A stretch of 64,000 nt of DNA from Xylanimonas cellulosilytica DSM 15894 (lineage in GTDB: Bacteria > Actinomycetota > Actinomycetes > Actinomycetales > Cellulomonadaceae). The DNA lies in the NCBI RefSeq assembly GCF_000024965.1, contig NC_013530.1, forward strand, positions 62,001-126,000, in the 5' to 3' direction. Positions 1 through 64,000 of this stretch are shown piece by piece. The notes under the pieces were generated by a model. The model was not told where the DNA came from, did no database searches, and was given only the letters and a program-made list of their open reading frames with translations. How positions within the stretch are numbered: the stretch's first letter is position 1; every line of letters starts with the position of its first letter. Both the position numbers and the translations under genes were made by a program.

Positions 1-1
1 C

Positions 2-244
2 GGCGTGTCAGGGGCACAGCGCGCCGCGGTGCTCCCTGGGCCTGACAGCGCAGAGGAGGAGAAGCTCGTCGGGCTGCCCACCGACGGCTCCCTCGCGCAC
101 GTGCGCGAGCTGCTCGCCCGCGTCGAGGCCACCGGCGTCGTGCCGACGTCGTGGAAGCTGCGCGAGCCCACGCTCGACGACGTCTTCCTCACCCTGACCG
201 GCCACGCGGCCACCACCCACGAGGACCAGGAGAAGGCCGCATGA
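2..244 (+). CDS. ABC exporter ATP-binding protein, C-terminal fragment (DrrA-like)
   Basis: The gene enters from the left edge, so only about 80 C-terminal residues are visible. The ending REPTLDDVFLTLTGH is the hallmark of the accessory C-terminal domain of DrrA-type (daunorubicin resistance) ATPases, where PTLDDVFL-LTG is conserved. Walker A, Walker B and the signature motif lie outside the window. The stop TGA at 242-244 overlaps the ATG of the next gene as ATGA, which indicates translational coupling to its membrane partner. The substrate cannot be told from sequence; this family exports drugs, lipids or polyketides. Family call is firm, function open. Confidence 0.8.
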   Translation, partial: GVSGAQRAAVLPGPDSAEEEKLVGLPTDGSLAHVRELLARVEATGVVPTSWKLREPTLDDVFLTLTGHAATTHEDQEKAA

Positions 245-1056
245 CCGCCCTCACCACCACCACGACCCCGATCGCGAGCCTGCGCGACACGCTCTCCGAC
301 GCGGGCACCATGATCGGCCGCGCGGTCCGCCTCGCGACGCGTGACGTCGACTCGATGATCACGGCGGTCGTGCTGCCGGTGATCATCCTGATGATGTTCA
401 CGTTCGTCTTCGGCGGCGCCATCGACGTCGGCGTGGACTTCGTCCAGTACGCCACGCCCGGCATCATCCTGCTGTGCGCCGGGTTCGGCGCCGCGAACAC
501 CGCGATGGCCGTGGAACAGGACATGGCGGGCGGGATGGTCGACCGGCTGCGCTCGCTACCCATGCGCCCGTGGACGTTCGTCCTGGGTCACGTCGTCGCC
601 TCGCTGGCCAAGACCCTGCTGACGACCGCCGTCGTGTTCGGCGTCGCCGTGGCGATCGGCTTCCGGCCGACGGCGGGCCTGCTCGGCTGGCTCGGCGCCG
701 TCGGGCTCATCCTGCTGTTCGTGCACGCCATCGCCTGGGCGGCCGCCTTCACCGGCATCATGGTCAGGTCGCCCGACGCCGCCGGCGGGTTCAGCTTCGT
801 GGTCATGTTCCTGCCGTACGTCTCCAGCGCGTTCGTGCCGGTGGAGACCATGCCGTCGTGGATGCGCGGTTTCGCGCAGCACCAGCCGGTGACGCCGGTC
901 ATCGAGTCGGTGCGCGGGCTGCTGGTCCCGGGCTCGCCCGGCGCCGTCGTCGGCAGCGAGCTCGGCTCGACGGCGCTGCTCGCCATCGTCTGGTGCGTCG
1001 GGATCGGCGCCGTGTTCGCGGTGGCCGCGGCGCTGGGGTTCCGCGCGCGACGCTGA
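241..1056 (+). CDS. ABC-2 type permease (DrrB-like), partner of the upstream ATPase
   Basis: Integral membrane protein of 271 residues with about six hydrophobic segments; the first is at roughly residues 40-62 (VVLPVIILMMFTFVFGG). A cytoplasmic N-terminus, a central MVDRLRSLPMRPW loop typical of ABC-2 permeases and a C-terminal PVTPVIESVRGLL segment fit DrrB/ABC2_membrane proteins. The ATG at 241 is preferred over upstream in-frame starts because it overlaps the ATPase stop (ATGA) and gives the usual family length. Together with the upstream ATPase it should form a two-gene exporter. A 67-bp palindrome 8 bases after the stop may end the transcript. Confidence 0.85.
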   Translation: MTALTTTTTPIASLRDTLSDAGTMIGRAVRLATRDVDSMITAVVLPVIILMMFTFVFGGAIDVGVDFVQYATPGIILLCAGFGAANTAMAVEQDMAGGMVDRLRSLPMRPWTFVLGHVVASLAKTLLTTAVVFGVAVAIGFRPTAGLLGWLGAVGLILLFVHAIAWAAAFTGIMVRSPDAAGGFSFVVMFLPYVSSAFVPVETMPSWMRGFAQHQPVTPVIESVRGLLVPGSPGAVVGSELGSTALLAIVWCVGIGAVFAVAAALGFRARR

Positions 1057-1063
1057 CCTCCCC

Positions 1064-1130
1064 CCGTTTGAACGTATCGCCCACTGTCGCTCTGGCCGCC
1101 AGAGCGACAGTGGGCGATACGTTCAAACGG
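1064..1130. repeat. 67-bp perfect palindrome between transport genes
   Basis: Arms of 33 bases at 1064-1096 and 1098-1130 are exact reverse complements around one central base (1097). The left arm begins CCGTTTGAACGTATCGCC. It can act as a rho-independent-type stem for the exporter operon, but the arms are far longer than a terminator needs and no T-tract follows, so a REP-like mobile palindrome is as likely. Confidence 0.8.
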
Positions 1131-1206
1131 AGTTGCGTCACGCCTGGTCACGGGTCACGGTGGGTGCGGCGGCGATGGTGCCGTCGCACCGACGCGTGGA
1201 GGGGAC

Positions 1207-2688
1207 ATGAGTCAGGGGACGCAGGGCACCGGCGGCGCGGTCGCCACCGAGAAGCTCGCAGGGCAGGCCGACCTCAAGCGGGTCATGGGCCCCAAGCTGC
1301 TCCTGCTGTTCATCGTCGGCGACATCCTCGGCACGGGTGTGTACGCCCTGACCGGGTCGGTGGCCGGGGAGGTCGGGGGCGCCGCCTGGGCGCCGTTCCT
1401 CATCGCGTTCGTCGTCGCGACGATCACCGCCTTCAGCTACCTGGAGCTCGTCACCAAGTACCCCGCCGCCGCGGGTGCCGCGCTGTACACGCACAAGGCG
1501 TTCGGCATCCACTTCATCACGTTCGTCGTCGCGTTCATGGTGATGTGCTCGGGCATCACCTCGGCGTCGACGGCGTCGAACGCGGTCGCGGGGTTCGTCT
1601 CCGACGCGTTCCGCCTCGACCTGGCCGCCGGCAGCGGCGGCCGGCTGGGGATCGCGCTCGGGTTCATGGTGCTGGTCGGCCTGATCAACCTGCGCGGCGT
1701 GGGGGAGAGCGTCAAGGCCAACGTGGTGCTCACGCTCGTCGAGCTCTCCGGCCTGCTGCTGGTCATCTTCGTGGGCCTGTGGGCGATGACGCAGGGCCGG
1801 GCCGACCTGTCCCGCGTCGTGGTGTTCGAGTCCTCCGACGACAAGTCCGTGTTCCTGGCGATCACCGCGGCGACGACGCTGGCTTTCTTCGCGATGGTCG
1901 GCTTCGAGGACTCGGTGAACATGGCCGAGGAGTGCCAGGACCCCGTGCGCGACTTCCCGCGCATGATGCTCACCGGCCTCTCGATCACCGGGGCGATCTA
2001 CGTGCTCGTGGCCATCTGCGCGGTGGCGCTCGTCCCGGTGGGCGACCTGACCGAGGCGTCGAAGGGATCCGCGCTGACCCAGGTGGTCGCGGCCGGGGCG
2101 CCCGGCCTGCCGTTCGACCGGATCTTCCCGTTCATCGGCATCTTCGCCGTCGCGAACTCGGCACTCATCAACATGCTGATGGCGTCCCGGCTGCTGTACG
2201 GGATGGCCAACCAGCGCGTGCTGCCGCCCGTGTTCGGGCGTGTGCACCCGTTCCGGCGCACGCCGTGGGTGTCGATCATCGTCACGACGCTCATCGCCGT
2301 CGGCCTCATCACCTACGTGGTGCGGGCCACCGCTTCCGAAGAGGGTGCCAGCTCCGTCGCCCTGCTCGGCGGTACGACGTCGCTGCTGCTGCTCGTGGTG
2401 TTCGCCGTCGTCAACGTGGCGCTCGTCGTGCTGCGCCGCCAACCGGTCGAGCACCGGCACTTCCGCACCTCGCTGCCGGTGGCGATCCTCGGCGCGATCA
2501 CCTGCGCGTTCCTGGCCGGGCCGTGGGCGCGGTCGGAGGCCCAGCAGCAGCAGTACACGATCGCGGGCGCGCTCGTCGCCGTCGGGATCGTGCTGTCGTT
2601 CTTCACGTACCTGTGGAACCGCGCCGTGCGGAACGAGCCGACGGAGTTCGACGACGTGGACCACCTGAAGGACGACGTCACGGGCTGA
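1207..2688 (+). CDS. APC-superfamily amino-acid permease
   Basis: A 493-residue protein with about twelve membrane segments, the normal length for amino acid-polyamine-organocation transporters. The first segment carries GDILGTGVYALTGSVAG, the glycine-rich unwound region of TM1 that binds the substrate amino group in this fold. A segment near residue 235 (AFFAMVGFEDSVNMAEEC) matches the conserved F-x-GFE-x-E stretch of TM6. A GAGGGG Shine-Dalgarno-like stretch lies just before ATG 1207. The gene stands alone between two palindromes, so no partner enzyme hints at the substrate; import of a cationic or branched amino acid or a polyamine by proton or cation coupling is the family role. Confidence 0.85.
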   Translation: MSQGTQGTGGAVATEKLAGQADLKRVMGPKLLLLFIVGDILGTGVYALTGSVAGEVGGAAWAPFLIAFVVATITAFSYLELVTKYPAAAGAALYTHKAFGIHFITFVVAFMVMCSGITSASTASNAVAGFVSDAFRLDLAAGSGGRLGIALGFMVLVGLINLRGVGESVKANVVLTLVELSGLLLVIFVGLWAMTQGRADLSRVVVFESSDDKSVFLAITAATTLAFFAMVGFEDSVNMAEECQDPVRDFPRMMLTGLSITGAIYVLVAICAVALVPVGDLTEASKGSALTQVVAAGAPGLPFDRIFPFIGIFAVANSALINMLMASRLLYGMANQRVLPPVFGRVHPFRRTPWVSIIVTTLIAVGLITYVVRATASEEGASSVALLGGTTSLLLLVVFAVVNVALVVLRRQPVEHRHFRTSLPVAILGAITCAFLAGPWARSEAQQQQYTIAGALVAVGIVLSFFTYLWNRAVRNEPTEFDDVDHLKDDVTG

Positions 2689-2722
2689 GCGGGCCCCGAG
2701 TGTGGTCGGAGCGTGCATTCGA

Positions 2723-2775
2723 GATCGGAACGTGCATCGGATCGCAAGTTCCCATCTCGTTCGCACGTTCCGATC
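2723..2775. terminator. Inverted repeat between convergent genes, likely bidirectional terminator
   Basis: Perfect 13-bp arms at 2723-2735 (GATCGGAACGTGC) and 2763-2775 enclose a 27-base spacer that itself can pair imperfectly with the arm flanks (GTTCCCATCTCG against CGAGATCGGAAC, one mismatch). It sits exactly between the permease stop (2688) and the convergent PspC stop (2783), so it can terminate both. Confidence 0.55.
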
Positions 2776-2782
2776 GGCGACG

Positions 2783-3109
2783 TCACGCCTGGGGCGGGGC
2801 GGGCGGGGCCGGGTACGGCTGGTAGGCCGGGGCCTGCTGGGCGGTGGCCTGCCGCTCCCAGAACTTCTGCTCGTCCGGGATGATGATCCAGGCCGCGACG
2901 TAGGCCAGGACCTGCGGGCCGGGCAGGAAGATCGACGCCACCGTGGCGAGGCGGACGATGTTGCGGTCCCAGCCGAAGCGGTCGGCGACGGCGGCGCACA
3001 CGCCACCGATCATCCGGCCGTCCGACGGACGGTAGAACGGCTTGCTCGGCGCGGGGGCCGGCATCGCGTAGGAGGGGTACGGGTTCGGGTTCGGGTTCTG
3101 CGTGCTCAT
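2783..3109 (-). CDS. PspC-domain membrane protein
   Basis: A 108-residue protein with a Pro/Asn-rich N-terminal tail (residues 2-23) followed by a PspC domain: PFYRPSDGRMIGGVCAAVAD and the W-x-RNIVRLATV helix, then a hydrophobic pair ending YVAAWIIIP. PspC-type proteins are membrane sensors of envelope stress, and in actinobacteria short single-domain forms are common and of unknown role. The ATG at 3109 is chosen because it starts immediately before the family domain and leaves a divergent promoter space of 184 bases to the LacI gene. The proline/glutamine-rich C-terminal tail is low complexity. Confidence 0.8.
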   Translation of the reverse strand: MSTQNPNPNPYPSYAMPAPAPSKPFYRPSDGRMIGGVCAAVADRFGWDRNIVRLATVASIFLPGPQVLAYVAAWIIIPDEQKFWERQATAQQAPAYQPYPAPPAPPQA

Positions 3110-3242
3110 GTCTCCACGATGCCGGGTGGCCGCGGTCCGCGGTATCGGGTGTGCCCCCGAATCGACCCTGGATCGGGACCCTGACGGCCCGGTGGCCCGG
3201 GGATCTGCGGACCAGGGGGCCGTGACGCAGGCCACGTAAGGG

Positions 3243-3285
3243 CTTGCGGACGTTTGCGCGCTTCTTGCGTGGCTCGGCGTACAAT
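3243..3285 (+). promoter_or_regulatory. Candidate LacI operator repeats and -10 box upstream of the LacI gene
   Basis: CTTGCG occurs at 3243-3248 and 3264-3269, with TTTGCG at 3253-3258, a spacing near one helical turn. A good -10 hexamer TACAAT lies at 3280-3285, only 8 bases before the ATG, so the transcript would start at or very near the start codon. The same CTTGCG motif recurs in the promoter of the alpha-glucosidase gene, suggesting a shared operator for the regulator encoded here. Confidence 0.45.
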
Positions 3286-3293
3286 CTGGAGTC

Positions 3294-4319
3294 ATGTCGA
3301 GACGTCTTGCCGAGGTTGCCGCCAAGGTCGGGGTCAGCGAAGCCACCGTGAGCCGCGTGCTCAACGGCAAGCCCGGGGTGTCCGAGGCGACGCGGGCCGC
3401 CGTGCTCACCGCGCTCGACGTCATGGGCTACGAGCGGCCCGTCAAGCTGCGCGGCGAACGCGGGCGCCTGGTCGGCCTGGTGCTGCCCGAGCTGGTCAAC
3501 CCGATCTTCCCGGCGTTCGCCGAGGTGGTGGGTGGTGCGCTCGCCCAGCAGGGGTACACCCCCGTGCTGTGCACGCGCTCCGCGGGCGGCGTCTCCGAGG
3601 CCGAGTACGTCGACCTGCTGCTCGCGCAGCAGGTCTCGGGCGTGATCTTCGCGGGCGGCTTCTACGCCGAGCGCGGCAAGGACCACGCGCACTACCGGCT
3701 GCTGCACCAGCGCGGCCTGCCCGTCGTCCTGATCAACGGGGCGATCGAGCAGCTCGACTTCGCGCGGGTCTCCTGCGACGACCTGGTGGCCGTCAACCTG
3801 GCCCTGAACCACGTGGCGTCGCTGGGCCACACCCGCATCGGGCTGTTGCTCGGCCCCGCCGACCACGTGCCGTCCGAGCGCAAGCTCGCGGCGGCCCGCG
3901 CGTGGTTCGGGCAGCGCGGCCTGACCCTGGACGAGAGCCTCGTCGTCCACTCGCAGTACTCGCTCGAGGCCGGGCAGGCGACGGCGAACCGTCTCATCGA
4001 GGGGGGTGCGACGGCGGTCGTCGCGGCCTCGGACCCGCTCGCCCTCGGTGCCGTCCGGGCGGCACGACGCGCCGGGCTGTCCGTGCCGCGCGACCTGTCC
4101 GTCGTCGGCTTCGACGACTCCGCGCTCATGAACCTCACGGACCCGGCCCTCACCACGGTGCGGCAGCCGATCGAGCCGATGGGTCGCGCTGCCGTGGACA
4201 TCCTGGCGGCGCTGGTGGCCGGCGAGGACGTGCCGCACGACGAGCTGCTGTTCGAGCCGGAGCTGGTGGTGCGCGGGTCGACGACGGTCGTCCCGCGCGC
4301 GTCCGCCGTCGCGTCGTAG
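3294..4319 (+). CDS. LacI-family transcriptional regulator of the alpha-glucoside operon
   Basis: A 341-residue repressor of standard LacI length. Residues 1-25 form the helix-turn-helix (RRLAEVAAKVGVSEATVSRVLNGK) and residues 28-48 the hinge; the rest is the periplasmic-binding-protein-like effector domain with VVGFDDSALMNLTDPALTTVRQP near the C-terminus. It lies 67 bases upstream of a GH13 alpha-glucosidase and a sugar ABC importer on the same strand, so it is most likely the maltose/alpha-glucoside repressor (MalR/AglR type) of this operon and of itself. The exact effector sugar is inferred from neighbours only. Little space for a leader suggests leaderless translation. Confidence 0.9.
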   Translation: MSRRLAEVAAKVGVSEATVSRVLNGKPGVSEATRAAVLTALDVMGYERPVKLRGERGRLVGLVLPELVNPIFPAFAEVVGGALAQQGYTPVLCTRSAGGVSEAEYVDLLLAQQVSGVIFAGGFYAERGKDHAHYRLLHQRGLPVVLINGAIEQLDFARVSCDDLVAVNLALNHVASLGHTRIGLLLGPADHVPSERKLAAARAWFGQRGLTLDESLVVHSQYSLEAGQATANRLIEGGATAVVAASDPLALGAVRAARRAGLSVPRDLSVVGFDDSALMNLTDPALTTVRQPIEPMGRAAVDILAALVAGEDVPHDELLFEPELVVRGSTTVVPRASAVAS

Positions 4320-4350
4320 GTGACGATTCGGTCACGGCGGTTGTCGAGTT

Positions 4351-4380
4351 CTTGCGTACTTGTTGTCGCGTGCTTACGCT
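4351..4380 (+). promoter_or_regulatory. Promoter with overlapping CTTGCG motif for the alpha-glucosidase operon
   Basis: A -35 box TTGCGT at 4352-4357 and a -10 box TACGCT at 4375-4380 are separated by 17 bases. The ATG at 4387 lies 6 bases after the -10, and no Shine-Dalgarno sequence is visible, so a leaderless transcript is predicted. CTTGCG (4351-4356), CTTGTT (4359-4364) and CTTACG (4373-4378) overlap the promoter and could be repressor contact sites. Confidence 0.5.
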
Positions 4381-4386
4381 CGCGGC

Positions 4387-6048
4387 ATGACGACGTCGTC
4401 ACCCTCCGCTCCCGACCCGCACGCCTGGTGGCGCCACGCGGTGATCTACCAGATCTACCCGCGCAGCTTCGCCGACGGGAACGGTGACGGCACGGGCGAC
4501 CTTGCCGGGGTGCGTGGCCGCCTTCCGTACCTCAAGGAGCTCGGCGTCGACGCCGTCTGGTTCACGCCCTGGTACGTCTCCCCGCTCGCCGACGGCGGCT
4601 ACGACGTCGCCGACTACCGCGCGATCGATCCCCAGTTCGGCACCCTCGCGGAGGCCGAGGCGCTCATCACGGAGGCCGCCGCACTGGGCATCCGGACGAT
4701 CATCGACGTCGTCCCCAACCACGTCTCCTCCGCGCACGCCTGGTTCCAGGCCGCCCTGGCGTCCGAGCCCGGCTCCCCGGAGCGGGCCCGCTTCTGGTTC
4801 CACGACGGCCTGGGCCCCGACGGCTCCGGCATGCCCACCCACTGGCAGTCCAGCTTCCAGGGCACGACGTGGACCCGCACGACCCGCCCGGACGGCACGC
4901 CTGGCCAGTGGTACCTGCACCTGTTCACGCCCGAGCAGCCCGATCTCAACTGGGAGAACCCGGACGTCCGTCAGGAGCACCTCGACGTGCTGCGGTTCTG
5001 GTTCGACCGCGGGGCCGCCGGCGTCCGCATCGACTCCGCGGCGCTGCCGGTCAAGGACCGCGCGCTGCCCGAGGTGCCCGAGATCCACGGCCCGGGCGAG
5101 CACCCGCACCTGGACCGCGACGAGCTGCACGACATCTACCGCACGTGGCGGGCCGTGGCCGACGGCTACGACGACCCGCGGATCCTGGTGGGCGAGGTGT
5201 GGCTGCCGGACGCGGAGCGGTTCGCGCAGTACCTGCGCCCCGACGAGATGCACACGGCGTTCAACTTCGACTTCATGGTGCGCCCCTGGGCCGCCGCCGC
5301 GATGCGCGAGTCCATCGACACCACGCTCGCCGCGCACGCCCCGGTGGACGCGCCCGCCACCTGGGTGCTGTCCAACCACGACATCACGCGCCCCGTGACC
5401 CGGTACGGCCGCGAGGACTCGTCGTTCGACTTCGCGCGCAAGCGGTTCGGCATCCCCACCGACGTCGCCGTCGGCACGCGGCGGGCCCGTGCGGCCGCCC
5501 TGCTCACGGGAGCGCTGCCGGGCGCCCTGTACGTCTACCAGGGCGACGAGCTCGGCCTGCCCGAGGTCGAGGACCTGCCGCTCGACGTGCTCCAGGACCC
5601 GATGCACTTCCGCTCGAACGGCGTCGACCCCGGCCGCGACGGCTGCCGCGTGCCGCTGCCGTGGAACCGCTCCGGGGCCTCGTACGGGTTCGGTCCGGAG
5701 CGCCCGGGCTCGGACCGCGCCGAGAAGCCCTGGTTGCCCCAGCCGGTCTGGTGGGGCGAGTACGCCGTCGAGGCCCAGGAGCACGATCCCGCCTCGATGC
5801 TGACGCTCTACCGCACGATGCTGCGCCTGCGGCGCAGCCTGCCCGACCTGGCCGCCGGCGCCTTCACCTGGATCGAGGACGCCGGCGCCGACGTCCTCGC
5901 CTTCCGTCGCGGCGCGGGCTTCGCCTGCGTCGTCAACCTCGGTGCCACGCCCGCCGCACGGCCCGACGGCGAGATGCTCCTCGCCAGCGGGCCGCTCGCC
6001 CCGGACGGCGCGGTGCCGCACGACACCGCCGTCTGGCTCCGGCTCTGA
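4387..6048 (+). CDS. GH13 alpha-glucosidase / oligo-1,6-glucosidase-type enzyme
   Basis: A 553-residue cytoplasmic glycoside hydrolase with all GH13 landmarks: VIYQIYPRSF at the start, DVVPNH (region I), GVRIDSAA with the nucleophile Asp (region II), ILVGEVW with the acid/base Glu (region III) and LSNHDITR with the transition-state Asp (region IV). The absence of a signal peptide and the short loop set fit an intracellular alpha-glucosidase acting on maltose, isomaltose, trehalose-like or sucrose-type sugars after import. The next genes encode the importer. ATG 4387 is favoured over an upstream TTG (4360) because it sits at the predicted transcription start and the family N-terminus begins soon after. 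Confidence 0.9.
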   Translation: MTTSSPSAPDPHAWWRHAVIYQIYPRSFADGNGDGTGDLAGVRGRLPYLKELGVDAVWFTPWYVSPLADGGYDVADYRAIDPQFGTLAEAEALITEAAALGIRTIIDVVPNHVSSAHAWFQAALASEPGSPERARFWFHDGLGPDGSGMPTHWQSSFQGTTWTRTTRPDGTPGQWYLHLFTPEQPDLNWENPDVRQEHLDVLRFWFDRGAAGVRIDSAALPVKDRALPEVPEIHGPGEHPHLDRDELHDIYRTWRAVADGYDDPRILVGEVWLPDAERFAQYLRPDEMHTAFNFDFMVRPWAAAAMRESIDTTLAAHAPVDAPATWVLSNHDITRPVTRYGREDSSFDFARKRFGIPTDVAVGTRRARAAALLTGALPGALYVYQGDELGLPEVEDLPLDVLQDPMHFRSNGVDPGRDGCRVPLPWNRSGASYGFGPERPGSDRAEKPWLPQPVWWGEYAVEAQEHDPASMLTLYRTMLRLRRSLPDLAAGAFTWIEDAGADVLAFRRGAGFACVVNLGATPAARPDGEMLLASGPLAPDGAVPHDTAVWLRL

Positions 6049-6102
6049 TCCCCGACCATCCCGAGCCTCCACCAGAGTTCGACCCAGTCACGAGGAGAGA
6101 CG

Positions 6103-7530
6103 ATGAAGTCCACCCACCGCGCTGCGGCCTTCGGCCTCGCCGGAGCCCTTGCGCTCAGCCTCACCGCCTGCTCGTCAGGCAGCTCCGCCAACGACGGCGG
6201 CGACGCCGGCTCGACCGACGGCACCGGCGACGGCTCCGGCGAGGTCGCCCAGACGACGCTGCGCGTCGTGTCCCTGCTGCCCGGATCCGAGCAGGCCGCC
6301 ATCGACGCGTTCAACGCGCAGGTCGCCGAGTTCGAGGCCGCCAACCCCGGCATCGACGTCGTGCCCGAGGAGTACGAGTGGAAGGCGACGACGTTCGCCG
6401 CCCAGCTCGCCGGCGGCACGCTGCCGGACGTCTTCGAGATCCCGTTCACGGACGCCCAGACGCTCATCGCCAACGGCCAGCTCTCCGACCTGGACGCGCA
6501 GTTCCGCACGCTGCCCTACGCCGACCGGTTCAACCCGGCCATCGTCGCCGTCGGCACGGGCGCGGACGGTCACGTCTACGCCGTCCCGGCCAAGAACGTC
6601 TACGGCGTCGGGCTGCACTACAACCGTGCCCTCTTCGAGTCCGCAGGACTCGACCCCGACGACCCGCCGACGACGTGGGACGAGGTCGCCGAGTACGCGA
6701 AGAAGATCGCCGACGCCAACCCCGGCGTGGCGGGCTACATGCAGATGTCGCAGAACAACACGGGCGGCTGGCAGCTCACCGTGCAGACGTACTCGCGCGG
6801 CGGCCGGGTCCAGGCGCTCAGCGACGACGGCGCGACGGCGACCTCGACGATCAACAACCCCGCGACCGTCGAGGCCCTGGAGTGGCTCCAGGCGATGCGG
6901 TGGGAGGACAACTCGCTCGGGTCCAACTTCCTGCTCGACTGGGGCACGATCAACGAGGCGTTCGCCGCCGGCCAGGTGGCCATGTTCACGTCGGGCTCCG
7001 ACGTGTACACCTCGATGATCCAGTCGAACGGCCTGGACCCCGCCGTCTACGGCCTGGCCGCGCTGCCGCTGGGCGACTCTCCCGACGTCGGGGTGCTCTC
7101 CGGCGGCACGCTCGCCGCCGTGCCCGCCGGGGTGGACGACGCCGTCAAGGACGCCGCCATCGCGTGGATCGACTTCTTCTACACCGCGAAGCTGGTCGAC
7201 GAGGCCCGCGCCGTCGCCGACGCCGAGACGCTCGTCAAGGACAACCAGCCGGTGGGCACCCCGGTGCTCCCCATGTTCGGCCGGGACCAGTGGGAGCAGA
7301 ACCAGGAGTGGATCAAGGACTACGTCAACGTCCCGCTCGACCAGATGCAGTCGTACATCGACTCGATGTTCGACCTGCCGCTGGTCAACGAGCCGGCGCG
7401 CCGGACGCAGGACGTGTACGCGCTCCTGGACCCGATCGTCCAGGCCGTGCTCACCGACCAGAACGCCGACATCGACCAGCTCCTGACCGACGCCGACACG
7501 CAGGCCCAGGCGCTCCTCGACCAGGAGTGA
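6103..7530 (+). CDS. Sugar ABC transporter substrate-binding lipoprotein
   Basis: A 475-residue extracellular solute-binding protein. A signal peptide ends in the lipobox LTAC at residues 20-23, followed by a Ser/Gly/Asp-rich linker, so it is anchored by a lipidated Cys. The mature part has the family 1 fold signature (F-x-A-x-NPGIDVVPEEYEW, LPDVFEIPF, VYAVPAKNVYGVGLHYN). A GAGGAGAG ribosome-binding site precedes ATG 6103. It lies between the alpha-glucosidase and two permeases of the same operon, so maltose/maltodextrin or another alpha-glucoside is the likely ligand. Confidence 0.92.
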   Translation: MKSTHRAAAFGLAGALALSLTACSSGSSANDGGDAGSTDGTGDGSGEVAQTTLRVVSLLPGSEQAAIDAFNAQVAEFEAANPGIDVVPEEYEWKATTFAAQLAGGTLPDVFEIPFTDAQTLIANGQLSDLDAQFRTLPYADRFNPAIVAVGTGADGHVYAVPAKNVYGVGLHYNRALFESAGLDPDDPPTTWDEVAEYAKKIADANPGVAGYMQMSQNNTGGWQLTVQTYSRGGRVQALSDDGATATSTINNPATVEALEWLQAMRWEDNSLGSNFLLDWGTINEAFAAGQVAMFTSGSDVYTSMIQSNGLDPAVYGLAALPLGDSPDVGVLSGGTLAAVPAGVDDAVKDAAIAWIDFFYTAKLVDEARAVADAETLVKDNQPVGTPVLPMFGRDQWEQNQEWIKDYVNVPLDQMQSYIDSMFDLPLVNEPARRTQDVYALLDPIVQAVLTDQNADIDQLLTDADTQAQALLDQE

Positions 7531-7537
7531 CGCTGCC

Positions 7538-8491
7538 GTGACCCAGTTGACCGACACCCCCGTGCCGGTCGCGGCCCGCCCGCGCCGGACCCCCGCTGCC
7601 GCCCTGGTGGCGTGGGTCCGGCGCGGTGGACCGCACCACCTCGTGTTCTTCCTGCCGGTGCTCGTCATCTTCGGCGTCTTCTCGTGGATCCCGATCGCCC
7701 GGTCGGTGGTCATGAGCTTCCAGAAGACCAACCTGGTGGCGCCCCCGCAGTGGGTGGGCTGGGACAACTTCCAGTTCGTGCTCAGCGACCCCCTGCTCGG
7801 CACGGCGGTGCGGAACACGCTGTGGTTCGCCGTCCTCGCGCTGGTCATCGGCTACCCGCTGCCGCTGCTGGCCGCCGTGCTGATGAGCGAGGTGCGCCGG
7901 GCCAAGGGCCTGTACTCGGCCCTGGCGTACCTGCCCGTCGTCGTTCCGCCCGTCGTGTCGGTGCTGCTGTGGCGCGTGTTCTACAACGCTTCGCCGTCCG
8001 GCGTCTTCAACACCATCCTCGGCTGGGTGGGGCTCGGTCCCTTCCCCTGGATCCAGGACCAGACCTGGGCCATGCCGTCGCTCGTCCTCGCGGCCACCTG
8101 GGCCGGCGCGGGCGGCACCGTGATCATCTACCTCGCCGCCCTGCTGTCCGTCCCGCCGGAGCTGTACGACGCCGCGGAGGTCGACGGCGCCGGCGTCTGG
8201 CGCAAGGTCTGGCACGTGACGATGCCGCAGCTGCGCGGCGTCCTGTTCATCACGCTGATCCTGCAGATCATCGCGACGGCCCAGGTGTTCCTCGAGCCGT
8301 ACCTGTTCACCGGCGGCGGCCCGGCCAACGCGACCCTGACGGTGCTGCTGCTCATCTACCGCTACGCGTTCCAGAGCTCGCTGGGCGGCAACTACGGCGC
8401 CGCGACAGCCCTGTCGCTCATGCTCGCCGTGGTGCTCGCGCTGTTCTCCCTGCTGTACTTCCGACTCACCAAGCGCTGGAGCCAGGGATGA
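7538..8491 (+). CDS. Sugar ABC transporter permease, MalF/UgpA type
   Basis: A 317-residue inner-membrane protein with six predicted segments after a cytoplasmic N-terminal tail. The EAA loop appears as ELYDAAEVDGAGVWRKVWHVTMPQLR, where the ATPase docks. The GTG start at 7538 follows the binding-protein stop by 7 bases, and the stop overlaps the next permease as ATGA. No ATP-binding gene is present in the operon; many actinobacterial sugar importers share a distant MsiK-type ATPase, which is presumed here. Confidence 0.9.
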   Translation: MTQLTDTPVPVAARPRRTPAAALVAWVRRGGPHHLVFFLPVLVIFGVFSWIPIARSVVMSFQKTNLVAPPQWVGWDNFQFVLSDPLLGTAVRNTLWFAVLALVIGYPLPLLAAVLMSEVRRAKGLYSALAYLPVVVPPVVSVLLWRVFYNASPSGVFNTILGWVGLGPFPWIQDQTWAMPSLVLAATWAGAGGTVIIYLAALLSVPPELYDAAEVDGAGVWRKVWHVTMPQLRGVLFITLILQIIATAQVFLEPYLFTGGGPANATLTVLLLIYRYAFQSSLGGNYGAATALSLMLAVVLALFSLLYFRLTKRWSQG

Positions 8492-9468
8492 CGACGACGC
8501 CCGCTCCCGCGCCCGACGCCGTCGCCCCTGCGGCGGCCGCGACCGTCCCCGCCTCCGTGACCCGCAATGCCTCGCGCGGCTCAAGACCGTCCGGCGACCG
8601 CACCGCGGTCTCCGTCTCCGACTGGCGGCGCCCCTCGGTGCGCTGGGGGCTCGGCACGTCCCAGATCGTCCTGCTCGTGCTCCTCGTCGTCGTCGGGCTC
8701 GGGCCGCTGCTCCTCCTCGCCCGGTTCGCCGTCACGCCGACGCAGGACATCCTGCGCACCCCGATGGACATCTTCCCGAACGGGATCGCCTGGTCGAACC
8801 TCGACACGGCGTGGAACGACGTCCAGATCAGCCGGTACTTCCTCAACACCGTGTGGCTCGCCGCCGGGTCGTGGGCGTCGCAGCTGCTCGTCGCGACCAC
8901 CGGCGGGTACCTGCTGTCCGTGCTGCGTCCGGCCTACGGCAAGGTGGTCGAGGCGCTCGTGCTGGCCACGATGTTCATCCCCGCCGTCGTGCTGCTCGTG
9001 CCGCTGTACCTGACCGTGCTCGACCCGCCGCTGCTGCGGTCCTCGCTCATCAACAGCTTCTGGGCGGTGTGGCTGCCCGCGGGAGCCTCCGCGTTCAACG
9101 TGCTGCTGGTGCGCCGGTTCTTCGACTCGCTGCCCCGCGAGGTGTTCGAGGCCGCCCGCGTGGACGGGGCCGGGCCCTACCGGCTGTTCTGGTCCGTGGT
9201 GCTCCCGATGTCGAAGCCGATCCTGGGCGTCGTGTCGGTGTTCGCGATCATCGCGAGCTGGAAGGACTTCCTCTGGCCGTTGCTCGTGCTCCGCGACCCG
9301 GCGATCCAGCCGCTCTCCGTGCGGCTCCCGTCGATCCAGGGCACGACGGACCTGGGCGTCTTCCTCGCCGCGCTGGCCATCGCGACCGTCATCCCGATCG
9401 TGCTGTTCCTCGTGTTCCAGCGGCTGTTCCTGTCCTCCGCCGGGCTGGGCGGGGCGGTCAAGGGCTGA
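8488..9468 (+). CDS. Sugar ABC transporter permease, MalG/UgpE type
   Basis: A 326-residue permease with an Ala/Pro-rich N-terminal cytoplasmic tail of about 45 residues and six membrane segments. The EAA motif EVFEAARVDGAGPYRLFWSVVLPMSKP is clear. ATG 8488 overlaps the TGA of the first permease, which fixes the start better than the longer in-frame upstream options. It forms the heterodimeric channel with the preceding gene. The operon ends here, 23 bases before the convergent LysR gene; no strong hairpin is visible in that gap. Confidence 0.9.
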   Translation: MTTTPAPAPDAVAPAAAATVPASVTRNASRGSRPSGDRTAVSVSDWRRPSVRWGLGTSQIVLLVLLVVVGLGPLLLLARFAVTPTQDILRTPMDIFPNGIAWSNLDTAWNDVQISRYFLNTVWLAAGSWASQLLVATTGGYLLSVLRPAYGKVVEALVLATMFIPAVVLLVPLYLTVLDPPLLRSSLINSFWAVWLPAGASAFNVLLVRRFFDSLPREVFEAARVDGAGPYRLFWSVVLPMSKPILGVVSVFAIIASWKDFLWPLLVLRDPAIQPLSVRLPSIQGTTDLGVFLAALAIATVIPIVLFLVFQRLFLSSAGLGGAVKG

Positions 9469-9491
9469 AACCCGCTCGACGTCGGGGAGGC

Positions 9492-10403
9492 TCAGCCGGC
9501 GTGCGCCCGCGCGGTCAGGTCCTGGCCGACGATGCCGTCCCCGGCGAGGGCGTCGAGGGCGGCGCTCACCAGGGTCGTGGGGCTCTCTGCCCGCCACACG
9601 AAGGACAGCGTGGTCATCTCCGCCCCGGGTACGGAGCGGAACGTGACGCCGGGGTGGGTCGCCGTGGCGAGCACCGCCGGGAGGAAGGCCACGCCGAGGC
9701 CGGCGGCGACCAGCGCTTGGGCCACGGACGCGTGGTCGGTCGTGGTGCTCTCGACGGGGATGAAGCCGGCTCCCGCGCACATGCGCCGGACGACCGGGTC
9801 GAGGGGTGAGCCCGGGCCGGGAAGCACGAACTCCTCGGTGCGCAGGTCCTTGAGGGTGACGGTCGCGGCGTGGGCGAGCGGGTGGTCCTCCGGCAGGGCG
9901 AGGAGCAGCTCCTCGGCGTAGGCCGGTGCGCTCGCGAGGCCGACGGCGGTGACCGCTCCGCGGACGATGCCGACGTCGATGCGGCCGTCACCGACCTCGG
10001 TGGCGATCTGCCCGGACAGGAGGTCGGGGCGAACCTTGAGCGCGACGCCGGGCAGTGTCGCGCGCAGCGTCTTCACGACGCGCGGCAGGAGGGCCGGTGC
10101 GGCGCAGTGGGTGAGCCCGACCCGCAGCACGTCGGCGCCGCCGGCGGCGATGCGGCGCACGGCCGCCTCGGACTCCTCGACGGCCGCGAGGATCCGTCGG
10201 GCGTCGTGGGCGAGACGCTGCCCGGCAGGGGTCAGCGTCACCTGGCGGGTGGTGCGGTCGAGCAGCTTGGCCCCGACCTCGGACTCGAGCTGTCGCATCG
10301 CCTGGGACAGCGCGGGCTGGGTCATGTGGAGCTGCAGGGCCGCGCGGCTGAAGTGCAGCGTCTCCGCGAGTCCCGCGAAGTACCGGATGTGGCGCAGCTC
10401 CAC
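9492..10403 (-). CDS. LysR-family transcriptional regulator
   Basis: A 303-residue protein, the usual LysR length. Residues 1-60 are the winged helix-turn-helix (MELRHIRYFAGLAETLHFSRAA, TQPALSQAMRQLE, GAKLLDRT), followed by the two-lobed effector domain. Its target is not obvious: it is convergent with the sugar permeases and tandem (same strand) with the exported RidA gene upstream, from which it is separated by a strong terminator. A small palindrome ATCTGTCCAGAT at 10419-10430, just ahead of its start, could be an autoregulatory LysR site (weak evidence). Confidence 0.9.
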   Translation of the reverse strand: MELRHIRYFAGLAETLHFSRAALQLHMTQPALSQAMRQLESEVGAKLLDRTTRQVTLTPAGQRLAHDARRILAAVEESEAAVRRIAAGGADVLRVGLTHCAAPALLPRVVKTLRATLPGVALKVRPDLLSGQIATEVGDGRIDVGIVRGAVTAVGLASAPAYAEELLLALPEDHPLAHAATVTLKDLRTEEFVLPGPGSPLDPVVRRMCAGAGFIPVESTTTDHASVAQALVAAGLGVAFLPAVLATATHPGVTFRSVPGAEMTTLSFVWRAESPTTLVSAALDALAGDGIVGQDLTARAHAG

Positions 10404-10418
10404 CAGTCGACCTCCAGA

Positions 10419-10430
10419 ATCTGTCCAGAT
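10419..10430 (-). promoter_or_regulatory. Possible LysR autoregulatory site
   Basis: The dyad ATCTG-TC-CAGAT lies 16 bases upstream of the LysR start codon, and CAGAT recurs at 10437-10441. LysR proteins usually bind such interrupted dyads near their own promoter. Short and unverified. Confidence 0.3.
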
Positions 10431-10566
10431 CGCGTGCAGATGTACGGATCCGAGAAGAAGGTTCGGGGGTGGCCTCCCCGCCGGTCAAACGCGCCATCCG
10501 GCAGGCGAGACCCCGGGCGGGGTCTGGCGGGCCTGGCGGGGGTGCGGCGCGTCGTCGCCGCGTCTC

Positions 10567-10603
10567 GCCGGGTGGGCCCTCCCCGCGGAAGGGCCCACCC
10601 GGC
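10567..10603 (-). terminator. Strong hairpin terminator after the exported RidA gene
   Basis: Perfect 14-bp arms at 10567-10580 and 10590-10603 (GCCGGGTGGGCCCT and its complement) enclose a 9-base loop. It begins 9 bases after the stop of the minus-strand RidA-family gene, separating it from the LysR gene. Confidence 0.75.
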
Positions 10604-10611
10604 GGGTCGGG

Positions 10612-11346
10612 TCAGCGGGACCAGTGCCAGCCGAAGCCGTTGAAGCCGAAGTGACGCTTGTGCTTCTTCCCCTTCGGAGCGGGCTCGTCCTCGGGGTAGA
10701 TGGCGTCGACCTGGATCTCGACGAGCCAGCCGTTGACGGGAAGGTTCTCGACCTCGAGGGCGAAGCGCGACGGGCGGGCCGGGTTGACCACGAGCGGCGG
10801 CGCGGCCGGGCCGGTGCCCAGCGGGACGTCGATCGTGGCGCCGGTGGCGAGGTTCGTGTTCGCGAAGAACTGCCGGTACCCGCGGTTGAAGCCGTTGTAG
10901 TCCATCTTCTCCTCGCCCGCGGGGTTCTGGAGGAACACCCGCATGTCGACGACGTCCTCGTAGGTGAGGCCGGCCGCCGCGAGGTTCGCGCCGATGGCCT
11001 TGAGCACGTTGATGGTCTGCGCCTCGGTGATGGTCACCCCGGCGGGCAGGGTGTGGGTCGTGGCGAAGTCGGGGAAGACGTCGAGCGGCACCAGCCGCTC
11101 CTCGGCCGTGAACTGTGCGGACGGCAGCCCGTTCCCGGCCGGGCCGATGCCCGAGGACTTGTAGAACGCGACGTTCGCGCCGAACGCGACGCCGTTGCCG
11201 ATGTTGGCCGTGTCGCCCGTGATGAACGAGACGTACTCGGCGGGCTTCGGCTTGAAGAGCTTCTCGGCGGCGACGGCGGTGCCGGGGACCGCGAGGGCGG
11301 CGGCGACGGCGACGGCGATCAGGACCTTCGTGCGGCGGTTCTTCAC
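10612..11346 (-). CDS. Exported RidA/YjgF-family protein
   Basis: A 244-residue protein with an N-terminal export signal (KNRRTKVLIAVAVAAALAVPG, cleavage near AVAAE) and a RidA-like domain in the C-terminal half. The segment PSRFALEVENLP matches the RidA substrate-binding region PARSCVEVARLP, keeping the Arg that binds the substrate carboxylate, and VEIQVDAI matches the terminal strand with its conserved Glu. RidA proteins hydrolyse reactive enamine/imine products of amino-acid metabolism and are normally cytosolic and about 130 residues; an exported, longer form is unusual. A His/Lys-rich tail ends the protein. GTG 11346 has a GGAGG site upstream. It is divergent from a Tat-exported amine oxidase, whose imine product would be a natural substrate. 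Confidence 0.78.
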   Translation of the reverse strand: MKNRRTKVLIAVAVAAALAVPGTAVAAEKLFKPKPAEYVSFITGDTANIGNGVAFGANVAFYKSSGIGPAGNGLPSAQFTAEERLVPLDVFPDFATTHTLPAGVTITEAQTINVLKAIGANLAAAGLTYEDVVDMRVFLQNPAGEEKMDYNGFNRGYRQFFANTNLATGATIDVPLGTGPAAPPLVVNPARPSRFALEVENLPVNGWLVEIQVDAIYPEDEPAPKGKKHKRHFGFNGFGWHWSR

Positions 11347-13347
<2,001 letters not shown>

Positions 13348-13355
13348 GCTCGTTC

Positions 13356-13389
13356 GGTGCCTGGCCGCCCACCTGGGCGGCCAGGCACC
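13356..13389 (+). terminator. Intra-operon hairpin between amine oxidase and tatA
   Basis: Perfect 15-bp arms at 13356-13370 and 13375-13389 flank a 4-base loop (ACCT). It lies 8 bases after the oxidase stop and about 50 bases before tatA. It may terminate part of the transcripts or protect the oxidase message, which would lower tat expression relative to the oxidase. Confidence 0.65.
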
Positions 13390-13440
13390 CCACCACCATC
13401 AGCCCTCGGCGCCACCGCCGAAGACCAAGGAGTCATCCGC

Positions 13441-13623
13441 ATGGGCATGCTCAAGCCGACGCACATCATCCTGCTCGTCGTCATCGTCCTGCTGCTGTTC
13501 GGCGCCCGTCGCCTGCCTGAGCTGGCACGCAGCGTCGGGCAGTCGCTCAAGATCTTCAAGAGCGAGGTCAAGGACCTCACCGCCGACGGCGAGCAGGCGC
13601 CCGCGGTCGCGCCTGAGGCCTGA
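13441..13623 (+). CDS. tatA: Sec-independent translocase subunit TatA
   Basis: A 60-residue protein with one N-terminal membrane helix (HIILLVVIVLLLFGARRLPELARSVGQSL) followed by an amphipathic helix and a short acidic tail, the typical TatA layout; the FG-x-x-(K/R)LP hinge is present as FGARRLPEL. TatA oligomerises to form the passage for folded proteins. ATG 13441 is preceded by AAGGAG. It is the first of three tat genes placed directly behind a twin-arginine oxidase gene. Confidence 0.93.
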   Translation: MGMLKPTHIILLVVIVLLLFGARRLPELARSVGQSLKIFKSEVKDLTADGEQAPAVAPEA

Positions 13624-13646
13624 CGGGGCCGAGAGGCGGTGGAGTC

Positions 13647-14051
13647 GTGCTGGACATCAATGCCGGGGAGCTGTTGATCATCGCCGTGATCGCGGTCGTC
13701 CTCATCGGACCGGAGCGGCTGCCCCAGTACGTGCAGCAGCTCGCCACGTTCGCCCGCACGGCCAAGGGGTGGTTCACCGAGGTGAAGGACCGGGTCGCCG
13801 ACGAGCTCGGACCGGAGGTCAGCGACGTCGACTGGTCACGGCTCGACCCGCGGAAGTACGACCCGCGCTCGATCGTCCGTGACGCGCTGCTCGACGACCT
13901 GCTCCCCGGCGGCGTCCGGCGGCCCGCCGGGTCGGTCGAGGACGTCGTCGAGCGGCGCCCGCAGGGGGCGGTCGCCCTCTCCGACGACGGCCCCGGCGGG
14001 GCGGGACCCGCACCCGTCGGCGTCGACGAGCGCCGGACCGAGGTGGCCTGA
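13647..14051 (+). CDS. tatB: Sec-independent translocase subunit TatB
   Basis: A 134-residue protein: an N-terminal membrane helix (GELLIIAVIAVVLIGPERLP) with the TatB-type hinge G-PERLP, an amphipathic helix (YVQQLATFARTAKGWFTEVKDRVADELG) and a charged tail. GPERLP and the length separate it from TatA. TatB works with TatC as the receptor for twin-arginine signals. The GTG start at 13647 has GGTGGAG upstream. The stop is one base from the tatC start, so the two are coupled. Confidence 0.9.
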   Translation: MLDINAGELLIIAVIAVVLIGPERLPQYVQQLATFARTAKGWFTEVKDRVADELGPEVSDVDWSRLDPRKYDPRSIVRDALLDDLLPGGVRRPAGSVEDVVERRPQGAVALSDDGPGGAGPAPVGVDERRTEVA

Positions 14052-14052
14052 C

Positions 14053-14883
14053 ATGGTGTCACTGACCTCGGTCCCCCCGTACGCCGACGCCACGCCGGAC
14101 ACGAGAGCGTCCAGCGGCCCAGCACCCGGCCGCCGGAAGCGCATGCCGCTGCGCGAGCACCTCGCGGAGCTGAGAACACGACTCCTCCTGGTCGCAGGAG
14201 GGCTCGTGGTCGGGGCGGTGGTGGGGTGGCTGCTGTACGACCCGTTGCTGGTGCTCCTGACCCGCCCGTTGCACCTGGCGGCGGCGACCCAGCACAAGGA
14301 CATCGCGCTGAACTTCACGGCGCTCGGCTCGCCGCTGGACACCCGGATCAAGGTCTCGCTGTTCCTGGCCGTGATGGTGACCTGCCCGTGGTGGCTGTAT
14401 CAGGTCTGGGCCTTCGTCACTCCGGGCCTCACCAGGCGCGAGAAGCGGCATGCCTACGGGTTCCTCGGCGCTGCGGTGCCGCTCTTCCTGGGCGGTGCGG
14501 GCCTCTCCTGGTGGGTGCTGCCGCACGCGGTGGACATCTTCGCCTCGTTCGTGCCCGCCGGGTCGTCGCAGTACGTCAACGCCCAGGAGTACCTGTCGTT
14601 CGTCATGCGGCTGGTGCTGGCGTTCGGGGTGGCGTTCGTGGCACCGGTGCTGCTGGTCGCGCTCAACCTTGCCGGGATCGTGCGCCACGAGACCCTTGCT
14701 CGGGGGTGGCGCTGGGCGGTGCTGCTCGCGTTCGTGTTCGCCGCCGTCATGACGCCGACGCCGGACGCCCTGACCATGGTGCTGGTCGCCGCGCCGATCT
14801 GCGCGCTCTACTTCGGGGCGCTCGGTGTTGCCGTCTGGCACGACCGCCGAGCCGACAGGCGGACGGCACCGGCGGCGGCATAA
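14053..14883 (+). CDS. tatC: Sec-independent translocase subunit TatC
   Basis: A 276-residue polytopic protein with six membrane segments. It carries the TatC landmarks LREHLAELRTRLL (cytoplasmic N-terminus that contacts the twin-arginine motif), FVTPGLTRREKR in the first periplasmic/cytoplasmic turn region, and MTPTPDALTM before the last helices. It recognises Tat signal peptides together with TatB. A charged, Pro-rich N-terminal extension of about 30 residues is present. Whether this is the only Tat system of the cell cannot be seen here; the placement next to one substrate suggests a dedicated set. Confidence 0.93.
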   Translation: MVSLTSVPPYADATPDTRASSGPAPGRRKRMPLREHLAELRTRLLLVAGGLVVGAVVGWLLYDPLLVLLTRPLHLAAATQHKDIALNFTALGSPLDTRIKVSLFLAVMVTCPWWLYQVWAFVTPGLTRREKRHAYGFLGAAVPLFLGGAGLSWWVLPHAVDIFASFVPAGSSQYVNAQEYLSFVMRLVLAFGVAFVAPVLLVALNLAGIVRHETLARGWRWAVLLAFVFAAVMTPTPDALTMVLVAAPICALYFGALGVAVWHDRRADRRTAPAAA

Positions 14884-15008
14884 GCAGCGCACCCGGTGCG
14901 GCAGGCGGCGGTCACGGGGTGGGCGCGTCGCCGGTCGCCGGCGTCACGTTGTATGGCCAGCCGCGCGTAGCCCGCGGCACCGAACCCGGAGCGTTCATCC
15001 GGCGCAGG

Positions 15009-15983
15009 TCAACGACCAGCCCACCGTCGGCGGGCGTCATCGTCGGCGAGCACCGCCGCGAGGCGACGGCGGGCCGCCGCGGCGAACGCCGGCCACCGCT
15101 CGTCGTAGTAAGGAATCGCGATCGCCGCCTGGACCAGCACCCACCCGCGGGCCCGGTCGACGGCGGCCGCGGCGACGTCGTCGGGCACGCCCACGGTCGC
15201 CTCGGCGAGGAAGGTCACGCGGGGTCCGCCGTCGAACAGCCACCACGCGGGGCAGAGGTCGACGGCGGGGTCGCCCACGCCGAGAGCGCCCCAGTCGATG
15301 ACGGCCGTGAGCGCGCCGTCGTGCGCGAGAAGGTTGCCGGGCAGCAGGTCGCCGTGGATCCACGTGGGCTCGGGCGCCGGAGGTGCGGCGAGGGCGCGCT
15401 CCCAGGCGCGGTCGGCGGCGGAGACGTCGACGGGCGGGGCGCTCGCGGTGCTGCCCGCGATCGCGTCGAGCGCCTCCCGCACCGCGGGGTCGAGGCGCTC
15501 CAGCGGAACGCCCCGGCTCGTGCCCTCCTTGAGCGGACCGTCCGTGGGGTCGAGCGAGCGCAGCGCGCGCACGAACGCTCCGAGCGCACGAGCCCCGTCC
15601 TCGGCGTCGAAGCCCAGCGGCTTCCCGCCGAGCGGGTCGCCGACCGCCCGTCCGGGGAGCCACGGGACGATCGACCACGGGAACGGGTAGGCACCGTCGG
15701 GGTGTCCGACGGCGACCGGGGCGGGGACGGCGAGCGGCAGGTGCGGCGCGAGACGGGGGAGCCAGCGCGCGTCGCTCGCGGCCTGCTCGGCCGCCCAGCC
15801 GATCCGGGGCAGCCGGGCCAGGAGCGCGCCGCCCGGCGACGAGGCGTCGCCGAGCAGGAACAGCCGGTGGTCCGTGCCCGCCTCGGCGTGCGGCGTGACC
15901 GGGAGCGCGGCCAGCTCCGGACGTTGCGCGGCGAGCAGCCGGCGGACGTCGTCGGCGGTGACGGCGACCTCGTCGTCGTGCAT
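15009..15983 (-). CDS. Aminoglycoside phosphotransferase-family (kinase-like) protein
   Basis: A 324-residue protein with the APH/choline kinase fold: the catalytic loop WIHGDLLPGNLLAHDG and the metal-binding VIDWGALGVGDPAVDL are complete. The N-terminal lobe begins with the phrase DDVRRLLAAQRPEL. Members phosphorylate small molecules (aminoglycosides, macrolides, homoserine, sugars) and antibiotic resistance cannot be assumed. ATG 15983 overlaps the stop of the macrodomain gene as ATGA, so the two are cotranslated. Confidence 0.85.
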   Translation of the reverse strand: MHDDEVAVTADDVRRLLAAQRPELAALPVTPHAEAGTDHRLFLLGDASSPGGALLARLPRIGWAAEQAASDARWLPRLAPHLPLAVPAPVAVGHPDGAYPFPWSIVPWLPGRAVGDPLGGKPLGFDAEDGARALGAFVRALRSLDPTDGPLKEGTSRGVPLERLDPAVREALDAIAGSTASAPPVDVSAADRAWERALAAPPAPEPTWIHGDLLPGNLLAHDGALTAVIDWGALGVGDPAVDLCPAWWLFDGGPRVTFLAEATVGVPDDVAAAAVDRARGWVLVQAAIAIPYYDERWPAFAAAARRRLAAVLADDDARRRWAGR

Positions 15984-16510
15984 CACGCGCGCGGCTCCAG
16001 CGCTGCCAGCGCCGCGTCGAACGCCGCGAGCAGCGACCTGTTGAAGAGGACGAAGCGCACGTGCTCGACGGACCCGCCCGCCCACGCTCGCAGGGCGCCC
16101 ACGGCGGAGACGGCCGCGTCGTCGGGCGACCAGCCGTAGACGCCCGCCCCGACGGCAGGGAAGGCGATCGTGCGGGCGCCGACGTCGGCGGCGACGTCGA
16201 GAGAGCGCGTGAAGCACGAGGCGAGGAGCGCGGGGTCGGTCTGACCGGCGTGCCGGTTCGGGCCGACGGTGTGGATCACCCAGCGGGCGGGGAGGTCGAA
16301 CGCGGGCGTCGCCACGGCGTCGCCGACGGGGAGACCGTCGGGGTACGTGGTCCGCCGGACCTCCCGGCACGCCGCCAGCAGCCGCGGCCCGGCGGCGGCG
16401 TGGATCGCGCCGTCGACCCCGCCGCCGCCCAGCAGGGTCGAGTTGGCGGCGTTGACGATCGCGTCGGCGTCGACACGCGTGATGTCCCCGAGCTCGGTGG
16501 TGGCCCGCAT
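15983..16510 (-). CDS. Macrodomain protein (O-acetyl-ADP-ribose deacetylase type)
   Basis: A 175-residue single-domain protein with the macrodomain signature: GDITRVDADAIVNAANSTLLGGGGVDGAIHAAAGP near the N-terminus and FPAVGAGVYGWSPDDAA near residue 135, both lining the ADP-ribose pocket. The Asn-Ala-Ala-Asn and GGGGVDGAIH elements match the MacroD/YmdB group, which removes ADP-ribose or acetyl groups from ADP-ribose. It is the first gene of a two-gene minus-strand unit with the phosphotransferase. Confidence 0.9.
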   Translation of the reverse strand: MRATTELGDITRVDADAIVNAANSTLLGGGGVDGAIHAAAGPRLLAACREVRRTTYPDGLPVGDAVATPAFDLPARWVIHTVGPNRHAGQTDPALLASCFTRSLDVAADVGARTIAFPAVGAGVYGWSPDDAAVSAVGALRAWAGGSVEHVRFVLFNRSLLAAFDAALAALEPRA

Positions 16511-16530
16511 GGGTCCGACGCTACGACGTC

Positions 16531-16586
16531 GAGCGTCGCAGTCCGTCACGGAATACGAGCCGTTCGCGTGACGGACCGGGACGCTC
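16531..16586. repeat. Imperfect palindrome at the 3' end of hrpA (repeat family shared with 32.7 kb)
   Basis: Arms of 19 bases at 16531-16549 and 16568-16586 pair with two mismatches around an 18-base loop. The right half (GTGACGGACCGGGACGCTC) recurs with small changes at 32772-32790, including the flanking sequence. It overlaps the hrpA stop codon, so it may also act as its terminator. Confidence 0.6.
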
Positions 16587-19500
16587 ACCAGCCATTGGGG
16601 GCCAAAGTCTTGCGGATGCGCTTCTCCGAGACGGTGCCGTCGGTGCCGAGCTGCTGGGCGAACAGGGACACACGCAGCTCCTCGATCAGCCAGCGGACCT
16701 CGGCGAGCTCGGCGGCCCGGGCGGCGTCCGCCGGGCCGGCGGCGTAGGCGGCGCGCGCCTTCGCGTACGCCTCCTCGACGTCGTGGATCCGCCAGGCCAG
16801 CTCGGCGTCGCGGTGCGGGGAGGCCTGCGCCTTCTCCAGCCGGTACGACGCGGCCCGCAGGTAGCGGACCAGGTGCGGCAGCCGACGGGGCGGGGTAGCG
16901 CTGACGAAACCGTCGTGGATGAGCGTGGCCGCGTGCTCGCGGATGTCCTGCAGCGTGTTGAGCAGGGCGAGCGAGGACGTCTTGCGGACCTCGGACTCCA
17001 GGGTCCGCCAGGCGGTCAGCGCCGCGACCACATGACCCGCGACCCGGTAGGTCTCGTCCTCGAGGTGCGTGCGGACGTGCGCCTTCGCGGCGTTGTACGA
17101 CTCGGCATCGCGGATCTGTACGGCGTGCGGCCCTGCCGGAGTTCCGGGGGCGAGGTCCGCGGCAGGGCTGGTCAGCGCCATGACAGTGGCCAGCTGCAGA
17201 TCCTCGGCGAGCAGGTTCGTGTTCCGGTACGGGCTCGCAGCGAGGGTGAGCGCCTGCGTGCCGCTCCACCGGGACGTGACCCGCCCCGCGGTGAGCCGGT
17301 TCTCGGCGAGCAACAGCCGCCGCACCCCGCGCGCGTGCGTCGCCGGCTGCTCCAGCGCATCGGCCAGGATGCGCAGCGCGACCGTGGGTTCCTGCTTCGG
17401 TCCCGGCTCCTCGACGAGCGCCGGATAGCCGCGCACGACGACTCCTCCGCCCAGATCCGTCGAGACGACGTCGGGCAGCCGCCCGTCGGGGAGCCCGTCC
17501 GGCCACGTGGCCAGCCCGAGCCGCTCGGCGACCACCCCGCGGCCGCCTCCGGTGGTCGAGCCTCCCGGCCTTCCGGTGGTTGAGCCGCCTCCTCCGGTGG
17601 TTGAGCCGCCTCCTCCGGTGGTTGAGCCTGTCGAAACCACGCGCCGACCCGTGGTTTCGACAGGCTCAACCACCGAGGGGTTGGCTTCAGCAGAGCCACC
17701 CGCCGAGAGGGCCGCCGTGCGCGAGCGGGCCTCCTCCAGGGCGACCGCGACCGCGCCCTTGACCGCGGCGCGTACCGCCGCCTCCGCCTTCGGGGCAAGG
17801 CGTCGCTGCAGCGCGAGGAGATCCTTCGACTCGTCGATGGCAGCACCCGCCGCGCCCGTGCCCGACGGCGAGACGGCAGCCGCGGCGCTCGGGGAACCCC
17901 GGCCGTCCCGGCCGCGCCCTCGCCCACCACGACCGCTTCCGCGGGAGCCCGCCGCCGTCGTCGGCCCGCCGGACTTCACACCGGACTCCACGACGCGGAA
18001 GGTCATGCGCAGGTGTGCGGGCAGGCGCTCGACCCGTTCGGTGTCCCAGGCGTCGCCGGGCACGACGACGTCGCGCAGCGCACGCACCGCGCGCGTGAAC
18101 GCCACGTGGAAGGGCTCGGCCATGTCACCCGCCCGGGCCATGTCCTCCCACGTCGGCGTGTTCTGCCGCAGCCAGCCCGCGACGGCGTTCCCGACGTCGG
18201 GCGCGGGCACGAGCTGCACGCGTACGGCCTTGGGAAGGGAGCGAATCGTGGCGACGCACAGCTCTTCGAGCAGTCCGGGCACCATCCAGTCGAAGCCCGA
18301 CGGCGAGAGCCGCGGCAGCACCGAGAGCGGCACGTGCACGGTGACGCCGTCGGCGTCGGACCCGGGGCGGAACTGGTAGGTCAGCGGCAGGGTGAGCTCG
18401 CCCTGCGTCCACGACGACGGGAACTGCGACGGGTCCACGGCGTCGACGTCGACGAGGTCCTCGAGGCGGAACGTCAGGAGGTCCGGGGTCTCGCGCCGGG
18501 CGCGCGACCACCACTGGTCGAAGTGCCGCGCGCTCACGACGGACGCGGGGACACGCTCGTCGTAGAAGGCGAACAGGTCGTCCTCGGAGGCGACCAGGCC
18601 GCGCTGCCGGGAACGGGCCTCGACCTGCTCGGCCTCCTCCAGCAGACGGCGGTTCTCGGCGAAGAACGTGTGGTGCGTGGTCCACTCGCCCTGCACCAGC
18701 GCATGCCGGATGAACATCTCCCGGGCCGCTTCCGGGTCCACGCGGGCGAACAGCACCGGCCGGTCGCTGACGATGGGGACGCCGTACAGCAGCACCTTCT
18801 CGGTGGCCATCGCGGCGCCCTGCTTGGTGGACCAGTGCGGGTCGGAGTAGGTGCGGCGCGCGAGATCGCCCGCGAGCTCCTCGGCCCACTCGGGCTGGAT
18901 GCGCGCCACGTCCCGCGCCCACAGGCGCGAGGTCTCCACCAGCTCGCCCGCCATGACCCACGCCGGCGGCTTCTTCGACAGCGGCGAGCCGGGGAAGATC
19001 GCGAACCTCGCCCCGCGCGCGCCCAGGTACTCGTTGCGCACCCGCTTGGCCTGCTGCCGCAGCGCACGAGCCCGCGCCTCGCCCTTGAGGTGGGCGACCG
19101 AGGAGGCCTTGATCTCGCCGGTGTCCTGCATGCCCACCTGGGACAGCAGACCGGCCAGGAGCGCGCGGTGGATGGTGTCGCCGTCCCACACGCGCCGCCA
19201 CTCACCGCTGCGGGGCTGACCGTCGTCGGCGCCTTCCGCGGTGGTCGATCCTGTCGAAACCACCCCGCCGTCGACCCGCGGGGTGGTTTCGACAGGCTCA
19301 ACCACCGAAGCGCGCGAGGACAGGTTGATGCCCAGCTCGTTCGCCATCTGCCGGAGCTGCGCGACGACGTCCTGCCACTCGCGCACGCGCAGGTAGTTGA
19401 GGTGCTCCGCCTTGCACAGGCGCCGGAACGCCGACCCGGACAGGTCGCGCTGCTGGTCGCGCAGGTACTCCCACAGGTTGAGGTAGCTCAGGAAGTCCGA

Positions 19501-21459
19501 CGTCGGGTCCGCGAACCGGGCATGGAGCTGGTCGGCACGCTCGCGGACCTCGGCGGGGCGCTCGCGGGGGTCTTGCACCGACAGCGCCGCCGCGATCACG
19601 GCGACCTCGCGGGCCGCACCCCGCCGGGCGCCCTCGATGATCATGCGTGCCAGCCGTGGATCCATCGGCAGCTGGGCGAGCTGCCGTCCGACGGTGGTCA
19701 GCCGCGTCGTCGTGCGGCCCGCACCGGTGGTCGAGGTCCGACCCCCGGTGGTTGAGCCTGTCGAAACCACGTCCGACGGCGGTGGGGTGGTTTCGACAGG
19801 CTCAACCACCGGGCTGGGGGGTTCAACCACCGGGCTGGGGGTGGTTTCGACAGGCTCTACCACCGCGGGGGTCGGCTCTACCACTGTCTCCAGGGCGCCG
19901 AGCTCGCGCAGCAGCATCACGCCGTCGCGGACCGCGCGCGTGTCCGGCTTCTCGACGAACGGGAACCGGGCCATCTCGTCAGGGCTCTCGACGACGCCGA
20001 CGGCGATCATCTGCAGCAGCACCGACGCGAGCGAGGTCCGCAGGATCTCGGGCTCGGTGTACTCGGGGCGGGCCTCGAAGTCGGCCTGGGAGTACAGGCG
20101 GACGGCGACGCCGTCGGCCACGCGCCCGGACCGCCCGGACCGCTGGTTCGCGGACGCCTGCGAGATCGCCTCGATCGGCAGGCGCTGCACCTTGGTGGCC
20201 TTGGAGTAGCGCGAGATGCGCGCCAGGCCGGTGTCGACGACGTAGTGGATGCCGGGGACGGTCAACGAGGTCTCGGCGACGTTGGTCGACAGCACGATGC
20301 GCCGGCCGGGGTGTGCGGCGAAGACGCGGTGCTGCTCGGCGGCCGAGAGCCGCGAGTACAGCGGCAGGATCTCGACGTGCTGCGGGTGCCGCGGGTCGCG
20401 AGCGCGCGCACCGAGATGCCCTTCGAGCCCGTCGAGCGCGTCGCGGATCTCCCGCTCGCCCGAGAGGAACACGAGGATGTCCCCCGGTCCGCAGCGCATG
20501 AGCTCGTCGCAGGCCTCGATGATGCCGGTGACGAGGTCTCTCTCCTCGCCCTTCTTCTGCAGCCCGTTCTCGCTGACCTCGGGGACGAGCGGCCGGTACC
20601 GGATCTCGACCGGGTAGGTGCGCCCCGACACCTCGACCACGGGCGCCGCCTTCGGCAGCACGTCGACGACGGCCTCGGGAGCCCCGCCCAGCGCCGCCAG
20701 GTGCGATGGCGAGAAGTGCTCCGCGAACCGCTGCGAGTCGATGGTCGCGGAGGTGATGATCACCTTGAGGTCGGGCCGGCGCGGCAGCAGCCGCGAGAGG
20801 TACCCGAGCAGGAAGTCGATGTTGAGCGACCGCTCGTGCGCCTCGTCGATCACGATCGTGTCGTAGGCGAGCAGCTCCGGGTCCCGCTGGATCTGCGCGA
20901 GCAGGATGCCGTCCGTCATCACCTTGACGAGGGTCTGCTCGCTCGACTGGTCCGTGAACCGCACCTGGTAGCCGACGATCTCCCCGAGTGTGGTCCTCAG
21001 CTCTTCGGCGATGCGCTCGGCGACGCTGCGTGCCGCGATGCGCCGCGGCTGCGTGTGGCCGATCTGCCCGGCCCGCCCGCGGCCGAGGTCCAGCAGGATC
21101 TTCGGCAGCTGCGTCGTCTTGCCGGATCCCGTCTCGCCCGCGACGACGACGACCTGGTTCTCGCGGATCGCCGTCGCGATGTCCTCCCGGCGTGCGCTGA
21201 CGGGCAGCTGCTCCGGATAGGTGATGGGGGGCACGACGACGGCGGTGCGGGTGGCGGCCAGCTTGTCCAGGTGCGCCCGCGAGACGCGGCGTGGGCCGCG
21301 CTGGCCGGTGCGCTGAGGGCCGCGCTGGCCGGCGCCCTCAGGGCCGCGCCGTGGGTCGCGCTGACCCTCGCGTCGACCTCGCCGACGGCGTCCGCCGTCA
21401 CGACGCCGGCCGTCGTCGTCGGGCGACGGCGGCTGTGGTGCGGCTGGTGCGGTACTCAT
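16585..21459 (-). CDS. hrpA: ATP-dependent RNA helicase HrpA with in-frame repeat insertions
   Basis: A very long DEAH-box helicase of 1624 residues against about 1300 in the family. After an Arg/Gly-rich tail (1-60) come Walker A AGETGSGKTT (about 107-116), DEAHERS, SATID and the motif VI region QRSGRSGRV, then the winged-helix/ratchet region and the long HrpA-specific C-terminal domains (DUF3418 type). Extra length includes three stretches of peptide repeat encoded by a dispersed DNA repeat: about residues 525-571, 718-740 and 1262-1303, reading VVEPVETT or VVSTGSTT. They fall in presumed surface loops and keep the frame. HrpA rescues stalled ribosomes and remodels RNA. ATG 21459 has GGGAGG upstream. 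Confidence 0.92.
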   Translation of the reverse strand: MSTAPAAPQPPSPDDDGRRRDGGRRRRGRREGQRDPRRGPEGAGQRGPQRTGQRGPRRVSRAHLDKLAATRTAVVVPPITYPEQLPVSARREDIATAIRENQVVVVAGETGSGKTTQLPKILLDLGRGRAGQIGHTQPRRIAARSVAERIAEELRTTLGEIVGYQVRFTDQSSEQTLVKVMTDGILLAQIQRDPELLAYDTIVIDEAHERSLNIDFLLGYLSRLLPRRPDLKVIITSATIDSQRFAEHFSPSHLAALGGAPEAVVDVLPKAAPVVEVSGRTYPVEIRYRPLVPEVSENGLQKKGEERDLVTGIIEACDELMRCGPGDILVFLSGEREIRDALDGLEGHLGARARDPRHPQHVEILPLYSRLSAAEQHRVFAAHPGRRIVLSTNVAETSLTVPGIHYVVDTGLARISRYSKATKVQRLPIEAISQASANQRSGRSGRVADGVAVRLYSQADFEARPEYTEPEILRTSLASVLLQMIAVGVVESPDEMARFPFVEKPDTRAVRDGVMLLRELGALETVVEPTPAVVEPVETTPSPVVEPPSPVVEPVETTPPPSDVVSTGSTTGGRTSTTGAGRTTTRLTTVGRQLAQLPMDPRLARMIIEGARRGAAREVAVIAAALSVQDPRERPAEVRERADQLHARFADPTSDFLSYLNLWEYLRDQQRDLSGSAFRRLCKAEHLNYLRVREWQDVVAQLRQMANELGINLSSRASVVEPVETTPRVDGGVVSTGSTTAEGADDGQPRSGEWRRVWDGDTIHRALLAGLLSQVGMQDTGEIKASSVAHLKGEARARALRQQAKRVRNEYLGARGARFAIFPGSPLSKKPPAWVMAGELVETSRLWARDVARIQPEWAEELAGDLARRTYSDPHWSTKQGAAMATEKVLLYGVPIVSDRPVLFARVDPEAAREMFIRHALVQGEWTTHHTFFAENRRLLEEAEQVEARSRQRGLVASEDDLFAFYDERVPASVVSARHFDQWWSRARRETPDLLTFRLEDLVDVDAVDPSQFPSSWTQGELTLPLTYQFRPGSDADGVTVHVPLSVLPRLSPSGFDWMVPGLLEELCVATIRSLPKAVRVQLVPAPDVGNAVAGWLRQNTPTWEDMARAGDMAEPFHVAFTRAVRALRDVVVPGDAWDTERVERLPAHLRMTFRVVESGVKSGGPTTAAGSRGSGRGGRGRGRDGRGSPSAAAAVSPSGTGAAGAAIDESKDLLALQRRLAPKAEAAVRAAVKGAVAVALEEARSRTAALSAGGSAEANPSVVEPVETTGRRVVSTGSTTGGGGSTTGGGGSTTGRPGGSTTGGGRGVVAERLGLATWPDGLPDGRLPDVVSTDLGGGVVVRGYPALVEEPGPKQEPTVALRILADALEQPATHARGVRRLLLAENRLTAGRVTSRWSGTQALTLAASPYRNTNLLAEDLQLATVMALTSPAADLAPGTPAGPHAVQIRDAESYNAAKAHVRTHLEDETYRVAGHVVAALTAWRTLESEVRKTSSLALLNTLQDIREHAATLIHDGFVSATPPRRLPHLVRYLRAASYRLEKAQASPHRDAELAWRIHDVEEAYAKARAAYAAGPADAARAAELAEVRWLIEELRVSLFAQQLGTDGTVSEKRIRKTLAPNGW
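17551..17674. repeat. Repeat cluster R1 inside hrpA (C-terminal part)
   Basis: One full 24-bp copy at 17617-17640 (core TTGAGCCTGTCGAAACC) and one inverted full copy at 17651-17674 are separated by 10 bases; three truncated copies (GGTGGTTGAGCC-type) precede them at about 18-bp spacing. In the hrpA frame the cluster reads [16 protein letters not shown] and GGGGSTT units. Confidence 0.9.
19240..19306. repeat. Repeat pair R1 inside hrpA (central part)
   Basis: A forward copy at 19240-19263 (two changes) and an inverted copy at 19283-19306 are separated by 19 bases and can form a long hairpin. They encode [11 protein letters not shown] and VVSTGSTTA in hrpA, in frame. Confidence 0.9.
19747..19884. 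repeat. Repeat cluster R1 inside hrpA (after the helicase core)
   Basis: A forward copy at 19747-19770 and inverted copies at 19787-19810 and 19841-19864, plus partial units ending CAACCACCGGGCTGG. The encoded stretch is rich in VVEPVETTP and lies between LRELGALE and LTTVGRQLAQLP, which are adjacent in ordinary HrpA proteins. Confidence 0.9.
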
Positions 21460-21565
21460 CGACCTCCCATTCTCGCAAGCCCTGCAAGGTGATTCGGCCG
21501 CGTTCGGCCGCGTTCGCGCAAGGCGTTCGTTCTCGTCTCCAACCCTGGCGAGCGTGCCAGCATTT

Positions 21566-21573
21566 TGCTAGCA
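21566..21573 (+). promoter_or_regulatory. Candidate antitoxin operator
   Basis: The octamer palindrome TGCTAGCA lies 18 bases before the antitoxin start, next to GCCAGCAT at 21556-21563. FitA-type ribbon-helix-helix antitoxins bind similar TGCTANCA half-sites upstream of their own genes (family knowledge). Autoregulation is inferred. Confidence 0.4.
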
Positions 21574-21591
21574 TACAGGCAGGAGGGTGCG

Positions 21592-21960
21592 ATGACGGAC
21601 AAGACGAGCGTGGACAAGACGATCACGGTGCGAGGCATCGACGAGGAGCTGCACCGGCAGCTCAAGGTGCAGGCGAAGAAGCACGGGCGATCCATGGAGG
21701 CGGAGGCGCGCGCGATCCTCGCGGCGGGTGTGCGAACGGGGGTGGTGGAGCTGACCTATCCGGACCTGCGCGTGCAGGTGGACGACCTCACGGGGGTCTT
21801 CGACGAGCACGGGAAGGAGCGCTATCCACACACGGCCGGGGACGACTGGCTGTCGCGGTTCCGCCGACGGCTCATCCCGCTGTGGGACGGCGACGAGTGG
21901 GACGACGACTGGTTGCCGGAGCGCGAGCACGCACCGTCACCGCCGGTGGTCTTCGAGTGA
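21592..21960 (+). CDS. FitA/VapB-type ribbon-helix-helix antitoxin
   Basis: A 122-residue protein whose residues 8-42 (KTITVRGIDEELHRQLKVQAKKHGRSMEAEARAIL shortened here to its key parts: ITVRGID, LK-x-QAKKHGRSMEAE) form a FitA-like Arc fold. The C-terminal half is acidic and Trp-rich, the part that normally wraps the toxin; it is longer than in FitA (about 80 residues total). AGGAGG at 21581-21586 supports ATG 21592 over the in-frame TTG upstream. It overlaps the toxin gene by GTGA. Confidence 0.85.
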   Translation: MTDKTSVDKTITVRGIDEELHRQLKVQAKKHGRSMEAEARAILAAGVRTGVVELTYPDLRVQVDDLTGVFDEHGKERYPHTAGDDWLSRFRRRLIPLWDGDEWDDDWLPEREHAPSPPVVFE

Positions 21961-22379
21961 TCCTTCTCGACACCAACGTCGTCGCAGAGCTCATGAAGGC
22001 CCGTCCTGACGTGCGGGTCGAGCACTGGGCCCACCAGGCGGGGCACGAACGGATGTGGGCGAGCAGCCCGGTCGTCGGCGAGCTGACCTTCGGTGCGCTC
22101 CGTCTGCCCCCGGGGCGGCGGCGTTCGGGCCTGCTCGACCGCTTGACCGAGTTCCTCGGCGTCGTGCTGGACGGCAGGCTCGCGTCGTTCGGTCCCGACG
22201 AGGCCCTCGCGTACGGGCGCATCAAGGCCGCCCGGGAGCGTGCCGGTCGGGTCGCGGGAGACGTCGACGTGATGGTTGCGGCTATCGCGGTGACGCGCGG
22301 GGGATGCGTCGCTACCCGGAACGTCCGGCACTTCGAGGGTTTCGGCGTCGACGTCGTCAACCCCTGGGAGGCGAGCTGA
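21957..22379 (+). CDS. PIN-domain ribonuclease toxin (FitB/VapC type)
   Basis: A 140-residue PIN nuclease. The acidic metal ligands are visible: Asp5 in ILLDTNVVAELMK, Glu in VVGELTFG, Asp in GDVDVMVAAIAV, and the C-terminal ATRNVRHFEGFGVDVVNPW is the FitB/VapC ending. These toxins cut tRNA or other RNA and are blocked by the cognate antitoxin. GTG 21957 overlaps the antitoxin stop. All key residues look intact, so the pair is probably functional. Confidence 0.88.
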   Translation: MILLDTNVVAELMKARPDVRVEHWAHQAGHERMWASSPVVGELTFGALRLPPGRRRSGLLDRLTEFLGVVLDGRLASFGPDEALAYGRIKAARERAGRVAGDVDVMVAAIAVTRGGCVATRNVRHFEGFGVDVVNPWEAS

Positions 22380-22505
22380 GAACCTCCTGTTGCCGCCCCG
22401 CACGATGATGGGACCGGCGATGTCCTGGCCCGTGGCCGTCTCCCGGGTGACAATGCGCGAGGCGGGCGCCGTCGCCGTCGCACCGCCGGACGAGGAGCGT
22501 GCACG

Positions 22506-24272
22506 ATGACGAGCACAGCGGACATCACGGCCCCCGGCGTGGGGTCGACGGCCAGCGCCCAGCGCCGCCTGGACTCCCTGGCGGCCATGGCGAACGACCT
22601 GGCCGGGCACTTCGAGCTGGTCCCGCTCCTCGGTCGCATCCTGCGGCACACCATGGAGCTCCTGGGCTGCGACTCGGGCTCGGTCTGCACGGTCGACGAG
22701 GTGGCGGGGACGTACCGCAAGGAGGTCGACCTCGGCGTCGTCTGCGAGGAGGGCCGCACCTTCCCGCTGGCGGAGGGCGTCACGGGTGCGGTGGTGCGGG
22801 CGCGAGCGTCGGTCGTCCTCGACGAGTACGCCCAGGTCCCCGGCGGGCACATCCCCGAGCCCGAGCGCAGCGCGCTGCACGGCGTCATCGGCGTCCCGAT
22901 CCGGTGGAACGACACGATCATCGGCGCGTGCGTCGTGTTCAGCCGCGACCCGGGGCGTCGCTTCGGCGACGACGACGCCCGGCTGGTCGAGCTGTTCGCC
23001 GCGCACGCCGCCGTCGCCATCACGAACGCTCGGCTGCACGCGCAGGCCGCCGAGCGGACGGCCGAGGCCGCGACCGCCGCCGAGCGTGAGCGCGTGGTGC
23101 GGGACGTGCACGACACCGTCGGGCGCGGGCTCGCCGCCGTCCTGCTGCACCTCGACGCCGCCCGGATCCCGGCCGCGCGCACCGCCGCCCGTGCGGCGCT
23201 CGCCGAGACCCGGCGCACGGTGCTGGGGCTGGGCCCGGAGCTGCTCGACGGGCGGTCGCTCGGCGAGGCGATCGGGCTCGAGGTCGCGTGGGTCGAGTCG
23301 ACGGCCGGGGCCGCCGCGCGCCTGGTCGCGGTGGGCGAGCCCCGCGCGCTGGCCCCCGAGGTGGCGCGCCAGCTCTTCCGCATCGTGCAGGAGGCGCTCA
23401 CCAACGTCGTCGCGCACGCGGGTGCCCGCAGCGTCCGGGTCGGGCTCGTCTACGGCGACGCCTCGGTGACGGCGATCGTCGAGGACGACGGGCGCGGCTT
23501 CGACCCGGAGGCCCTGCGGCGCGGGGGCGCGGCCCTCGGGCTGCGCGGGCTCGTCGCCCGCGCCCGGCACCTCGGAGGCACCGCGCTCGTCGACTCCACC
23601 CCGGGCTGGGGCACGCGCGTGCGCGCCGAGATCCCGTACGCGCCCGACGGCGTCGGCAGGCCGGGCCGCGAGCGCTGGCGGGTGCTCGTGGTCCACCCGA
23701 GCCCGCTCGCGCGGGCGGGCCTGGTCCGGATGCTCGAGGTCACCGAGCCGGACGTGCAGGTGGTGGGCGAGATCGCCGACCCCGCGCAGGCCGTCGAGGC
23801 GTACGGGCTGCTGCACCCGCACGTCGTGCTCACGCCGCTGCACATGCCGCACGTCGACGGCGTCCAGCTCACGTCGTACCTGCGCGCGGTGGACCCGCAC
23901 GCGGCGGTCGTGCTGGTCGTCGACACGGTCGCGGACGACCGGGTGCGCGAGGCCGCCTCGGGCGGGGCGGTCGGGTTCGTGACCCCCGACGTCGACGCCG
24001 GTGGACTCGCTCGCGCCGTCGTCGCCGCCGCCCGTGGCGACCAGCTCGTCGCCGCAGACCTGTTCGGCGCCGTGCCGTCGGGTGGCGGCGGGCACGTGCA
24101 GCGGCTGACTCCGCGCGAGCGCCAGGTCCGCGGCCTGCTGGAGGAAGGGCTCGCGTACAAGCAGGTGGCGAGCCGCCTCGGGATCTCGATCAAGACCGTC
24201 GAGAAGCACGTCGGTGCGGTGCTGCACAAGACGGGGGCGCCCAGCCGGGCGGCCTTGAACGCGCTCCCGTAG
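22506..24272 (+). CDS. Single-chain GAF-histidine kinase fused to a degenerate receiver and LuxR HTH
   Basis: A 588-residue fusion. Order: GAF domain (about 30-175), HisKA_3 with phospho-His202 in VVRDVHDTVGRGL, HATPase with Asn300 (EALTNVVAHAG), DDGRGF and the G2 box GLRGLVARARHLGG, then a receiver-like domain (about 391-515) and a NarL/LuxR helix-turn-helix (about 530-588, LTPRERQV, SIKTVEKHV). The receiver lacks every phosphorylation residue: the N-terminal acidic pair is HP (397-398), the acceptor Asp position is Pro444 and the conserved Lys is Thr493. It could be a GAF-sensing DNA-binding protein that does not use phosphorelay. GTG-free ATG 22506 follows GAGGAG. Confidence 0.85.
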   Translation: MTSTADITAPGVGSTASAQRRLDSLAAMANDLAGHFELVPLLGRILRHTMELLGCDSGSVCTVDEVAGTYRKEVDLGVVCEEGRTFPLAEGVTGAVVRARASVVLDEYAQVPGGHIPEPERSALHGVIGVPIRWNDTIIGACVVFSRDPGRRFGDDDARLVELFAAHAAVAITNARLHAQAAERTAEAATAAERERVVRDVHDTVGRGLAAVLLHLDAARIPAARTAARAALAETRRTVLGLGPELLDGRSLGEAIGLEVAWVESTAGAAARLVAVGEPRALAPEVARQLFRIVQEALTNVVAHAGARSVRVGLVYGDASVTAIVEDDGRGFDPEALRRGGAALGLRGLVARARHLGGTALVDSTPGWGTRVRAEIPYAPDGVGRPGRERWRVLVVHPSPLARAGLVRMLEVTEPDVQVVGEIADPAQAVEAYGLLHPHVVLTPLHMPHVDGVQLTSYLRAVDPHAAVVLVVDTVADDRVREAASGGAVGFVTPDVDAGGLARAVVAAARGDQLVAADLFGAVPSGGGGHVQRLTPRERQVRGLLEEGLAYKQVASRLGISIKTVEKHVGAVLHKTGAPSRAALNALP

Positions 24273-24374
24273 GCCCTACCCCGGAACCCCCACGACGGGT
24301 GGGGGGAACACCCCATGCCCGTCGCGAGGGGACGCCGCATAGCCTCGCCGGCAGGACGCCCGAGGGAGGCAACG

Positions 24375-25235
24375 ATGCCTGTGGTACCGCTCAAGGAGCT
24401 CGTCGACGCCGCATTCGCGGAGCGCTACGGGGTGCCGGCGATCAACATCGTGAACGACCTGACGCTGGAGGCCGTGCTGGCCGGTGCGTCGCAGGCGCGC
24501 AGCCCGCTGATCGTCCAGACGTCGGTCAAGACGGTGAAGGCGTACGGCGCCAAGGTGCTGTTCGGCATGTGGCAGACGATGACCGAGGGCATCGACGTCC
24601 CCGTCACGCTGCACCTGGACCACTGCCCGGAGCGCGACGTCATCACCGAATGTCTCGGCATCGGCTGGAACTCGGTGCTGTTCGACGCCTCGACCATGCC
24701 GGTCGCCGAGAACCAGCGGCAGACCGTCGAGGTCGTCGCCGAGGCGCGCGCGCACGACGCGCACGTCGAGGGCGAGATCGAGTCGATCAAGGGTGTCGAG
24801 GACGGCATCGGCTCCGACACCGAGCCGCGGCGCCACAGCCTCGAGACGTCGCTGACGTTCCTGCGCGAGACCGGCGTCGACGTCTTCGCCCCCGCGATCG
24901 GCAACGCGCACGGCGTCTACAGCCACCGCCCCGACCTCGACTTCGAGCGTGTGACCGAGCTGGTCGAGGCCACCGGCGTGCCGATCGCGCTGCACGGCGG
25001 CAGCGGCCTCGACGACGACCAGTTCAGCGACCTCATCGCCCGCGGCGCCGCCAAGGTCAACATCTCGACCCAGCTCAAGATCACGTACATGCAGGCCAAC
25101 CTCGCGTTCCTGCGCGATGTCGCCGAGCCTGCCGACAAATGGGACCCGCCGAGCCTGTTCACGCACGTGCGGCAGGCCGTCGTCGACATGACCGTGGGAC
25201 TCGCGCAGCGCTTCGGCTCGGCCGGGAAGGCCTGA
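24375..25235 (+). CDS. Class II fructose-bisphosphate aldolase family protein
   Basis: A 286-residue zinc-dependent aldolase. Motifs: PVTLHLDHCPERD with two metal/catalytic residues, GNAHGVYSHRP with a zinc-binding His, LHGGSGLDDDQF with another zinc His and the phosphate-binding turn, and KVNISTQLK. The family cleaves ketose (bis)phosphates such as fructose- or tagatose-bisphosphate to DHAP plus an aldehyde. ATG 24375 sits at the family N-terminus (MPVVPLKELVDAAFAERYGVPAIN). It heads an operon with a HAD phosphatase and both DHA-kinase subunits, suggesting breakdown of an uncommon sugar rather than glycolysis. Confidence 0.88.
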   Translation: MPVVPLKELVDAAFAERYGVPAINIVNDLTLEAVLAGASQARSPLIVQTSVKTVKAYGAKVLFGMWQTMTEGIDVPVTLHLDHCPERDVITECLGIGWNSVLFDASTMPVAENQRQTVEVVAEARAHDAHVEGEIESIKGVEDGIGSDTEPRRHSLETSLTFLRETGVDVFAPAIGNAHGVYSHRPDLDFERVTELVEATGVPIALHGGSGLDDDQFSDLIARGAAKVNISTQLKITYMQANLAFLRDVAEPADKWDPPSLFTHVRQAVVDMTVGLAQRFGSAGKA

Positions 25236-25247
25236 GGAGGCGCCCCG

Positions 25248-25994
25248 ATGCCCGCCCTGATCTTCGACTGTGACGGCGTCCTCGCCGACACCGAGCGGGC
25301 CGGCCACCTGCCCGCCTTCAACCGCACGTTCGCCGAGCTCGGCGTGCCCGTGCAGTGGTCCGACGACGAGTACCGCGAGCTGGTGCGCATCGGCGGCGGC
25401 AAGGAGCGTATGCGCTCGCTGCTGACCCCTGAGTTCGTCGCGGCCCACGGCTACCCCGCCGACGAGGACGGCCAGGCCGCGCTGCTCAGGGAGTGGCACG
25501 CGCACAAGACCGCCGCCTATACCGCGCTGGTCGACGCCGGCGAGCTGCCCGCGCGCCCGGGCATCCCGCGGCTCGTGGCCGAGGCCGACGACGCCGGCTG
25601 GCAGCTCGCGGTCGCCTCGACGTCGGCGGAGCCCAGCGTGCGGGCGGTGCTCACGCACGCGGTGGGCGAGGACCTGGCCCAGCGCTTCACCGTGCTCGCC
25701 GGTGACATCGTGGCTCGCAAGAAGCCCGCACCCGACATCTACCTGCTCGCCCTCGAACGGCTCGGGGTCGGGGCCGACGAGGCCGTCGTCGTCGAGGACT
25801 CCGGCGGCGGGCTCGCGGCGGCGCTCGCGGCCGGGCTGCGCACCGTCGTCACGGTCAGCGCGTACACGGCCGACGACGACTTCACCGGGGCGGCGCTCGT
25901 CGTGCCGGACCTAGACCACGGCCCGGGGCCGGACGGGACCGGCGGACCGGTCACCGTCGCCACCCTCACCCGCCTGCTCACGGAGGACGCATGA
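25248..25994 (+). CDS. HAD-superfamily hydrolase, beta-phosphoglucomutase/CbbY-like
   Basis: A 248-residue HAD protein with the nucleophile motif IFDCDGVLADTE, a helical cap, motif II STS, the Lys-containing GDIVARKKPAPDIY, and motif III VVVEDSGGGLAAALAAG. The cap and ARKKPAPD are typical of CbbY/PgmB-like sugar-phosphate phosphatases and mutases. AGGAGG directly after the aldolase stop gives its ribosome site. It probably removes phosphate from an intermediate of the same sugar pathway. Confidence 0.86.
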   Translation: MPALIFDCDGVLADTERAGHLPAFNRTFAELGVPVQWSDDEYRELVRIGGGKERMRSLLTPEFVAAHGYPADEDGQAALLREWHAHKTAAYTALVDAGELPARPGIPRLVAEADDAGWQLAVASTSAEPSVRAVLTHAVGEDLAQRFTVLAGDIVARKKPAPDIYLLALERLGVGADEAVVVEDSGGGLAAALAAGLRTVVTVSAYTADDDFTGAALVVPDLDHGPGPDGTGGPVTVATLTRLLTEDA

Positions 25995-26647
25995 CCACCC
26001 CGAGCTTCGCCGACGTCGAGTTCGTCGTCCGCAGCATCGCGCGCACGTGCCTGGACAACGAGAAGGAGTTCGGCGACCTGGACGCCGTCGTGGGCGACGG
26101 CGACTTCGGCTACTCGCTCGCGCGCGGGTTCGAGATCGTCGACAACGACTGGGACTCGTTCGACCGCGCCGACATCGGCACGTTCCTGCAGAAGATCGCC
26201 GTGACCATCACGAGCCGCATCGGCGGGACGTCCGGCCCGATCTGGGGCACGGCGTTCCTGCGGGCGGCCGGCCAGGTCAAGGGTCAGACCGAGCTGACGG
26301 GCGACGACGTCGTGCGGATGCTGCGCGCCGCCGTCGAGGGCATCAAGCAGCGCGGCGCGTCCGACGTCGGAGACAAGACGCTGCTGGACGCGCTGGTCCC
26401 CCTGACCGACACGATCGAGGCGTCGATCGGGGCCGGCAAGGCACCCGCGGACGTCGTCGCCGACGCCGCCGCGAGCGCACGCCAGGCCGCGGACGCGACC
26501 ACCTCCATGCTGGCGCGGCGCGGCCGCGCCGCGTACACCGGCGAGCGCTCCATCGGCTCGCCCGACGCCGGCGCCGTCGCGGTCGCCGTCATCACCGAGC
26601 GCCTGGCCGCCGAGTGGGCCACGCGCGCCGCCGACCACCTGCTCTAG
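25991..26647 (+). CDS. dhaL: Dihydroxyacetone kinase subunit DhaL (ADP/ATP-binding)
   Basis: A 218-residue all-helical DhaL domain. The Mg-phosphate ligands appear as DLDAVVGDGDFGYSLARGF (DxxxxDGD) with GGTSGPIWGT and VGDKTLLDAL further on, and SIGSPDAGAVAVA near the end. The usual DGDHG is DGDFG here, a change also expected in tetrulose-kinase-like relatives (from memory). ATG 25991 overlaps the HAD gene stop by ATGA. No PTS-type DhaM gene follows, so ATP use is expected. Confidence 0.85.
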   Translation: MTTPSFADVEFVVRSIARTCLDNEKEFGDLDAVVGDGDFGYSLARGFEIVDNDWDSFDRADIGTFLQKIAVTITSRIGGTSGPIWGTAFLRAAGQVKGQTELTGDDVVRMLRAAVEGIKQRGASDVGDKTLLDALVPLTDTIEASIGAGKAPADVVADAAASARQAADATTSMLARRGRAAYTGERSIGSPDAGAVAVAVITERLAAEWATRAADHLL

Positions 26648-26656
26648 GAGAACGCC

Positions 26657-27652
26657 GTGAAGAAGTTCGTCAACGACCCCAAGCAGTTCGTGCCCCAGAT
26701 GCTCCAGGGCCTCGCCCTCGCCAACCCCGACACCCTCACCTACGTACCGGACTACAACCTCATCATGCGCAAGGACGCGCCCCGCGACGACAAGGTGTCG
26801 ATCGTGCAGGGGTCCGGCTCGGGGCACGAGCCGGCCCACGTCATGACGGTCGGCAAGGGGATGCTCGACGGCGCCTGTCCGGGCGACGTGTTCAGCGCCC
26901 CGCCGATGGACTATGTGTACGAGACGGCCAAGCTGCTGGCGTCGCCCGCGGGCGTGCTGCTGCTGGTCAACAACTACACGGGCGACCGGATGGCGTTCGA
27001 GATGGCGTCCGAGCTGGCCGAGGCCGACGGTCTCAAGGTCAAGACGCTGTTCATCGACGACGACGTCGCCGTCCAGGACTCGACGTACACGGTCGGGCGG
27101 CGAGGCGTGGCCGGGAACTTCTTCGTGATGAAGGCGGTGGGCGCGGCCTCCGAGGAGGGGGCGGACCTCGACGAGCTCCTGCGGATCGGCCAGAAGGTCA
27201 ACTCCGTCACCCGCACCATGGGGCTGGCGCTGACGCCGTGCACCCCGCCCGCCAAGGGCTCGCCGCTGTTCGAGCTGCCCGAGGACGAGATCGAGATCGG
27301 CGTCGGCATCCACGGCGAGCCGGGCCGGCGGCGCGGCAGGCTCGGTACGGCCGACGAGATGCTGGCCGAGATCCTCGAGCCCGTGGTCAAGGACCTGCCG
27401 TTCTCGTCGGGCGACCGGGTCGCGCTCATGATCAACGGCCTGGGTGGCACGCCGATCAGCGAGCTCTACCTGCTGTACGGGCGGGCGCACCAGCAGCTCA
27501 CGGACCGCGGGATCGAGATCGGGCGCAGCTACGTGGGCGAGTACTGCACCTCGCTGGACATGGCGGGGGCGTCCCTGACGCTGGTCAGGGTCGACGACGA
27601 GATCGAGCGGCTGCTCGCGGCGCCTGCGGAGATCGGGGTGCGGATCTTCTGA
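26657..27652 (+). CDS. dhaK: Dihydroxyacetone kinase subunit DhaK (substrate-binding)
   Basis: A 331-residue DhaK domain. GSGSGHEPAHVMTVGKGMLDGACPG is the N-terminal signature, and EIGVGIHGEPGRRR contains the His that forms a hemiaminal bond with dihydroxyacetone. It phosphorylates DHA or a related keto-tetrose/triose with DhaL. GTG 26657 lies 9 bases after dhaL with GGAG upstream. The two subunits are on separate chains but in reverse order (L then K) compared with enteric dhaKLM. Confidence 0.88.
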   Translation: MKKFVNDPKQFVPQMLQGLALANPDTLTYVPDYNLIMRKDAPRDDKVSIVQGSGSGHEPAHVMTVGKGMLDGACPGDVFSAPPMDYVYETAKLLASPAGVLLLVNNYTGDRMAFEMASELAEADGLKVKTLFIDDDVAVQDSTYTVGRRGVAGNFFVMKAVGAASEEGADLDELLRIGQKVNSVTRTMGLALTPCTPPAKGSPLFELPEDEIEIGVGIHGEPGRRRGRLGTADEMLAEILEPVVKDLPFSSGDRVALMINGLGGTPISELYLLYGRAHQQLTDRGIEIGRSYVGEYCTSLDMAGASLTLVRVDDEIERLLAAPAEIGVRIF

Positions 27653-27654
27653 GC

Positions 27655-29274
27655 TCACGCACCGGGCTCGTCGGTCCGCGCGAACCGCACCCGCGCGCTC
27701 GTCGGGAGCTGTCCCAGCAGGGGCAGGTCCGCGGTGACGACGACGGCGACCGGGGGGTATCCGCCCGTCACCGGGTGGTCCGGCAGGAACAGGATCGGCT
27801 GCCCGTTCGGCGGGACCTGGACGGCTCCGGTGACCATGCCCTCGCTCGGCAGCTCGGCATCGGCGCGTGCGGCCGTCCGGCGCAGGGGGCGTCCCGCCAG
27901 CCTGATCCCCACCCGGTCCGCGAGCGCCGTGACCTCCCACTCCTGGGCGGTGAGGGTGGCGGCGCCGTCGTCGAACCAGTCGGGGTGCGGCCCGACGACG
28001 ATGCGTAGCGTCGTGGTCTGCCCGGGGGTCGGGAGCGATGCGGGATCGGGGGCGCCGACGTCGCCCGTCTCGACAGCGGCGGCCACGTCCGCGCCGACGG
28101 GGAGCACGGTGCCCGCGGTCAGAGGCGCGGGGCCGACGCCGCCCAGGGTGTCCGTCGACCGGCTGCCCAACGTGACGGGAACGTCGACGCCGCCGCGCAT
28201 CGCGACGTAGGTGCGCCGGCCGCGCGTCGGTTCGCCGAGCGCGAGCTCCTCGCCGTCGTGCAGCAGGAACGGGACACTGCTCGGCGCGGGGCGCTCGCGG
28301 ACGCCACCGCCCGCCGCGTCCCGTCGGACGTGGGCGGTCACCAGGGCACCGGTCAGCGCGACGACGACGTCACCCGAGGCCCGGATGCGCAGGAGCCCTT
28401 CGGTCTCGATGGCGGCCGCGCCGGGCGGGTTGCCGACGGCCCGGTTCGCCGCGCGCAGGCTGCGCGGGTCGGCAGCCCCGGACTGCCCGACGCCGAGGTG
28501 CGCCACGCCGGTGCGTCCCAGGTCCTGGATCAGCGTTCCCCGGCCCGCATCGACGACGAGCACCGCCCGTCCGGCATCGAGGTCTGGTGTCGCGTCGGCG
28601 CCAGGCACGATCGGGGCGGGTTCGGCTCCGGGCGCCCTCCGAGTCGCGTTCACGGCGTCGGGAGGGACGGGCTGGAACCGGACCACGTCGCCGGGTGCCC
28701 ACAGGACGGGTGGGGTGCGGGTGGCGTCCCAGATCGCGGCGTCCGTCTGGCCCACGAGCTGCCAGCCGCCGGGGCTGACGCGCGGGTAGACCCCGGCGTA
28801 CGGTCCGGCGAGCGCCACGGCCCCTGCGGGCACCCGGGTGCGCGGCGACCCGAGCCGGGGCACCTGCGGCCAGGCCGGGTCCGTGCACGTCAGATAGGAG
28901 AACCCGGGCGCGAAGCCCATGAACCCCACGGTCCACGTCGCCGCGGTGTGCCGCCGGACCAGCTCCTCGGGCGACCAGCCGAGCAGCGCGGCCAGCGAGG
29001 TGAGGTCCTCGCCGTCGTACACCGTGGGGATGTCGACGACGCGGGCGACGTCGTCGTCGGGCCGGACCAGCGGCCGCGACCGCAGGGCCGCCGCGAGCCC
29101 GGACGCGGACACGGCGTGCGGGCGGAACGGGACCAGCAGCGTGCGGGCCCCGGGGACGGGCTCGCCGGCTCCCGGGATCGGGTCGGCGACGAGGGACGCG
29201 AGCAGCGCGGTCGCCTGCGCGAGCGTGTCGAGCTCGACGAGCAGCGCGGTGTCGCCCGCCGGCAGGATGCGCAC
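27655..29274 (-). CDS. 5-oxoprolinase subunits B and C fused (PxpB-PxpC)
   Basis: A 539-residue fusion. Residues 1 to about 215 are PxpB/KipI (MRILPAGDTALLVELDTLAQA, GFMGFAPGFSYL, PRLGSPRTRVPAGAVALAG), and from about 225 the PxpC/KipA carboxyltransferase-like half (LIQDLGRTGVAHLGVGQSGAADPRSLRAANRAVGN, then LPDHPVTGGYPPVAVV). With PxpA these open 5-oxoproline to glutamate using ATP. Fusions of B and C are common. ATG 29274 is 2 bases downstream of the pxpA stop on the minus strand. Its 3' end nearly abuts dhaK (2 bases apart, convergent). Confidence 0.88.
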   Translation of the reverse strand: MRILPAGDTALLVELDTLAQATALLASLVADPIPGAGEPVPGARTLLVPFRPHAVSASGLAAALRSRPLVRPDDDVARVVDIPTVYDGEDLTSLAALLGWSPEELVRRHTAATWTVGFMGFAPGFSYLTCTDPAWPQVPRLGSPRTRVPAGAVALAGPYAGVYPRVSPGGWQLVGQTDAAIWDATRTPPVLWAPGDVVRFQPVPPDAVNATRRAPGAEPAPIVPGADATPDLDAGRAVLVVDAGRGTLIQDLGRTGVAHLGVGQSGAADPRSLRAANRAVGNPPGAAAIETEGLLRIRASGDVVVALTGALVTAHVRRDAAGGGVRERPAPSSVPFLLHDGEELALGEPTRGRRTYVAMRGGVDVPVTLGSRSTDTLGGVGPAPLTAGTVLPVGADVAAAVETGDVGAPDPASLPTPGQTTTLRIVVGPHPDWFDDGAATLTAQEWEVTALADRVGIRLAGRPLRRTAARADAELPSEGMVTGAVQVPPNGQPILFLPDHPVTGGYPPVAVVVTADLPLLGQLPTSARVRFARTDEPGA

Positions 29275-29276
29275 CG

Positions 29277-30191
29277 TCAGCCCTCGCGGGTGCCGGCCGG
29301 CCGGTTCGTGGGCATGGGCTCGGTTCGTGGACCCGGGCCCACGAACCGGGCACGAGTCGTCGAACCGCCTGCGGCGTCGGCCGGTCCTGCCGCGCCCGCG
29401 CCCACGGCCGCGCCCGCAGCCGTGCCGAGGAGGGTCGCGAACGGGCCGATCGCGATGCCCTCCGCGGTCAGGGCCTCGCGCAGCCGGCGGGCCAGGCCGA
29501 CCGCGCCGGGGGAGTCGCCGTGCACGCAGATCGAGTCCACCCGCACCGGGACGAGCGACCCGTCCACCGCCTCGACGACGCCGTCGGTCACGAGCCGCAC
29601 CATGCGGGCCGCGACCAGCTCGGGATCGTGCAGCACGGCACCGGGCTCCCGCCGCGACACCAGCGTCCCGGCCGGGGTGTACGCGCGGTCCGCGAACGCC
29701 TCCGCCGCCGTCGGCAGCCCGAGCGCGCCCGCCGCGGCCAGCGCCGCCGACCCGGGCAGCCCCAGCAGCACCAGCGTCGGATCGACCGCCGCGACGGCCG
29801 CAGCGACGTCGTGCGCGATCCGCTCGTCCACCTGCGCCGAGTTGTACAGCGCACCGTGCGGCTTCACGTACGCGACCCGCGTGCCCTCGGCGGCCGCGAG
29901 CCCTTGCAGCGCACCGAGCTGGTAGACGATGTCGGCCTGCAGCTCCGCGCTCGGCACGTCCATCTCCCGCCGCCCGAACCCGGCCAGGTCGCGGTACCCG
30001 ACGTGGGCGCCGACGACGACGCCACGCTCCGCGGCGAGCCGGACGGTGCGGCGGATCCCGGCCGGGTCACCGGCGTGAAACCCGCCGGCCACGTTGGCGC
30101 TGGAGACGACGTCGAGCATCGCCGCGTCGTCGCCGAGCGTCCACTGCCCGAAGCCCTCGCCAAGATCCGCGTTGAGATCGACAGCACCCAT
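29277..30191 (-). CDS. pxpA: 5-oxoprolinase subunit A (LamB/YcsF family) with repeat-derived tail
   Basis: A 304-residue protein, about 50 longer than usual. The family core is clear: [86 protein letters not shown]. After residue about 255 comes an Ala/Gly-rich tail that ends in [17 protein letters not shown], encoded by a palindromic DNA repeat (29302-29348). The tail is probably not needed for activity and shows the repeat moved into the 3' end of the gene. ATG 30191 begins right at the family N-terminus. Confidence 0.88.
29302..29348. repeat. Palindromic repeat R2 at the 3' end of pxpA
   Basis: CGGTTCGTGG at 29321 pairs with CCCACGAACCG ending at 29348 (one mismatch over 14-bp arms), and another GGTTCGTGGGC half begins at 29303. 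The same GGTTCGTGGG/CCCACGAACC units form a 66-bp palindrome inside the S9 peptidase gene at 56886-56951. Confidence 0.75.
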
Positions 30192-30396
30192 GCCCACAGT
30201 CTGCCCGGCAAGGCACCGTCCCGGGCCCGCCGTCCGCACCGGCTCCGGCGGATGAAGGGGGAGTGAACTCTGCGCGCCAGGGCTGGCACCGGCGCTCCCC
30301 GAGGGTCACAGTGGGTGGACGATGCGTGCGGCGGTGACCCACCGCGGGTATGTAAGGATGCGCACGCACCGCGCAGCGCAGCTGGGAAGGTTTCCT

Positions 30397-32634
<2,238 letters not shown>

Positions 32635-32934
32635 CCCGCTCCGCCGACGAGCGTCCCGGGTTGTCGGCCCCGGACCTCCAAAGCGCGACAGAGCGGGACG
32701 CTCGCCCGGTGGGGGCCGCCGTCTGGCGGTGGCGAGCGGCCCGGATCGTCACGTCATTCGTGCTCGTGGCGTGACGGAGCGGGACGTTCACACCGCACGC
32801 GGCTCGCCAGGGTTGCGATACCGGTAGGCGACACCGCCGCCCGTGGCCCTGGACTGTGCGCGGGTGAGAGGGAACACTCGGAGCGACGCAGCGGCGACCG
32901 CCGGCGTGAGCCGGTGACGGAGCGGAGCGGAGAC
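32635..32934. other. 300-bp intergenic region with two hairpins, one a copy of the 16.5-kb palindrome
   Basis: Perfect 11-bp arms at 32648-32658 and 32694-32704 (CGAGCGTCCCG) form a likely terminator after the M15 gene. A second element at 32748-32792 resembles the hrpA-end palindrome base by base across about 45 bases. The last 100 bases precede the STAS gene and should hold its promoter, which I could not place. Confidence 0.55.
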
Positions 32935-33300
32935 ATGGACCTCGACCAGACCGAGCAGCGCACGGCCACCGGTTCCGGGATCTCGTGCCGGACGACGGCC
33001 GACGGCACCGTCGTGACCCTGTGGGGCGAGGTCGATGCCGCGCTGCGCGAGGCTGCCGGCGAGGTGATGGCCCTGCTCGCGGTGCACGCGACGGGCATCC
33101 CGGTGGTCATCGAGGCGAAGGACGTCACGTTCATCGACTCGTCGGGCATCGCGTTCATCCTGCAGGTGTACGTGCTGGGCCAGGAGACGGGGACGCCGGT
33201 GAGCCTGCGAGACCCGTCGGAGGCGGTGGTCGAGGTCCTCGACATGGTCGGCATCGGGGGCCGCATCCCCGTGGTGCACGAGTCGGGCGAGGCGAGCTGA
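32935..33300 (+). CDS. STAS-domain anti-sigma factor antagonist-like protein
   Basis: A 121-residue SpoIIAA-type protein. The conserved phospho-acceptor region reads VTFIDSSGIAFILQVY, with the Ser of the D-S-S-G motif present, preceded by VVTLWGEVD. These proteins release sigma factors by binding anti-sigma kinases when unphosphorylated. ATG 32935 follows GGAGCGGAGAC; a GTG 21 bases upstream is possible. The downstream LmeA-like gene overlaps its stop, so the two are linked. No anti-sigma or phosphatase gene is adjacent. Confidence 0.85.
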   Translation: MDLDQTEQRTATGSGISCRTTADGTVVTLWGEVDAALREAAGEVMALLAVHATGIPVVIEAKDVTFIDSSGIAFILQVYVLGQETGTPVSLRDPSEAVVEVLDMVGIGGRIPVVHESGEAS

Positions 33301-34016
33301 GCGGCGAGAAGCGCCGTTCGGGTGCCGCGTTCGTCGTGGCTCTCGGGCTGCTCGCGCTCCTCGCCGTCGGCGCGGACCGGGGTGCCGCGTGGGCCACGAG
33401 CGAGAGCGTCACGGCGGCCGTGGAGCGTGGCGGCACGGACGTCGTCGACGCGGACGTGCAGATCCACGGCTTCCCGTTCCTCACGCAGCTCGCCGCCGGC
33501 AGCCTCGAACGCGTGACGGCCTCGCTCGAGCGCGGCTCGTTCGGCGGGTACGGGGTGTCCGACGTGAGCATCGACGCCCGCGGCGTCCGGCCGCGTTCCC
33601 CGTGGACCACGCGGCAGGCCAGCGCCGACGGCGTTGTGGCGTTCGACACGATCGCGGCCGTGATGTCCGAGCGGCTGGGAACCGACGTGACCATGGGCCC
33701 CGCACCCGGTGACCCGGGCGCGATCACGCTCGGGACGTCCGTCACGGTGCTGGGTGCGGCCGTGGACGTCAGCGCGGTGGTGCTGCCCGACGTCGTCGAC
33801 GGCGAGCTTGCGGTGCAGGTCAGGGGCGTGTCGGTGGGCGGGGCGGACGTCGCGGTCGACGCGTTGCCCGGGGGTCTGGGCGACCGGCTGAGCGGTCTGC
33901 GCATCCCGCTCGACCTCCCCGACGGCATCACCCTGGTCGGCGCACGCGGCGAGACGGACGGGGTGCGGCTGACGATCGACGCCCGCGACGTGGCCCTGGA
34001 CGCGGTGGCCTGGTAG
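33297..34016 (+). CDS. LmeA/DUF2993-family exported phospholipid-binding protein
   Basis: About 240 residues: a basic N-terminus (SGEKRRSG), one hydrophobic signal/anchor segment (AAFVVALGLLALLAVGAD) and a DUF2993 domain starting DVVDADVQIHGFPFLTQLAAGSLERVTAS. LmeA relatives bind phosphoinositides in the envelope and aid lipoglycan elongation. The start is uncertain: the only in-frame candidate that keeps the basic end is CTG 33297, overlapping the STAS stop; the nearest usual codon is GTG 33336, which cuts into the signal. Translation coupled to the upstream stop is plausible. Confidence 0.75.
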   Translation: MSGEKRRSGAAFVVALGLLALLAVGADRGAAWATSESVTAAVERGGTDVVDADVQIHGFPFLTQLAAGSLERVTASLERGSFGGYGVSDVSIDARGVRPRSPWTTRQASADGVVAFDTIAAVMSERLGTDVTMGPAPGDPGAITLGTSVTVLGAAVDVSAVVLPDVVDGELAVQVRGVSVGGADVAVDALPGGLGDRLSGLRIPLDLPDGITLVGARGETDGVRLTIDARDVALDAVAW

Positions 34017-34028
34017 CGCCGAGCCTGT

Positions 34029-34058
34029 TTGGGAACCACTGACGACGGTGCGCATACT
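34029..34058 (+). promoter_or_regulatory. Candidate promoter of the binding-protein pair
   Basis: TTGGGA at 34029-34034 and CATACT at 34053-34058 are separated by 18 bases, 40 bases before the ATG of the first binding protein. Hexamers are imperfect but spacing is good. Confidence 0.4.
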
Positions 34059-34098
34059 TATGCACACCGCAGTGAAGTCACCCACCCGGAGTTTGATC

Positions 34099-34983
34099 AT
34101 GCGCACTCGTCCCGCCCTCCTCGTCGCGACCGCCGTGGCTGCGACGCTCACCCTCGGCGCCTGCACGTCGGCGTCCCAGGACCAGGGCGGCAGTGCGCCG
34201 AGCGCCGCCGCCACCGTCGTGAAGGACGAGGCCATCGCCGCGCTCGTGCCGGCGGCCGTCGCCGCGGACGGCAAGCTGACCGTCGCGGCCGAGCTGTCCT
34301 ACGCCCCGCTCGAGTTCGTCGACGCCGACGGCAAGACGCCGGTGGGCCTCGACATCGACATCGCGACCGCGATCGCCACCGTCATGGGGCTCGAGGTGGA
34401 CGTCCAGTCGGCCCAGTTCGACTCGATCATCCCGGCCATCGGCACGCGGTACGAGGTGGGCGTCTCGGCGTTCACGATCACCCCCGAGCGCCTCGAGACC
34501 GTCACGATGGTCAGCTACTTCAGCGCCGGGTCACAGCTCGCGGTCCAGGCCGGCAACCCGGACGGCGTCGACCCGGACGACCTGTGCGGGCTCACCGTCG
34601 GCGTCCAGACCGGCACCGTGCAGCAGGAGGAGCTCGAGGAGCTGAGCGCCGCCTGCGAGACGCCCATCGAGATCCTCCCGTACGACTCGCAGGCCACCGT
34701 CACCGCGAACCTGGTGGGCGGCAAGCTGCAGGCCATGTACGCCGACTCGCCCATCACGGCCTACGCCGTCGAGCAGGCCGACGGCGCCCTTGAGACGCTC
34801 GGGGAGATCCGCGACGCCGCCCCCTATGGTGTGGTCGTCGCGAAGGACGACCCGGAGCTGGCCGAGGCCGTGCGGGCCGCGCTGCAGCAGCTCATGGACG
34901 ACGGCACGCTGGCCGAGATCGCCGCTCACTGGGGCAACGAGGCCGGCGCCCTGACCACCGCCGAGATCAACCCGGCCGTCTGA
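34099..34983 (+). CDS. Amino-acid ABC transporter binding lipoprotein (first of a tandem pair)
   Basis: A 294-residue family 3 solute-binding protein. The signal peptide ends in lipobox LGAC (about residues 17-20). The mature domain has LTVAAELSYAPLEFVDADGKTPVGLDIDIATAIA and the amino-acid binding strand FDSIIPAIGTRYEVGVSAFTITPERL. The ATG at 34099 with CCGGAG upstream gives a normal signal; an earlier in-frame start would add a hydrophilic extension. The next gene is a close paralogue. No permease follows directly; a matching permease and ATPase lie at 45.7-47.5 kb beyond the lasso cluster. Confidence 0.9.
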   Translation: MRTRPALLVATAVAATLTLGACTSASQDQGGSAPSAAATVVKDEAIAALVPAAVAADGKLTVAAELSYAPLEFVDADGKTPVGLDIDIATAIATVMGLEVDVQSAQFDSIIPAIGTRYEVGVSAFTITPERLETVTMVSYFSAGSQLAVQAGNPDGVDPDDLCGLTVGVQTGTVQQEELEELSAACETPIEILPYDSQATVTANLVGGKLQAMYADSPITAYAVEQADGALETLGEIRDAAPYGVVVAKDDPELAEAVRAALQQLMDDGTLAEIAAHWGNEAGALTTAEINPAV

Positions 34984-35025
34984 CCCGACTGCCCCACCAG
35001 CACGTCCTCGCCACCCGGAGTCATC

Positions 35026-35922
35026 ATGCGTACCCGTTCCACCCTGCCCGTCGCGCTCGTCGCCGTCGCGGCTCTCGCCCTGAGCGCCTGCTCGTCCGCC
35101 TCGCAGGACGGCGACGCGGGCGCCACCGGTGAGGCGTTCGACCTCGCCAGCATCACCAAGGACGCCGACATCGCCGCGCTCGTCCCGGCCGCGGTCGCCG
35201 AGGACGGCAAGCTCACCGTCGGGTCCGACCTGACCTACGCTCCGGCCGAGTTCGTCGACACCGACGGCAAGACGGCGGTCGGCTTCGACATCGACATCAT
35301 CCGGGCGGTCGCGAACGTCCTGGGCCTCGAGCTGGACGTCCAGTCGGCCACGTTCGACTCGATCATCCCCGCCGTCGGGACCCGCTACGAGGTGGGTGTC
35401 TCGTCGTTCACGATCACCCCTGAGCGTCTCGACGCCGTCTCGTTCGTCAGCTACTTCGACGCCGGCTCGCTGTTCGCCGTCGCGGAGGGCAACCCGGACG
35501 GCATCGACCCGGAGAACCTGTGCGGTGCGACCGTCTCGGTGCAGACGGGCACCATCCAGCTCGACGCGCTCAACGCCGCGAACGAGACGTGCGACGAGCC
35601 GATCAAGCTCCTCACCTTCGAGTCGCAGGCCGACGTGACCTCCAACCTGGTCAACGGCCGCGCCCAGGCCATGTACGCCGACTCGCCCGTCACGGGCTAC
35701 GCCGTCCTGCGGGCCGACGGCGCCATCGAACTCCTCGGTGAGATCCACGACTCGGCGCCCTACGGCATCGTCATCCCGAAGGACGACCTGGAGCTCGGCG
35801 AGGCCCTCCGTGCGGCACTGCAGAAGCTCATGGACGACGGCACCCTCGCGCAGGTCGCCGGCGCCTGGGGCCAGGCCGAGGGCGTGCTGGCCACGGCGGA
35901 GATCAAGACCGCGGCCGGCTGA
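35026..35922 (+). CDS. Amino-acid ABC transporter binding lipoprotein (second of a tandem pair)
   Basis: A 298-residue paralogue of the preceding protein, sharing most landmarks (LTVGSDLTYAPAEFVDTDGKTAVGFDIDII, FDSIIPAVGTRYEVGVSSFTITPERL, YADSPVTGYAV). Lipobox LSAC anchors it. The pair arose by tandem duplication; changes cluster in the ligand-contact and hinge regions, so the two may bind different amino acids. A CCCGGAGTCATCATG start context resembles that of the first copy. It is followed by a strong hairpin (35947-35977). Confidence 0.9.
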   Translation: MRTRSTLPVALVAVAALALSACSSASQDGDAGATGEAFDLASITKDADIAALVPAAVAEDGKLTVGSDLTYAPAEFVDTDGKTAVGFDIDIIRAVANVLGLELDVQSATFDSIIPAVGTRYEVGVSSFTITPERLDAVSFVSYFDAGSLFAVAEGNPDGIDPENLCGATVSVQTGTIQLDALNAANETCDEPIKLLTFESQADVTSNLVNGRAQAMYADSPVTGYAVLRADGAIELLGEIHDSAPYGIVIPKDDLELGEALRAALQKLMDDGTLAQVAGAWGQAEGVLATAEIKTAAG

Positions 35923-35946
35923 GCCAGACCGGCACCGCACACCCGG

Positions 35947-35977
35947 AGCCGCCGCTGCCTACCAGGCAGCGGCGGCT
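35947..35977 (+). terminator. Hairpin terminator after the binding-protein pair
   Basis: Perfect 14-bp arms (AGCCGCCGCTGCCT at 35947-35960 and 35964-35977) around a 3-base loop, followed by CTCTCTG. It closes the transport transcript before the lasso cluster. Confidence 0.75.
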
Positions 35978-36097
35978 CTCTGCAATCGCTACGAGCCTCG
36001 GGCTCCCGGGGTACTGGTGCCGAGGGTCTCGCACTACGTTCCCCGATGGCGGGCGACGACGTCCGCCGTCCATGCGATCGCAGGAGGGGAGGGACAC

Positions 36098-36223
36098 ATG
36101 CCCAGCTACGCTGCTCCGAAGCTCACCCGCATCGGCTCGTTCAAGACCGTGACGAAGAGCCTTGGCAAGGCGCCGCACAACGACATCTTCCGGCGCCCCG
36201 CGGTCTTCGTCATCTACCTGTGA
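36098..36223 (+). CDS. Lasso peptide precursor (streptomonomicin-like)
   Basis: A 41-residue precursor. Residues 4-19 match the actinobacterial leader recognition motif YxxPxLxxxGxFxxxT exactly (Y4, P7, L9, G13, F15, T19). Thr19 is at -2 to a predicted cleavage after Lys20, leaving a 21-residue core. The ring would be SLGKAPHND, closed between the Ser1 amine and Asp9 side chain; the tail continues with IFRR at 10-13 and ends VIYL. From memory, streptomonomicin has the same length, ring size and Ser-Leu-Gly, Pro6, Asn8-Asp9-Ile10, Pro14-Ala15 and Val18-Ile-Tyr20 residues; here Lys4, His7, Arg12 and Arg13 make it more basic. AGGAGGGGA precedes ATG 36098. Confidence 0.9.
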   Translation: MPSYAAPKLTRIGSFKTVTKSLGKAPHNDIFRRPAVFVIYL

Positions 36224-36240
36224 CGAGATCTGCTCTCCGG

Positions 36241-36281
36241 AGGTCGGCGCGAGCCGGGACGAACCTGGCTCGCGCCGACCT
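36241..36281 (+). terminator. Hairpin between lasso precursor and cyclase genes
   Basis: 18-bp arms at 36241-36258 and 36264-36281 with one G-T wobble and a 5-base loop. It likely attenuates read-through so that the precursor message exceeds that of the processing enzymes. Confidence 0.65.
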
Positions 36282-36336
36282 CTGCCGTCCAGGCCCCGGC
36301 AGTCCGCACGGGGCACGAGCCTGATCTGGAGTCGGT

Positions 36337-38238
36337 GTGCCCGTCGTCGTCGTGCCCGATACCCCCCTTCCCCCCGGGATGGCGGCCGACCTCGTCGACC
36401 GCGTCGGCCCGGTCCTGTTCCGCCACCGGTCGGGCCGGGCGTGGATCCTGGGGACGACGGACGGACGACGGGTCGTCCGGGCCCGGACCCGGTTCGTCGA
36501 CGTCGTCCTGCTGGGCGACGGCTCGCACGAGACGGACGAGGCGGCGCTCGCCACTGCGGTCGCCGACGCACGCTCGGTCGACGGGGTGCCCGCCGAGCGT
36601 TTCACCGAGGCCGACGTGCTCCTCTTCGCCCGCAGCGACGGCCGCATGCGCTCCCAGGCACCCCCGTTCCTGACGCGGTCCCTCTGCTGGACCACCGTCG
36701 ACGACGTCCCCGTGATCTCGGACGAGCAGCTCACGCTGCAGCGGCTCGCGGATCTCGCCCCCGACGTCGACGTGCTGGCGAGCCGGCTGACGGACGGCGA
36801 GATCAGCGTCCCCTTCGGTCTGCGCAGCGTGTGGTCAGGGCTGCATCCGCTGCGCCCCGGCCAGTGGCTCGACTCCCGCGCCCGGGAGGCTCCCCGGCCG
36901 GTGACGTGGTGGCGGCCGCCGCGGCCCGAACGATCCCTCGACGACCTGTCGGGGGAGCTGTCCGACGCCCTGTCCGCCGCGCTGCGCACCCGCCTCGGAG
37001 CACACCGCGAGGTCAGCGCCGACCTCTCCGGCGGGCTCGACTCCACCACGCTCAGCTTCGTGCTTGCCGACGTGCTGGACCGCCCGCACCACACCCTGTT
37101 CCTGGCGTCGGACAACGTCGCGAACGGTGACCGACCGTGGGCCGCACGTGCCGCCGAGGAGCTGGGCACCCGTCACGTCGTCGTGCCGTACCGGTCGGTG
37201 CTGCCGCAGATCACGGACGCCGCGGCCGGGACGATCGACACCGCCCCGGAGGGCCCGAGCATCGCCTCGGTGTCCGCGGCCGCCGTGCCGCTGATCGAGG
37301 AGGTGCTCCGCGGGACCGGCTCGACGCTGCACCTCAACGGCCACGCGGGGGACGCGCTCTTCGGGCCCGTGTCGACGGTGCTCTGGTCGCTGGCCCGCTC
37401 CCGTGCGAAGGGCCGGTGGCGCCAGCTGTGGCGGCAGCGGCTGGTCAACCGGTACCCGCTCGGCGCGACCGTGCGGATGCTGGCCCAGCGCGGCACGTAC
37501 CGCGACGACCTCGAACGGTTCGCCCGGGACGACTTCCGGCAGCCCGAGGACGAGCTGGCCACCTACGCGCGCTGGGCAGCGCTGCCACGGGTGCATCCGG
37601 CCCTCACCGACGCCGCCCGCGAGCACGTGCGGAACCTGGCCCGGCGCGAGCTGGCCGAGGGGCACGACGGCTACGGCGCCGACCGCACCGTCCACCAGAT
37701 CGTCCACTTCCTCACGGTGCACGGCGCCGACGTCCGCCGCATGAACCACGCCCGCACCCCCGGCGCCGCGGTGACGTTCGACAGCCCGCTCCTCGACCGC
37801 CGGGTCGTCGAGGCCGCACTGGCGCTGCGCATCGGCGACCGGGCACGCCAGTACCCGGTCAAGCCGCTGCTCGCCGCCGCCCGCCCGCCGCGGATGGCCA
37901 TCGACTACTTCACGCGGTCGGACAAGGGCGACTACACGGCGGAGGTCTTCGAGCAGCACCGGGCGATCGCCCCCACGGTGCGCGAGCTGTTCGCCGACGG
38001 CTCCGTGCTGGAGGACCTGGGTCTGGTCAGCGGCGAACGGGTCCTGCGGTCCGTCACCCAGTTCTCGGTGGACGGGAGCGAGTACCGCGACCTCGACCAG
38101 ATCGTCTTCACCGAGCGGTGGCTGCGGTCGCTCCCCGCCGGGCAACCCGCCGGGCAACCCGCCGGGCAGCCCGCCGGGCAGCCCACGGCGTCCGCGGACC
38201 CGCGTCATCGAGAAGGGGAGCACGCACCATGCGCCTGA
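36337..38238 (+). CDS. Lasso cyclase (asparagine-synthetase-like, protein C)
   Basis: A 633-residue ATP-dependent macrolactam synthetase. The PP-loop VSADLSGGLDSTTLSF and the later LNGHAGDALFGP are the AMP-forming amidotransferase signatures; the protein lacks the catalytic Cys2 of glutaminase domains, as lasso cyclases do. It activates the Asp9 carboxylate as an acyl-adenylate and closes the ring on the new N-terminus. GTG 36337 starts it. The C-terminus carries four AGQP units from a 12-bp tandem repeat. Its stop lies inside the next gene start (38229), so the RRE is coupled. Confidence 0.92.
   Translation: MPVVVVPDTPLPPGMAADLVDRVGPVLFRHRSGRAWILGTTDGRRVVRARTRFVDVVLLGDGSHETDEAALATAVADARSVDGVPAERFTEADVLLFARSDGRMRSQAPPFLTRSLCWTTVDDVPVISDEQLTLQRLADLAPDVDVLASRLTDGEISVPFGLRSVWSGLHPLRPGQWLDSRAREAPRPVTWWRPPRPERSLDDLSGELSDALSAALRTRLGAHREVSADLSGGLDSTTLSFVLADVLDRPHHTLFLASDNVANGDRPWAARAAEELGTRHVVVPYRSVLPQITDAAAGTIDTAPEGPSIASVSAAAVPLIEEVLRGTGSTLHLNGHAGDALFGPVSTVLWSLARSRAKGRWRQLWRQRLVNRYPLGATVRMLAQRGTYRDDLERFARDDFRQPEDELATYARWAALPRVHPALTDAAREHVRNLARRELAEGHDGYGADRTVHQIVHFLTVHGADVRRMNHARTPGAAVTFDSPLLDRRVVEAALALRIGDRARQYPVKPLLAAARPPRMAIDYFTRSDKGDYTAEVFEQHRAIAPTVRELFADGSVLEDLGLVSGERVLRSVTQFSVDGSEYRDLDQIVFTERWLRSLPAGQPAGQPAGQPAGQPTASADPRHREGEHAPCA
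38137..38184 (+). repeat. 12-bp tandem repeat (four units) at the cyclase 3' end
   Basis: GCCGGGCAACCC twice and GCCGGGCAGCCC twice, coding AGQP. The repeat adds a disordered tail and can change copy number. Confidence 0.85.
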
Positions 38239-38489
38239 AGGAAGGCCTGGAGATCGTCGACGTCGAGGACGGCCGCGTCCTGCTGGACTCGCGCAAGGGG
38301 GTGTACTGGCACCTCAACGCGTCCGCCATCGGCGTGCTGGAGGCGCTCGCGCAGGGGCGCACCGTCGACGACGTCGTGCGCGACGTGGTGCGGCAGACCG
38401 GTGCGGACGAGGCCGTCGTGCGGGCCGATCATGTGGAGCTCGTCCGCGAGCTCCGCAAGGCCAGGCTCATCACGGGGGAACCGTCGTGA
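38229..38489 (+). CDS. Lasso RRE protein (PqqD-like, B1)
   Basis: An 86-residue PqqD-type RiPP recognition element: MRLKEGLEIVDVEDGRVLLDSRKGVYWHLNAS with three strands, then helices (VDDVVRDVVRQTGADEAVVRADHVELVRELRKARLI). It binds the precursor leader motif and delivers it to the protease and cyclase. It overlaps the cyclase end and the B2 start (GTGA), so the module is tightly coupled. Confidence 0.92.
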   Translation: MRLKEGLEIVDVEDGRVLLDSRKGVYWHLNASAIGVLEALAQGRTVDDVVRDVVRQTGADEAVVRADHVELVRELRKARLITGEPS

Positions 38490-38911
38490 GCGCGCCGGTC
38501 CTCGCCGAACGGCTCACCCGGCTCGGGTTGCGGCAGGCGCTGCCCGCCCGGCTGGCGACGACGACGGCGTTCGTCGTCGCGGCCCTGCCGCCCTGGGCGA
38601 TCCGCGCCGTCCTGACGGTGGCCGTGCGAGGAGCGCGACCGGCCGCGGCGCCGGACGTCCTCGGATGGCGCACGGCGGTCAACAGCGTGAGCCGGCGCTG
38701 TGCCGGCCAGGGCTGCCTGCAGCGGTCGATCGCCGTCGTGCTGCTCGCCCGGCTGCACGGCGTGGCCCCGGCGTGGAAGACGGGGTTCCGGCCCGATCCG
38801 TTCGTCGCTCACGCCTGGGTCGAGGTCGACGGCGAACCCGTGGGCGAGCCCGCCGCCGTCGCGCACTTCCGTGCCGTCCTCAGCGTGAACCCCCGACCTG
38901 CCCGCCCCTGA
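38486..38911 (+). CDS. Lasso leader peptidase (transglutaminase-like, B2)
   Basis: A 141-residue protein of the lasso B2 family. The catalytic Cys77 lies in RRCAGQGCLQRS and the His in VAHAWVEVDGEPVGE (His109), with a following acid. It removes the leader after Lys20 of the precursor. The GTG start at 38486 overlaps the B1 stop. The stop is followed by a 15-bp direct repeat (ACCTGCCCGCCCCTG at about 38896-38925) before the exporter. Confidence 0.9.
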   Translation: MSAPVLAERLTRLGLRQALPARLATTTAFVVAALPPWAIRAVLTVAVRGARPAAAPDVLGWRTAVNSVSRRCAGQGCLQRSIAVVLLARLHGVAPAWKTGFRPDPFVAHAWVEVDGEPVGEPAAVAHFRAVLSVNPRPARP

Positions 38912-38943
38912 CCTGCCCGCCCCTGCAACGAGTGGAGTGCACC

Positions 38944-40764
38944 ATGGCCCAGACGTCGGTGATGACCGAAGAGCGGCGGGGAGCCGACGACGCGGCGCCC
39001 GCCCCGGCCCCGCCGCCCCGGACGGCAGGGCTCGGGGACGTGTTCCGCCTGCTGGGCCCGTACCGCGGGCGCATGGTCGTCGCCTTCGCCCTCGGGCTCG
39101 TGAGCACGGTCGTGGGCGCGTTGCAGCCTCAGGTCGTCGCGCGCGCGGTGGACGCGTTCGACGGGAGCGTGCCGGGCGCGACCATCGGGCTCATGGTGGG
39201 GCTGCTGCTCGCCAGCGCCCTGTTCACGAACGCCCAGCAGCTCGTCATGGAGCGTTCCGGCGAGCTGTTCGCCTTCCACACCCGGCGGCGGCTCGTGCGG
39301 CACCTCTACACGCTGCCCATCGGCGTCCTCGAACGCAGGGACCGCGCCGACCTCGTCTCGCGCATCACCACCGACGTGAGCCAGCTCCGCATGGTCATGA
39401 GCTCCGGGATCGTCGAGCTGGCCACGAGCGTGGTGGCCGTCGTCGTCTCGATCGTCATGATGGCGTTGATCGACGGGCTGCTCCTCGCGCTGGCGGTCGC
39501 GACCATCGTCGTCGCCCTCGTCGTCATCGTCCTGATCGGGCGCGGGACGACGCCCGCCGGTCTGCGGCTCCAGGACGCGCTCGGCCGCCTGGCGGGCTCG
39601 GTCACCCGATCGCTCGGCTCCTTGCGGACCATCCGGGCGACGGTCTCCACGGACCGCGAGGCCGACGTCACCGTCGGCGAGGCGGAGGAGGTGCTCAAGG
39701 CGGGCTACGCCGCGGCCACGTACCGCGCCGCGATCCAGACGTTCGCGTCGGTCACGATCCAGATCCTGCTCATCGTCATCGTCGCCGTCGGGGCGCTGCG
39801 GGTCGCGGCGGGCGAGCTCGGGGTCGGCGAGCTGAGCGCCTTCATCATGTATCTCATGCTCATGGCGGCGCCGATCACGCTCAGCGCGGGGATCTTCGCG
39901 GCGCTCGGCGAGGCCATGGGCGCGCTGTCCCGGGTGCTGGCCGTGCACGACATCGAGGTGGAGCAGGACGTCCAGGTGCCGCCGGCGGTCCCGGTGGCCG
40001 GGGCGGGCGACGCGCCCACCTTCGAGCTGGTCGGCGTCGGCTTCCGCTACCCGGAGCACCCCGACGCGGAGCCCGGGGGAGAGGCGTGGGCGCTGCGGGA
40101 CGTGTCGCTGCGGTTCGCCGCCGGGACGACCACGGCCGTCGTCGGGCCGTCCGGTGCGGGCAAGTCGACGATCTTCGCGCTGCTGGAACGCTTCTACGAC
40201 CCGACCGAGGGGGAGATCCGCTTCCGCGGGCAGGACGTGCGCCGCCTCTCGCGCGAGGAGCTGCGCCGCCAGATCGGCTACGTCGAGCAGGATGCCCCCG
40301 CGCTGTCGGGGACGGTCCGCGACAACCTGCTGCTCGGCGCCCACGACGCGTCGGACGCCGCGTGCACCGAGGTGCTCCGCCAGGTGAACCTGCTGGCGCC
40401 GGGCACCGACCCGGCGGCGCTCCTCGACACCCAGGTCGGGGAGACGGGGGAGCTGCTCAGCGGTGGGGAGCGGCAGCGGCTGGCCATCGCCCGTGCGCTG
40501 CTCGCGGACGCGCCGATCCTCCTGCTCGACGAGGTCACCTCGAACCTGGACAGCAACAACGAGCGCATGATCCAGGCGCTGATCGGCTCCGCGGACCGCC
40601 GCCGCAGCGTCGTCGTGATCGCGCACCGGCTCTCGACGGTCGTCTCGGCGGACGCGATCGTCGTCGTCGACGGCGGGCGCGTCGTCGCCCAGGGGACGCA
40701 CCACGAGCTGCTGGGCACCTCCGAGCTGTACCGCGAGCTGGCCCGCAACCAGCTCCTCGGCTGA
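38944..40764 (+). CDS. Lasso peptide ABC exporter (fused membrane and ATPase domains)
   Basis: A 606-residue half-transporter: six membrane helices (about 45-330), then an ATPase with Walker A GPSGAGKST, signature LLSGGERQRLAIARAL and Walker B ILLLDEVTSNLDS, and H-loop IAHRLST. No N-terminal peptidase domain is present, as leader removal is done by B2. In lasso clusters this D protein exports and gives self-protection. It ends 15 bases from a convergent response regulator gene. Confidence 0.92.
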   Translation: MAQTSVMTEERRGADDAAPAPAPPPRTAGLGDVFRLLGPYRGRMVVAFALGLVSTVVGALQPQVVARAVDAFDGSVPGATIGLMVGLLLASALFTNAQQLVMERSGELFAFHTRRRLVRHLYTLPIGVLERRDRADLVSRITTDVSQLRMVMSSGIVELATSVVAVVVSIVMMALIDGLLLALAVATIVVALVVIVLIGRGTTPAGLRLQDALGRLAGSVTRSLGSLRTIRATVSTDREADVTVGEAEEVLKAGYAAATYRAAIQTFASVTIQILLIVIVAVGALRVAAGELGVGELSAFIMYLMLMAAPITLSAGIFAALGEAMGALSRVLAVHDIEVEQDVQVPPAVPVAGAGDAPTFELVGVGFRYPEHPDAEPGGEAWALRDVSLRFAAGTTTAVVGPSGAGKSTIFALLERFYDPTEGEIRFRGQDVRRLSREELRRQIGYVEQDAPALSGTVRDNLLLGAHDASDAACTEVLRQVNLLAPGTDPAALLDTQVGETGELLSGGERQRLAIARALLADAPILLLDEVTSNLDSNNERMIQALIGSADRRRSVVVIAHRLSTVVSADAIVVVDGGRVVAQGTHHELLGTSELYRELARNQLLG

Positions 40765-40779
40765 TCGGCGCCGGCCCGC

Positions 40780-41442
40780 TCAGCGGGACTCGTGCAGCAG
40801 CCCGGCCCGGTAGGCGAGGACGGCGAGCTGCGTGCGGTCGTTCACGTCGAGCTTGGCGAACATGCGCCGCAGGTAGGTGCGGACCGTCTCGAGGCTCAGC
40901 ACGAGCTCGTCGGCGATCTGCTGGTTCGAGCGGCCCAGCGCGACCAGCCGGACGACGTCGACCTCGCGCTGCGAGAGCACCTTGCCCACGAACGGGTGCG
41001 GGTGGTCGGGGCGCGGGGGCGCCAGGTGGCGGATCAGCCGCCCGGTGACCTCGGGGGCGAGCAGGGCGTGCCCGGCGTGCACGGAGCGGACGGCGGCGAG
41101 GACCTCCGCGGGCGTGGCGTTCTTCAGCAGGAAGCCGGAGACGCCCGCGGTCAGGGCGTCGTGCACGTACTCGTCGAGGTCGAAGGTCGTGAGCATGACG
41201 ACGCGTACCTGCCCCCCGGCGAGGATCGCGCGCGCGGCGTCGAGCCCGGACAGGCCGGGCATCTGCACGTCGAGGAGGGCCACGTCCGGGGTGCGCTCCC
41301 GGGCCAGCCGCACCGCCTCGGCCCCGTCCCCCGTCTCGGCGACCACGACGAACCCCTCCGTGCGGTCGAGGAGCTTGCGGTACACGGACCGCAGCCGTGC
41401 GTCGTCGTCCGCGAGCAGCACGCGGATCGGGCTCTGCTCCAT
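40780..41442 (-). CDS. NarL/LuxR-family response regulator
   Basis: A 220-residue regulator with an intact receiver (LLADDDARLR, acceptor Asp in VALLDVQMPGLSG, Lys in GFLLKNATP) and a LuxR helix-turn-helix (LSQREVDVVRLVALGRSNQQIADEL, SLETVRTYLRRMFAKL). It is divergent from a histidine kinase 60 bases away, its obvious partner, and lies next to the lasso exporter. The pair probably controls the adjoining ABC-2 transporter or the lasso genes. Confidence 0.92.
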   Translation of the reverse strand: MEQSPIRVLLADDDARLRSVYRKLLDRTEGFVVVAETGDGAEAVRLARERTPDVALLDVQMPGLSGLDAARAILAGGQVRVVMLTTFDLDEYVHDALTAGVSGFLLKNATPAEVLAAVRSVHAGHALLAPEVTGRLIRHLAPPRPDHPHPFVGKVLSQREVDVVRLVALGRSNQQIADELVLSLETVRTYLRRMFAKLDVNDRTQLAVLAYRAGLLHESR

Positions 41443-41502
41443 GCCTCACCAGTACCACGCGGGCCCCGGCCGCACGGCAGGGGCGGTCGGTACTCTCACG
41501 AT

Positions 41503-42675
41503 ATGGGTGACCGCACCGACGAGCAGGCACCGCCGGGACCTGCGGCGATGGTCCGCCGCCTGGTCGACCTGCTCGCGGTGGTCGTGGTCGTCGGGGTCTT
41601 CTGGTTGCCCGCCACGCTCGAGGCGCGCTCGGCCGCGCGGCTGACCGCCGGGCTCGTGCTGGCCGCGGCGGTGGCGTGCGCGATGCTCGTGCGCCGTCGG
41701 GTGCCGACGACGGCGGTCCTGGTCGCGGGGACCGCCACCGTCGTCGCCACCGCCCTGGGCACCTGCCAGGACTTCATGGTCGCCACCGCGTGGTGCCTGT
41801 ACCCGCTGGCGCTGCGCTCCGCGGCCCGCACGCGGCGGCTGATCCGCGTCCTCGTCGTCGCGCTGCTCGCCACGGCGGCGATCGCGGGAATCCCGCCCGG
41901 GCAGGGCAGCCAGGTCGTCCAGTCGACGATCCTGTCCGTGGCCGCGCTGTGCGTCGCGTGGCTGCTCGGCGGGATGGTCGGCCGGCAGATCGAGCTCGCC
42001 CGGCAGGCCGAGAGCGCCCGCGTGCGCCTCGAGGTCGCACGCGACGTGCACGACGTCGTCGGGCACGCGCTCGGCCTGGTCAGCGCCGAGGCCGGGGTGG
42101 TGCGGTCGCTGCCCGACGCCGACGAACGCGAGCTGCGCGAGTCGCTCGCCGACATCGAGGTGCACGCCCGGCGCGCGCTCGAGGAGATGCAGTCGCTCGT
42201 GCGTGGGCTGCGTGGGCTGCCCGGGCTGCCCGGGCCGCACGGAGGGTCGACCGGGCCGCTGCGGCCGGCGGGTCCGCCCGCCGAGCGGCTCACCGAGCTG
42301 GTCGACGCCACGCGGGCCACGGGCGTGGCGATCGACGCCCGGATCGACCTCGACGCGCCGGTGGGCGAGGAGGTGGCCGCGTTCGTCGTCCGCGTCCTCC
42401 AGGAGTCCCTGGCGAACGTCGTGCGGCACGCCCCGGGCGCCGCGTGCACCGTCGTCGTCGAGCCCGACGGCGACGACGTCGTGGTCCGGGTGCGCGACGA
42501 CGGCACGGGCTCCGGCGGGCGCCCGGGCGCCGGGGTGGGGTTGCGCGGCATGCGGGAGCGCGCGCGGCTCGTGGGCGGCGCGGTCGCGTGGGGACGCGCG
42601 CCCGACGGCGGCTTCGAGGTGACCGCACGGGCGCCGCGCGCGGCACCTTGGCAGGGATTGTCTACTTTCGGGTGA
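41503..42675 (+). CDS. Sensor histidine kinase, NarL-partner type
   Basis: A 390-residue kinase with four to five N-terminal membrane segments, HisKA_3 (VARDVHDVVGHALGLVSAEAGV), a Gly/Leu/Pro-rich linker and an HATPase domain (ESLANVVRHAPG, VRDDGTGSGG, GVGLRGMRERARLVGG). A -10-like TACTCT at 41491-41496 lies 6 bases before ATG 41503 without a Shine-Dalgarno site, suggesting leaderless expression. It resembles LiaS/DesK-like kinases that sense envelope damage. The ABC transporter genes follow on the same strand. Confidence 0.9.
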   Translation: MGDRTDEQAPPGPAAMVRRLVDLLAVVVVVGVFWLPATLEARSAARLTAGLVLAAAVACAMLVRRRVPTTAVLVAGTATVVATALGTCQDFMVATAWCLYPLALRSAARTRRLIRVLVVALLATAAIAGIPPGQGSQVVQSTILSVAALCVAWLLGGMVGRQIELARQAESARVRLEVARDVHDVVGHALGLVSAEAGVVRSLPDADERELRESLADIEVHARRALEEMQSLVRGLRGLPGLPGPHGGSTGPLRPAGPPAERLTELVDATRATGVAIDARIDLDAPVGEEVAAFVVRVLQESLANVVRHAPGAACTVVVEPDGDDVVVRVRDDGTGSGGRPGAGVGLRGMRERARLVGGAVAWGRAPDGGFEVTARAPRAAPWQGLSTFG

Positions 42676-42710
42676 CGCGGCGCCGGGTGGGCGCCCGGCA
42701 CGATCGCAGC

Positions 42711-43415
42711 GTGATCCAGATCTCGAACCTGACCAAGCGCTACCGCGGAGCCGCGGCGATCCAGGACGTCACGTTCACGGCCCGGCCCGGCCGGGTGACG
42801 GGCTTCCTCGGCCCCAACGGCGCCGGCAAGACGACGACGTTGCGCATCCTGCTCGGCCTCGCCGCACCCACCGGCGGCACGGCCACGTTCGACGGCCGGC
42901 GGTACCGGGATCTCAGGGCGCCGCTGCGCACCGTCGGGGCGCTGCTCGACGGCCCGGGAGCGCTGCCGGACCGCCGCGCCGTCGACCACCTGACCTGGAT
43001 CGCCCGGTCGAACGGGATCTCGCCGCGGCGGGTCGGCGCGGTGCTGGAGCTCGTGGGGCTGTCCGACGTGCGGCGCCGCCGGGTGCGGACCTTCTCGCTG
43101 GGCATGGGGCAGCGGCTGGGGATCGCCGCCGCGCTCCTCGGCGACCCCGAGGTCGTCGTCCTCGACGAGCCGGCGAACGGGCTCGACCCCGACGGGATCC
43201 GCTGGGTGCGCACCCAGACGCGGCGCTTCGCGGCCGAAGGGCGCACGGTGCTGGTCTCGAGCCATGTGATGGCCGAGATGGCGGAGACCGCCGACGACAT
43301 CGTCATCATCGACAAGGGGCGGGTGCTGGCGACGGGGTCGCTGGCCGAGGTCACCGGCGGGCACGCGTCGCTCGAGCAGGCCTTCTTCGCCACCATCGGC
43401 GGCGGTGCGCGATGA
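42711..43415 (+). CDS. ABC transporter ATPase, bacitracin/lantibiotic-immunity (BcrA) type
   Basis: A 234-residue single ATPase: Walker [14 protein letters not shown], signature FSLGMGQRLGIAAAL, Walker B VVVLDEPANGLDPDG and H-loop VSSHVMAEM. NG-LDP-DGI is typical of the BcrA/LanF self-protection group. GTG 42711 begins the domain directly. Its stop overlaps the next gene (ATGA). Together with two small permeases it probably protects the producer from its lasso peptide or from other envelope-active peptides. Confidence 0.9.
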   Translation: MIQISNLTKRYRGAAAIQDVTFTARPGRVTGFLGPNGAGKTTTLRILLGLAAPTGGTATFDGRRYRDLRAPLRTVGALLDGPGALPDRRAVDHLTWIARSNGISPRRVGAVLELVGLSDVRRRRVRTFSLGMGQRLGIAAALLGDPEVVVLDEPANGLDPDGIRWVRTQTRRFAAEGRTVLVSSHVMAEMAETADDIVIIDKGRVLATGSLAEVTGGHASLEQAFFATIGGGAR

Positions 43416-44203
43416 CGATGACGCGCCTGGTCCGGGCAGAGCTGACGAAGATCGGCACGCAGCGCAGCGTGTGGGTCGCGATGGGCGTGGTGCTGGCGAT
43501 CCAGGTCTTCGCCGGTTGGCAGGCGCTGTCGCTCTACGCGGGCGCCGTCGCCCGGATGACGCCCGACGGGATCGTCGAGGTCTTCACCGGGCAGCCGCAG
43601 GCGGCCAACCAGGCGATGATCGAGAACCTGGTGTCGTCCTCGCTCGAGATGAGCATGTTCCTGCCCGTCGTGGCCGCGCTGCTCGCCGGGCAGGAGTTCC
43701 AGCACCGGCAGCTGCGCACGAGCCTGCTCGCGGTCCCGGCGCGGGGGCACCTGGTCGCGGCGAAGCTCGCGTCCGCCACCGTGTTCCTCCTCGTGCCCGT
43801 GCTGCTCGTCGTCGCGACGTCGACCACCTTCACGTACCTCGCCATCAAGGACTGGAACCCCGGCCTGCTGCTCGAACCGGCGGCCCTGCGCGGGCAGGTG
43901 GGCTTCGTCGGCTACGCCCTCGCGCTCTGCCTCGTCACGGCCGCGGTCACGATGCTCGCCCGCAGCACGGTGGTCGCGATCGTGACCGTCGTCGTCCTGA
44001 CCGTCATCAGCATGGCGCAGGTCCTCCCGGCCGCGGTCGACGCGCTGCTGCCCGTCAGCGCGGGCCGCAACCTGCTGCTCGACCCGGTCTCCGCGACCGA
44101 CCTGACGGGCGGTGCGACGCTCGCCGCCGTCGTGCTCGTCGGCTGGGTGGTCATCACCGCGGCGTCCGCCGCCGTCTCGATCGCCCGGCGGGACGCCCCG
44201 TGA
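43412..44203 (+). CDS. ABC-2 permease, immunity-type (first)
   Basis: A 263-residue protein with six membrane helices, starting TRLVRAELTKIGTQRSVWVAMG and carrying QEFQHRQLRTSLLAVPARG, the loop conserved in BcrB/LanE-type permeases. It overlaps the ATPase and the following permease by four bases each. It should form a heterodimer with the next protein. Confidence 0.87.
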   Translation: MTMTRLVRAELTKIGTQRSVWVAMGVVLAIQVFAGWQALSLYAGAVARMTPDGIVEVFTGQPQAANQAMIENLVSSSLEMSMFLPVVAALLAGQEFQHRQLRTSLLAVPARGHLVAAKLASATVFLLVPVLLVVATSTTFTYLAIKDWNPGLLLEPAALRGQVGFVGYALALCLVTAAVTMLARSTVVAIVTVVVLTVISMAQVLPAAVDALLPVSAGRNLLLDPVSATDLTGGATLAAVVLVGWVVITAASAAVSIARRDAP

Positions 44204-44943
44204 GGGGCCCGTCCGCCACCGACCGGGTCCGCGCCGAGCTCCTCAAGATCTGGACCACGCCCGCGACCTGGGCCGCCCTGGCGGTCACGCTCGCGGCCCA
44301 CGTGCTGCTCGGCTGGATCGCCGGCGGTACCGAGCTGCGCATCGCCGGCACGTCGGGCGCCGTCCCGCTGGGGCAGTCGGGGGCGCTCATGCTGGCACCC
44401 GTCTACGTCTTCGCGGCCGTGGGCGTGTTCGCGGCCGGCACCGAGTTCGCCGGCGGCCAGCTCCGCACCAGCCTCCTGGCGGTCCCCGGGCGTGCGGCGC
44501 TGTTCGCGGCCAAGCTCACCGCCACGGCGCTCGTGTGCACGGTCGCGGCCGTCGTCGTCGTCGCGCCCGGGTACGTGCTGCAGCACCGCGTCGCGCTCGC
44601 CGACGGCAGGCTCCCCTGGTCCGACGTCGCAGCCGGGATCGGGTCACGCGTCGCCGTCCACGTGCTGCTCGCCGTCGTCGGGCTCGGGGTCGCGTGGCTC
44701 GCCCGGTCCGTCGTCGTGCCGATGATCGTGCTCGTCGTCGTCGGCCTGCTGGCCGCGCCGACCCTGCGGGACTCCGTCCCCGCGGTGGTGGCCCGCCTCC
44801 CGCACGACGCCGCGCTGAGCGCCGTCGGCACGCCCGCCGGACCCGAGGCGCTCACGCGCACGGCGGGCCTCGCGGCGCTCGCGCTGTGGGGTGCCGTGCT
44901 CGCCGCAGCGGCATGGGCTGCCCTCGCCAGGCGTGATGCCTGA
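44200..44943 (+). CDS. ABC-2 permease, immunity-type (second)
   Basis: A 247-residue relative of the previous protein (ATDRVRAELLKIWTTPATWAALA; GTEFAGGQLRTSLLAVPGRAALFAAKLTATAL), with six helices. The shared GxxLRTSLLAVPxR loop shows the two genes arose by duplication. GTG 44200 overlaps the first permease stop. The end overlaps the FHA-like gene. Confidence 0.87.
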   Translation: MRGPSATDRVRAELLKIWTTPATWAALAVTLAAHVLLGWIAGGTELRIAGTSGAVPLGQSGALMLAPVYVFAAVGVFAAGTEFAGGQLRTSLLAVPGRAALFAAKLTATALVCTVAAVVVVAPGYVLQHRVALADGRLPWSDVAAGIGSRVAVHVLLAVVGLGVAWLARSVVVPMIVLVVVGLLAAPTLRDSVPAVVARLPHDAALSAVGTPAGPEALTRTAGLAALALWGAVLAAAAWAALARRDA

Positions 44944-45637
44944 GCGGCACGTCGAGAGGGGGCGCGTTTACGACCTGATCACCGTCCAGGGCCCGGCACC
45001 GGTAGGACGTCCGCCGGCCCAGCTCAACCTGGCGCCGGGGGAGTCCGCCACGGTGGGGGTGTGCCGGTGCGGGTCGTGCGACCTCAGCCTGCGGGTCGAC
45101 GACGTCGGCGCCGAGGCGTTCGCCGCGCAGATCACGGCGGCCCACGGGTACTGGCTCGTCGCCAACCTGTCGGCCCACCACCCCATGACGGTCGAGAACG
45201 TGGACGACCGCAACCAGTACCTCATCGTCGACCCGGGACGCCAGGGCATGCCGGTGCCGTTCGAGCTCTCGCAGGTCGGGCCGGCCGCGGCGCCGAGCGC
45301 CCCCAAGGTGGTCGTCTTCGGCGCCGAGCCGCGGTCCGCGCCGTCCCGGGCACGAGCGTGCCCGGCGGCCCGCACCCGCCCGTTCCTCGACTCCGGCGCC
45401 CTCTACTTCCGGGTGCTCCGCGAGCTGTGCCGGCCCCGACTGCAGGGCCGGTGGGGTGCACCCCTGCCGACGTCGTCGACGATCGCGACGACGCTCAGCA
45501 CGGGCTCCCAGCCGCTGAGCACCCGCGCCGTCGACGCGCACATCCGGTACGTCAGCCAGAAGGTCGGCCTGAGCCCCGGCAGCGGCCGGGAGGCCCTCGT
45601 CGCGCTCGCGATCCGGTCGGGTGTCTTCCTGCGGTGA
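44936..45637 (+). CDS. FHA-like protein with C-terminal helix-turn-helix-like region, last gene of the lasso transport operon
   Basis: A 233-residue protein of uncertain family. Residues about 10-105 have a strand-rich layout with LNLAPGESATVGVCRCGSCDLSLRVDDVGAEAFAAQITAAHGYWLVANLS, which fits a forkhead-associated (phosphothreonine-binding) fold, though the usual GR and S-x-x-H residues are blurred. The C-terminal 70 residues (STRAVDAHIRYVSQKVGLSPGSGREALVALAIRSG) resemble a winged helix. ATG 44936 overlaps the permease stop, so it is made with the transporter. It may regulate or read phosphorylation, but no close function is known to me. Confidence 0.55.
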   Translation: MPERHVERGRVYDLITVQGPAPVGRPPAQLNLAPGESATVGVCRCGSCDLSLRVDDVGAEAFAAQITAAHGYWLVANLSAHHPMTVENVDDRNQYLIVDPGRQGMPVPFELSQVGPAAAPSAPKVVVFGAEPRSAPSRARACPAARTRPFLDSGALYFRVLRELCRPRLQGRWGAPLPTSSTIATTLSTGSQPLSTRAVDAHIRYVSQKVGLSPGSGREALVALAIRSGVFLR

Positions 45638-45745
45638 CGCCCGCGGGGTGACCGACCGTGCCGCGTTCGTCCGGCGGCGCCCCGATCCGGCATCCTTGGG
45701 GATGGTCCGCGCGGCGGATCCTGGAACGTCTGAGGAGGAGCGCCG

Positions 45746-46698
45746 ATGAGCGACCCGATCCCTGACCGCCTCCACGCGCGGCCGGTGCCGCGTCCCGGGC
45801 GGGTGGTAGGCGCCGTCGTCGTGCTCGTGCTCGCCGCGATGGCGGTCCACGGACTCGTCACCAACACGACGTTCCGCTGGGACACCGTGTGGCTGTACTG
45901 GCGCGACATCGTCGTGATCCGCGGCATCGGCTGGACGCTGGTGCTGACCTTCGGCTCGATGGCGCTCGCCGTCACCATGGCGATCCTGCTCGCGGTGATG
46001 CGGCGCTCCGACAACCCGGTGATGCGCGGCGTGAGCTGGTTCTACATCTGGTTCTTCCGCGGCACCCCGGTGTTCGTGCAGCTCACGTTCTGGGGTCTGC
46101 TCTCGGTGCTGTACCCGACGCTGGGCCTCGGCATCCCGTTCGGGCCGGAGTTCGTCACCTTCGAGACCAAGGCCGTCGTCACCGTCTTCTGGGCGGCGCT
46201 GCTCGGCCTGGCGTTCAACGAGGCCGCCTACCTCGCGGAGATCGTGCGCGCCGGCCTCACCTCGGTGGACCCCGGGCAGGCGGAGGCCGCGAAGGCCCTG
46301 GGCATGAAGGACACGACGATCCTGCGTCGCATCGTGCTGCCGCAGGCCATGCGCGTCATCGTGCCGCCCACCGGCAACGAGACGATCTCCATGCTCAAGA
46401 CGACGTCCCTCGTCATCGCGGTGCCGTTCACGCTCGACCTGTTCTACGCGACGAGCGCGATCGGGAACCGGCTGTACCAGCCGATCCCGCTGCTGGTCGT
46501 CGCCTCGATCTGGTACCTGGTCATCACGTCGATCCTGATGGTCGGCCAGTCGTACCTCGAGAAGTACTACGGCCGCGGCTTCGGCACCGAGTCCCCGGCC
46601 CGACGACGGCGCCCCGGCCCGGGCGGGCGTCCCACCCGGCAGCAGGCCATCCAGGCCGCCGGGACCACCAAGGACGACCCCTTCCTGGAGGTGACCCC

Positions 46699-46702
<4 letters not shown>
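45746..46702 (+). CDS. Amino-acid ABC transporter permease
   Basis: A 318-residue HisM/GlnP-type permease with five to six helices: [19 protein letters not shown] and the EAA loop [49 protein letters not shown] basic, Pro-rich C-terminal tail is present. GAGGAGGAGCG precedes ATG 45746. No binding protein adjoins; two matching ones are at 34.1-35.9 kb, on the other side of the lasso cluster. The ATPase start overlaps its stop. Confidence 0.92.
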
Positions 46703-47486
<784 letters not shown>

Positions 47487-47487
<1 letters not shown>

Positions 47488-47514
47488 CCGGGCTCCCGCG
47501 GCGGGGAGCCCGGT
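47487..47514 (+). terminator. Hairpin terminator after the amino-acid ATPase gene
   Basis: Perfect 11-bp arms (ACCGGGCTCCC at 47487-47497 and its complement at 47504-47514) around a 6-base loop, starting on the last base of the stop codon. It also lies just before the convergent Excalibur gene stop. Confidence 0.75.
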
Positions 47515-47524
47515 CGGCGCGACG

Positions 47525-48481
47525 TCACTCGCAGGCGACGCCGTTGCCGTCCAGGTCCAGGAAGCGGTGGTACCCCGGGTCGCCCTTGGCGATGGGGGTC
47601 TGGTAGCCGTTCGCGCGGAGCTGGTCGCAGGTCTGGAACCCGGACCCGGAGTTCCGTTCCCCCTGCTGCCGCTGCTGGTTCTGCTGACTCTGCTGGTTCT
47701 GCTGCGCCTGCTGGGCGAGCTCGTCCAGCTCGTTCTGGCGAGCGACCTGCTCGGCCTCCTTCTGGTTGACCGCCGTCTCGCGGGCCGCCAGGTCCTGCTC
47801 GCGCTCGACGAGCGCCGTCTTGTCGGCCTCCAGGTCGGACCGCTGGGCCTTGAGGTCCTCGCGGTCCTCGATCACCTGCGCCTGCGCGCGCTGAGCGTCG
47901 ATGGTCGCCTGCCCGGCGTCGGACGCCTGCACCAGGGAGGCGACGACGCCGATGATCACGCCGAACGCGAAGCACGCGATGGCGACACCCGGGATGAGCC
48001 ACGGGCTGGTGCCGCCCTTGCGCGCGGCACCGTTGCTCGCGCTCGTGCCTGCTGCCGTGTCGGGGCCTGACGGCGATGGTGACGGCGCTCGCAGGTGACC
48101 CAGCGGCCCGGCGGGCAGCGGGATCGCGGCACCCTGCCGGGCGACGGACCGGGTGCGAGCCGACGCCGACGCCGACGCCGACGCCGATGTCGATGTCGGC
48201 GTCGCGGGAGCGAGGGAGGCCGGGGGTGTTGGCGATGCCGCGGGAGCGGGAGCGACCGGGGGCGCGGGAGCGGCCACCGGCGGGATCAGGGTGGTGGGCG
48301 CCGGGGCGGCCGGGGCCGCGGCGTGCGGCGTGGGCGGAGCGGGCGGCGCGACAGCGTCGTCGACCCAGTACTGCCAGTCGGCGGGGGCCGTGGGCCAGGC
48401 CGGGTCCGGCGACCAGCCCGGTTCGGGCCGGAACCCGGCGGGCACCTGCCAGCCGGGTGGGGGGTTGAAGCGCACTGCCAT
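47525..48481 (-). CDS. Membrane protein with C-terminal Excalibur calcium-binding domain
   Basis: A 318-residue protein in four parts: a Trp/Pro-rich N-terminus resembling a DUF2510-like motif (PPPGWQVPAGFRPEPGWSPDPAWP), an Ala/Pro/Ser-rich region, one membrane helix (WLIPGVAIACFAFGVIIGVVASLV, about 165-190), a charged coiled coil (about 195-265, Gln-rich end) and an Excalibur domain with DLDGNGVACE. The Excalibur fold has the DxDxDGxxCE calcium loop and is usually outside the cell. ATG 48481 follows GGAGAAGGAG. Confidence 0.85.
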   Translation of the reverse strand: MAVRFNPPPGWQVPAGFRPEPGWSPDPAWPTAPADWQYWVDDAVAPPAPPTPHAAAPAAPAPTTLIPPVAAPAPPVAPAPAASPTPPASLAPATPTSTSASASASASARTRSVARQGAAIPLPAGPLGHLRAPSPSPSGPDTAAGTSASNGAARKGGTSPWLIPGVAIACFAFGVIIGVVASLVQASDAGQATIDAQRAQAQVIEDREDLKAQRSDLEADKTALVEREQDLAARETAVNQKEAEQVARQNELDELAQQAQQNQQSQQNQQRQQGERNSGSGFQTCDQLRANGYQTPIAKGDPGYHRFLDLDGNGVACE

Positions 48482-48613
48482 CGACACTCCTTCTCCTCGT
48501 TGGCGGCGCCCACTATGACGGAAATGCGCCCCTCAGGTCCAGACGCCCTGGTCAGCGCACCGCCGTCGGGCGGCCGGCGCGGCCGTGGCCGTCAGGGCCC
48601 GTCCCACGACGAG

Positions 48614-48652
48614 CGACGGCCGGCCGCCCCGGGTAGGGGCGACCGGCCGTCG
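48614..48652 (-). terminator. Hairpin terminator of the cold-shock gene
   Basis: 17-bp arms at 48614-48630 and 48636-48652 with one mismatch, loop GGGTA. It lies 46 bases after the cspA stop on the minus strand. Confidence 0.7.
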
Positions 48653-48698
48653 GTGAAGATCTCGTTGGTGACGGATTACTCCGCAACCCGTTCGAGGA

Positions 48699-48902
48699 TC
48701 AGAGTGCGCGGATGTTCTCCGCCTGCAGACCCTTGGGGCCCTGCGCGGTGTCGAACTCGACGCGCTGACCCTCCTCGAGCGTGCGGTAGCCGTTCGTCTG
48801 AATCGCCGAGTAGTGCGCGAAGACGTCCTGCGAGCCGTCCTCGGGGGCGATGAAGCCGTAGCCCTTCTCCGCGTTGAACCACTTCACGGTTCCGGTAGCC
48901 AT
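48699..48902 (-). CDS. cspA: Cold-shock protein CspA family
   Basis: A 67-residue OB-fold nucleic-acid chaperone: [23 protein letters not shown] contains RNP1 (KGYGFI), and DVFAHYS is RNP2. It binds single-stranded RNA/DNA and melts RNA structure. GAAGGAGAGC precedes the ATG. Upstream, a palindromic CGACCTCGGACGTCGAGGTCG-like hairpin (about 48924-48944) lies in the presumed leader and may act in cold regulation, as in other csp genes (inference). Confidence 0.95.
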
Positions 48903-49269
48903 GTCTTGCTCTCCTTCAAGAGTGACGACCTCGACGTCCGAGGTCGCGCATCACGGTGTTCGTCGTCGTCAACTCTTGGTAGAACAAGGTTCGCGTCGGG
49001 CCCGGCACATCTTCTGCCGGACCCTCGGCGCAGGACGGAGACCGTCCGGGACAACCGAGGCACTGCAACGAGGGGAACGCTACGCGACCGCACCCCCCAG
49101 CGCTACCCCTTCCCGCCCTCCGGCGGCCAGATGGGCGCGCAGGAATGGTCACGGTCTCGTCACGAAACCCTGGATGTGACCTACGACGCACTTGCGCGTC
49201 ACAGAAAGCCGCTATCTTCACCGCCACTACATGCGGCATTCGGCGCATGTGAACGACCGGAGGTTCACC
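48903..49269. promoter_or_regulatory. 367-bp divergent region between cspA and the binding-protein gene
   Basis: Left part: cspA leader with a small hairpin near 48930. Right part: TATCTT at 49213-49218 with TTGCGC at 49192-49197 (15-base spacing) is a weak promoter candidate for the plus-strand gene, and ACCGGAGG lies before its ATG. No coding frame of quality is seen. Confidence 0.4.
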
Positions 49270-50538
49270 ATGATTCGACGCCACGCTGCCGTGCAGGGCA
49301 TCGCCCTCGCCGCGGCCCTCGGTCTCGGTCTCGCGGGCTGCGCGGGCTCCTCAGAAGGAGCTGACGGCGACGGGTCCGCCGAAGCGCTGAAGATCGGCAC
49401 GATCCTGCCCCTCACGGGCACCCTCGCGTTCCTCGGCCCGCCTGAGGTCGCGGGTGTCGGCCTCGCCGTCGACGACATCAACGAGGCGGGTGGCGTGCTC
49501 GGCAACGACGTCATCGTCGAGTCGGGCGACTCGGGTGACACCACCGACCTGTCGGTGGCCCGCAGCACCGCGACCGACCTCATCGGCAAGGGTGTCTCCG
49601 CCGTTATCGGCGCCGCATCCTCCGGGGTGTCCCTCGCCGTCGTCGACCAGTTCGAGGAAGCCGGCGTGATGGAGGTCTCACCGGCCAACACGGCCACCGA
49701 CCTCTCGGGCTACGGCGAGTACTTCGCCCGCACCGCCCCGCCGGACACCGTCCAGGGCGCCGCGCTCGGCTCGCTCATCATCGATGACGGCCACACGTCG
49801 GTCGGCTTCCTGGTCCAGAACGAGGCCTACGGCAACGGCCTGCGCGACAACACCCAGAAGTCGGTCGAGGCGGGCGGCGTCACCGCCGTCTACGGTGCCA
49901 CCGGCGCCGGCCAGGAGTTCCCGCCCGGCGAGACCAACTTCGGCTCGCAGGTGACGAACCTGCTCGCGCAGAAGCCGGACGCCATCGCCGTCATCGCCTT
50001 CGAGGAGACGGTCGCGATCGTCACCGAGCTGGCAGCGCAGGGCTGGGACTTCGACGGCACCACGTACTTCGTGGACGGCAACCTGTCCAACTACGGCGAC
50101 AAGTTCGACCCGGGCACCCTCAAGGGCGTCCAGGGCACGCTGCCGGGTGCGCAGGCCGAGGACGACTTCCGTGACCGCCTCAACACCTGGTCGGAGGAGA
50201 ACGAGAACACCACGCTCGAGGACTTCTCGTACGCGGCCGAGTCCTACGACGCCACGATCCTGGTGGCTCTCGCCGCGGTGCGTGGCGGGGCCACGGACGG
50301 CAAGACGATCTCGGAGAACATCCGGGCCGTCTCCGGCTCCGAGGGCGGCACCGAGGTCCGGTCCTTCGCCGACGGCGTCAAGGCGCTCGAGGCAGGCGAC
50401 GAGATCGTCTACAAGGGCTTCTCGGGCACCGGCCCGCTCGACGAGAACAACGACCCGTCGTCGGCGTTCATCGGCATCTACCTCTACGGCGCCGACAACA
50501 CGTACACGTACGTGAAGTCGGTCGAGGGCAAGAGCTAG
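49270..50538 (+). CDS. Branched-chain-type amino-acid/urea ABC transporter binding lipoprotein (LivJ/K family)
   Basis: A 422-residue family 5 (Leu/Ile/Val-type) solute-binding protein. The signal ends in lipobox LAGC (about residues 22-25). The mature domain starts LKIGTILPLTGTLAFLGPPEVAGVGLAVDDINEAGGVLG and has VSAVIGAASSGVSLAVVD and VSPANTATDL. It is divergent in function but convergent in position with the liv genes on the other strand, its likely partners. A strong hairpin follows. Confidence 0.9.
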   Translation: MIRRHAAVQGIALAAALGLGLAGCAGSSEGADGDGSAEALKIGTILPLTGTLAFLGPPEVAGVGLAVDDINEAGGVLGNDVIVESGDSGDTTDLSVARSTATDLIGKGVSAVIGAASSGVSLAVVDQFEEAGVMEVSPANTATDLSGYGEYFARTAPPDTVQGAALGSLIIDDGHTSVGFLVQNEAYGNGLRDNTQKSVEAGGVTAVYGATGAGQEFPPGETNFGSQVTNLLAQKPDAIAVIAFEETVAIVTELAAQGWDFDGTTYFVDGNLSNYGDKFDPGTLKGVQGTLPGAQAEDDFRDRLNTWSEENENTTLEDFSYAAESYDATILVALAAVRGGATDGKTISENIRAVSGSEGGTEVRSFADGVKALEAGDEIVYKGFSGTGPLDENNDPSSAFIGIYLYGADNTYTYVKSVEGKS

Positions 50539-50548
50539 ACCCCCAACC

Positions 50549-50598
50549 CACGAAGGCCCGGGACCTCCTCAACGGCGAGGAGGCCCCGGGCCTTCGTG
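50549..50598. terminator. Hairpin terminator after the binding-protein gene
   Basis: 22-bp arms at 50549-50570 and 50577-50598 (one A-C mismatch) with a 6-base loop; the arms contain GAAGGCCCGGG. Placed 11 bases after the stop. Confidence 0.75.
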
Positions 50599-50611
50599 CA
50601 TCCCGACCGCC

Positions 50612-50825
50612 GGTGGTTGAGCCTGTCGAAACCACCCCACCCACTCCGGTGGTTGAGCCTGTCGAAACCACGTCCCCCACGGTGGTTGAGCCTGTCGAAA
50701 CCACCCCACCCACTCCGGTGGTTGAGCCTGTCGAAACCACTTCCAGCGTGGGGTGGTTTCGACAGGCTCAACCACCGGGCTGGGCCGGCTCAACCACCGG
50801 GCTGGGCCGGCTCAACCACCGGGGC
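50612..50825. repeat. Intergenic R1 repeat array
   Basis: Four direct 24-bp copies (50612, 50648, 50681, 50717) are followed by one inverted copy (50753-50776) and degenerate GGCTCAACCACCGGGCTGG units up to about 50825. The last direct and the inverted copy can fold into a 24-bp hairpin. It separates two convergent transport genes. Confidence 0.92.
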
Positions 50826-50853
50826 TGGGCGGCCGGCTCAGCCGCCGGGGTCG

Positions 50854-51714
50854 TCAGGCTTCTGCCAGGGTGCCCAGGTAGAGGGAGACCACCTTCGGGT
50901 CGGCCTGGAGCTCGCGGCCCGTGCCCGTGTAGGCGTCCTTGCCCTGGTCGAGCACGTACGCGCGGTCGGCGATCTGCAGGCAGCGGCGGGCGTTCTGCTC
51001 GACCATGATCACCGAGACGCCCGACCGGTTGATCATGCGGGTGCGCAGGAACGTCTCGTCCTGCCGCACCGGCGAGAGGCCGGCCGACGGTTCGTCCAGC
51101 AGCAGCACCGACGGGTTCATCATCAGCGCCCGCGCCATCGCCACCATCTGCCGCTCGCCGCCCGACATCGCCCCGGCGCGCTGCGCCCGCCGGTCGTACA
51201 GCGTGGGGAACAGCTCGGAGATGAAGGCCCAGCGCTCGGCGAAGAGCTGCGGGCTGAGGAAGACGCCCATGCGCATGTTCTCCTCGACCGAGAGGGAGGG
51301 GAACACGTTGTTGGTCTGCGGCACGAACCCGACGCCGCGGGCGACGAGCCGGTTGGCCCGCATGCCGGTGATGTCGTCGCCGCCGAGGGTCACGCGGCCG
51401 GAGCGCACCGGGACCAGCCCGAACAGCGCCTTGAGCAGCGTGGACTTGCCGGCGCCGTTGGGGCCGATGATGCCCACCAGCTCGCCCTTGCCGACCTCGA
51501 TCGAGCACCCGTTGAGGATGTTCACGCCGGGCAGGTAGCCGGCCACGATGCTCTCGGCGCGCAGCAGGGGGGTCACCCCGGTGGTTGAGCCTGTCGAGAC
51601 CGCGACTCCGGTGGTTGAGCCTGTCGAGACCACCTTCTGCTCGGGCCTGGGGGTGGTTTCGACAGGCTCAACCACCGGCGCCGGGTCGACCACAGGGGTG
51701 GGTTCCGAGGTCAT
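50854..51714 (-). CDS. livF: Branched-chain-type ABC ATPase LivF with repeat-coded N-terminus
   Basis: A 286-residue LivF-type ATPase: Walker [13 protein letters not shown]-loop [18 protein letters not shown], signature [15 protein letters not shown], Walker [14 protein letters not shown]. The conserved part begins near residue 48 ([14 protein letters not shown]); the preceding residues (about 10-46) are VVEPVETT and VVSTGSTT units encoded by R1 repeats. ATG 51714 overlaps the livG stop as ATGA, so the extension is probably translated. Confidence 0.9.
51580..51676. repeat. R1 repeats in the 5' part of livF
   Basis: Two direct copies at 51580-51603 and 51610-51633 (with GAGACC in place of GAAACC) and one inverted copy at 51653-51676. 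They encode the N-terminal extension of LivF in frame. Confidence 0.9.
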
Positions 51715-52619
51715 CGCTTCTCCTCCTCGAGCTCGAGCCGGGCCAGCATCGCCGTGTCCAGCAGGGAGTCGTCGCCCAGGTCGGTGTCGTGGTGCGCACC
51801 CAGGTAGGCGTCGACGACGGCCTGGTCCTGCATGACCGTCGTCGGCGGCCCTTCGGCCACCACGCGGCCCTCCGCCATCACCACGACCCAGTCGGAGATG
51901 TGCCGCACGGCATGCATGTCGTGCTCGACGAACAGCACGGTCATGCCCTCGTCGCGCAGCGCCTGGACGTGCCCGAGCAGGGACTGCACCAGGGCGGGGT
52001 TCACGCCGGCCATGGGTTCGTCGAGCATGATCATGGTCGGGTCGGTCATCAGGGCCCGCGCCATCTCGAGCAGCTTGCGCTGCCCACCGGACAGCGACCC
52101 GGCGAAGTCGTCCTTCTTCTCCACGAGCTTGAACCGCTCGAGGATCTCCAGCGCCTTCACCTCGGCGGCCCGCTCGTGGGCCCGCCACGTGAACGGCAGC
52201 CAGGACAGCCAGAAGCGCTCGCCGGGGTGGTTCGGCGTCGCGAGCAGCATGTTCTGCAGCACGGTCAGGCGCGAGAGCGCCTTGGTGAGCTGGAAGGTGC
52301 GCACCATCCCGGACCGCGCCACGGCCGCGCCCGACTTGCCCGCGATGGACTTGCCGTCGAACGACCACGTGCCGTGGTTCGCCTGGTCGAACCCGGTGAT
52401 CAGGTTGAACAGCGTCGTCTTGCCGGCCCCGTTGGGCCCGATCAGCGCCGTGATGGCGCCGCGCTGCACCTCGAGGTGGTCGACGTCGACGGCGGTCATG
52501 CCGCCGAAGCGTCGCTGGACGCCGTCGACGACGAGGATCGGGTCGGGCTTGGCGACCCCGACGGTGCCGTCCACGGGGGCGAGCGCCGTCGCGGCGGTCG
52601 TTGAGGCGTCAGTGGCCAT
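51711..52619 (-). CDS. livG: Branched-chain-type ABC ATPase LivG
   Basis: A 302-residue LivG-type ATPase with Walker [15 protein letters not shown], signature [15 protein letters not shown], Walker [14 protein letters not shown], and the LivG insertion around [23 protein letters not shown]. It pairs with LivF. ATG 52619 overlaps the livM end by 11 bases. Residues 1-25 form an Ala/Thr-rich tail. Confidence 0.92.
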
Positions 52620-53595
52620 GGAACGCCAGCTCCTTCTTGTTCCCGAGGATGCCCTGTGGACGGAAGATCACCAGCAGCATGAGCGTGACGCCCACCAGGA
52701 TGCCGCCGATCTGCTCCACCTTGGTGGAGCCGAGCACGTCGCCGAGACCCGTGCGCATGCCGGTGCGCAACGCCATGTAGACGAAGAAGAACAGCATCGA
52801 GCCGAGCACCGGCCCGAACAGGGTGGCGGCACCGCCGAGCAGCAGCACCGTCCAGGTGAAGAACGTCATCGTGCGGCCCATCGCGTCGGGCGTGATCGCG
52901 GACGGCAGCACGTACAGCACGCCGCCGAGCGCACCGAGCGCCCCGCCGAGCACCAGCGCCTGCATCTTCATCGCGTAGACGTTCTTGCCGAGCGCACGCA
53001 CGGCGTCCTCGTCCTCGCGGATGCCCTTGAGCACGCGGCCCCAAGGGCTGCGGGTCACCAGCCACACGAACAGCACCGCGAGCAGCACCAGCCCCCAGGC
53101 GAACAGCCGTGTCCACCAGGAGTCGGAGCCGTTGTTGATGTACTCGAGCGGCCCGATGGCGGTGCGTCCCTCGGGCAGGAAGGACAGCGCTTGGAACGAC
53201 TCCTTGTAGGTCTTGCCGAGCAGGCCGGAGGCGCCGCCCGTCCACTCCTGGAACACGGTGGAGCGGCCCAGCCAGCGCACGATCTCTGCGGCGGAGATGG
53301 TCACGATGGCCAGGTAGTCGCCGCGCAGCTTGAGCGTGGGGATGCCCAGGATCAGCGCGAACACGATCCCGGCGCCGATCGCGACGAGCAGCGCGAGGAG
53401 GAACGGGGCGCCCGCGATGGTGGCGATGCCGAACCCGTAGGCGCCCAGCAGCATGAAGCCGGCCTGGCCCATGTTGAGCAGGCCCGTGTACCCGAAGTGC
53501 AGGTTGAGGCCGATCGCGGCGAGCGCGAACGCCGCCGTCGTCGGCGCGATCAGCTCTGCCAGCGACTGCGTGAGGATGCGGGTGAAGTCGTCCAT
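52609..53595 (-). CDS. livM: Branched-chain-type ABC permease LivM
   Basis: A 328-residue permease with eight to nine helices: FGYTGLLNMGQAGFMLLGAYGFG, TLKLRGDYLAIVTISAAEIVR and SPWGRVLKGIREDEDAVRALGKNVYAMKM are LivM signatures (the last is the coupling loop). It makes the channel with LivH. ATG 53595 is 13 bases after the livH stop. Confidence 0.92.
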   Translation of the reverse strand: MDDFTRILTQSLAELIAPTTAAFALAAIGLNLHFGYTGLLNMGQAGFMLLGAYGFGIATIAGAPFLLALLVAIGAGIVFALILGIPTLKLRGDYLAIVTISAAEIVRWLGRSTVFQEWTGGASGLLGKTYKESFQALSFLPEGRTAIGPLEYINNGSDSWWTRLFAWGLVLLAVLFVWLVTRSPWGRVLKGIREDEDAVRALGKNVYAMKMQALVLGGALGALGGVLYVLPSAITPDAMGRTMTFFTWTVLLLGGAATLFGPVLGSMLFFFVYMALRTGMRTGLGDVLGSTKVEQIGGILVGVTLMLLVIFRPQGILGNKKELAFHGH

Positions 53596-53608
53596 GGTGG
53601 GGTCCCTT

Positions 53609-55090
53609 TCAGCCGATCCGCTCGCGGCGGCCGAGGATGCCCTGCGGCCTCACCAGCAGCACGAGGATGAGGATCACGAGCGCCGAGGCGTACCGCAGGT
53701 CGCTCGGGAGCACGAGGTTGGACAGCTCGACGACGAGGCCGATGAGGATCGACCCGACGAGGGCGCCGAACGCCGTGCCGAGCCCGCCCAGGGTGACGGC
53801 GGCGAACATGAGCAGCAGCAGCTGCATGCCTAGCGACCAGTTGAACGCGCCGAACGAGACCGCCACGAGGATGCCGGACAGGGCCGCCAGCGTCGTGGAC
53901 ATGATCCACACGACCCGGATGATGCGGTTCGGGTCGATGCCGGTCGCGGCGGCGAGGGCGGGGTTGTCGGAGACGGCGCGGGTGGCCTGGCCGATGCGCG
54001 TGCGGGTCAGCCACAACGCGATCACCACGATGCACACGGTCGCGACCGCCATCGACACCCACGACGCCTGGCTCAGCGTGATCCCGGCGATCCGCAGCGG
54101 CGTGGGGTTGCCCGACAGCACGCGCAGCGACCGCCCGCCGATCACCATCTGGATCGTGAACTGGAGCGCGATCGACAGGCCGATGGTCACGATCATCGCC
54201 TGCATGACGGGGGTCCCGCGGCGCCGCAGCGGCTGCCACAGCGCGGTGTCCTGCACCCACCCGGTCGCACCCGCGATGACGAGCGTCACGGGGATGGCCA
54301 GCCACACCGGTAGGCCCCACACGTTGATGCTCAGGTAGCCGAACATCGCGCCGAGCGTCACCTGCTCGCCGTGCGCGAAGTTCGACAGGCCCGTCGTGCC
54401 GAACACGAGGTTGAGCCCGATCGACGCCAGCGCCAGCAGCAGCCCGAACCGCAGGCCCGACCCGACCTGCTGCCACACCTGGCCCAGCGTCAGCTCGCGT
54501 TGCGAGGCGTCGCCCTCAGGCGTGTCGGCGACCGTCGCGCCGCCGTCCGTCGTGCCCGTCGCCGCGTCGGAGCCCGCCTGGTCGCCTGCCGCGCCGCCCG
54601 TCGCGTCGTCGGCGTCGTCGGGGGTGTCCGACGGCGATGCGGTCTCGGCGGGGGCCGTGGCACCGGCGCCGACGCGGAATGCGGCGTGCGCGGTGGAGCC
54701 GATCTGGCCGGTGACGTCGACGGCGGTGGGTGCGCCGGCCGGGAGCTGCTTGTCGGCGGGCAGCGTGGCCGGGTCGAGGGCCACCGTGTACGTGCCCGCG
54801 CCGGGAAGCTCGGCGGAGACCGGCCCGTCCGGCGAGGTGACGACGTCGACGCTGAAGTCGCCCCCGCTGATCGTCGCGGCCACGTCGCCGATGCGCGTGT
54901 TCTCGGCGTCGAGCACCTGCACGGCCACGCAGGCCACGCCGTCGGGCGTGCAGCCGGTGTCGGCGGCCGCCGTGGCCGGGCTGACCGGCAGCAGGACGGG
55001 GGCGGCGGCGACGGCGAACGCCGCCAGCAGCCGCCGCCACGGCGTGCGGCGCGCCCTCGCCTCGCGAGAGGTCGGTCGGTCCGTGGTCAT
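53609..55090 (-). CDS. livH: Branched-chain-type ABC permease LivH with an exported N-terminal domain
   Basis: A 493-residue LivH against about 295 in the family. Residues 1-45 hold a signal-like segment (RRLLAAFAVAAAPVLLPVSPATAAAD); 46-150 form a strand-rich domain (CTPDGVACVAVQVLDAENTRIGDVAATISGG ... GTYTVALDPATLP) like a carboxypeptidase-regulatory/Ig fold; 150-205 is an acidic Ala/Thr linker; the permease begins near 210 (GLLLALASIGLNLVFGTTGLSNFAHGEQVTLGAMFGYL) with the coupling loop RTRIGQATRAVSDNPALAAATGID. ATG 55090 is the only start with a good signal. The N-domain would lie outside, near the binding protein. Confidence 0.88.
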   Translation of the reverse strand: MTTDRPTSREARARRTPWRRLLAAFAVAAAPVLLPVSPATAAADTGCTPDGVACVAVQVLDAENTRIGDVAATISGGDFSVDVVTSPDGPVSAELPGAGTYTVALDPATLPADKQLPAGAPTAVDVTGQIGSTAHAAFRVGAGATAPAETASPSDTPDDADDATGGAAGDQAGSDAATGTTDGGATVADTPEGDASQRELTLGQVWQQVGSGLRFGLLLALASIGLNLVFGTTGLSNFAHGEQVTLGAMFGYLSINVWGLPVWLAIPVTLVIAGATGWVQDTALWQPLRRRGTPVMQAMIVTIGLSIALQFTIQMVIGGRSLRVLSGNPTPLRIAGITLSQASWVSMAVATVCIVVIALWLTRTRIGQATRAVSDNPALAAATGIDPNRIIRVVWIMSTTLAALSGILVAVSFGAFNWSLGMQLLLLMFAAVTLGGLGTAFGALVGSILIGLVVELSNLVLPSDLRYASALVILILVLLVRPQGILGRRERIG

Positions 55091-55322
55091 CGGCCCTCCG
55101 GTCGGTCGGATCGTGTGCTCGTTCCGCCCGACTCGGTGCGGGGCTGTGCAGCAGAACTGAACGGGCCATGCAGGGAAATACGGGTCGAGCGTGGCCGTGA
55201 GTGTACTGACTGTTTGTGACCGCTGTAACACTCCCGGGTCACACCCAAGGTCACGGTTTCGTCCCGGTCGTGGTTCTGCCGTGGTCGGACCTCGCGGTGC
55301 CCGTGCCGCGTAGCCTGACCAG

Positions 55323-57671
55323 GTGCACGACGCCCCGCCTGTCACCACGACGCCCGACGACGACGCCCCGGCCGCGCCGCCCCTGACCCCCCGGCGACCC
55401 ACCCCGCGCACCCACCACGGCGACGTCGTCATCGACGACTACGAGTGGCTGCGCGACGCCGACGACCCCGCCGTCGTCGCACACCTCCAGGAGCAAGACG
55501 CGTGGACGCGGGCGCGGCTCGCGCACCTGGAGCCGCTGCACGAACGGCTGTTCGCGGAGATCAAGGACCGCACGCTGGAGACGGACCTGTCCGTCCCGGT
55601 GCGGCTCGGCGGGCACTGGTACTACGCGCGGACCGTCGAGGGGCAGCAGTACGCGATCCACGCGCGCGTCCCCGCCGCTGCGGACGGCTGGGAGCCGCCC
55701 GCCCTCTCGCCCGGCGTCGAGCCGGCGGGCGAGCGGGTGCTGCTCGACGAGAACGCGCTCGCCGAGGGGCACGAGTTCTTCGCGCTCGGCGGCACCGAGG
55801 TCTCCGGCGACGGGCGGCTCCTCGCCTACCAGGTCGACACCCAGGGCGACGAGCGGTACGTGCTGCGGTTCCGCGACCTGGCCACGGGGAGCGACCTGCC
55901 CGACGTCGTCGAGGAGACCTCGCCCGGCGTCGCGCTCACGCCCGGGTACGTCTTCTACACGACCGTCGACGACGCCTGGCGGCCGCACCGCGTGTGGCGG
56001 CACCGGCTCGGCAGCCCGTCCGCCGACGACGTCCTGGTGCTCGAGGAGCCCGACGAGCGGTTCTGGGTGGGCGTGGGCCTGACCCGGTCGCAGCGCTTCG
56101 CGCAGGTGGAGCTCGCGTCGAAGGTCACCACCGAGGTGCGGCTGATCGCGGCCGAGGCGCCGACGGCGGAACCGGTCGTGGTGTGGCCGCGCCGCGAGGG
56201 CGTCGAGTACACGGTCGAGGACGCGGGCGCCGAGCTGCTGGTGCTGCACAACTCCGGCGCGGAGAACTTCGAGCTGGTCGCGCTGCCGCTGCCCGACGAC
56301 CTGCAGGCGCCCGGCGCCTCCGCCGCGTTCGCCCCGGAGCGAGCCTCCGTCGTCGTGCCGCACGACCCGGCCGTACGCCTGGATGGCGTTGACGCGTTCG
56401 CCCGCCACCTGGTGCTGAGCTACCGCCGCGACGCCACCCCCCGCGTCGCGATCGCCGCCTACCCGAGCCCGGTGGTTGAGCCGCTGCCGGTGGTTGAGCC
56501 GCTTCCGGTGGTTGAGCCTGTCGAAACCACGCCCCCGGTGGTCGACCCGCCCCCGGTGGTTGAGCCTGTCGAAACCACCCCACCCCCGACCCGCACACCG
56601 CCCGCCCTCCTCACCTGGCGCGAGATCACCACCGGCGAGACCCTCGAAGCCGTCCAGCTCGACGCGTCCCCCATGCTCGACCAGCCGATGGTCCGCGTCG
56701 TCGTCGAGTCGTTCACCACCCCACGCACGGTCTACGACGTCGTGCTGGCCACGGGCGAGCTGATCCTGCGCAAGCGACAGCCGGTCCTGGGCGGCTACAC
56801 CCCATCCGACTACGCCCAGACCCGCGCCTGGGCAACGGCCCCGGACGGCACGCAGATCCCGATCTCGCTGGTGTGGCGGCGTGATCGGTTCGTGGGCTCG
56901 GTGCCGGTTCGTGGGTCCGAGCCCACGAACCGGCACCGAACCCACGAACCGACGGGGCCTGCGCCCCTTCTTCTCTACGGGTACGGGGCCTACGAGTACT
57001 CGCTCGATCCCTGGTTCTCCGTGCCGCGGTTGTCGCTGCTCGACCGTGGCGTGGTGTTCGCCGTCGCGCACGTGCGGGGCGGCGGCGAGCTCGGGCGGCG
57101 CTGGTACGACGACGGGAAGCTGCTCGCGAAGCGCAACACGTTCACCGACTTCGTCGCCGTCGCCCAGCACCTCGTGGACACCGGGTGGACGACGCCGCAG
57201 CGGCTCGCGGCCGAGGGCGGGTCCGCGGGCGGGCTGCTCATGGGTGCCGTCGCGAACCTCGCACCGCACCTGTTCGCGGGCATCCACGCGGCCGTCCCCT
57301 TCGTCGACCCGCTGACGTCGATCCTCGACCCGTCCCTGCCGCTGACCGTCACCGAGTGGGAGGAGTGGGGCAACCCGCTCGACGACCCGGACGTGTACGC
57401 GTACATGAAGGGCTACACGCCGTACGAGAACGTCCCCGCCGACGCCTCCGCGTACCCGCCGATCCTCGCGACGACGTCGCTGCACGACACCCGCGTGCTG
57501 TACGTCGAACCCGCCAAGTGGGTCGCGCGGCTGCGTGCCGCGGGCGCCCCGGCGCTGCTGCGCATCGAGATGTCGGCCGGGCACGGCGGGGTGTCCGGCC
57601 GGTACTCGCGCTGGCGGCAGATCGCGGAGGAGAACGCCTGGCTCCTCGACGTGCTGGGCGCGGCGGACTGA
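55323..57671 (+). CDS. S9 family oligopeptidase (prolyl oligopeptidase/oligopeptidase B) with repeat insertions
   Basis: A 782-residue serine peptidase of the PtrB group; typical length is near 700. The N-terminal part is a propeller; the catalytic domain has GYGAYEYSLDPWFS, GGSAGGLLMG with the nucleophile Ser (about residue 634) and a C-terminal SAGHGG with the His. Two insertions break the usual pattern: about 382-422, VVEP-rich and coded by R1 repeats, in the propeller; and about 520-546, VGSVPVRGSEPTNRHRTHEP, coded by the R2 palindrome just before the catalytic domain. GTG 55323 starts the protein. It cleaves short peptides after basic or Pro residues. Confidence 0.88.
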   Translation: MHDAPPVTTTPDDDAPAAPPLTPRRPTPRTHHGDVVIDDYEWLRDADDPAVVAHLQEQDAWTRARLAHLEPLHERLFAEIKDRTLETDLSVPVRLGGHWYYARTVEGQQYAIHARVPAAADGWEPPALSPGVEPAGERVLLDENALAEGHEFFALGGTEVSGDGRLLAYQVDTQGDERYVLRFRDLATGSDLPDVVEETSPGVALTPGYVFYTTVDDAWRPHRVWRHRLGSPSADDVLVLEEPDERFWVGVGLTRSQRFAQVELASKVTTEVRLIAAEAPTAEPVVVWPRREGVEYTVEDAGAELLVLHNSGAENFELVALPLPDDLQAPGASAAFAPERASVVVPHDPAVRLDGVDAFARHLVLSYRRDATPRVAIAAYPSPVVEPLPVVEPLPVVEPVETTPPVVDPPPVVEPVETTPPPTRTPPALLTWREITTGETLEAVQLDASPMLDQPMVRVVVESFTTPRTVYDVVLATGELILRKRQPVLGGYTPSDYAQTRAWATAPDGTQIPISLVWRRDRFVGSVPVRGSEPTNRHRTHEPTGPAPLLLYGYGAYEYSLDPWFSVPRLSLLDRGVVFAVAHVRGGGELGRRWYDDGKLLAKRNTFTDFVAVAQHLVDTGWTTPQRLAAEGGSAGGLLMGAVANLAPHLFAGIHAAVPFVDPLTSILDPSLPLTVTEWEEWGNPLDDPDVYAYMKGYTPYENVPADASAYPPILATTSLHDTRVLYVEPAKWVARLRAAGAPALLRIEMSAGHGGVSGRYSRWRQIAEENAWLLDVLGAAD
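56471..56578. repeat. R1 repeats inside the S9 peptidase gene
   Basis: Full copies at 56507-56530 and 56555-56578 and truncated GGTGGTTGAGCC units at 56471 and 56489; they encode [15 protein letters not shown] in frame. Confidence 0.9.
56886..56951. repeat. 66-bp R2 palindrome inside the S9 peptidase gene
   Basis: Two GGTTCGTGGG units and their inverted forms build a near-perfect palindrome (one or two mismatches) whose units are shared with the pxpA 3' end. It is 22 codons long and keeps the frame. Confidence 0.88.
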
Positions 57672-57723
57672 CGTTCCCATCGCCGGCTCACCGGCTCGTC
57701 GCGGCTCACCGGCTCGTCGCGGC

Positions 57724-58980
57724 TCACCGGGTCAGGCGGCGGGCCGCGTCGTCGACCTTGGTCGCGAAGGCCGGGTCCGACTCCGCGCGGGCCAGGAGGG
57801 CGTCGAGCATCTCGTCCGCCACGGTCGGGTCGGCGCTCGCCAGGACGACGTCGACGCCCGCGTCGATCGCCAGCACCGCGCGATCGCCCGGAGACCACGC
57901 CTGCACCTGCGCGGCCGCCGAGACGTCGTCCGTGATGACGACGCCGTCGAACCCGAGGCGGTCGCGCAGCAGCCCCACCACGGTCGGGGAGAACGCGGCC
58001 GGCCGCTCCGGGTCGATGAGCCCGTACACCGCCGTCGACATCATGACCCACGGCCGTGGTTCCGCCGACGACGCCGCGAGCACGTCGCGGAACACTCCGA
58101 CGGATGCGTCGTCGGCGGTGGTGACGGCGTCGACGACGTCGGCCGACGTGTCCGTGTTGGCGGTGACCCGGCCGAGCCCGGGGAAGTGCTTGAGGGTGGG
58201 GACGACGCCCGCGTCCTGCATGCCGGCGGCGAACGCCCCGGCGCCCGCGACGACCTCCGCCGCCGTGCTCCCGTAGTTGCGGTCGAACGCACCGATGGGC
58301 GGGTTGGCGGCGCCGATGTCGGCCGGGACGAGGTCGGCGACCGGGCCGAGGTTGACGTCGACCCCGGCCGCGGCAAGCTGCGCGCCCCAGCCTGCGGCCT
58401 GCGCCCGCAGGTCGGGCAGGCCGAGCTGCTCGACCGCCGACGGCATCGCGTCGAAGCCCGGCCCTTGGAGCACCTGGACCCGGCCGCCCTCCTGGTCGGT
58501 GGCGACCAGCAGCCCGGGCGGGTCGGTGGCGACCAGCAGCCCGGGCGGGTCGGTGGCCAGGGTGCGCAGCGGGTCGACGATCGCCCGCACCTGCTCGACC
58601 GGTTCGTGCGAGCGGCCGTGCAGGAAGACCCCGCCGACGTGCCGCTCCGCGACGAGCCGCGCGGTCAGGTCGGAGTCACCGTCGAGCGGGCGGCCCACCA
58701 TGAGCAGCCGCCCCACCTTCTGCTCGAGGGTCCAGCCCGCGATCGGGTCGGCCTCCGACGGCGTGGGGCTCGGGGCCGGCGTCGTCGTCGGGCTCGATGA
58801 GGGGGAGGGCGACGGCGCGGGCGGCGCCGTCGGGCTGGGGCTTGGCGATGGCGACGCCGTGACCGGGGGTGCGGGTGACGGCGTCGCCGCACCTCCACCG
58901 GCGCACGACGCCAGCATCCCGACGACGGCGAGGCCCATCGCGGCGACGGCGGTCGCCGTGCGGGACCGCGCCCGGGGCAT
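57724..58980 (-). CDS. GH3 beta-N-acetylglucosaminidase-like lipoprotein (NagZ family)
   Basis: A 418-residue lipoprotein. Lipobox LASC (about residues 23-26) is followed by a Ser/Pro linker to residue 80. The GH3 domain starts WTLEQKVGRLLMVG and has ATDQEGGRVQVL, NLGPVADL, KHFPGLG-x-V (catalytic His/Lys loop) and VVITDDVSAAA with the nucleophile Asp. The chain LLVATDPPGLLVATDQEGG holds an exact 9-residue duplication from a 27-bp tandem repeat. It removes terminal N-acetylglucosamine, probably from wall fragments. ATG 58980 overlaps the upstream gene stop. Confidence 0.87.
   Translation of the reverse strand: MPRARSRTATAVAAMGLAVVGMLASCAGGGAATPSPAPPVTASPSPSPSPTAPPAPSPSPSSSPTTTPAPSPTPSEADPIAGWTLEQKVGRLLMVGRPLDGDSDLTARLVAERHVGGVFLHGRSHEPVEQVRAIVDPLRTLATDPPGLLVATDPPGLLVATDQEGGRVQVLQGPGFDAMPSAVEQLGLPDLRAQAAGWGAQLAAAGVDVNLGPVADLVPADIGAANPPIGAFDRNYGSTAAEVVAGAGAFAAGMQDAGVVPTLKHFPGLGRVTANTDTSADVVDAVTTADDASVGVFRDVLAASSAEPRPWVMMSTAVYGLIDPERPAAFSPTVVGLLRDRLGFDGVVITDDVSAAAQVQAWSPGDRAVLAIDAGVDVVLASADPTVADEMLDALLARAESDPAFATKVDDAARRLTR
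58495..58548 (-). repeat. 27-bp tandem duplication in the GH3 gene
   Basis: Two exact 27-bp units at 58495-58521 and 58522-58548, with a third partial start, encoding DPPGLLVAT twice just before the conserved DQEGGR strand. Confidence 0.9.
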
Positions 58981-59414
58981 CAGCGGCGGCGCACCCCGTC
59001 GGAGTGCGCGAGCGTGGAGAGCGCCTGCGACCACTGGTGCTCGGCGTTGCCGGCGCGCTCGGCGGACGCGATGTTCTCCTGCACCACCTCGACCCGGGTG
59101 CCGCCGTCGACGGCCTCCAGGGTGATCCGGATGTCGTGGTAGTTCTCCGGCACGTCCTCGAGGCCCGACAGGGGCGAGAAGTGCGTGAAGTGCATGAGGC
59201 GGGCCCGCTCGAACGCGAGCACGGTGCCGTGGTCCTCGAACTGGCGGCCGAAGAAGTGGCCCTCGAACGTGACCGGGCTGCCCACCTGGAAGTCGGTCTC
59301 GATGTTGGCCCCGAGCATCCACCGGGCGCCCGGGTGCAGAAGCTCGGCCCAGACGCGCGCGGGCGGCTCGGCGACGAAGGTCGAGACGGTCACGGTGTGC
59401 CGGTCGCTGCTCAT
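58980..59414 (-). CDS. SRPBCC/AHSA1-family lipid-binding-fold protein
   Basis: A 144-residue START-like protein: VSTFVAEPPARVWAELLHPGARWMLG, a central strand set, TRVEVVQENIASAERAGNAEHQWSQALSTL forming the C-terminal helix. The fold binds small hydrophobic ligands; the function is unknown. Its stop overlaps the GH3 start (ATGA). A hairpin (59437-59465) precedes its promoter. Confidence 0.85.
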   Translation of the reverse strand: MSSDRHTVTVSTFVAEPPARVWAELLHPGARWMLGANIETDFQVGSPVTFEGHFFGRQFEDHGTVLAFERARLMHFTHFSPLSGLEDVPENYHDIRITLEAVDGGTRVEVVQENIASAERAGNAEHQWSQALSTLAHSDGVRRR

Positions 59415-59436
59415 GTGACGAACCTAGCGCCGGCCA

Positions 59437-59465
59437 CCCGCGCCGTCGAAACGGGACGGCGCGGG
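59437..59465 (-). terminator. Hairpin between aldolase-like and SRPBCC genes
   Basis: Perfect 11-bp arms (CCCGCGCCGTC at 59437-59447, complement at 59455-59465) with a 7-base loop. It is downstream of the minus-strand lyase gene, so it is a likely terminator. Confidence 0.6.
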
Positions 59466-59513
59466 CCGTCACGCACCCCGCATATCCCTCGCGAGCCCTC
59501 ACCTGCCCCACAA

Positions 59514-59552
59514 GCCTTCGCGAGGTAGTACGGCGTACTACCTCGCGAAGGC
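59514..59552. repeat. Perfect palindrome spanning a stop codon
   Basis: 18-bp arms at 59514-59531 and 59535-59552 with a 3-base centre; the TAG stop of the aldolase-like gene (59538-59540) lies within the right arm. The last codons DAFAR are palindrome sequence. Confidence 0.85.
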
Positions 59553-60674
59553 GTCGGCGCGCAGCGCGACGGCGAGTGCTGCGACGAAGGCGTCGACGTC
59601 GGCGTCCGTCGTGGCCCAGCTGCACATCCAGCGCACCTCGACCCGGTCCGGGGTCTCGCCGTCGGCCCAGTCGTAGAAGCGGGTCTGCTCGCGCAGGCGG
59701 TCGGCGGCGGCGCGGGGGAGCGTGGCGAACACGGCGTTGGCCTGCGTGGGCCGGGTGACGCGGACGGTGTCGCCCAGCGTCTCGACGCCCGCGCGCAGGC
59801 GCTGCGCGGCGGCGTTGGCGGCGTGGGCGTTGCGCAGCCAGAGCGGGACGGCGCCCGGTTCCGGAGCGGCGTCGCCGTCGACCGGCGCACCGAACATCGC
59901 GAGGAGCTGCGCGGACAGGTACCGGGCCTTGGAGGCGAGCTGCATGGTCGACTTGCGCAGGTACGGCACCGCCTCGGCGGCGGCCTGCCGAGCGGCGGCC
60001 GCCCCCGGCGTCGGGGCGTCGTCAGGCCCGAGGACGACGACCGCCTCGCCGAGCAGGCCGCCGTTCTTCGCGGCGCCGAGCGAGAGGATGTCGACGCCGA
60101 CGTCGGTGGTCAGTGCGCGCAGGCCGACGCCGAGGAACGCGGCGGCGTTGGCGAGCCGCGAGCCGTCCAGGTGCACGGCGAGGCCCAGCGCGTGGGCGGC
60201 CGCGACGAGCGCCCGCAGCTCCTCGACCGTGTACACCGTGCCGAGCTCGGTGGCCTGCGTCAGCGTGAGCACCTGCGGCTGCGCGCGGTGCACGTCGCCG
60301 AGCTCGCCGGCCCACGCGGTGACGTCGTCGGGGCTCAGCTTCCCGTCGCGCGAGGTGCGGGTGAGCAGCTTGAGCCCGCCGACGCGCTCCGGTGCACCGT
60401 TCTCGTCGGTGTGCGCGTGCGCGACGTCAGAGGCCACCACGCCCGCCCAGCGCGACGTCGTCGCCATCAGGCTGACGACGTTCGCGCCCGTGCCGTTGAG
60501 CACGGGGAACGCGCGGGCGCCGGCGCCGAAGATCTCGCCGATCCTGGCGTCCAGGCGCTCCGTCCACGGGTCGTCCCCGTACGCGACGGCGTAACCCTCG
60601 TTGGCCGCCGCGACCGCGGCGAGCACCTCGGGGTGGGCGGGGGCGTAGTTGTCGGAGCCGAAGGGTGGCAGCAC
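59538..60674 (-). CDS. L-threonine aldolase / beta-eliminating lyase family, PLP-dependent
   Basis: A 378-residue fold-type I PLP enzyme. FGSDNYAPAHPEVLAAVAAANEG starts it; VLNGTGANVVSLM, HLDGSRLANAAAFLG (cofactor Asp and Arg) and LGAAKNGGLLGEAV with the Schiff-base Lys follow; the C-terminus has RVEVRWMCSWATTDADVD. The family cleaves threonine or allo-threonine to glycine and acetaldehyde. GTG 60674 is chosen as the family begins there. The gene ends inside a palindrome. Confidence 0.87.
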   Translation of the reverse strand: MLPPFGSDNYAPAHPEVLAAVAAANEGYAVAYGDDPWTERLDARIGEIFGAGARAFPVLNGTGANVVSLMATTSRWAGVVASDVAHAHTDENGAPERVGGLKLLTRTSRDGKLSPDDVTAWAGELGDVHRAQPQVLTLTQATELGTVYTVEELRALVAAAHALGLAVHLDGSRLANAAAFLGVGLRALTTDVGVDILSLGAAKNGGLLGEAVVVLGPDDAPTPGAAAARQAAAEAVPYLRKSTMQLASKARYLSAQLLAMFGAPVDGDAAPEPGAVPLWLRNAHAANAAAQRLRAGVETLGDTVRVTRPTQANAVFATLPRAAADRLREQTRFYDWADGETPDRVEVRWMCSWATTDADVDAFVAALAVALRADAFAR

Positions 60675-60703
60675 CCGGTCAGCGTAGGCCGGGAGCGGCA
60701 CGG

Positions 60704-61756
60704 TCAGGTGCGGGCGGCGGAGGCCGGCGCGCTCGTGCTGTCGCGGACAGTCAGGGACGTGGCGAGCTCGACGTGGCGCGACGCGGGGCGGCGTCCCTCT
60801 GCCATCGCGAGGACGGTCTGGACCGCCATCCGTCCCATGCCCTCGAGGTGCTGGTGGACGGTCGTCAGCGGCGGCGTCGTCCACGCCGCCTGCGGTGTGT
60901 CGTCGAAGCCGGTGACGCTGAGCTGGTCCGGCACCCGGATGCCGAGCGCGTGAGCTGTGGCGAGCACGCCGACGGCGATCTCGTCGTCGGCCGCCATGAT
61001 CGCGGTGGGCGGTTCGGCCGCGGTGAGGAGCTCGCGCGCGTGCCGGGCACCGACGGACACGTCGAACTGGTCCGACCGGATGAGGGCGGGGTCGACCTCG
61101 AGTCCGGCGGCGTCGAGCGCAGCCTGGTAGCCGTAGAGCCGGTCGCGGGCCGCGTCGGACGCCTCCGGACCGCCGATCCACGCGATGCGCCGATGGCCGA
61201 GGCCGAGGAGGTGCTCGGTCGCGGTGCGTGCTCCGGCCCAGTTGCTCGAACCGACGCTCACCATGCGGCGGTGGCGGGTGTCCACCGGGTCGACGATGAC
61301 GAACGGCAGGCTGGCGTCGCTCGCGGCGTCGATGAGCCCGTCCGGCTCCGAGAGCGTGAGCCCCACGATGCCGACGACGCCGGCTGCGCGCTGGTCGGCG
61401 ATCCACTCGCGGGCGACGGCCCGTTGGGTGCGTGCGGACCGCTCGGGGGCGAGCCGCGTGAGCAGGTCGAGGTGCCCGTCGCTGGCCGCGGCGAGCGCAC
61501 CCTGGAGGACGCCCAGGATGTAGGGCGACGCGGGGATGTCGAAGACGACGGCCAGAGCCCGCCGGCCCGAGGTGGTCGCGGGCGCCGTCGTCGGGCGGTA
61601 GCCGAGCTCGGTGACAGCGGTCAGGACACGCTCGCGGGTCGTGGCCGACACGTCGTCGCGGCCGTTGAGCGCCTTGGAGACGGTCGCCTTGGAGACGCCG
61701 GCAGCGGCGGCGACGTCGGCATGGGTGGCGCGCCGACGGCGAGGGTCACTCGACAT
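60704..61756 (-). CDS. LacI-family regulator of the GH39 xylosidase gene
   Basis: A 350-residue LacI repressor: N-terminal HTH (THADVAAAAGVSKATVSKALNGR) and hinge, effector domain with LSVTGFDDTPQAAWTTPPLTTVHQH. It is divergent from the beta-xylosidase gene and two matching operator-like sites lie between them, so it probably represses both, with a xylo-oligosaccharide as inducer (inferred). Confidence 0.9.
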   Translation of the reverse strand: MSSDPRRRRATHADVAAAAGVSKATVSKALNGRDDVSATTRERVLTAVTELGYRPTTAPATTSGRRALAVVFDIPASPYILGVLQGALAAASDGHLDLLTRLAPERSARTQRAVAREWIADQRAAGVVGIVGLTLSEPDGLIDAASDASLPFVIVDPVDTRHRRMVSVGSSNWAGARTATEHLLGLGHRRIAWIGGPEASDAARDRLYGYQAALDAAGLEVDPALIRSDQFDVSVGARHARELLTAAEPPTAIMAADDEIAVGVLATAHALGIRVPDQLSVTGFDDTPQAAWTTPPLTTVHQHLEGMGRMAVQTVLAMAEGRRPASRHVELATSLTVRDSTSAPASAART

Positions 61757-61770
61757 GGGACTCCTTCGAA

Positions 61771-61785
61771 CCGAAACAGTTTCGG
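61771..61785. promoter_or_regulatory. LacI operator O1
   Basis: A perfect dyad CCGAAACAGTTTCGG centred on one A, 14 bases upstream of the LacI start. Its form matches known LacI-type operators of actinobacterial hemicellulose genes. Confidence 0.65.
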
Positions 61786-61872
61786 GATCACTGGGTGCTC
61801 AGGGCGGGCAGAATCGGCCAGGGTGTTGCCCCTTTGGTCGACGGGCCCTATCGTGAAGCCACGATACACGTT

Positions 61873-61887
61873 GCGAAACAGATTCGG
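61873..61887. promoter_or_regulatory. LacI operator O2
   Basis: GCGAAACAGATTCGG, a one- to two-base variant of O1, about 47 bases before the xylosidase start and next to a -10-like GATACA (61863-61868). Confidence 0.6.
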
Positions 61888-61933
61888 AACATGGGCTCCG
61901 CGGATGTTGCCCTGCTGACCAAGGGAGGTCTTG

Positions 61934-63568
61934 ATGTCTGTCGACGCGTCGCCGTCAACCCTACTGATCGACGGTCGTTCCCCGGCCGATGTCGCACTGC
62001 GGCACATCTGGAACGAGTGCATCGGCGCCGGGCGCGCCAACGAGGCGCTGCGTGCCGACTGGCAGAACCATTTCCGCGAGGCGGTGGACGTCCTCGGTGC
62101 CCGCTACGTGCGGTTCCACGGCATCTTCCACGACGACATGTTCGTGTACCGCGCCTCCGACGGCGGCGGGTTCGGCCCGGCCACCGTGCTGGAGACCCCC
62201 GTCTACACCTTCGCGTACGTCGACAAGGTGTTCGACGCGATCCTCGACGCCGGTGCACGCCCATTCGTCGAGCTCGGCTTCATGCCCCGTGAGCTCGCCA
62301 CCCAGACCGAGACCCTGTTCTGGTGGAAGGCGCACTGCAGCCCACCGAAGGACATGAACGCGTGGGTGGAGCTCGTCACCACGACCGTCGACCACTGGAT
62401 CGAGCGCTACGGCATCGACGAGGTGCGCACCTGGCCGTTCGAGGTGTGGAACGAGCCCAACCTGGTGCCGAACTTCTGGACCGGGACGCGCACCCAGTAC
62501 TTCGAGCTGTACGAGGCGACCGCCACGGCGATCAAGGCGATCGACCCGCAGCTTCGGGTCGGGGGCCCGTCCACGAGCGTGTTCGTTCCCGACGCGCGGT
62601 ACGAGGGGGAGTACCACGACCCGTCGCTCGAGGTCGAGACCGCGGTGGCGTCCGACCCCGACGACCTCGACTGGCAGCCCGTCTGGATCCACGAGTTCAT
62701 CGAGTACTGCGCAGAGCGTGACCTCCCGATCGACTTCCTCTCGACGCACCTCTACCCGACCGACTACGCGGCCGACTCGCTGGGCAAGGTGAGTGCGATC
62801 ACGCGCCACAAGGACGCCACGTACGCGGACCTGCAGCTGATGCGCAAGATCATCGAGAACAGCCCGTACCCGGACGCCGAGCTGCACATCACCGAGTGGT
62901 CGACCTCGCCCTCCAGCCGGGACGCGATCCACGACACGCTCTTCGCGGCGCCATACATCGTGCGGGCCTTCCTCAAGGGCGCACCGCTCGCAGAGTCGAT
63001 CTCGTACTGGACGTTCACGGACGTGTTCGAGGAGGGCGGCGGCGGCATCGGCCCGTTCCACGGCGGCTTCGGCTTCGTCAACGAGAACGGCCTGCACAAG
63101 CCGACGTTCCACGCGATGGCCATGCTGGCCCGCCTCGGTGACCGCCTGCTGGCCGAGCTGCCCGACGGCGCCATCACCCGCTCCTCCGCCACCGGCGACG
63201 TCGCCGCGATCTTCTACAACTACCCGGCCGACATGGGAAAGGCCGGGCTCGCCTCGCACCACCGCTACGCCGACACGCGCCCCCTCGCCGACGTCGGACC
63301 CGCCAGCCGCGTCCAGCACACGATCGAGGGCCTGACCCCGGGCGCACGCTTCGCCGTCGAGATCCTCGACTGGGACCACGGCAACGTCGCGGAGGCGTGG
63401 CACCAGATGGGGGCACCGCGCAACCTCTCGCGCCAGGACGTCGTCGACCTCCAGCACGTTGCCGACGGCCTCGACCGCCGCACCCTCGCGGTCGACGCCG
63501 ACGGCGTCCTGACCATCGACGTCGACCTCGCCCCGTGGGCCGTCATGTCGATCGCGCCAGCCGCCTGA
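61934..63568 (+). CDS. GH39 beta-xylosidase-like glycoside hydrolase
   Basis: A 544-residue intracellular GH39 enzyme without a signal peptide. The acid/base Glu is in WPFEVWNEPNLVPNFW and the nucleophile Glu in AELHITEWSTSPSSRD, with RFHGIFHDDMFVY and DFLSTHLYPTD earlier. The C-terminal part is the small beta-sandwich. GH39 enzymes release xylose from xylo-oligosaccharides (some act on other sugars). GGGAGG precedes ATG 61934; a TTG one codon earlier is possible. Confidence 0.92.
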   Translation: MSVDASPSTLLIDGRSPADVALRHIWNECIGAGRANEALRADWQNHFREAVDVLGARYVRFHGIFHDDMFVYRASDGGGFGPATVLETPVYTFAYVDKVFDAILDAGARPFVELGFMPRELATQTETLFWWKAHCSPPKDMNAWVELVTTTVDHWIERYGIDEVRTWPFEVWNEPNLVPNFWTGTRTQYFELYEATATAIKAIDPQLRVGGPSTSVFVPDARYEGEYHDPSLEVETAVASDPDDLDWQPVWIHEFIEYCAERDLPIDFLSTHLYPTDYAADSLGKVSAITRHKDATYADLQLMRKIIENSPYPDAELHITEWSTSPSSRDAIHDTLFAAPYIVRAFLKGAPLAESISYWTFTDVFEEGGGGIGPFHGGFGFVNENGLHKPTFHAMAMLARLGDRLLAELPDGAITRSSATGDVAAIFYNYPADMGKAGLASHHRYADTRPLADVGPASRVQHTIEGLTPGARFAVEILDWDHGNVAEAWHQMGAPRNLSRQDVVDLQHVADGLDRRTLAVDADGVLTIDVDLAPWAVMSIAPAA

Positions 63569-63634
63569 ACGGCGACACCGCTGCCGCGGCCGCCCGACCG
63601 GTCGCACCCCGCTGCGGGCTCTAGGGTTGGCCGC

Positions 63635-64000
63635 GTGCGCTGGCTGCGATGGCTCTTCCTCGTCTACCTCGGTGCCGTGCTGTCCCTGACGCTGTGGCCG
63701 TCGCTCGACCAGACGAACGTGCCCGGCTGGGCCGAGGCGACGGTGGAGTTCCTGGGCGGGCTGGGCATCCGCACGTCCGTGGCGGCGCTCGAGGCCGGGT
63801 CGAACCTGGTGATGTTCCTGCCGTTCGGGGTGTTCGGCGTGCTGCTGCTCGCACCCGCCCGACGGCGGTGGTCGCTGCTGACGGTCGCGCTGGTGGTGAC
63901 GGCGGCCGCGTTCGCCTTCTCCGGGACGATCGAGACGGTGCAGCTCGCGATCCCGGGCCGGGTGTCGACCCTCCAGGACGTCGCCCTGAACGGCGCCGGC
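63635..64000 (+). CDS. VanZ-family membrane protein, N-terminal part (runs off the window)
   Basis: GTG 63635 opens a frame that continues past the right edge (122 codons visible). It reads LRWLFLVYLGAVLSLTLWPS, then NLVMFLPFGVFGVLLL and FSGTIETVQLAIPGRVSTLQDVALNGAG, the VanZ-domain landmarks (ETVQ-x-x-x-PGR-x-x-x-x-DVxxN). VanZ-like proteins lower teicoplanin sensitivity in some bacteria; most are of unknown function. No clear ribosome site was seen. Confidence 0.85.
   Translation, partial: MRWLRWLFLVYLGAVLSLTLWPSLDQTNVPGWAEATVEFLGGLGIRTSVAALEAGSNLVMFLPFGVFGVLLLAPARRRWSLLTVALVVTAAAFAFSGTIETVQLAIPGRVSTLQDVALNGAG

Follow-up and report, generated by a model that had tools for sequence, protein, structure and literature searches.

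Lasso peptides of the streptomonomicin and siamycin types are the described systems closest to the locus considered here. In split-B systems, B1 binds the precursor leader and cleavage by B2 depends on B1, and StmE binds the streptomonomicin leader with a Kd of 35 nM (PMC5067487, passages available to us). Siamycin I binds lipid II, and resistance to it maps to WalKR (PMC8183687, passages available to us). For streptomonomicin, resistance has been mapped to WalR, and the part of a 2019 review accessible to us (PMC6784204) lists the target as unknown, which gives value to the variants of the streptomonomicin clade described below.

We analyzed a stretch of 64,000 bases (the window; bases 62001–126000 of the main contig of a 3.83 Mb genome), in which 11 genes at 36098–45637 form what looks like a complete lasso cluster. 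The genes are ordered precursor A, C, B1, B2, D, a divergent response regulator, histidine kinase, ABC ATPase, two ABC-2 permeases and orfX. The DNA is about 74% G+C, a composition at which short open reading frames are easily found, and ARAGORN located no tRNA in the window.

35026–35922: substrate-binding protein gene of an amino-acid-type ABC transporter, bordering the insertion on the left
35923..45664, no strand: inserted segment with approximate ends, between amino-acid-type ABC transporter genes
36098..36223, plus strand: lasso precursor A of 41 residues, leader MPSYAAPKLTRIGSFKTVTK and core SLGKAPHNDIFRRPAVFVIYL (open reading frame, leader model, PDB match)
36337..38238, plus strand: lasso cyclase C, asparagine-synthase-like, with SGGLDST at residue 231 (Pfam PF00733 at 1.2e-27, tree, motif)
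38229..38489, plus strand: predicted B1, an RRE leader-binding protein (NF033530 over cut-off, PqqD)
38486..38911, plus strand: predicted B2 leader peptidase (NF033537 over cut-off, alignment)
38944..40764, plus strand: D, an ABC exporter with fused membrane and ATPase domains (domain match, comparison of clusters)
40780..41442, minus strand: response regulator with a LuxR-type (GerE) DNA-binding domain (Pfam)
41503..42675, plus strand: sensor histidine kinase, HisKA_3 (Pfam)
42711..43415, plus strand: ABC ATPase (best NCBIfam match TIGR03740, lantibiotic-protection subfamily, 186.3 and thus below its cut-off of 309.75; relatives in streptomonomicin and siamycin-type clusters)
43412..44203, plus strand: ABC-2 permease 1, likely immunity (Pfam, comparison of clusters)
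44200..44943, plus strand: ABC-2 permease 2, likely immunity (comparison of clusters; PF12730 below cut-off)
44936..45637, plus strand: orfX, possibly a DNA-binding regulator (without a family in Pfam or NCBIfam; modeled at low confidence with a helical C-terminus)
45746–46702: permease gene of an amino-acid-type ABC transporter, bordering the insertion on the right

The preliminary description had read the locus as a complete lasso cluster, and this reading holds: the precursor, cyclase, RRE protein, B2 and exporter are all present, and the lasso leader, Asn_synthase, RRE and B2 models pass their cut-offs. The open reading frame at 36098–36223 translates to MPSYAAPKLTRIGSFKTVTKSLGKAPHNDIFRRPAVFVIYL, and, as had been claimed, its leader fits YxxPxLxxxGxFxxxT exactly, Thr occupies position −2 and core residue 9 is Asp, within the 7–9 range of the acceptor Asp or Glu of lasso precursors. 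The NCBIfam lasso leader model scores the precursor at 23.3 (cut-off 19), and Pfam DUF5972 falls short at 14.3 (cut-off 22.6). Could this be a chance small frame beside unrelated genes? The base composition would make one easy to come by; however, a six-frame scan of the window for the leader motif (F or W permitted) gave a single occurrence, 60 first-order Markov resamples gave none, and homologous precursors lie beside the same neighbors in other genomes. The conserved precursors already refute a chance origin, to which we assign a negligible probability.

The biosynthetic proteins are recognizable in the same way. The Asn_synthase domain of C scores 97.9 against a cut-off of 21, which marks it as an asparagine-synthase-like cyclase, and the lasso/ikarugamycin cyclase model NF033561 gives 128.7 for it and 121.7 for the streptomonomicin cyclase, both below the cut-off of 300. 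B1 passes NF033530 (PqqD/RRE; 72.9, cut-off 70) and B2 passes NF033537 (85.4, cut-off 33), with one Cys and one His invariant in all eight proteins of the B2 alignment. Within its own genome, the cyclase matches itself alone.

We compared the core with that of streptomonomicin, taken from PDB entry 2mw3 (20 residues shown) and from the full core printed in the part of PMC12427821 available to us. Against these references the claimed identity of 12 of 21 positions is borne out, and shuffling the streptomonomicin core 100,000 times gave at most 8 of 21. The leaders agree at 13 of 20 positions, and a sequence search of the PDB (3 matches at E ≤10) placed 2mw3 first, at E 0.022, with its 20 residues aligned from the predicted core start. 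As expected of a member of the family, the window core is free of Cys, has 21 residues, starts with SLG, has Asp9 and carries VIY near its end. Furthermore, the exact streptomonomicin core is encoded behind the leader MSAYEIPTLTRIGKFKDVTK in genome G1197 (locus L076), where C, B1, B2, D, the ATPase and two permeases adjoin the precursor at 43–63% identity to those of the window. The response regulator there is 41% identical, and neither the kinase nor orfX has a match above 60 bits listed near that precursor. The likeness includes a predicted 9-residue Ser1–Asp9 ring, shared C, B1, B2, D and ABC-2 genes and membership of one cyclase clade; with leader, cyclase tree and gene content, "streptomonomicin-like" is supported beyond the core. 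On the other hand, the window core has Lys4, His7, Arg12 and Arg13 where streptomonomicin has Ser, Tyr, Gly and Tyr, and with K, R and H counted it contains four basic residues versus none. "Charge-altered" is therefore correct as a fact of sequence, and the preliminary interpretation as a whole is supported in part.

Within the 221 genomes of the window's family, the precursor occurs in three: its own, Cellulomonas gelida NBRC 3748 (G041, locus L039) and G099, the latter two belonging to one genus, Cellulomonas, different from that of the window. The C. gelida precursor is 83% identical, and the cores of C. gelida (SLGKAPHNDIFRRPAIFVIYV) and G099 (SLGKAPHNDIFRRPAVFVIYV) differ from the window core by two and one replacements in 21 residues, respectively; synonymous core changes number 1–2 per genome pair, too few to gauge purifying selection. 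The cyclases are 69% (C. gelida) and 66% (G099) identical to that of the window, and all ten non-precursor genes are present in both genomes in the same order at 51–75% identity. These two clusters, undescribed as far as we searched, have orfX on the strand opposite to that in the window, and the window's flanking transporter genes are unmatched within about 19–20 kb of them. If the cluster were silent or decayed and yielded no product, this would fit its presence in one of the 11 genomes of the genus (the window's own; 0 of 10 congeners has the precursor). However, the open reading frames align almost end to end with their relatives, the cyclase and B2 motifs are present and the core is conserved across two genera, and we therefore consider decay very improbable.

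We also searched more widely. A profile search of genome contigs with the three-row precursor alignment returned two relatives from 29 matched stretches, C. gelida and L040, and since it used narrow patterns, the absence of further relatives says little. L040 (Catellatospora) was rejected, as its frame has no leader ahead of the aligned part and none of the other cluster genes was matched in the 20 kb. At E 0.1, the precursor profile had matches in 13 of 394 genomes of a class sample, with the window's own and G603 alone better than 1e-3, and 13 of 396 genomes of an order sample, with the window's own and G668 (1e-4) alone better than 1e-3. G603 and G668 were retained; we attributed the weak matches (E 0.0017–0.093) to chance or to other lasso families, examples being G435 and G299, which have lasso-like leaders and different cores. 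At 1e-45, the cyclase profile matched 22 of the 394 class-sample genomes, own counted, and at 1e-70 it matched 7 of 341 in the family of G603, G603 counted.

A maximum-likelihood cyclase tree of 26 rows was built from 17 of 28 class-sample matches (11 left out), six from the G603 family, C. gelida, G099 and G668. It places the cyclases of the window, C. gelida, G099, G1113, G1044, G603 and streptomonomicin (G1197) in one clade with 100/100 support; the window and the two Cellulomonas rows group at 100/100, and the branching order inside the seven-row clade is partly resolved. G668 sits on a long branch and its placement is unsure, and G603, G668, L045 and L057 are unusual in composition. The cores of the other clade members are SLGSARERDILGFRALIVIHPPA (G1113), SLGRLPCNDIFGQKALWTTSPNC (G1044) and SLGRLSCNDILGFRALWTTSPAC (G603), and G1018 (GAGSATERDLLGFRAVFVVHPPW) and G668 (GAGRAREKDLLGFSALIVIHWPWL) pair outside the clade. 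The four basic residues had been called new: all four are present, but a basic residue at position 4 is found in other family members as well, Arg4 occurring in G1044, G603 and the outlying G668, and G1113 has Arg at core positions other than 4. Within the clade, His7, Arg12 and Arg13 alone distinguish the window core and its two Cellulomonas near-copies. These results establish the cluster as a real, new and well-conserved member of the known streptomonomicin family, of modest novelty. In the literature covered (titles and abstracts with some passages), we found no account of this peptide, and fragments of the core led to no matching paper.

Siamycin I (MS-271, class I) offers a second comparison. 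It resembles the window peptide in having 21 residues, a 9-residue ring, identity at 5 of 21 positions and related ABC ATPase and two-component genes. In contrast, siamycin has four Cys in two disulfides, the positions of which are occupied in the window core by Ser1, His7, Arg13 and Ile19; a core free of Cys does not belong to class I, and the siamycin cyclase lies outside the window's clade. In a cluster with a siamycin core (G411), the ATPase is 61.5% and B2 47% identical to those of the window, and in a cluster that we labeled sviceucin-like (G590), the values are 57.5% and 52%. Both also share the two-component genes, match the permeases weakly and leave D unmatched along its length. In G411, D is matched over its ATPase domain alone (about 31%), the permeases match in parts at 29–40%, and the cyclases are 33% identical. 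Because the best ATPase paralogue within the window's own genome is already 54% identical, the ATPase link to siamycin clusters is no more than suggestive, and because the siamycin cluster shares so little in exporter, cyclase and permeases, the analogy of target is slightly weakened. Elsewhere, a lasso cluster with a different core (G536) matches C, B1 and B2 alone, and G468 has an ATPase 60% identical, its core not having been found.

How might the products of the cluster work together? B1 would bind the leader and B2 would cleave after Lys(−1); C would then activate Asp9 for bond formation with the Ser1 amino group, and the tail would pass through the resulting 9-residue ring, the closure of which is predicted from the family. 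D would export the peptide, which would act extracellularly on Gram-positive cell-wall synthesis, perhaps by holding the pyrophosphate of lipid II, and the added Lys, His and Arg residues would be plausible contacts there. Analogy to siamycin I and streptomonomicin makes cell-wall synthesis the most likely target, with lipid II as a possible site of action. Taken as a whole, the locus is very probably a class II cluster of the streptomonomicin family, probably a working one, with a 21-residue product that most likely acts on Gram-positive cell-wall synthesis and with a likely module for self-protection.

The kinase and response regulator, together with the ABC-2 transporter, are the likely self-protection module, and a fourth genome bears on their role. 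G081, from the genus of C. gelida, keeps the response regulator, kinase, ATPase, permeases and orfX beside a remnant of D (residues 455–605), and this half is 92.5% identical in DNA to that of G099. The search of the G081 genome found no precursor, and the 19.9 kb read there contained none of C, B1 and B2. Loss of the biosynthetic genes with retention of the regulator/ABC half would fit a role in self-immunity. The same genes could instead mean that a real family lasso peptide serves mainly as a signal, with the adjacent kinase sensing it as an autoinducer, which is compatible with the biosynthetic part of our reading; C. gelida and G099 both carry the two-component genes alongside their clusters, and in G081 these genes have persisted together with the ABC genes. 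However, a neighboring ABC-2 transporter kept without biosynthesis better suits immunity, kinase/ABC pairs are frequent beside antibiotic peptides, and the streptomonomicin locus has the regulator without a listed kinase, so that a mainly signaling function seems improbable to us.

The last gene of the presumed self-protection half, orfX, is listed in 4 of 8 clusters compared (window, C. gelida, G099 and G1113). It has matches in 8 of the 221 family genomes, four of them strong (own, C. gelida, G099, G081) and four weak (E 1e-8 to 6e-12), the latter with a subthreshold helix-turn-helix near the C-terminus. A structure model from two sequences (mean pLDDT 57.6) has a helical C-terminus, and a fold search of the PDB with this poor model returned no match at E ≤0.001. 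We regard orfX as probably a regulator, possibly a DNA-binding one. An FHA-like N-terminus, suspected by eye, was dropped in view of the poor model and the empty fold search.

The position of the cluster points to its gain by insertion. The downstream amino-acid-type permease is found at E 1e-80 in 8 of the 11 genomes of the genus, own counted, and is missing in three. In all seven other carriers the substrate-binding protein gene directly precedes it, and in the 2.6–4 kb read at these seven sites precursor, C, B1 and B2 have no match. At the nearest congener site (L032), similarity stops at window base 35922 and restarts at 45665, although on finer alignment the two sites seem to share a hairpin just past the first gene, which may shift the left end inward by tens of bases; the spacer there is 76 bases, compared with about 9.7 kb in the window. 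Since the two genes adjoin in 7 of 7 congeners, the cluster was most likely acquired by insertion at this amino-acid-transporter site. No mobile-element family of Pfam or NCBIfam matched the 11 cluster proteins, and the cyclase has no relative at 1e-40 among plasmid records.

A bolder picture can be drawn, in which a cationic, disulfide-free relative of siamycin and streptomonomicin places Lys4, His7, Arg12 and Arg13 on the lipid II pyrophosphate and is encoded by a transferable 11-gene cassette, the immunity half of which, with orfX as a regulator from a family that Pfam and NCBIfam do not yet contain, persists alone in neighbors; we think this rather unlikely in its entirety. The cores of the window, the two Cellulomonas genomes, G1113, G1044 and G603 form a natural set of variants for residue–activity tests, and G081, as an "immunity-only" genome, is usable for testing self-protection. 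The predicted lasso, computed as the linear core minus one water, has an [M+H]+ of 2395.340. The two replacements in the C. gelida core cancel in mass, and the identical value predicted for the named strain NBRC 3748 makes for an easy check.

In all seven congeners compared at the insertion site (L032–L038), an amino-acid-type ABC transporter has its substrate-binding protein gene directly next to its permease gene. In the window, the lasso cluster (35923–45664) sits as an insertion between those two transporter genes. Upstream of the insertion, a tandem pair of amino-acid-type substrate-binding proteins (SBP_bac_3) occupies window 34048–35922.

Neither the product of orfX, the last gene of the cluster (44936–45637, + strand), nor its three orthologues matched any model in Pfam or NCBIfam. 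Four further genomes of the family hold weakly matching, distant relatives of orfX whose C-termini are HTH-like.

In a genome of the Cellulomonas gelida genus (G081), a relic cluster at L093 5883–11216 keeps a truncated exporter together with the regulator, kinase, ABC-2 and orfX genes, and the precursor and biosynthesis genes are absent from it.

The C-terminal tail of the window cyclase carries four copies of PAGQ (38134–38181), which are absent from its consensus with the two Cellulomonas-genus relatives. The outlying cores of L082 (G668) and L079 (G1018), two lasso loci outside the streptomonomicin cyclase clade, could possibly represent a sister subfamily of lasso peptides. These cores have a GAG start, Asp9 and LLGF, and their tails read VIHWPWL or VVHPPW.
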